Virus record (IMG/VR): IMGVR_UViG_3300010318_000074
Coordinates: 1-21,234 of that record
Length of the DNA: 21,234 bases
Strand: one strand, 5' to 3'
Source of the DNA: a virus
The notes under the pieces were generated by a model, which was given only the letters and a program-made list of their open reading frames with translations, was not told the DNA's origin and searched no databases. Positions 1 to 21,234 of this stretch are shown one piece after another. Numbering within the stretch: position 1 is the stretch's first letter; every line of letters starts with the position of its first letter. Made by a program: the position numbers and the translations under genes.

Positions 1-1
1 A

Positions 2-505
2 TGGATAAGATCAAGAGCATTAACCCATGGAATTAACAATGTACCTCGATGGGCATCCTTCGACACACTCAAATCAGTAAGAGCTAATATACAACTACCG
101 TCTAATCGTCTAGGTGACATTGGGCGGTATTTTGGTTTAAGTGAAAAGATTAAAACAGACCCTGATCTCTGGAAGAATATAGTTTTTGGGGACAGTAGTA
201 GATTGCAGGAAATGATTGACTACTGTGAACAGGACGTTATACTACTAGAACAAGTATACCACAAGATCAAAGGAGTGGTTCCACTAAAAACACACGTTGG
301 TGTAACAGGCATGAGAGAAAAATGGAGCTGTCCTGCATGTGGATCCGAGAATGTTGCAGTCAAATCCCACACCAACTGTACTAGCGCAACAGGAGTTAGA
401 AAGCATCAGATGCACTGTAAAGAAAAAGAATGTGGAAGATACTACCATATCAGTGGTTTAGTATACACTAACTATTTGAAACAGACACGGTTACGAAAGA
501 AGTAG
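2..505 (+). CDS. RNase H-fold 3'-5' exonuclease with C-terminal zinc ribbon (5' end outside window)
   Basis: The frame is open from base 2, so the N-terminus and the first catalytic motif lie upstream of the window. The visible part begins with W/RWASFDTLKS, followed by NRLGDIGRYFGL, DLWKNIVFGD and YCEQDVILLEQVYHKI. The last of these matches the final exonuclease motif of the DnaQ/PolB-like RNase H superfamily (Y-C-x-x-D, with D the last metal ligand). A zinc ribbon follows: CPACGS, then about 40 residues later HCKEKEC. Phages commonly carry this exonuclease-plus-ribbon architecture, and it probably acts in DNA or RNA processing. The ATG at base 1 is in another frame and stops after 11 codons. 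The TTG at 203 is internal, not a start. The family assignment is good; the substrate is unknown. Confidence 0.75.
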   Translation, partial: WIRSRALTHGINNVPRWASFDTLKSVRANIQLPSNRLGDIGRYFGLSEKIKTDPDLWKNIVFGDSSRLQEMIDYCEQDVILLEQVYHKIKGVVPLKTHVGVTGMREKWSCPACGSENVAVKSHTNCTSATGVRKHQMHCKEKECGRYYHISGLVYTNYLKQTRLRKK

Positions 506-571
506 TTTTTTCAGTACCTAATTAAGTACATTTACCTAGTAATTCTAATAAATCTAAAGTATCTTTAAATC

Positions 572-844
572 ATGGGAAAATCAGATTTACCAGCAAGCAA
601 GGAGGAAACAAGAGGCATCATTGTCTACCCTCTCCCGGAAGAAGAATTCGAGTATAGCGCTTCTTTACGTGGTCCCCATATGGCATTACTTATCGCCAGC
701 ATAATCGAGTGGACCAAAGAACTAGATCGCAAAGAACTATATGGAAGTACCTCAGAAGAGATTCGTGAGAAGATCAAAGAACTCTGTGAAGAATACTATG
801 TCACTGACATCATTCGTCGAATAGAGTTCACAGAAAAAGCGTAA
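572..844 (+). CDS. Small protein of unknown function (90 aa)
   Basis: The ATG at 572 follows an A/T-rich leader with no Shine-Dalgarno, as usual in this genome. The product is charged and probably helical, with a Glu/Lys-rich second half (EEIREKIKELCEEYY) and no signal peptide or membrane segment. I recognise no domain. It lies between the exonuclease gene and a hairpin terminator at 874-906, so it probably ends a transcription unit. An 8-base box resembling the Bacteroidota -7 element (TATCTTTA, 560-567) sits only 4 nt before the start. If used it would give a nearly leaderless mRNA, but the match is imperfect. Confidence 0.7.
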   Translation: MGKSDLPASKEETRGIIVYPLPEEEFEYSASLRGPHMALLIASIIEWTKELDRKELYGSTSEEIREKIKELCEEYYVTDIIRRIEFTEKA

Positions 845-873
845 ATGTAGAAAGGAGGTATTCTATCTATCTA

Positions 874-906
874 GCCGTCATCTGCTTAATGTGGGTGACG
901 GTTTTT
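874..906 (+). terminator. Rho-independent terminator after the 90-aa gene
   Basis: CCGTCA (875-880) pairs with TGACGG (896-901), and the stem can extend inward by G-U and C-G pairs. Five T residues follow at 902-906. It sits 30 nt after the stop at 844 and 28 nt before the next start. Confidence 0.7.
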
Positions 907-934
907 CCTGGAATCATAATTTAAACCTATAAAT

Positions 935-1255
935 ATGGACGTACAAACCAGAGTAGATCAACTACTTAAAGAAAATGCATTAATCTGGGCTAACCTGGGA
1001 ACAGGTACAGCACATGATCTAAAAACCGATGAAGCTGCAAACAAGAAATGGCAAGAGATTCTTGCTGAAATCAAAACGTTGGATAAAACAACGTACGAAA
1101 TGGTCAGTGGCCAGACACTGGATGATGAAGACATGGCCGAAGATACTGGATTTCTTAATATGGATAGGCTAGCAAAAGCTGAATCCAAACTAGAGTCCGG
1201 AGAAATAGTATGTAACATGGAAGACCCTGAGTCTTGCGAAAACTGTGGATCATGA
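935..1255 (+). CDS. Small acidic protein of unknown function (106 aa)
   Basis: The ATG at 935 follows CCTATAAAT. The product is acidic and probably helical, with a cysteine-containing tail (CNMEDPESCENCGS) that could be a partial metal site, though only three cysteines are present. No family is recognised. It is translationally coupled to the next gene: the TGA at 1253-1255 overlaps the ATG at 1252. Confidence 0.65.
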   Translation: MDVQTRVDQLLKENALIWANLGTGTAHDLKTDEAANKKWQEILAEIKTLDKTTYEMVSGQTLDDEDMAEDTGFLNMDRLAKAESKLESGEIVCNMEDPESCENCGS

Positions 1256-1422
1256 GAATATCAATAGCACTGAACGATTTAAGTAGCTGGACCTTGGGCC
1301 TATCAAGATCAAAATTTACAGCAGTAGGACAAGAGACAGAAGATGTCCTGGAAGGGGACAGTATAGAAATAGGGTTCATCTTTTTCTCAATAATGTTTGA
1401 TTGGAACTTGACTATCCAATAA
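1252..1422 (+). CDS. Small protein of unknown function (56 aa), coupled to upstream gene
   Basis: The start is the ATG at 1252, which overlaps the upstream stop in an ATGA. A longer reading from a TTG at 1234 would run into the preceding gene and is unlikely. The product has a short hydrophobic stretch near the C-terminus (IEIGFIFFSIMF) that could be a membrane segment or a beta strand. No family is recognised. A hairpin block follows directly after its TAA. Confidence 0.5.
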   Translation: MRISIALNDLSSWTLGLSRSKFTAVGQETEDVLEGDSIEIGFIFFSIMFDWNLTIQ

Positions 1423-1428
1423 AAAAGC

Positions 1429-1445
1429 CGTAGCTTAGCGCTACG
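1429..1445 (-). terminator. Hairpin oriented as a minus-strand terminator
   Basis: CGTAGC (1429-1434) pairs with GCTACG (1440-1445) across a 5-nt loop. Read on the minus strand the stem is followed by GGCTTTTTT, a typical U tail. On the plus strand there is no T run. No minus-strand gene lies nearby on the right; the closest is at 5944-6255. It may be bidirectional or may block antisense transcription. Confidence 0.4.
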
Positions 1446-1480
1446 TTAGTAAACTATCGTGGCTATCAATTTAATTCTTA

Positions 1481-1515
1481 AGGCAATCTCTTTTTTCTTT
1501 GCCTACTTTCTTTTT
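1481..1515 (+). terminator. Weak hairpin with pyrimidine-rich tail
   Basis: AGGCAA (1481-1486) pairs with TTGCCT (1499-1504), with a pyrimidine-only loop of 12 nt. The downstream ACTTTCTTTTT is T-rich. It lies inside a T-rich stretch (about 1486-1560) and may act together with the stronger terminator at 1565. Confidence 0.4.
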
Positions 1516-1564
1516 AGTTGATAAGCTTTGTTTTTTTACTTTGTGTCGTTTTGTTTTGATTTTG

Positions 1565-1595
1565 ACCCCCCGCCTTAATTGGTAGGGGGTTTTTT
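1565..1595 (+). terminator. Strong rho-independent terminator
   Basis: ACCCCC (1565-1570) pairs with GGGGGT (1585-1590). The helix continues after one C/A mismatch through GCC/GGT to a TTAATT loop. A run of T at 1590-1595 follows. This separates the first gene group from the structured leader of the gene at 1752. Confidence 0.85.
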
Positions 1596-1751
1596 GTGCC
1601 CCCCTCTCTTCTGGATAAAAAACTCATGTGGAAGAGGAGACTGGGACTCCCTATAACTGACCCCTACCAAATCTTGAGCTGAGGCTCGTACCTCCCCTCT
1701 TCTCAAGGGAGAAATTCATTTCATTTCATTTCTAAACAAAATTATCAACCA
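1596..1751 (+). promoter_or_regulatory. Structured 5' leader of the GC-rich gene
   Basis: Two helices are visible. CTCTTC (1606-1611) pairs with GAAGAG (1631-1636). CTTGAG (1673-1678) pairs with CTCAAG (1702-1707) and encloses GAGG/CCTC (1681-1684 with 1691-1694). An alternative helix, CTCCC (1692-1696) with GGGAG (1707-1711), competes with the second. A short ATTTC-type repeat at 1713-1732 precedes the start. Mutually exclusive helices would suit a switch, but only base pairing is seen here. An 18-codon ORF (1626-1682) lies inside and is not called. Confidence 0.4.
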
Positions 1752-2135
1752 ATGATTGACAATTTATTTTTAGGAGATTACTCTCAAGGAGAGCCAATCT
1801 TCGACGACGTTCTCACTTTCGACGAAGTAGTAGAGTTCTTTCAGTTACACTCAGGAACTGAGGTAACGAACGTCTCTCCTGTCCTTCCTTACAAAGGTAA
1901 GGACAAGGAGACAGACCTACCTGCAACTTACCGTTGGGTACGCTTCCTGATGTCCGACGGTAAAACCATCGGCATCCATTGCGGACCTACGGCCGATGCC
2001 CTCTTAGAAGAACGCGAAGGCGCTAAAAAGCTATCCTTCGGTGTCTCCTATACGGGCAGAGGCAAAGCCAAGAAAGTTGACAAACTTTTCGGCTTTGTGG
2101 CTACCACTCAGCAAGCTGATTGGATGGAACTGTAA
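1752..2135 (+). CDS. Protein of unknown function, GC-richer than its neighbours (127 aa)
   Basis: The ATG at 1752 follows an A-rich leader. The product is soluble and mixed alpha/beta, beginning MIDNLFLGDYSQGEP. Later parts include SDGKTIGIHCGPTAD and a Lys-rich segment near GRGKAKKVDKLFG. No family is recognised. The gene uses many GGC, GCC, GAC and CTC codons and is close to half G+C by eye, clearly above the genes around it. It has its own structured leader and is flanked by terminators, so it looks like an independently expressed unit, perhaps recently acquired or adapted for high expression. Confidence 0.7.
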   Translation: MIDNLFLGDYSQGEPIFDDVLTFDEVVEFFQLHSGTEVTNVSPVLPYKGKDKETDLPATYRWVRFLMSDGKTIGIHCGPTADALLEEREGAKKLSFGVSYTGRGKAKKVDKLFGFVATTQQADWMEL

Positions 2136-2162
2136 CCCAGTTCCACCCCTTTTGGGGGTTTC
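2125..2162 (+). terminator. Overlapping hairpins at the 3' end of the GC-rich gene
   Basis: TGGAAC (2125-2130) pairs with GTTCCA (2140-2145) around the stop codon. ACCCC (2145-2149) pairs with GGGGT (2155-2159), followed by TTTC. The two share A2145 and so are adjacent or exclusive. The T tail is short, so termination may be partial. Confidence 0.5.
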
Positions 2163-2191
2163 ACTATCATTTAATAAATACATCTGATAGT
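2163..2191 (+). repeat. Hairpin of unknown role (7-bp perfect stem)
   Basis: ACTATCA (2163-2169) pairs with TGATAGT (2185-2191) across a 15-nt A/T-rich loop. It lies directly upstream of RNA element E1. The overlapping string TTTCACTATCAT also occurs near 4509 and 9647. Confidence 0.35.
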
Positions 2192-2198
2192 ACATACA

Positions 2199-2231
2199 TG
2201 GTTATTTCCTCTCACCATTGAAGAAGAGGAA
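2199..2231 (+). promoter_or_regulatory. RNA element E1: predicted H-type pseudoknot (family of six)
   Basis: Stem 1 is TGGT (2199-2202) with ACCA (2214-2217). Stem 2 is TTCCTCT (2206-2212) with AGAGGAA (2225-2231). Loop 1 is TAT, loop 2 a single C, and loop 3 TTGAAGA. This copy has a covarying stem 1 compared with AGGT:ACCT in E2, E3, E5 and E6. It ends 22 nt before the ATG at 2254, the same spacing as E2 and E5. Confidence 0.65.
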
Positions 2232-2253
2232 CCCACCCTTAAATCTATTTCTC

Positions 2254-2331
2254 ATGTACGGAGAACAGATTATCATAAACGGTGACATCTTCATGGAAGA
2301 TGACCAAGGCTATTGGATCCAAGTAGGATAA
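2254..2331 (+). CDS. Possible 25-residue small protein
   Basis: ATG at 2254, TAA at 2329-2331. The product begins MYGEQIIINGDIFMED and ends in a Trp-containing segment (GYWIQVG). It is too short for a domain call. Support comes from context: the ATG lies exactly 22 nt after element E1, as the starts at 2399 and 3502 lie after E2 and E5, and a further element follows before the next gene. No homolog is known to me, and it could be a regulatory leader peptide rather than a functional protein. Confidence 0.5.
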   Translation: MYGEQIIINGDIFMEDDQGYWIQVG

Positions 2332-2344
2332 GCCTTACGAGTAC

Positions 2345-2376
2345 AGGTTAAGAGAGATCACCTTTAAGTATCTCTC
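2345..2376 (+). promoter_or_regulatory. RNA element E2: predicted H-type pseudoknot
   Basis: Stem 1 is AGGT (2345-2348) with ACCT (2360-2363). Stem 2 is GAGAGAT (2352-2358) with ATCTCTC (2370-2376). Loop 1 is TAA, loop 2 C, loop 3 TTAAGT. It is preceded by TAC and followed by ATCTTTTCTT, so the stem-2 hairpin alone could also terminate transcription. It ends 22 nt before the ATG at 2399. Confidence 0.75.
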
Positions 2377-2398
2377 ATCTTTTCTTATTTACTGTAAA

Positions 2399-2722
2399 AT
2401 GAAGCATTTAAATTTCATTACAGAAACGCATGAAGGTACTTCTAAATTCACTCCTAATTGGAATGCAGTTGCAATTTCAACTAAACACAATGGGATTAAG
2501 AGATACGAAGATGCTACTTTTGAATTACATCCTGTAAAAGCATTTATGTTTGAAGACGTAGATACTCGTGAGCATTTCATTAAGAACTTCAATAAGATTG
2601 AATTTCGTTATGATGAAATCTTACCGGACGACACAGTTTATTATGTTGTCCATGACTTGACTTCACTTAAGGCTAGTCCTAAAGTGAACTATGCTGACAG
2701 GTTAGTTAGTAGATCTTACTAA
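2399..2722 (+). CDS. Protein of unknown function (107 aa)
   Basis: The ATG at 2399 lies 22 nt after element E2. The product is a soluble protein starting MKHLNFITETHEGTSKF, with several aromatic and acidic segments (FMFEDVDTREHF, EILPDDTVYYVVHD) and no signal peptide or membrane helix. No family is recognised. Its last codons and stop lie inside a terminator hairpin (2704-2727). The opposite-strand frame over the same bases is an overlap shadow. Confidence 0.7.
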   Translation: MKHLNFITETHEGTSKFTPNWNAVAISTKHNGIKRYEDATFELHPVKAFMFEDVDTREHFIKNFNKIEFRYDEILPDDTVYYVVHDLTSLKASPKVNYADRLVSRSY

Positions 2723-2727
2723 CTTTT
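2704..2727 (+). terminator. Rho-independent terminator overlapping the gene end
   Basis: AGTTAGTA (2704-2711) pairs perfectly with TACTAACT (2717-2724) across a GATCT loop and is followed by TTT. The stop codon TAA lies in the second arm. Element E3 begins 3 nt later. Confidence 0.65.
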
Positions 2728-2729
2728 AC

Positions 2730-2761
2730 AGGTGTAGGGAGGAGACCTTTAATTTCCTCCC
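2730..2761 (+). promoter_or_regulatory. RNA element E3: predicted H-type pseudoknot
   Basis: Stem 1 is AGGT (2730-2733) with ACCT (2745-2748). Stem 2 is GGGAGGA (2737-2743) with TCCTCCC (2755-2761). Loop 1 is GTA, loop 2 G, loop 3 TTAATT. This copy is not within 25 nt of a start; the divergent copy E4 follows it 11 nt downstream. Confidence 0.7.
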
Positions 2762-2772
2762 ATTTATGTTAC

Positions 2773-2804
2773 AGGCCATTCGTATCTAGCCTTAAATAGA
2801 TATG
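2773..2804 (+). promoter_or_regulatory. RNA element E4: divergent member of the pseudoknot family
   Basis: Stem 1 is AGGC (2773-2776) with GCCT (2789-2792), a compensatory change from AGGT:ACCT. Stem 2 is CGTATCTA (2781-2788) with TAGATATG (2797-2804), containing one G-U pair. Loop 1 is CATT, loop 2 is absent, loop 3 is TAAA. It is preceded by TTACAGG, as E3 is preceded by TTTACAGG. It ends 25 nt before the lipoprotein start at 2830. Confidence 0.5.
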
Positions 2805-2829
2805 GTTAATTCTTCAAATCTAAACTAAA

Positions 2830-3198
2830 ATGAAGAACTTATTAGTAGTACTAGCAATAGCCCTTGTTGGCTTAACATCTTGTAGTGATTATTCAGGTAA
2901 TCGTATGCCTTCAGCTGACAAGGAAGCAGTAAAGGAAACATTATGCAATCATGCGTATGTAGTCGTGGAAGCAAAGTTTGGACAGATTGAAACTGTTGAA
3001 ATTGAACGTCATTACTTTGACTTGTTTAATGTTGGTGACTCTGTTGGGGTAGAGACTCTATACTCAGCAGACAACGGTCAATCAACTGTTCGTCTTACTC
3101 TTGATCCTGATGACTATTTTGATGGTGACTCTCTTGGTTACTATGAAGTACAGCCTGCAGTAATTCTTAAGAAGTTTAAATCAACTAAAGAGCTATGA
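2830..3198 (+). CDS. Phage-encoded lipoprotein (122 aa)
   Basis: The N-terminus (MKNLLVVLAIALVGLTSC) is a classic lipoprotein signal peptide with lipobox LTSC, so Cys18 should be lipidated and the mature protein anchored in an envelope membrane. SDYSGN follows the cysteine. The mature domain is acidic and probably beta-rich, with no recognised family. It is preceded by tandem RNA elements E3 and E4 and overlaps the next ORF by an ATGA at 3195-3198. Surface lipoproteins of temperate and virulent phages often block superinfection or alter the host envelope; that role is inference here. Confidence 0.8.
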   Translation: MKNLLVVLAIALVGLTSCSDYSGNRMPSADKEAVKETLCNHAYVVVEAKFGQIETVEIERHYFDLFNVGDSVGVETLYSADNGQSTVRLTLDPDDYFDGDSLGYYEVQPAVILKKFKSTKEL

Positions 3199-3350
3199 AG
3201 GTAGAGTTAGATAATCTTTTGTTGTTAGAACTGTTTCGATGGGCACGTCCTATTCATTCAGTTCTTCCTCTGTCTTGGGAGATCCAAGAAGAGATAGGGT
3301 CTGAAGCTGCGGGTGATTTCATTTACTCGCATCATACTAAGTGGAATTAA
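3195..3350 (+). CDS. Small protein of unknown function (51 aa), coupled to lipoprotein
   Basis: The ATG at 3195 overlaps the lipoprotein TGA in an ATGA; the ORF ends with TAA at 3348-3350. The product begins MKVELDNLLLLELFRWARP and is probably helical in its first third. There is no signal peptide. The overlap, typical of real gene pairs in this window, is the main evidence that it is translated. It could act together with the lipoprotein. Confidence 0.6.
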   Translation: MKVELDNLLLLELFRWARPIHSVLPLSWEIQEEIGSEAAGDFIYSHHTKWN

Positions 3351-3360
3351 TACATCGTCA

Positions 3361-3413
3361 ACCGGGCTAACGGTACAGAGAGGGTAATCAGTCCTCTTAC
3401 TTCTAATCTTTTT
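3361..3413 (+). terminator. Two adjacent hairpins, possible terminator
   Basis: ACCG (3361-3364) pairs with CGGT (3371-3374). AGAGG (3379-3383) pairs with CCTCT (3393-3397). A T-rich stretch including TTTTT (3409-3413) follows some 11 nt after the second stem, too far for an ideal terminator. These lie upstream of element E5 and do not share its sequence pattern. Confidence 0.35.
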
Positions 3414-3446
3414 AATATAAATCAGGTTAGTAGTGAAATTTGTCTA

Positions 3447-3479
3447 AGGTAATGAGGGACCACCTATTAAGTGTCCCTC
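3447..3479 (+). promoter_or_regulatory. RNA element E5: predicted H-type pseudoknot
   Basis: Stem 1 is AGGT (3447-3450) with ACCT (3462-3465). Stem 2 is GAGGGAC (3454-3460) with GTCCCTC (3473-3479). Loop 1 is AAT, loop 2 C, loop 3 ATTAAGT. It ends 22 nt before the ATG at 3502 and is followed by TTTTCTTTT, so the hairpin could also terminate. Confidence 0.75.
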
Positions 3480-3501
3480 TTTTCTTTTAATCTTACTTGA
3501 C

Positions 3502-4092
3502 ATGTACAAAGTAATGATATCGTTTAATCCTGACTTCCAGGAGACTTATTGTTTTATGATTGCAAAGGATGGCGGTCGTAATATGGAAGAACTATCATGT
3601 TCTGTAGCTCAGAGATGGGGACATACATCTTATGCTCTTGAAGGAGGTAAACAATCTTTCTTGAATATGTTTGGGAAGGAGATAGGTAACTATTCTTTCA
3701 GTGACATTGAGTATGCTTACGTAGAAGGTAAGCTGGTAAACTGTTACGTGTATGTTACATTCGAAAAGCTTCCTGAAAGCTTAGAATATTACTATGATTA
3801 TGACAGCTATGAGAAGAGTCTACATGAGTCTGCTTGGGATGAAGACTACATAGACAAACAAGCTCTTCAAATGTTTGAAGAAACAGAGCTTGCTAAAGAA
3901 GCTGCAGAAGCAGCTTGGGAAGAAGAAGTTCTTCAAGAGTTCATAGAATCAGAGATTGAAAAGGAAGCTGCAGAAGATGAAGACTATCAACAGGCTGCTG
4001 ATGATATGTCTTTAGATGATTTTATGGATGCTATGGAAGTACCCGAAGAAGATCGTGAGTTTATTAAATCCTTATCGAAAGGCAAGGATTAA
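3502..4092 (+). CDS. Acidic protein with helical C-terminal half, unknown function (196 aa)
   Basis: The ATG at 3502 lies 22 nt after element E5. Residues 1 to about 95 look like a compact alpha/beta domain (MYKVMISFNPDFQETYCF, then VNCYVYVTFEKLPES). The rest is strongly acidic and Ala/Glu-rich, with repeated EEAxxA-like helical turns (LAKEAAEAAWEEE, IEKEAAEDEDY), suggesting a long helix or coiled coil. The tail is DREFIKSLSKGKD. There are no membrane or export signals. The acidity could suit a DNA-mimic or protein-binding role, but nothing identifies a family. Confidence 0.75.
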   Translation: MYKVMISFNPDFQETYCFMIAKDGGRNMEELSCSVAQRWGHTSYALEGGKQSFLNMFGKEIGNYSFSDIEYAYVEGKLVNCYVYVTFEKLPESLEYYYDYDSYEKSLHESAWDEDYIDKQALQMFEETELAKEAAEAAWEEEVLQEFIESEIEKEAAEDEDYQQAADDMSLDDFMDAMEVPEEDREFIKSLSKGKD

Positions 4093-4098
4093 ACTATA

Positions 4099-4129
4099 AG
4101 GTGATGCCCTCTACCTGCAAGTGAGGGCA
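4099..4129 (+). promoter_or_regulatory. RNA element E6: predicted H-type pseudoknot
   Basis: Stem 1 is AGGT (4099-4102) with ACCT (4113-4116). Stem 2 is TGCCCTC (4105-4111) with GAGGGCA (4123-4129). Loop 1 is GA, loop 2 T, loop 3 GCAAGT. It ends 23 nt before the ATG at 4153. There is no strong T tail, so a pure terminator role does not explain this copy. Confidence 0.75.
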
Positions 4130-4152
4130 CTTAATTCTCTAAATTTAATTTA

Positions 4153-4470
4153 ATGAGAACATATTTTATCGGTGCTATTTCAGTAGCATGGTCATTAACT
4201 TTTATCCTGGTAAGTGTATACAAGCTATATGATGTGGGCTATACTCCTCTTAGTATGGCAGGAATTGCTCTTAATGTAGCTGTTGTAATCTTATGGCTGT
4301 CTTTACTTAGGAGGTATTACGTACGTACCTATGGTATGGAGAAATTGCATAGAGGTCAAGCATCTTTGTATCCTTCTATAGTTGTTGACTATGAGAAGAA
4401 TGTACGTCTGTGCTATATGATCATAGTGTTCAATAGAATTTACATAATCAATTATAAGAAACGCATATGA
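4153..4470 (+). CDS. Membrane protein with two predicted helices (105 aa)
   Basis: The ATG at 4153 follows an A/T-rich leader 23 nt after element E6. Two hydrophobic segments are visible, at about residues 5-24 (IGAISVAWSLTFILVSVYKL) and 33-53 (LSMAGIALNVAVVILWLSLL). A basic stretch (RRYYVRTYG) and a soluble C-terminal part ending YKKRI follow. It is likely an inner-membrane protein. It overlaps the next lipoprotein gene by ATGA at 4467-4470, suggesting a joint envelope function. No family is recognised. Confidence 0.7.
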   Translation: MRTYFIGAISVAWSLTFILVSVYKLYDVGYTPLSMAGIALNVAVVILWLSLLRRYYVRTYGMEKLHRGQASLYPSIVVDYEKNVRLCYMIIVFNRIYIINYKKRI

Positions 4471-4667
4471 AAAGTTTATTGCTATTCGGATTGGTGGTGG
4501 TGATTATTGTTTCACTATCATCTTGTCATTACCCTTCTATAACTACGGGTCCTAATTATAGACCTCATGTTACCAAGAACAGGGTGCATAAGGGCAGAAC
4601 GTCTGCTCCCAAAGACCTTACTCAAGTTAGATGTAAAAAAGTTAAATCAAAAAAATTCAAGAATTAG
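4467..4667 (+). CDS. Small basic lipoprotein (66 aa)
   Basis: The start ATG at 4467 overlaps the upstream stop. The N-terminus MKSLLLFGLVVVIIVSLSSC is a lipoprotein signal with lipobox LSSC, so Cys20 should be the lipidated residue. The mature part is only about 46 residues and very basic at the end (RCKKVKSKKFKN). This resembles small phage-encoded envelope lipoproteins, including exclusion or spanin-type proteins, but no lysis gene is adjacent and the function is not identifiable. Confidence 0.7.
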   Translation: MKSLLLFGLVVVIIVSLSSCHYPSITTGPNYRPHVTKNRVHKGRTSAPKDLTQVRCKKVKSKKFKN

Positions 4668-4668
4668 T

Positions 4669-4965
4669 ATGTCAGTAGAAGAAAGCTTCTTTGAGAAGAA
4701 AATTATTAGAATGTGCCAGGGCTTTAGTTTTAGAGCCTTGGACAAGTGTGATCAGGATTATTTAATCTCAATGTTCAATCAAATAAAGAACACTGAGTCC
4801 TGTCCAAAGGGAGGAGGAAGCTTTAATAAATCCTATCCTAACGCAAGAAACTTTAGGTTTACACTTAAAGATCAAACAAGTGAGACTTCATGTTCTTATG
4901 GGTCTCACCTATTAAATCAAGTAAAGTATTTTTTAACCTGGGACTTTGGTCCTGAAGAAAATTAA
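4669..4965 (+). CDS. Protein of unknown function (98 aa)
   Basis: The frame is open further upstream, but the ATG at 4669, one base after the lipoprotein stop, is the natural start and gives MSVEESFFEKK. Earlier starts would read through the lipoprotein gene. The product is soluble, with several cysteines (MCQGF, DKCDQDY, ESCPKGGG, SCSYG). No family is recognised. It ends 7 nt before the next start. Confidence 0.6.
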   Translation: MSVEESFFEKKIIRMCQGFSFRALDKCDQDYLISMFNQIKNTESCPKGGGSFNKSYPNARNFRFTLKDQTSETSCSYGSHLLNQVKYFLTWDFGPEEN

Positions 4966-4972
4966 TTTTAAA

Positions 4973-5341
4973 ATGGTAATTTCTAATTCTAAAAAACAAC
5001 ATTTATTGAGCATGTTAACTCGTTTAAGAGTAACCGGATTGCTCGTATCATGCTCTAAAGCTACTGGCTATAAGATGACAACTCTCAATGCGTATGGCAG
5101 AGAGAGTCATCCAACAAGTGATAGAGCTTACAAAAAGATTAAAGCATACTATAATCATACTTATAGTATCAACGAACCTGTTAAGGAGCAAGTAGAAGAG
5201 AAGGTAATTGTACCTACTGCTAAACTAAAAGCTCCTGAACCTGTAGCAAGTGAGTCTTTAATAGACAAACTCATTGCTCGTGCAAAATCTGTCGTCGTTA
5301 AAGGCGACTCTGCAGTCTTCTATCTTACTGATGAAGACTGA
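4973..5341 (+). CDS. Protein of unknown function with central linker (122 aa)
   Basis: The ATG at 4973 follows TTTTAAA and is preferred over a TTG at 4946 inside the previous gene. The basic N-terminal region (about residues 1-60) contains KKQHLLSMLTRLRVTGLLVSCSKATGYKM and could be a nucleic-acid-binding domain. A Pro/Glu/Val linker (EEKVIVPTAKLKAPEPV) and a short C-terminal domain ending FYLTDED follow. No family is recognised; DNA binding is only a guess from the charge. Confidence 0.6.
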   Translation: MVISNSKKQHLLSMLTRLRVTGLLVSCSKATGYKMTTLNAYGRESHPTSDRAYKKIKAYYNHTYSINEPVKEQVEEKVIVPTAKLKAPEPVASESLIDKLIARAKSVVVKGDSAVFYLTDED

Positions 5342-5371
5342 TCTAATCTATAATTTAACTTATTTTAAGTT

Positions 5372-5932
5372 ATGAATCCTTTATTTGTAAATGCCTTAGA
5401 CTCAGGCAAAGTAGTCGTTCGTCGTTGGTGGTATAATCAACACTCTGAAAAAGATCAGGTAACTGTTCAGTTCTTCCAAAAAATCAAAGCTCCAAGTAGT
5501 GGTGATACTAAAAGTTTAGTAGCCAAGGCACAAGGATTAAGTGATGGACAAATAGTATCTGCTCTATTCAGTTTCTCTAGAGATGTAGCCGAGAGTTTTC
5601 TTGGCAGTACGGAAGGTAGTTTCGTTACTGGGGGGCAACCAATCTTTGCAGAAGATTTCTTTGGTGAAGAGGTTAACATTGAGGTTACGGAGAACTTTAC
5701 TCCTAATCCTTATAGTAAATCTCATGAGCCAAAGATGAACCCAGGTACCGGTGAGATTATTACTATGTACAATCCTGAAACCCAACAAGAAGATCCAGTA
5801 TATAGACATACTGAATTGATTGCTGGCCAAGCTGATCATGTATTTTTAGATATTAAAGCATCTAATAGTGTACATGCTAGTATTGGGAAGTTTAATTCTA
5901 ATATAGATTTAAGCTCTATAGCAGGAAAGTAA
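5372..5932 (+). CDS. Protein of unknown function (186 aa)
   Basis: The ATG at 5372 lies directly after a small AACTT/AAGTT hairpin. The product is probably beta-rich: an opening segment with KVVVRRWWYN and DQVTVQFFQKI, a middle part VTGGQPIFAEDFFGEEVNIEV, and a Gly/Ser-rich end (SIGKFNSNIDLSSIAGK). There are no signal or membrane segments. An OB-fold or structural role is possible, but no diagnostic motif is visible. It converges with the minus-strand gene at 5944; a short palindrome ATTACA-T-TGTAAT lies between the two stops. Confidence 0.7.
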   Translation: MNPLFVNALDSGKVVVRRWWYNQHSEKDQVTVQFFQKIKAPSSGDTKSLVAKAQGLSDGQIVSALFSFSRDVAESFLGSTEGSFVTGGQPIFAEDFFGEEVNIEVTENFTPNPYSKSHEPKMNPGTGEIITMYNPETQQEDPVYRHTELIAGQADHVFLDIKASNSVHASIGKFNSNIDLSSIAGK

Positions 5933-5943
5933 TTACATTGTAA

Positions 5944-6255
5944 TCACTTCTTAGTACCTGTACGTTTAGCGGATTTACGTACACCTTTTTTCATTCCATT
6001 TCGGGCTCTATTAGTGGATCTATTTTCCATCTTAATAGTTCCCGATTTGGTATGAGAAGCATCTTTGTTGTCACCATTTCCATAGGTGCCAGCTTTATGG
6101 TTAGCTTTATTAGATTGTACTCTATTGCTAACCTTTTTCTTTTGGTATTCTTTATCGTATGCAAGCTTCTTAGCCTTAGCTTTAGGATTACTAGCGTAAT
6201 ACTTAGCAGACTTAGACTTGCCACTTGATTTACCAGCTAATGAATTTCTTGCCAT
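5944..6255 (-). CDS. Small, very basic conserved phage protein (103 aa)
   Basis: This is the only minus-strand gene. The start is the CAT at 6253-6255, giving MARNSLAGKSSGKSKSAKYY; the frame is open further but would read antisense through the tRNA. The product is rich in Lys, Arg, Ser and Asn. The motifs AGTYGNGD, ASHTKSG and NRARNG are shared, as I recall, by a family of small proteins in many tailed phages, sometimes near tRNA genes, with no established function. Basic composition suggests nucleic acid binding. A TACCTTTG box (-7-like) lies on this strand at 6261-6268, only 5 nt from the start. Confidence 0.75.
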   Translation of the reverse strand: MARNSLAGKSSGKSKSAKYYASNPKAKAKKLAYDKEYQKKKVSNRVQSNKANHKAGTYGNGDNKDASHTKSGTIKMENRSTNRARNGMKKGVRKSAKRTGTKK

Positions 6256-6278
6256 AGGTACAAAGGTAAGAAATTTTT

Positions 6279-6352
6279 GCCCTCTTAGCTCAACTGGATA
6301 GAGCAACGCACTTCTAATGCGTAGGTTATAGGTTCGATTCCTATAGAGGGTA
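6279..6352 (+). tRNA. tRNA-Arg (anticodon UCU)
   Basis: A full cloverleaf is visible. The acceptor GCCCTCT pairs with AGAGGGT, with one G-U at the first pair. The D stem is GCTC/GAGC. The anticodon stem ACGCA/TGCGT has loop CTTCTAA (anticodon TCT at 6313-6315). There is a 5-nt variable loop and a T stem ATAGG/CCTAT with loop TTCGATT. The discriminator is A6352; CCA is not encoded. It reads AGA, a codon used often in the surrounding genes, so it probably supports phage translation. It lies just upstream of, and antisense to, the 5' flank of the minus-strand gene. Confidence 0.95.
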
Positions 6353-6388
6353 CAATTCAATTAAGTTTAACTCCTAAAAAAATAAAAA

Positions 6389-6760
6389 ATGGAGAGCACA
6401 ATTCAAAAAGCAGTAAATGCTTTGTTTGATTCACAGTTAAGTACAGAGTATGTACTGGCTATTGCCAATGCCTTGAAAGAGGATAAAAAGTTTGAATTAG
6501 ATATACCTGAGTCAACTCAGAAACTATCTGAAATCTTAGGCCTTAAGTTTAACCATTCAGCAGACAGGACTTTCGAGTCAATAGGTTATTCAGAGAATCA
6601 ACTTTCTAAAGGTGGTCTTGCTGTAATGGATTTAATAGACAAAGATTTCTCTAAGAATTCAGAGGTAATAGAGTTCGTCTTGGATGCTGACTACCAGTAC
6701 AAAAAAGAATTATTAACCATGATTATCTTAAAAGGTATTCAAGAAATTACACAGCAATGA
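6389..6760 (+). CDS. Protein of unknown function, paralog of next gene (123 aa)
   Basis: The ATG at 6389 follows an A-rich leader after the tRNA. The product is soluble and predominantly helical. Its segment LSEILGLKFNHSADRTFESIG lines up with VLDLLGVTMDHNRDNMLESFG in the next gene, and the C-terminal helices also match loosely, so the two look like a tandem duplication. The genes overlap by ATGA at 6757-6760. They sit directly upstream of the AAA+/VWA pair and may be partners of it, but no function is known. Confidence 0.7.
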   Translation: MESTIQKAVNALFDSQLSTEYVLAIANALKEDKKFELDIPESTQKLSEILGLKFNHSADRTFESIGYSENQLSKGGLAVMDLIDKDFSKNSEVIEFVLDADYQYKKELLTMIILKGIQEITQQ

Positions 6761-7038
6761 GTAAACAGACAGTATTAGATCTTCTCGGAGTTACCATGGA
6801 CCATAATAGAGATAACATGTTAGAGTCTTTTGGTATAGCACTAGATGATGAGAGTACAGAACAGTTGGCAAAGCTTATCAAAAAGGCTGATATGTATATG
6901 AGAGTAGCTCCTACTAAGTCTCAGGCATTAGAGGAAATAGTCAAAGGACAAGTATTCAATGAAGAAGATACTAGAGTTATTACTCTATTCTTCTTTATTG
7001 CAGGAGCTAAAAGCCTAATTCATATGGTTAGTAAGTAA
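6757..7038 (+). CDS. Protein of unknown function, paralog of previous gene (93 aa)
   Basis: The ATG at 6757 overlaps the upstream stop. The product is a helical soluble protein, MSKQTVLDLLGVTMDHNRDN followed by LESFGIALDDESTEQLAKLI and a C-terminal hydrophobic helix (VITLFFFIAGAKSLIHMV) that may be buried rather than membrane-spanning. It lacks the first 25 or so residues of its neighbour. A 41-nt A/T-rich gap separates it from the AAA+ gene. Confidence 0.7.
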   Translation: MSKQTVLDLLGVTMDHNRDNMLESFGIALDDESTEQLAKLIKKADMYMRVAPTKSQALEEIVKGQVFNEEDTRVITLFFFIAGAKSLIHMVSK

Positions 7039-7079
7039 ATTAAATTCAAACCCAATTAAAAATTTTTAAAAATTCAATT

Positions 7080-8033
7080 ATGAAAAGTACATCAGTATCA
7101 GCAGGAAAAAAAGTTTCAGCATCAGCAGCAATGATAGAAGAAGTTTTAGCAGAGACTTCTAAAATCTTAAAAGAAAGAGAAGAAGAGAAAGCTCATAGAG
7201 AAGCAGCTTCTGGAAAGGATATCAGCGGTTATATCAACATGGGAGGATATATGCTCAATGAGGGCATGTATAAAGTAATGGTGAGAAATGTAGAAGCTGG
7301 AACTAACACTTTGTTGTTGGGACCAACTGGTGCAGGAAAGACTGAACTCGTAGATGCAATCGCTAAGCATCTGGATTTGCCACTAACTATCATTGATATG
7401 GGTACTATGACAGACCCTATCGTATCATTGGTAGGTAGTCATACAATCAGTGTACAAGACGGGGTTACCCGATCTGAGTTCAAGCGTTCAAGATTCTCTG
7501 AGATCATCCAGAAACCAGGCATCGTTCTTTTGGATGAGCTGTCAAGAGCTTCTGCTCAAGCTAATAACTTGCTGTTTCCTGTATTGGATTTCCGTAAGGA
7601 GTTGGCTATGGAGTATGACTTTGAGGATAGCACTCCTGTAAAAGTACATCCTGAATGTGTGTTCGTTGCTACTGCTAACTTAGGTAGTGAGTACACAGGT
7701 GCATCTAAACTTGACCGAGCATTGGTAGATAGATTCATGCTTCTTCAAGTGAAAGAGTTGCCTTCAAATGTAGTATCATTTATCATGGCAAATCTTTTCC
7801 CAGAGATTGGAAAATCTGAATTGAAATCTATCATTGATACTTATGTTCAGATTAACACTGGATTTAAGTCATATGATAACCAAGCTTCATTCTCTTTGAG
7901 ACACTTGAAGAATGTTTGTGAGCTGGTTCAAGATGGATTTACTCCTTACGATTCTTTCTACATGATCTATGATGGTTTAGCACCTGACGTAGAGAAAGTT
8001 CAATCTTCAATCTTTAACGCTATTAAAAAGTAA
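7080..8033 (+). CDS. MoxR/CobS-like AAA+ ATPase (317 aa)
   Basis: An ATP-driven remodelling or chelatase-type motor. After a charged N-terminal helix (about 1-45) come Walker A GPTGAGKT (81-88), Walker B IVLLDE (148-153), sensor 1 VATAN (Asn200), an arginine-finger candidate in LDRALVDRF (Arg213 or Arg218) and sensor 2 in SFSLRHL (Arg274). The order and spacing fit the MoxR/CobS branch of AAA+ proteins, which form hexamers and work with VWA-domain partners. The partner gene starts 3 nt after the stop. CobS/CobT-like pairs occur in several large phages; their target is unknown and true cobalt chelation is unlikely without the rest of that pathway. Confidence 0.88.
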   Translation: MKSTSVSAGKKVSASAAMIEEVLAETSKILKEREEEKAHREAASGKDISGYINMGGYMLNEGMYKVMVRNVEAGTNTLLLGPTGAGKTELVDAIAKHLDLPLTIIDMGTMTDPIVSLVGSHTISVQDGVTRSEFKRSRFSEIIQKPGIVLLDELSRASAQANNLLFPVLDFRKELAMEYDFEDSTPVKVHPECVFVATANLGSEYTGASKLDRALVDRFMLLQVKELPSNVVSFIMANLFPEIGKSELKSIIDTYVQINTGFKSYDNQASFSLRHLKNVCELVQDGFTPYDSFYMIYDGLAPDVEKVQSSIFNAIKK

Positions 8034-8036
8034 ATT

Positions 8037-9620
8037 ATGGCATTCTTCAAAACTACAAGCTCTTCTAAAAAGAAGACCGGAAGTTCTTGGAGTAGATGGG
8101 AATCCTCCTTCTTTGGAGGGTTTCTGCCTACTCTTTTGAATCACTCTTATGTTAAACTACCTAAGGAAATAATAACAAGTGTTGCTACATCAGCTGAATA
8201 TGATAGAAGACTATTCAAAACGGACGTATACAAGCTGTTGAGTATGGTTATCTATTATTACTTTTCTCTTCATAGAGGAAATGTTAGGACATTTGTAGAA
8301 GAAGTTACCCGTTCTCCGGCTGATCTTCAGGAAACCATTAAGTCTAATGACTATATGTACTATTTTCAAAATGATATAGGAAGTTATACTCCAGAAGCCA
8401 GTAGTCATTTTGAAGTATTAGTTAAACACTTTAGGGATTTATTAGAGGAAGGAAAAATAAGTTCGATAATTGTAAAGCTAAATGATTCTTTTTTAGAGGA
8501 CATGGTAGATCAAATTATAGGATCTAATCTTGAAATCAAATCACTAATTGAGCATTATAAAACTAGTATCCTAGCTGGAGAAATTCATTATGAGTTTCCT
8601 ATTAACCCAGAAGAAGGTAAGAGTTACAGTGATCAGTTTTCTAGAGATTCAGAAGGTGATGAACAATTTATGAGAAACCTTAAACAGATTATTTCTTTTG
8701 ATTCTCTTGGCAATTTATCTGAAGACTCTATTAAATTAGTTAAAGGAGGATATGGTTCTCAAGATGCTTGTGATCCAGATCTTTTAAAGAAGACTAAGTT
8801 TTTAATGCCTTCAAGTCCTTATCCAACTAAGGCGTATGAAAATATGTTTGGGGAAAACTATGAGGATTTAAGTAGACAAATATCTGCTCACCTTATAAAG
8901 ACTTTGGATATTACTTTTGATCCTACATCAGACGTTATTAAATCTACTAGACAGGGTAAGATTGACTCTAACAAGTTAGTATGTGCTACCGCTGGAGATT
9001 TGAATGTCTACCAAAGGAAAGAAGAGAATCAAATAGTAAGACCTTTCAAAGTTGTAATGCTCGGAGATGAATCAGGTTCTATGTGTGATTCTGCTAGAAT
9101 ACAAGCTTTTATGATGGAAGCTTACTACAATGGTTTCTGTGAGATTATGAATCCAGATGACATCTTTGTTTATGGGCACTCAGGTGAGTATGATCCTGAG
9201 ATATACATCTACAATGAGCCTGGAGTTACTGACTTTAAAGAAAGAATACAGTTAATGGATTCTAAGTGCGAGAACTATGACTCTCCTGTGATTGAAAAGA
9301 TCCATGAAAGAGTTAGAGGTATGACTGATTCTCCTATACTTATGCTGTATTTTTCTGATGGTGCTCCTTCTGGTAATGGATATGGAGGAAATTCTGCTGA
9401 GAAAGAACTTAGAAGAGTATCTGAAAAGTGTAAGAGAGATGAGTTCTTAGTTGTTGGTGTAGGTTTTGCCGGTAGAGATCTTTCACAGCTGTATCATTTT
9501 CATGTAAATGTTAATGAAAGACAGTTAATGTGGGATTGGAAAGACTATGGTAAAATAGAACCTTCTGTTCTTAAGGCTACTGCTACTTATAACAAAGCAG
9601 TTAAGACTGTCTTCTGTTAA
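8037..9620 (+). CDS. CobT-like VWA-domain protein, partner of the AAA+ ATPase (527 aa)
   Basis: Residues 1 to about 330 are a probably helical region of unknown fold. The C-terminal third is a von Willebrand A domain with a full MIDAS: DESGSM (344-349), an ENYDSPVIE segment (about 412-420) in the place of the second metal-loop motif, and YFSDGAPSG (438-446) followed by LVVGVGFAGRDLSQLYH. The SDGAP and GVGF motifs resemble the C-terminal domain of cobaltochelatase subunit CobT more than integrin-type VWA domains. In that family the VWA subunit docks on the AAA+ ring and couples ATP hydrolysis to a target. The gene is closely linked to the ATPase and ends a transcription unit, with terminators at 9632-9698. 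Confidence 0.85.
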   Translation: MAFFKTTSSSKKKTGSSWSRWESSFFGGFLPTLLNHSYVKLPKEIITSVATSAEYDRRLFKTDVYKLLSMVIYYYFSLHRGNVRTFVEEVTRSPADLQETIKSNDYMYYFQNDIGSYTPEASSHFEVLVKHFRDLLEEGKISSIIVKLNDSFLEDMVDQIIGSNLEIKSLIEHYKTSILAGEIHYEFPINPEEGKSYSDQFSRDSEGDEQFMRNLKQIISFDSLGNLSEDSIKLVKGGYGSQDACDPDLLKKTKFLMPSSPYPTKAYENMFGENYEDLSRQISAHLIKTLDITFDPTSDVIKSTRQGKIDSNKLVCATAGDLNVYQRKEENQIVRPFKVVMLGDESGSMCDSARIQAFMMEAYYNGFCEIMNPDDIFVYGHSGEYDPEIYIYNEPGVTDFKERIQLMDSKCENYDSPVIEKIHERVRGMTDSPILMLYFSDGAPSGNGYGGNSAEKELRRVSEKCKRDEFLVVGVGFAGRDLSQLYHFHVNVNERQLMWDWKDYGKIEPSVLKATATYNKAVKTVFC

Positions 9621-9631
9621 CTTGTGGACTT

Positions 9632-9664
9632 GTAGGTATTGATGGTTTTCACTATCATTACCTA
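9632..9664 (+). terminator. Stem-loop after the VWA gene
   Basis: GTAGGTA pairs with TACCTAC, and after one mismatch TGAT pairs with ATCA. There is no strong T tail, so it may protect the mRNA 3' end or assist the stronger terminator immediately downstream. Confidence 0.45.
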
Positions 9665-9672
9665 CTTACAAT

Positions 9673-9698
9673 ACTGCTAGGCTAATCTAGTAGTTTTT
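9673..9698 (+). terminator. Rho-independent terminator of the AAA+/VWA unit
   Basis: ACTGCTAG (9673-9680) pairs with CTAGTAGT (9687-9694), with one G-U pair and a GCTAAT loop. Five T residues follow at 9694-9698. Confidence 0.8.
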
Positions 9699-9724
9699 AA
9701 CTTTAATTTATTTTTAACCACCAG

Positions 9725-9753
9725 TTGGTTGGAAGTTCATTAAATTAATTTTG
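9725..9753 (+). promoter_or_regulatory. Bacteroidota-type promoter for the secreted-protein gene
   Basis: TTG (9725-9727), an 18-bp spacer and TAATTTTG (9746-9753) match the known Bacteroidota consensus TTG-N(17-23)-TAnnTTTG. It lies directly after a terminator and before a gene. Transcription would begin near 9758-9761, at the base of the hairpin 9757-9790. Confidence 0.6.
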
Positions 9754-9756
9754 GGT

Positions 9757-9790
9757 AATACCCGGACTGATAACGATTGGTCCGGGTATT
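9757..9790 (+). promoter_or_regulatory. 11-bp hairpin at the predicted mRNA 5' end
   Basis: AATACCCGGAC (9757-9767) pairs perfectly with GTCCGGGTATT (9780-9790) across a 12-nt loop. It is followed by TTAATTTTAAAA and the ATG at 9811. It could be a 5' stabilising stem, an attenuator, or a second terminator for the upstream unit if the promoter call is wrong. Confidence 0.6.
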
Positions 9791-9810
9791 TTAATTTTAA
9801 AACAAACATT

Positions 9811-10209
9811 ATGAAAAAGATTATTTTAATACTTTCGTTAGTAAGCCTCTGTCTAACTGGTTTTACTCAATCAGAGGAGTTCGTCCGTATTTATACAGAA
9901 TGGAGAGTACTAGACGGAGAAACATTTGAAGTTGAGAAGTCTAATTTTGAAATTACTATCGTTACTTTCAACCCTGGAGGTAAGAATATGATAGAAATCA
10001 AAAGAGAGGGCTCAGACCCTTTTTACTTATTTCAAGTAGGAGATGTTGACGATGATACAGATGATAACGGTAAGGCTGTTCAGACTATCAAAGCTGTCAA
10101 TGAAGAGGGTTTAGATGTTATGTTTAGCTTTTTTGAAGATGATAAAAAAGGAGTGTTACTGGTCTTCGAAGATTATGACGGAGTAAGACTGGTTAATTTC
10201 TGTAATTAA
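9811..10209 (+). CDS. Secreted or periplasmic protein of unknown function (132 aa)
   Basis: The start at 9811 gives MKKIILILSLVSLCLTGFTQ, a standard Sec signal peptide with likely cleavage near Gln20; an upstream TTG in frame would place the hairpin in the coding region and is rejected. The mature part is acidic and beta-rich, with FNPGGKNMIEIKREGS and an Asp-rich turn (VGDVDDDTDDNG) that could bind calcium. It has its own promoter and 5' hairpin. No family is recognised. Together with the two lipoproteins it is the third phage product here sent to the host envelope. Confidence 0.7.
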   Translation: MKKIILILSLVSLCLTGFTQSEEFVRIYTEWRVLDGETFEVEKSNFEITIVTFNPGGKNMIEIKREGSDPFYLFQVGDVDDDTDDNGKAVQTIKAVNEEGLDVMFSFFEDDKKGVLLVFEDYDGVRLVNFCN

Positions 10210-10220
10210 AACTTAATCCA

Positions 10221-10445
10221 ATGGTTGAGAATTTAGAAGTAAAAATCTTTGCACTATCTAATTTATTGCAAGAATACTTAGATGAAACTGAAGGAGTAAC
10301 TAAGTTTAAAAACAAAACAAGGTTCCATATCAGAGGACTTCAGGAACAACTAACTAAACTAAACACTGTTAAAATCGAACAAGATGAAGTTAGTTTACTT
10401 GTTAGTAAAGCAGTCAATGCTCTTGAAGAATCTTTAGATAAATAA
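10221..10445 (+). CDS. Small helical protein of unknown function (74 aa)
   Basis: The ATG at 10221 lies 11 nt after the previous stop. The product is almost entirely helical with heptad-like leucines (LEVKIFALSNLLQEYLDE, then LQEQLTKLNTVKIEQ and VSKAVNALEESLDK), suggesting a coiled coil or small helical bundle. There is no export signal. It is immediately followed by the structured RNA region. Confidence 0.65.
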   Translation: MVENLEVKIFALSNLLQEYLDETEGVTKFKNKTRFHIRGLQEQLTKLNTVKIEQDEVSLLVSKAVNALEESLDK

Positions 10446-10446
10446 T

Positions 10447-10570
10447 AAGAGAGCAAGTAGTGAAGCTGTAATAGATGGTGGTGTTAAAATGACGAAAAAG
10501 GGTTAGGAGTAGTCAGAGCGCAAACAAACTATCTATCAGTAACCTTGAAAGACCCGAAGCTTGCTCTCTT
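10447..10570 (+). ncRNA. Candidate structured RNA, about 124 nt
   Basis: A perfect 11-bp helix closes the element: AAGAGAGCAAG (10447-10457) with CTTGCTCTCTT (10560-10570). Inside, ATAGATGGT (10471-10479) pairs with ACTATCTAT (10528-10536) with one G-U, and CTG/CAG extends it after a 2-nt bulge. TGAC (10490-10493) can pair with GTCA (10512-10515). GGTT (10501-10504) can pair with AACC (10541-10544), which would form a pseudoknot. No ORF over 6 codons with an ATG lies inside. It ends 14 nt before the ATG at 10585, so it may be a 5'-UTR element or a processed small RNA. It fits no riboswitch or ribozyme I know. Confidence 0.55.
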
Positions 10571-10584
10571 TAATCTAATCAATT

Positions 10585-10854
10585 ATGAAAATAGAATTAC
10601 AACCATGGGAACACACCTGTGAAGATGGGTGCTGCTTCAGAACAGGGTACGATGTTTTCCTAAACGGAAATAAGATTGGTAGTACCGAAGGAGAAGATGC
10701 TAACGAGTTAGCAGACATTCTGAATGACTACTACAGCGAGACAAAAAGTCTAAGGGATCTTATTAAGATTGAGAAAGACTTGACCAGAATGTTTGACTCT
10801 GACACTAGAGTAGCCATGGCATTGCTTGAAACAATTAGAAATTTAAAATCATGA
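10585..10854 (+). CDS. Small CEDGCC-motif phage protein, unknown function (89 aa)
   Basis: The ATG at 10585 lies 14 nt after the structured RNA. The N-terminal half has WEHTCEDGCCFRTGYDVFLNG, a Cys-x3-Gly-Cys-Cys pattern I associate with small uncharacterised phage proteins. The C-terminal half is helical (SLRDLIKIEKDLTRMF). The cysteines could bind a metal, but a full site is not evident. It overlaps the next gene by ATGA at 10851-10854. Confidence 0.7.
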   Translation: MKIELQPWEHTCEDGCCFRTGYDVFLNGNKIGSTEGEDANELADILNDYYSETKSLRDLIKIEKDLTRMFDSDTRVAMALLETIRNLKS

Positions 10855-11021
10855 AACAACCATTTAGAGTAACCATTGAACACTATGACACAAAGGTCGT
10901 AGTAGAGAAAGATCGTTCTGATCTTGACATACACGAAGTTGCTGAACTTTTAGCTAAGGCTTTAATGGCGGTAGGTTATGCAGAGAAAACAGTTGAAGAA
11001 GTTATTAATGTAGAATTTTAA
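10851..11021 (+). CDS. Small protein of unknown function (56 aa)
   Basis: The ATG at 10851 overlaps the upstream TGA; TAA is at 11019-11021. The product starts MKQPFRVTIEHYDTKVVVEK and continues with a helical segment (LDIHEVAELLAKALMAVGY), consistent with a small beta-hairpin plus helix fold common in phage early genes. The stop/start overlap and the next start two bases after its stop support translation. Confidence 0.65.
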   Translation: MKQPFRVTIEHYDTKVVVEKDRSDLDIHEVAELLAKALMAVGYAEKTVEEVINVEF

Positions 11022-11023
11022 CT

Positions 11024-11197
11024 ATGGAAGAAATAAACTTTACAGAATCACAGCTACGTGCTGTTAACAGCTTGAAGAATCAGTACATACTAAAGGGTGT
11101 TTACATAGGGATTGCATTGACAGCTATATCAGCATTTGCTATTACACTAGCTGTAACATTAGTAGGAAAATACTCATACTTAATTTATGAACTATGA
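11024..11197 (+). CDS. Single-pass membrane protein (57 aa)
   Basis: ATG at 11024, TGA at 11195-11197 overlapping the next ATG. An N-terminal soluble part (MEEINFTESQLRAVNSLKNQ) is followed by one hydrophobic helix (about residues 27-47, YIGIALTAISAFAITLAVTL) and a short tail. It is probably an inner-membrane protein. Function unknown; phage holin-like or membrane-modulating roles are possible but unsupported. Confidence 0.6.
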   Translation: MEEINFTESQLRAVNSLKNQYILKGVYIGIALTAISAFAITLAVTLVGKYSYLIYEL

Positions 11198-11406
11198 TTA
11201 AATGGATTAAAAGATGGTGGAGTTCTGAAAATAAAATTAGTTATGTATACGTAATTTATTGGTTTGATTGGCGAGCAGAAAAAAGACGCATGTTAGCTTT
11301 TAGAGACAAAGAAGAAGCTATTGATTATATACATGAACTAAAAGATAGGGATGTAGAAAACTCTCACAAACTTTCAATAACAATCGACACAATAGAATTG
11401 ATATGA
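11194..11406 (+). CDS. Small basic Trp-rich protein of unknown function (70 aa)
   Basis: The ATG at 11194 overlaps the upstream stop and its TGA overlaps the next start (11403-11406). The N-terminus is rich in Trp, Lys and Arg (MIKWIKRWWSSENK), then YVYVIYWFDWRAEKRRML and a helix EEAIDYIHELKDRD. It may associate with membranes or nucleic acid through its basic aromatic end. No family is recognised. Confidence 0.6.
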   Translation: MIKWIKRWWSSENKISYVYVIYWFDWRAEKRRMLAFRDKEEAIDYIHELKDRDVENSHKLSITIDTIELI

Positions 11407-11606
11407 TAGACCCAATTATCCAAAGAGTCTTGGATAAATTCCAAGAACGTTCAGCAGAAGGAGTTAAAAAATATGGAACTACTTTGGCTGACAATCCGGA
11501 AGCACATGAAACTTACTGGCTTCGGCATTTACAAGAAGAACTTATGGATGCTGTTAACTATTTAGAAGCTAGAATTAAACAGATAGAAGATGGAAAAAAG
11601 AGTTGA
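11403..11606 (+). CDS. MazG-like nucleotide pyrophosphohydrolase family protein (67 aa)
   Basis: The pattern VKKYGTTLADNP followed by WLRHLQEELMDAVNYLEARI matches small phage MazG-like proteins (all-alpha NTP pyrophosphohydrolase fold), in which the EEL-x-DA-x-NY-L helix supplies acidic metal ligands. These enzymes hydrolyse (d)NTPs to monophosphates and may adjust nucleotide pools or alarmone levels during infection. At 67 residues it is near the minimum for the fold, so activity is not certain. It sits three genes upstream of the polymerase block, which fits a nucleotide-metabolism role. Confidence 0.65.
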   Translation: MIDPIIQRVLDKFQERSAEGVKKYGTTLADNPEAHETYWLRHLQEELMDAVNYLEARIKQIEDGKKS

Positions 11607-11817
11607 CTATACCTTTGAAGGTACCGAAGTAAATGTGACTATAGTCTATCAGCATTACAACAGAGAGACTGGAGATAGATTTAATCCTCCTTCCTATGGA
11701 TATGCTGAAGTTGAGCAGATTCTACTCGGAGATGTAGACATAATGGATATACTTCATTATGATTATATCAATGAGGTAGAAAATTATCTTAAAGGATTAA
11801 TATTAGAAGAGCGATGA
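11590..11817 (+). CDS. Small acidic protein of unknown function (75 aa)
   Basis: The ATG at 11590 lies inside the end of the MazG-like gene (17-nt overlap), and its TGA overlaps the polymerase start at 11814. The product begins with beta-like VDYTFEGTEVNVTIVYQHYN and continues RFNPPSYGYAEVEQILLGD with an acidic helical end. No family is recognised. Tight overlap on both sides places it in the same transcript as the polymerase. Confidence 0.65.
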   Translation: MEKRVDYTFEGTEVNVTIVYQHYNRETGDRFNPPSYGYAEVEQILLGDVDIMDILHYDYINEVENYLKGLILEER

Positions 11818-13799
11818 TATACTTTATTACTAACCAAGTAGAGCTGTTCGATAGTTATCCGGCCCATATCCAAAGGAGAACCCTAAATGAGATGATCACG
11901 GATATTAAAGATGTTGATATACTTGCAATAGATACTGAGACTGAAGGGTTTGACCCTTACACTAATAATCTTATTTATGTACAGATCGGAGACTCTATTA
12001 ATCAATATGTAATTGATATATCTACGGTTAGTATAAAGTCTTTAAAGAATTTATTAGAGTCTAAGACTCTTATAATGCATAATGCAAAGTTTGATTTGAG
12101 ATTCTTCTTTCATCAGGGCATTTATCCTACTAAAGTATTTGACACATTCCTAGCAGAGACTGTCCTTACTACTGGTATGATAAAGCCTCCAGGTTATAGA
12201 GGTCTTGATGGATGTCTACGAAGATACCAAAAAGTTCAATTACAAAAAGAAGTCCGAGGACTTATACACCGAGAAAGATACTCGACAAGAGTTCTAGAGT
12301 ATTCAGCAGCAGATGTAGAACACCTACATAACTTAATGGATAGTCAACTGTTAGCTCTTGATAACAATGATCTTTTAAAGTGTATAAGCCTTGAGAACAA
12401 GTTCGTTGTAGTTCTAGCTTATATTGAGTACTGTGGAATCTATCTTGACACTCTTAAGTGGAAACAAAAGATGGAAGAAGATCTTAACAAACTTTCTCTA
12501 CTTATCAGAGAGATGGAAGACTGGGTAAAGAATAATTTACCTGGATCTTCCTTTATCAACACTCAGTTAAGTCTATTTGATGACTCTCCTGGATGTCTAA
12601 TTAACTGGAACTCAAGCAGTCAAGTTATTAAATTGTTCCAAGAGATTGGGATAAATACTTATGATGCTAAAGAGGATAAGCATACTGTAGATATCAAGAT
12701 ACTGTATAATCAGATAGATAAATTTGAGTTTCTCAAGATCTATATAGAGTACAGTAAGGTATTTAAACTTGTAAGTTCTTTTGGTGAATCTATTCTAAAG
12801 GCTGTTAATCCAGTTACTCGTAGAATTCATACCAGCTTTAGACAGATTAAGGATACCGGTAGGTTATCATGTGGGGATAAGAAAAGGAATGCTCCTAATC
12901 TTCAGCAGATACCATCAGACGATAGACATAGATCTTGTTTCGTAGCAGAGCCTTCCAATAGTATTATTGTATGTGACTATGCTTCTCAAGAGTCTAGAAT
13001 CTTAGCTGATTTGTCTAAGGACCCTGACCTTGTGAAGTTTTATCTCGAAGGAGGTGCTGATCTTCACTCGTATGCTGCTAAGGTAGTTTACAAAGAGTTG
13101 ACTGAAGTACCTTTGGATGATATAAAGGTTCACCATAAGGACAAGCGTCAGATAATGAAGGGCTTTAACTTTGCACTAGCCTATGGTGGTACTGGTGAGA
13201 CAGTTAGTAGGAACCTAAACATTCCTATTGATATAGCTAAGCAGGCTGAGATAGATTACTTCAAAGCTTTTAGTGGTCTCAAGAGTTATTTTGAGATAGC
13301 TAAGAAAAAGCCTGTGAAAAATGGCTATGTTTTAATTGATAAAGTTAGTGGTAGAAAGTCTTTCATAGACTTTTATCCTGAATACCAACGGTTAGAAACT
13401 ATTATTAATAAGCATGGATTCTGGGAAGAATATCGTTTCCATAAGAACGGTGACACTCAAGAGTTTGCTAATTACTATAAGCCTACTGTAAGAGAGTACT
13501 TCAAGCTTAGAGGTATCATGGAACGCAAAGGTCTTAACTATGTTATCCAAGGTACTGCAGCTTCTCAGACTAAGTATGCTGGTATTAAACTATTCAAGTG
13601 GATCATGGAAAATAATTACTTCGGTGTAATTAAGATAGTTAATCTAGTCCATGATGAGATAGTAGTAGAATGCCCAAGTGAAATGGAAGACGAAGTAGCT
13701 AAACAAGTTCAGACAGCTATGGAGGAAGGTGCAAATGCGTTTATGGAAATCATTCCTATGTACGCAGAGCCAGAAGTATCTAATCATTGGAAAAAATAA
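11814..13799 (+). CDS. Family A DNA polymerase with 3'-5' exonuclease (661 aa)
   Basis: The probable replicative polymerase. The exonuclease domain (about 33-180) has DTE (Asp40, Glu42), NAKFD (Asp94) and YSAAD (Tyr163, Asp167), a complete DEDDy set. The polymerase domain has DTGRLSC and NAPNLQQIP (348-366), motif A VCDYASQESR (Asp388), motif B with Arg445, Lys449, Phe453 and Tyr457 in R-x3-K-x3-F-x3-YG, and motif C VHDEIVVE (Asp614). There is no 5'-3' exonuclease domain, as usual for phage replicative Pol A. Phe at the position that controls dideoxynucleotide use is the Escherichia coli Pol I state. It is coupled by overlap to the gene upstream and followed by the DnaA-like gene 4 nt downstream. 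Confidence 0.95.
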   Translation: MIYFITNQVELFDSYPAHIQRRTLNEMITDIKDVDILAIDTETEGFDPYTNNLIYVQIGDSINQYVIDISTVSIKSLKNLLESKTLIMHNAKFDLRFFFHQGIYPTKVFDTFLAETVLTTGMIKPPGYRGLDGCLRRYQKVQLQKEVRGLIHRERYSTRVLEYSAADVEHLHNLMDSQLLALDNNDLLKCISLENKFVVVLAYIEYCGIYLDTLKWKQKMEEDLNKLSLLIREMEDWVKNNLPGSSFINTQLSLFDDSPGCLINWNSSSQVIKLFQEIGINTYDAKEDKHTVDIKILYNQIDKFEFLKIYIEYSKVFKLVSSFGESILKAVNPVTRRIHTSFRQIKDTGRLSCGDKKRNAPNLQQIPSDDRHRSCFVAEPSNSIIVCDYASQESRILADLSKDPDLVKFYLEGGADLHSYAAKVVYKELTEVPLDDIKVHHKDKRQIMKGFNFALAYGGTGETVSRNLNIPIDIAKQAEIDYFKAFSGLKSYFEIAKKKPVKNGYVLIDKVSGRKSFIDFYPEYQRLETIINKHGFWEEYRFHKNGDTQEFANYYKPTVREYFKLRGIMERKGLNYVIQGTAASQTKYAGIKLFKWIMENNYFGVIKIVNLVHDEIVVECPSEMEDEVAKQVQTAMEEGANAFMEIIPMYAEPEVSNHWKK

Positions 13800-13803
13800 T
13801 CAT

Positions 13804-14172
13804 ATGAATCCTATAATATTTCCAGGCTTACCGAGAGGTAAACAGCTTATCTATGTTGCAACTCATCCTATGAGTAGAGGTAAGATAAGCACAAGAAGAT
13901 TGAAAGAAATAGTATGTGGTTACTTTTCTATGGATTTTGACTATGCTTTTTCTAAAACTCGGAAGAGAGAATGTGTAAGAACTCGTCAATGGTATGCTTT
14001 CTTTGCTAGAAAGTATCTAAAGATGACTTACGATCAGATAGGTATGACTCTAGGAGGATTAGACCATGCTACTATTTTACATGCAGAAAAAGTAATTAAA
14101 AATGAAATCGAAAGGTATAAAGAATCAGAAGATGACTACAAGAAAATTAACAGGATAATACTAAGAGAATGA
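13804..14172 (+). CDS. Stand-alone DnaA domain IV-like DNA-binding protein (122 aa)
   Basis: The start ATG at 13804 lies 4 nt after the polymerase stop. The segment RQWYAFFARKYLKMTYDQIG followed by GGLDHATILHAEKVI is the helix-turn-helix and signature (G-G-x-D-H-[AT]-T-[IV]-x-HA) of the DnaA C-terminal domain, which in bacteria binds 9-bp DnaA boxes. There is no AAA+ ATPase domain; only about 60 N-terminal residues precede the motif. Such DnaA-C proteins are reported from crAss-like phages. A role in origin recognition or in competing with host DnaA is inference. It overlaps the helicase gene by ATGA. Confidence 0.85.
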   Translation: MNPIIFPGLPRGKQLIYVATHPMSRGKISTRRLKEIVCGYFSMDFDYAFSKTRKRECVRTRQWYAFFARKYLKMTYDQIGMTLGGLDHATILHAEKVIKNEIERYKESEDDYKKINRIILRE

Positions 14173-15371
14173 CAAGAGATCAAAGACAGAAACAAAGTTT
14201 AAATGCGTGGGCTGTACAAGGTTATCAAGGCTGTCTCCAAGCTGTAACAGGTTTTGGTAAGACCAGGGTAACCATTATGGCTATTAAAGGGCTGACTAAA
14301 AAGAATCTAATAAAGACTACCATAGTAACTGTACCTACTATTACACTTAAAGAACAGTGGGAACAAGAGATTAATACATTCAAGCTTAAAGGAGTAGAAG
14401 TATTTGTAAACAACACAGCTGCTATGAGAGCCTCGGAATTATCCGCAGACTTATTAGTATGTGATGAAGTTCATACAATACCTACTGATACAAGAGGAAT
14501 TATATTAGACATACCTCATAAATACTTTCTAGGATTGAGTGCTACCATCAAAAGATCTGATGGAAAGCATGAAGAGATACTAGACAGGTATCCGGTATTC
14601 GATGTAGTTACTTTTGAAGAGTGCTTAGAGAATGGATGGATTAGTCCTTATACTGTGTACAATATCCCAGTAGATCTATCGGATGAAGATAGAAAGTTGT
14701 ATGACAAAGCTGATAGAAGCTTTAGGTATGCTGCCTCTCAGATAGGTGGTTACGGGCCTGATACGCTTAGATTAGCTCAGACCTGGATCAAGAGTCCAGA
14801 CAAGAAAGAACAGGGCTTAGCAGCCATGTATTACAATGCTCTGAGAAGGAGAAAAGATATCTGCATTAACAACCAAAATAAGGTAGAAATTGTAGAAAAA
14901 GTTGTATCTTTATTCTCCGACCGATACGGTATAATCTTCTCACAATCAGTAGATTTCGCTGATTCTATCAGGGAATCTATAGGAGAAACAGCAGTAACCT
15001 TTCATAGTAAATTAACTAAGAAAACTCAAAGAGAAATCCTAAATGACTTTACAGAAAAACAATCAGGAATTAAGACTATATCCACTGTTCAAGCATTGGA
15101 TGCAGGGTTTGATTTTCCGGAGTTATCGCTCGCTGTTGTTGCTGCCGGCTACAGTAGTCAGCTTACTAACATACAGCGTATCGGAAGGACTGTCCGTGCT
15201 CAAGAAGATAAGGAAGCGATAATCATTAATCTGTACAGTAGAGATACTCAAGAGGAACGTTGGTTACAGAATAGACAGAAAGGTACTACTCCAATCTATT
15301 TGAATAGTATTCACGATTTAATTTCTATTTATGAAGTATCCAGTAGAGTTCAGGCACCCGTCGGGGATTAG
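14169..15371 (+). CDS. SF2 DNA/RNA helicase (400 aa)
   Basis: Motifs in order: Walker A VTGFGKT (26-32), TIVTVPTITL (motif Ia), motif II DEVH (99-102), motif III LSAT (123-126), a C-terminal RecA domain with GIIFSQS (254-260), motif V ALDAGFDFPE and motif VI QRIGRTVR (336-343). The DEVH box and compact size fit the UvsW/RAD25-like group of SF2 helicases used by phages for branch migration, replication restart or origin RNA removal. The zone between the two RecA domains is short. Its end overlaps the next gene by 41 nt. Confidence 0.92.
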   Translation: MTRDQRQKQSLNAWAVQGYQGCLQAVTGFGKTRVTIMAIKGLTKKNLIKTTIVTVPTITLKEQWEQEINTFKLKGVEVFVNNTAAMRASELSADLLVCDEVHTIPTDTRGIILDIPHKYFLGLSATIKRSDGKHEEILDRYPVFDVVTFEECLENGWISPYTVYNIPVDLSDEDRKLYDKADRSFRYAASQIGGYGPDTLRLAQTWIKSPDKKEQGLAAMYYNALRRRKDICINNQNKVEIVEKVVSLFSDRYGIIFSQSVDFADSIRESIGETAVTFHSKLTKKTQREILNDFTEKQSGIKTISTVQALDAGFDFPELSLAVVAAGYSSQLTNIQRIGRTVRAQEDKEAIIINLYSRDTQEERWLQNRQKGTTPIYLNSIHDLISIYEVSSRVQAPVGD

Positions 15372-15888
15372 CCCTGATGAACAAGTTTTCCTCTCTCTTC
15401 TTAAGGACAAAAAGATTGAAATAGCTCAGTCTGCTTTAGACAATGCTGAATTGAAGGTTGATCTAGATTTTTTAAAAGAAAAAGGTTTTATCCTAAACAA
15501 TCCTCCGTTTGTTAAAGATATAATACTTAGCAAGAAGAATCCAGATAATGTTAATGATGTTGAGGAATGGATAGAAGACTATAGACTTTTGTTTAAAGGC
15601 AAGAAGATGGGAGCTATGGGCTCTAAGTCAGCTTGTATTTTTAAGATGAAGAAGTTCTTGGTCGAGTATCCTGAATATGCTAATGTACAGTTGATCATGG
15701 ATGCAGCTAGAAGATATATCAATAGCGAGAAAAAGAATGGCTATGTGTATCTACAACGTGCTGATTATATTATTAGTAAAAAAGACCATGATTCAGTAAA
15801 CTCAAGGCTTGCTATCTTTTGTGAAGAAGTAAATTCTTTAGAAGATGCAGTCCAAAAGTTTAATGAAGCTGGTCGTCAAACAATCTAA
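15331..15888 (+). CDS. Replication-block protein of unknown function (185 aa)
   Basis: The ATG at 15331 lies inside the helicase gene in another frame. The 41-nt overlap is large for this window, but no better start is seen. The product is mixed helical, with DEQVFLSLLKDKKIEIAQSA and a C-terminal half resembling the helix-rich YVYLQRADYIISK segment seen in some phage replication accessory proteins. A helicase loader or adaptor is possible from the position just before the DnaB-like gene; no diagnostic motif supports it. Confidence 0.7.
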   Translation: MKYPVEFRHPSGISPDEQVFLSLLKDKKIEIAQSALDNAELKVDLDFLKEKGFILNNPPFVKDIILSKKNPDNVNDVEEWIEDYRLLFKGKKMGAMGSKSACIFKMKKFLVEYPEYANVQLIMDAARRYINSEKKNGYVYLQRADYIISKKDHDSVNSRLAIFCEEVNSLEDAVQKFNEAGRQTI

Positions 15889-15900
15889 AACAAAACAACT

Positions 15901-16047
15901 ATGGGATGGATGAAAGAAGTCTGGCGATTAATGCGAGACGAAGAACTCAGCTATGATGAAGCTATAGATATTGTAGCTAACGAAAGAAGAGAAAGAGAAA
16001 TACAACAACAAGAGTATGAGCGAAGAGCTAACTACGCTGAAGAGTAG
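15901..16047 (+). CDS. Small helical protein of unknown function (48 aa)
   Basis: ATG at 15901, TAG at 16045-16047. The product is a charged helix-forming peptide (MGWMKEVWRLMRDEELSYDE, later ANERREREIQQQEYERRANY). It overlaps the helicase start by 32 nt in another frame. Position and start context support it moderately. It could be a helicase cofactor, but nothing shows this directly. Confidence 0.5.
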   Translation: MGWMKEVWRLMRDEELSYDEAIDIVANERREREIQQQEYERRANYAEE

Positions 16048-17095
16048 ATTCTGGGCTGAAGTAGCAAGAGGACATCAGGGATTAAATGAAGGTTTACCTA
16101 TGGGTTTTAACCGACTAACTAAAGTAATTTGTAATGTTCAACGAGGACGTTATGATCTTTGGGGAGGAGGTACCGGTACTGGTAAATCTTCAGCTGTCCT
16201 TGATGCCTATGTTATTAATCCTATTGAGTATCTCCTTGCAAATCCTGAGTGTACCAGCACTATTAAAATCAAGTATTACAACTTAGAGATGGCTACTATG
16301 CCGCTGATGGCTAAGCTTATGGCTAGGCGAGTTTATGAGCAATCAGGCGGTAGAATACTGCTAAGTGTAAACAAGATTTTTGGTAGAGGTAAGTACAGGA
16401 TGACTAAGGAAGAGGATGCTTACTTAGGAGAAGCTCAAGATTACTTTGACATGTTAACTCAGTATGTAGAATTTGTTGATGGGTCTGTAAGTCCTTTGTT
16501 TGTTTACAAAGATTTGCTGGCTTTGGCAAATGAAAGAGGTACAATAACCAAGTATGAGAATGGTCACTGGGACTACGAACCTCATAATCCTAATGAGATT
16601 GTAGTTGTGGTCATTGATCATGTTGGTTTGATTACTCCTAACAAAGACCACATGGGTAGTAAGAAGAAAGCTATTGATGACTTATCAGAAATGCTGATTA
16701 AGTTTAGAAATAGATGCGGATTCTCCCCTGTTGTTGTAAGCCAATTCAATCGTTCTATAGAGGCTATGGATAGAAAGTCTAACTCTCATCCGGATCCTCA
16801 ACTATCTGACTTCAAAGATACCGGTAACCCAGCTCAGGATGCTGATACTGTTATTGCTTTGTTTAATCCAATTCGTCATAGGTTATCTGACCACAATGGC
16901 TATGATATGAATACTTATGGTAGCTTCTATAGAGGTTTATCTGTTCTCAAGAATCGAGACGGTATAGACAATGTAGATATTGCCTTAGGTTTTATAGGTG
17001 CCATAGGTAAGATAAGAGAGTTGCCTACCATTGATGAATTAAAAGATGATCCTGCAAAGGTTCAAAAAGTACTAAACTATTTTAATGTAAGTTAA
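16016..17095 (+). CDS. DnaB-like replicative helicase, RecA-fold domain only (359 aa)
   Basis: Walker A GGTGTGKS (51-58), YYNLEM (87-92) with the catalytic Glu91 candidate, Walker B VVVVID (196-201), VVSQFNRS (239-247) as motif H3 with Gln243, SDFKDTGNPAQDADTVIAL (264-282) as motif H4, and VLKNRDG (310-316) ahead of the expected arginine finger region. This is the C-terminal motor domain of DnaB-family 5'-3' replicative helicases. The N-terminal helical domain that binds primase in bacterial DnaB is absent, so primase must be recruited another way. The next gene begins directly at the following base. Confidence 0.9.
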   Translation: MSEELTTLKSRFWAEVARGHQGLNEGLPMGFNRLTKVICNVQRGRYDLWGGGTGTGKSSAVLDAYVINPIEYLLANPECTSTIKIKYYNLEMATMPLMAKLMARRVYEQSGGRILLSVNKIFGRGKYRMTKEEDAYLGEAQDYFDMLTQYVEFVDGSVSPLFVYKDLLALANERGTITKYENGHWDYEPHNPNEIVVVVIDHVGLITPNKDHMGSKKKAIDDLSEMLIKFRNRCGFSPVVVSQFNRSIEAMDRKSNSHPDPQLSDFKDTGNPAQDADTVIALFNPIRHRLSDHNGYDMNTYGSFYRGLSVLKNRDGIDNVDIALGFIGAIGKIRELPTIDELKDDPAKVQKVLNYFNVS

Positions 17096-17797
17096 ATGGC
17101 TACACTAGTGTACATTGTGGGTAGATCTGGTTCTGGGAAATCTACCTCTATCTGTCCTATTGACCAAGTTGGGATCAAAGGACTTAACCCAGAGACAACT
17201 ATTGTTGTAAACACTGACCAGAAGCCTTTGCCGGCTCCTAACTTCTCTAAGCTATATAATGCTGAGAAGGGTAACTATTACAAGACCAATGATACTATTG
17301 AGATCATTGAGAATATTCTTAAGCCTGCCCATAAAGATGGGAAGACTAAGGCTATTGTGATAGATACTTGGTCTAGACTTCAGACTGATGCTATCATGTC
17401 TGCTAAGTTTAGAAAGAGATCCGGCTTTGATAAGTGGTCAGAATTTTCAGGTGCTCAATATGACCTCATCAACATCATTAATGATAAGATGAGAGAAGAT
17501 ATTGTAGTATACCTAATTGCTCACCCAGAAACTATCTATGATGAGGATGGATTTCCTCAAGAGAGAATAGCTACCCAGGGTCAGCAGTTAAAGAAGTTTG
17601 TTCCAGAATCATTCAGCTCAATAGTATTATATGCTGAGCCTTCTAAGGTTGCGGGACAAGGATTAGTATATGGGTTTAGAACAGTAAACTCAGGTGCAGA
17701 TACTTGTAAGACTCCTATTGGACTATTTGAACAGGAATTTATTACCAATGACTTAGGTCAGGTAGACGATTCAATTCGTAATTATTATCAAATCTAA
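17096..17797 (+). CDS. RecA-fold P-loop ATPase, recombination-type (233 aa)
   Basis: The ATG follows the helicase stop with no gap. Walker A GRSGSGKS (9-16), Walker B KAIVIDT (85-91), and a later strand VVYLIAHPE that fits the motif-III position of RecA-fold ATPases. The size and compact RecA core resemble phage Sak4/AAA_24-type proteins, which assist single-strand annealing and recombination with SSB. Its place between the helicase and SSB-like genes fits. The distinction between Sak4 and other AAA_24 members cannot be made by eye. Confidence 0.8.
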   Translation: MATLVYIVGRSGSGKSTSICPIDQVGIKGLNPETTIVVNTDQKPLPAPNFSKLYNAEKGNYYKTNDTIEIIENILKPAHKDGKTKAIVIDTWSRLQTDAIMSAKFRKRSGFDKWSEFSGAQYDLINIINDKMREDIVVYLIAHPETIYDEDGFPQERIATQGQQLKKFVPESFSSIVLYAEPSKVAGQGLVYGFRTVNSGADTCKTPIGLFEQEFITNDLGQVDDSIRNYYQI

Positions 17798-17809
17798 ATA
17801 AATACACAG

Positions 17810-18349
17810 ATGGAATTTACATTTGGAATCCCTTCTCAAAGAGGGAAAGCAGCTGCAAGTGCTGCTAATTTGTACCCATATGGTGCAGCAATTATTGTTG
17901 TTAAAAACAACGGACCTAGAACTTCTAAAGAGATTGTTCTTAACCAGGATATGTGCGACAACCTGGGCTTAGAAGATGGCGGTCAAATAGCCTTTGATTT
18001 TACTAAGGAGTCACCTGTTGTAGTAAATGCTACAGGAATGGAGTTACCAAAAGGTCAAGGCTACATTGTAAAAGCTAAGAAGGATTATCAAGGTCTTACT
18101 TTCAAAGACAGTAAACTTTGGGGATACTTTGTTAAGACTTACAATCTTGACGAAACTGCTGACAATAGCTTTGAAGCAGGAGCAGCAGTAAGCCATGATC
18201 CAGTAGCTTTTATGTTTGATCTTGCTACAATCTCTCAAGCAGATGAGGAAGTCATTACAATGACAACTACTGTTGAGTATGAGAATGAGCCAATGCCTAT
18301 AAATGTTGGCTACATCTCAGACGATACTGAAACAAGTACTTTTAATTAA
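17810..18349 (+). CDS. Replication-block protein of unknown function (179 aa)
   Basis: The ATG at 17810 lies 12 nt after the previous stop. The product is soluble and probably beta-rich, with AAIIVVKNNGPRTSKEIVLN, an Asp/Gly-rich loop (LGLEDGGQIAFDF) and an acidic tail ending DDTETSTFN. The acidic disordered tail is reminiscent of SSB-interacting or SSB-like proteins, and the following gene has the same feature. No family is recognised. Confidence 0.75.
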   Translation: MEFTFGIPSQRGKAAASAANLYPYGAAIIVVKNNGPRTSKEIVLNQDMCDNLGLEDGGQIAFDFTKESPVVVNATGMELPKGQGYIVKAKKDYQGLTFKDSKLWGYFVKTYNLDETADNSFEAGAAVSHDPVAFMFDLATISQADEEVITMTTTVEYENEPMPINVGYISDDTETSTFN

Positions 18350-18372
18350 TAACCTTTTATAAAATTTAAGCA

Positions 18373-18954
18373 ATGAAGACATTCGATTTGAATGATAGCA
18401 CCTATGATGGTGGTGGAAACGTTAACATTTTTAACGGTGGAGAAGCAGGTAGAGCTGATAACTGCACAGTAACTTTGGAAAGAACTAAACAGGAGGATAA
18501 AGAGAATCCTAACTCTCCTGATTACAAGCTTATCTTCAAAGATCAATCTGGAGCAGAAGCTAACTTAGGTTTTTGGTATCCAAAAGAAAATGACACTGAT
18601 GAGAATATCATTAGATTTTTGAAGAAACTTAAGCACATTGCTCATGTTTTCTGCGGGGCCGATGCTCAGCTCCCTAAAGGTAATCCAAAAGCTATCCTCG
18701 ATGGAGTAATGAAAATGTGTAAAGACACAGGAATGCAACTCCCTGTTAGAGTATTTGTAAACTACGGTACTAATGGATATGAAAAGAAATACTTAACTGT
18801 TAGAAGTTTCGTACCTTTTATTGAGTCCATGGCTGTACCTGTAGAAGAGACAAGACTAAAGGCTACTAGCATTGAGAACATGACTAGACCAGAGGCCGAA
18901 GAAACTTCAGGATCAGTAGCAAGTACTACTTCTGGAGACGATGACTGGGACTAA
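18373..18954 (+). CDS. SSB-like single-stranded DNA-binding protein (193 aa)
   Basis: A beta-rich core (residues about 1-155), with VTLERTKQEDK, YKLIFKDQSGAEANLGF and VRVFVNYGTNGYEKKYLTV, is followed by a low-complexity Ser/Thr/Gly linker and an acidic C-terminal tip (GDDDWD). That layout, and its position at the end of the polymerase-helicase-recombinase block, match phage SSB proteins, whose acidic tip binds partner proteins. There is no unambiguous OB-fold motif, so the call is moderate. A strong terminator follows. Confidence 0.6.
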   Translation: MKTFDLNDSTYDGGGNVNIFNGGEAGRADNCTVTLERTKQEDKENPNSPDYKLIFKDQSGAEANLGFWYPKENDTDENIIRFLKKLKHIAHVFCGADAQLPKGNPKAILDGVMKMCKDTGMQLPVRVFVNYGTNGYEKKYLTVRSFVPFIESMAVPVEETRLKATSIENMTRPEAEETSGSVASTTSGDDDWD

Positions 18955-18984
18955 GTCTTAAGTTATTGGTTATTGTTAGCAAAG

Positions 18985-19013
18985 ATAGGGGGTGTAAAAG
19001 CCCCCTATTATTT
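18985..19013 (+). terminator. Strong rho-independent terminator after SSB-like gene
   Basis: ATAGGGGG (18985-18992) pairs perfectly with CCCCCTAT (19001-19008) across an 8-nt loop, followed by TATTTCTATTTTT. It ends the polymerase-to-SSB unit 15 nt before the primase start. Confidence 0.85.
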
Positions 19014-19027
19014 CTATTTTTATAGCT

Positions 19028-20032
19028 ATGGTTTATGATTTAAACGATTCAGATTTTGATCCTAGCGTATTTAAAGACGACATTCTAAAAGTTGCATCTG
19101 AATATGATATTCTTAGATACTATTTCCCTGACCTAACTTTTTACAAAGCTAATCACTCACCGTTCAGAGGTGATTCAGTACCGTCCTTTGGTATTACTAA
19201 TCAACATGGCTTTCTCTATTGGAGAGATTTTGCTACTGGTGAGTATGGTAATATATGGACTCTGGTTGCTAAGAAGTTTAACACAGATTTTTCAGGAGCC
19301 TTGGCTATAATAGCTAAGGACTTTGGTATCAGAGATGGAGCTGACTTTAAAAAGATAGCTGCATCTATTAAGAAGATTTCTGTTCCGGAAAAGAAGACTG
19401 TCGAGCTAGGCATAAGATCGAGGCCATGGAAAACAAGAGATAAAGAATTTTGGAGCCAGTTTGGTATAACTAAAGAAGTTTTAGAAGAATACTTGGTTTC
19501 TCCAATAGACTATATGTTTTTCAATGGTCACCCTGTTAAAGCAGATAAGCTAGCATATGCTTATCGAGAACTAAAAGATGAAGTACTTACGTTTAAAATC
19601 TATCAACCCTATTCAGAAGACAGAAAATGGATTAGTAATAACAACCTCTCAGTATGGGAAGGTTGGTCTCAGCTACCTGAGACTGGTGAAATACTTATTA
19701 TCACCTCATCCAGAAAAGATTTGATGACTATTAAAGCACTGACAGGTATTCCTTCAGTGAGTCTTCAAGCCGAAAGTATGACTCCTAAGAGACATGTTGT
19801 CGAAGAATTAAAGGATAGATTTAGTCATGTGTATGTACTTTATGACAATGATTATTCTAACCCTAATAATCCCGGTAGAACTTTAGGTAATAAGTTGGCT
19901 ACTACATTTGATTTAGATCAAATAGAAATAGCTGAAGTGTATGAGTCTAAAGATCCTAGTGATTTGTGTAAGAACAAAGGACCTAAGATATGTAGAGAAG
20001 TTCTACTGGATTTATTAATTCCTCCTTTTTAA
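19028..20032 (+). CDS. DnaG-like primase with altered zinc and Toprim motifs (334 aa)
   Basis: The N-terminal region (about 40-100) has NHSPFRGDSVPSF and FLYWRDFATGEYGNIWTLV, which align with the CHC2 zinc domain of DnaG (CPFHxExTPSF, then FxCFxCGxxGDxxxxV), but all zinc cysteines are replaced. The Toprim region (221-310) has EILIITSSRKDLMTIKAL where the family usually has an E-G-x-x-D motif, then LYDNDYS (DxD at 273-275) and KDPSDL (309-313). Two of three Toprim acidic positions are therefore visible, and the first catalytic Glu is not at its usual place. It probably makes RNA primers for the DnaB-like helicase; activity is less certain than for a canonical primase. Confidence 0.8.
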   Translation: MVYDLNDSDFDPSVFKDDILKVASEYDILRYYFPDLTFYKANHSPFRGDSVPSFGITNQHGFLYWRDFATGEYGNIWTLVAKKFNTDFSGALAIIAKDFGIRDGADFKKIAASIKKISVPEKKTVELGIRSRPWKTRDKEFWSQFGITKEVLEEYLVSPIDYMFFNGHPVKADKLAYAYRELKDEVLTFKIYQPYSEDRKWISNNNLSVWEGWSQLPETGEILIITSSRKDLMTIKALTGIPSVSLQAESMTPKRHVVEELKDRFSHVYVLYDNDYSNPNNPGRTLGNKLATTFDLDQIEIAEVYESKDPSDLCKNKGPKICREVLLDLLIPPF

Positions 20033-20034
20033 TT

Positions 20035-21234
20035 ATGAAATTAGAAACATTATCATCTTCAGTAGAAATAAGCACTACTATGAAGATGGATTCAATTAAA
20101 GCAGAACTTGCTGGGGACAAGCTCCATAAGATGTGGGACTTATTACAGTCCCCTTATAGAGATCCTATATCCTCTTTGATTAGAGAGTATGTAAGTAACT
20201 GCTTTGACTCCCACATAGAAGCTGGTGTAAGTACTCCTGTTTATGTTGCTATGGATGAAGATCAATCAGGGACCTTCTGGTTATGTGAAGACTTCGGTGT
20301 TGGTATTAGTCCAGAGAGAGCTAAAAATATTTTTATGAAATATCTAAGCTCTACTAAGGAAGAGACCAATGAACAGATAGGTGCCTTTGGTATGGGATCT
20401 AAATCAGGTCTTGGTTATACAGATGTAGTACATATACGCACCAGATTTGATGGAACAGAATACCAGTATATGCTGCATAAAACATCTGATGCTCCAACTT
20501 TATCCTTAGTATCTACTAGTGAGACTGATAAAAGAAATGGCACTCAGATTAAAATTTATCTTAAAGATAGTTATGATGAGAAAAATAGTTTTAAAGCAAA
20601 AACTCAGGTTCAATTAGCTTACTTTGATAACATTGTTTATGGTAAGCAGCTGGATCACTTGAACAAAGATTTTATTATCTATGATCAAGATACCTTTGTT
20701 TATAATCCTAACTCTCAGAGAAACCAGGCTCACATTCTTATAGGTAATGTAGTATATCCTATAAACTGGGAAACTGTAGGGGAGTCTAGACTAAAAGATA
20801 TTCCTATAGGTTTAAAGTTTTCTATTGGAGAACTGCCTGTGATCTTTACTAGGGAAGATATTAGATACTCTGATGCAGCATTAAAGCTTATTAAAGATAG
20901 AATGTTAGAGGCTGAGTTAGAGATTGCTAATTTAGTATTTCCAGAAGAGCTAAAGTATACTGATTTTTTAGAGTATGTAAAAGCTCTAAGAGGTAATATA
21001 GAATATGTTTTTAGTGAAGACCATGTACTAAGTTTACCTGGCTTTAAGGCTGACAGCAGAATAGTGTATACTCCTAATCCTCACTTCTCTACTAAGTTTA
21101 TAGAGTGTTTGAAGAGTAAATATAGCAGTGTAATATCATCATTATATAGTTCTGGTTATCCTATTTATAGAGTGATTAAGGGTGGTAAAAATTACGCTAC
21201 TAGTTATACCCAGTATATAGATCCTCTTAAAAAT
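20035..21234 (+). CDS. rIIA-like GHKL ATPase (3' end outside window, 400 aa seen)
   Basis: The ATG at 20035 lies 2 nt after the primase stop and the frame stays open to the window end. GHKL (Hsp90/GyrB/MutL) ATP-site motifs: N box REYVSNCFDSH (Glu51, Asn55, Asp58), G1 box EDFGVGIS (Asp86, Gly88, Gly90) and G2 box IGAFGMGSKSGLGYTD (115-130). YLSSTKEETNEQ before the G2 box closely resembles phage T4-type rIIA proteins, which counter host exclusion systems and affect lysis timing. The role here is inferred from family membership. No other GHKL family (topoisomerase, MutL) shows this YxSSTK segment to my knowledge. Confidence 0.8.
   Translation, partial: MKLETLSSSVEISTTMKMDSIKAELAGDKLHKMWDLLQSPYRDPISSLIREYVSNCFDSHIEAGVSTPVYVAMDEDQSGTFWLCEDFGVGISPERAKNIFMKYLSSTKEETNEQIGAFGMGSKSGLGYTDVVHIRTRFDGTEYQYMLHKTSDAPTLSLVSTSETDKRNGTQIKIYLKDSYDEKNSFKAKTQVQLAYFDNIVYGKQLDHLNKDFIIYDQDTFVYNPNSQRNQAHILIGNVVYPINWETVGESRLKDIPIGLKFSIGELPVIFTREDIRYSDAALKLIKDRMLEAELEIANLVFPEELKYTDFLEYVKALRGNIEYVFSEDHVLSLPGFKADSRIVYTPNPHFSTKFIECLKSKYSSVISSLYSSGYPIYRVIKGGKNYATSYTQYIDPLKN

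Follow-up and report, generated by a model that had tools for sequence, protein, structure and literature searches.

Putative 5'-leader pseudoknots of crAss-like phages: a multi-copy RNA family before start codons with a likely role in translation initiation

Among phages, nearly all documentation of leader pseudoknots to date concerns a single gene of bacteriophage T4. There, gp32 docks on a pseudoknot in the leader of gene 32 and spreads over an A/U-rich spacer (PMC535899); a review of 2010 regarded this knot as possibly the only viral example in translational autoregulation, and mentioned ribosomal-protein leader pseudoknots alongside it (PMC3014915). In the T4 record, the gene 32 leader contained the 5' helix TGCC:GGTA (4 bp, one of them G-U), a first loop of A, the 3' helix GCTATGA:TCATAGC, a junction of 0 nt and the third loop AAGTG; the knot lay 39 nt from the AUG with its 5' end at -67, in agreement with PMC3014915.

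The elements described here were found in the window, which is the whole stretch of 21,234 nucleotides that was analysed, and in related phages. They resemble the gene 32 knots of T4, T2 and RB69 in having a short 5' helix, a 7-bp 3' helix, a minimal junction and a third loop of 5-7 nt in the same order, and that of T4 also in the placement of the knot in a leader, with an A/U-rich open spacer to the AUG. An earlier note on this DNA had named the T2/T4 gene 32 leader as an analogue, and for geometry the analogy held closely, though not in every dimension, when checked on T4's own sequence. The two systems differ in the first loop (2-4 nt here, 1 in T4), the junction (1 nt here, 0 in T4) and the spacer (16-28 nt here, 39 in T4), in the GG:CC core of the box and the lack of a Shine-Dalgarno sequence here, and in their use, which extends to several unrelated genes per genome here and to one in T4. 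The T4 gene 32 region was not matched by a covariance model built without window sequences (the second model described below), and there was no sequence relation.

A further likeness is to E. coli rpsO/S15, where a leader pseudoknot controls initiation of the gene behind it; that knot differs in size and sequence from the crAss-like element, and the genes behind the crAss-like elements are not ribosomal. The preQ1-I and similar riboswitches are likewise compact H-type knots of some 30 nt that lie in 5' leaders. A search of the literature found no description of leader pseudoknots in crAss-like phages. As a best guess by analogy, the crAss-like knots would be of the leader-pseudoknot operator type, while their sequence, and their use on more than one gene, set them apart from the gene 32 family of T4.

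Elements of the window and of related phages

The window constitutes the whole of virus record IMGVR_UViG_3300010318_000074 and holds only the replication part of a phage genome; its PolA, primase and Sak4-like proteins were closest, among named phages, to Steigviridae. Protein searches retrieved two records with a 71% identical PolA, L040 (G1, 83 kb) and L007 (G2, 54 kb); the gene at position 5372 (P5372) served to recruit further relatives. TerL, portal and major capsid proteins related to those of Crassvirales were present in relatives G1, G2, G13, G16 and G22, except that the truncated G2 genome gave no match for the major capsid protein in this comparison. The element family belongs to crAss-like phages (Crassvirales). 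This affiliation and the near-fixed distance before start codons, described below, are additions to the earlier note.

Six copies, one of them (E4) divergent and all on the + strand, are predicted from their letters to be H-type RNA pseudoknots of 29-33 nt, all of one family, with the helix order S1-S2-S1'-S2'. They are given here in the order S1, first loop, S2, junction, S1', third loop, S2':

2199-2231, + strand: E1 pseudoknot; TGGT (2199-2202), TAT, TTCCTCT (2206-2212), C, ACCA (2214-2217), TTGAAGA, AGAGGAA (2225-2231); ATG 22 nt on, at 2254
2345-2376, + strand: E2 pseudoknot; AGGT, TAA, GAGAGAT, C, ACCT, TTAAGT, ATCTCTC; ATG 22 nt on
2730-2761, + strand: E3 pseudoknot; AGGT, GTA, GGGAGGA, G, ACCT, TTAATT, TCCTCCC; in tandem, 12 nt before E4
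2773-2805, + strand: E4 divergent pseudoknot; AGGC, CAT, TCGTATCT, A, GCCT, TAAAT, AGATATGG, with G-U pairs; ATG 24 nt on
3447-3479, + strand: E5 pseudoknot; AGGT, AAT, GAGGGAC, C, ACCT, ATTAAGT, GTCCCTC; ATG 22 nt on
4099-4129, + strand: E6 pseudoknot; AGGT, GA, TGCCCTC, T, ACCT, GCAAGT, GAGGGCA; ATG 23 nt on

A mechanical scan (4-nt box, 1-4 nt, 7-nt arm, 0-2 nt, box complement, 5-8 nt, arm complement) matched E1, E2, E3, E5 and E6 on the + strand; the layout, boxes, stems and positions in the earlier note, as well as the divergent E4, were reproduced letter for letter. One further + strand match in the window, at 20732, was weak and AT-rich, while order-2 Markov sequences gave a mean of 0.58 matches per window with overlapping registers counted.

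Across the family, the layout comprised a 4-bp S1 with a GG:CC core, a first loop of 2-4 nt, an S2 of 6-7 bp whose sequence was free to vary, a junction of 1 nt and a third loop of 5-7 nt, ending in AAG(U) in most copies. Constant features were the overall geometry, a GG:CC core in S1 and AAG in the third loop. The 7-bp stem and 4-bp box that the earlier note had described applied to the window (the stem in E1, E2, E3, E5 and E6) and needed widening for relatives: S2 was 6 bp in one subgroup, and the fourth box pair was unformed in three copies overall (A.G or A.A; A.G in G1c and G13b). S1 was weak in some relatives, G2b keeping only AGG:CCT (3 bp).

Outside the window, the layout preceded genes of nine or more related Crassvirales records, so that confinement to a single genome, which the earlier note had named as telling against the family, did not apply. 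The G1 elements had the boxes AGGT:ACCT, TGGT:ACCA and ATGG:CCAT, G2 and G13 carried two elements each, and L097 had CGGT:ACCG besides TGGT:ACCA. When applied to 828 kb of these related genomes, a first covariance model (S2 plus sequence, from 16 copies) produced 19 matches at E<0.01, all of them seeds or orthologs of seeds; in the more distant PolA relatives (855 kb), no match had an E below 0.7. Among the five regular window copies, E1 scored lowest in the covariance model (18.3 bits). A second model was built from other phages only, leaving out the window sequences and including a weaker candidate from G19. When applied to both strands of the window, it placed E6, E2, E3 and E5 at ranks 1-4, with 28.7 bits and E=1e-4 for E6 and E=0.06-0.13 for the other three. 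No convincing element was found in phi14:2, crAss001 or cr108, and a pattern search of IMG/VR for the AGGT class returned only G1a and one stemless place, i.e., a chance match. The earlier note knew of no described family with this consensus; consistent with this, Rfam searches of the window and the relatives, at gathering and relaxed thresholds, returned just tRNAs and chance matches.

Position before start codons

The genes behind the elements in the window, together with P5372, were as follows:

2254-2331, + strand: 25-codon ORF behind E1 (MYGEQIIINGDI...)
2399-2722, + strand: 107-aa ORF behind E2, without known function; no family match
2830-3198, + strand: 122-aa ORF behind E3 and E4, with a lipoprotein-like signal (LTSCSD) in its sequence; no family match
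3502-4092, + strand: 196-aa acidic ORF behind E5, without known function; no family match
4153-4470, + strand: 105-aa ORF behind E6, with hydrophobic (membrane-like) stretches in its sequence
5372-5932, + strand: gene P5372; the element is in the leader of orthologs in nine other records and absent from the window's own P5372 leader

The distance from the 3' arm to the ATG was 22-24 nt for E1, E2, E4, E5 and E6. Over all copies, an ORF-opening ATG stood 16-28 nt past the last stem base in 19 of 21, compared with 10% of random positions; the exceptions were E3, which is in tandem with E4, and L097c. The spacer between knot and AUG was U/A-rich, and the upstream stop codon lay about 0 to 96 nt from the element. 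The genes behind the element had neither a family in common nor a known function, and the analysis turned up no regulator. The host-type -7 promoter box TAHHTTTG occurred 19 times in the window, against 14 expected, and never at an element.

At P5372 the same gene could be followed through the relatives. The element preceded its orthologs in G16, G22, G23, G24, G25, L096, L097, L181 and L224, seven of these records having TGGT:ACCA with GGGGAC:GTCCCC and two having TGGC:GCCA with GGTGAC:GTCACC. Among the seven, the element was 98% identical, compared with 61% for coding nucleotides 31-120, 60% for the spacer and 30% for the 25 nt upstream. Since the gene behind the element was constant here while its upstream neighbour varied, and given the ATG spacing, the element is best placed in the leader of the downstream gene. 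It is not indispensable, because it was missing before P5372 in the window, G2, G13 and L099/L100, and G1 had the hairpin alone in this position, with a UUAAGU loop and no box. P5372 itself could be assigned neither to a Pfam nor to a PHROGs family (a single PHROG match, with E=0.03, was at chance level), and Foldseek against the PDB gave E 0.2 or worse. One model of the orthologs had a VIA Z of 2-2.5 (maximum 2.5) to OB-fold proteins, which a second model, giving mixed families, did not repeat; a single-strand-binding protein may be entertained as a weak lead.

A position shortly behind one gene and before the next could also reflect a stabilising or processing element, where the knot marks the processed 5' end of an mRNA and blocks 5'-end-dependent decay without itself controlling initiation. 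The copies are short and intergenic, in a co-directional gene block and often 3-17 nt past the upstream stop codon, as such a role might predict, and L096 and L181 each have a tRNA-like 3' half whose terminal CCA is followed after 1-2 nt by the element, so that maturation of the tRNA would yield an mRNA with the knot at its 5' end. However, processing has no need of a near-constant distance to the AUG, a plain hairpin would suffice for it, and no cleavage motif was seen upstream of the elements; this explanation was considered rather unlikely. That the elements are variant intrinsic terminators lying between genes, in which S2 would form the terminator hairpin, was judged very unlikely. A T-rich stretch follows several copies (E5, G13b, G16) and GC-rich, terminator-like hairpins are present at comparable distances ahead of further genes in these phages, but there is just 1 T in the 8 nt past the stem in E1, G2a and G13a, and several other copies have broken T stretches. 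The elements thus lack the GC-rich hairpin with an immediate T run that defines an intrinsic terminator, other copies having T-rich spacers; moreover, termination leaves the conservation of S1 unexplained, and the element goes with the downstream gene rather than the upstream one.

Pairing in both helices

The earlier note had claimed that both helices covary, and the comparisons with relatives bore this out. The orthologous P5372 leaders compensate in both helices, and in an alignment of 17 elements every cell paired, with 10 of 11 pairs differing on both sides. The covariation score of this alignment was reached by no shuffle or slide, in a test that was partly circular because the elements had been picked for pairing. 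Compensatory changes in the box affected pair 1 (A-U, U-A or C-G) and pair 4 (U-A or C-G).

Support for the 4-bp helix that did not depend on the choice of elements came from an enrichment test, in which perfect hairpins of at least 6 bp with loops of 9-13 nt were sampled and a 4-bp box was scored at the right place. Of 88 intergenic hairpins with an ORF-opening ATG 12-32 nt downstream, 15 had the box, compared with 47 of 2712 others (Fisher, 2.4e-10), and the difference persisted without the window (10/80 vs 42/2634, Fisher, 1.6e-6), where the effective sample is smaller because some copies are orthologous, about seven being independent. An IMG/VR pattern that left the stem open (TGGT N9 TACCA N CAAGT) occurred at no fewer than 120 places. 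Among the matches listed, 8 had 6/6 complementary arms where 0.03 were expected, and all 8 stood 24-30 nt before an ATG, compared with 0 of 8 matches with 5/6 pairs; the 8 share one common stem sequence and are therefore related rather than independent. Nested folding often favoured other pairings of the box, using a program that cannot model pseudoknots.

These results bear on the idea that the S2 hairpin alone matters and that the complementarity of the boxes is accidental. The box-less UUAAGU hairpin before P5372 in G1 would suit it, as would a short S1 with imperfect pairing in three copies; yet neither the enrichment of boxes before ATGs nor the compensatory changes at pairs 1 and 4, which also occur at one orthologous locus, would be expected, and the idea is very doubtful. 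A small, ligand-binding riboswitch of H-type pseudoknot form is highly improbable. Its size would be near that of the smallest known pseudoknot riboswitches, but no Rfam riboswitch model, including the preQ1-I type, matched the window or the relatives searched, the sole conserved letters (GG:CC and the loop AAG) are those that stabilise the knot, and the downstream genes are unrelated and mostly without known function. That the same letters make two interlocked inverted repeats in DNA, and so might be protein-binding sites at the DNA level, is scarcely credible given the fixed strand and ATG distance, a free stem sequence that a DNA-binding protein would not allow, and the G-U pairs of E4, G2a and G13a, which keep an RNA helix and not a DNA inverted repeat.

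An RNA fold is strongly supported by these sequence comparisons and, as pairing was preserved while the letters changed, the element is very probably a real functional RNA.

Proposed role in translation initiation

The elements were interpreted as one family of 5'-leader pseudoknots in crAss-like phages, for which the likeliest role, somewhat better than an even prospect, would be to set or regulate initiation of translation downstream through the docking of a specific protein. In mRNA of F. johnsoniae, from a phylum without Shine-Dalgarno use, there is little structure between -20 and +20 (PMC6847099); with the 3' helix ending 16-28 nt before the AUG, the knot would lie just outside the initiation site. 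It would abut the upstream edge of the 30S initiation stretch and leave the U/A-rich spacer free. By likeness to the T4 gene 32 operator, the knot may be a docking site for a specific phage or host protein, which would then cover or free the spacer, with an effect of either sign on the gene behind. In a ligand-free variant, the knot would merely insulate initiation from the upstream gene. The constant geometry, GG:CC core and loop AAG, together with the free sequence of S2, would fit a fold that loop adenines hold against S1, and a knot that is read by its shape or acts mechanically. In all probability, this short knotted RNA is a genuine switch or landing aid in protein synthesis.

More tentatively, and with rather less than even confidence, the elements may constitute a Crassvirales leader-pseudoknot regulon, in which one RNA-binding factor would recognise this knot across many early mRNAs and control their translation in hosts that do without Shine-Dalgarno pairing. 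If true, this would be a form of post-transcriptional control by phages unlike the single-gene case of T4. Among viruses of Bacteroidota, a phylum whose mRNAs have no Shine-Dalgarno sequences, crAss-like phages rank with the most abundant, and to our knowledge their means of translational control have been little described. A multi-copy family of covarying knots placed in leaders offers defined RNAs, target genes and compensatory mutants, with which the control of Shine-Dalgarno-free initiation could be tested directly.

Hairpins before genes and tRNA-like 3' halves

In the leader of the gene-5372 ortholog of G1 (related record L040), an 8-bp hairpin at 7399-7425 stood in place of the pseudoknot. 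The loop of this hairpin was UUAAGU, which is also the sequence of the third loop in the pseudoknot family, and T9 came directly after the hairpin. Strong, GC-rich, terminator-like hairpins preceded two other genes in the window, and similar hairpins were found upstream of many genes in relatives:

9760-9790, hairpin; ORF 9811 downstream, distance within 18-22 nt
18990-19010, hairpin; ORF 19028 downstream, distance within 18-22 nt

In two further related records, tRNA-like 3' halves (T-arm GGTTCGANTCC plus acceptor, with CCA on most) were arranged in tandem, at 110-468 in L096 and, on the reverse strand of L181, directly 5' of its element; neither ARAGORN nor Rfam called a tRNA among them. The pseudoknot began 1-2 nt past the end of the last half in both records.

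Other genes of the window

7080-9620, MoxR-type AAA ATPase and a second large protein
5944-6255 (-), lysine-rich basic protein, on the opposite strand
6279-6353 (+), tRNA-Arg(TCT), adjoining the basic protein gene

The second large protein appeared vWA-like on reading its sequence. Both proteins of 7080-9620 were identical in IMGVR_UViG_3300010297_000144 and had no match in G1 or the related record G2; the basic protein showed 61-63% conservation in G1 and G2.

A candidate in phage phi14:2

NC_021806.1 98855-98883, CGTG AA GTGTAAC CACG ACTT GTTACAC, before a gene with its ATG 31 nt on

This element, which gave no match with the covariance model, is a possible distant member of the pseudoknot family in a cultured phage.
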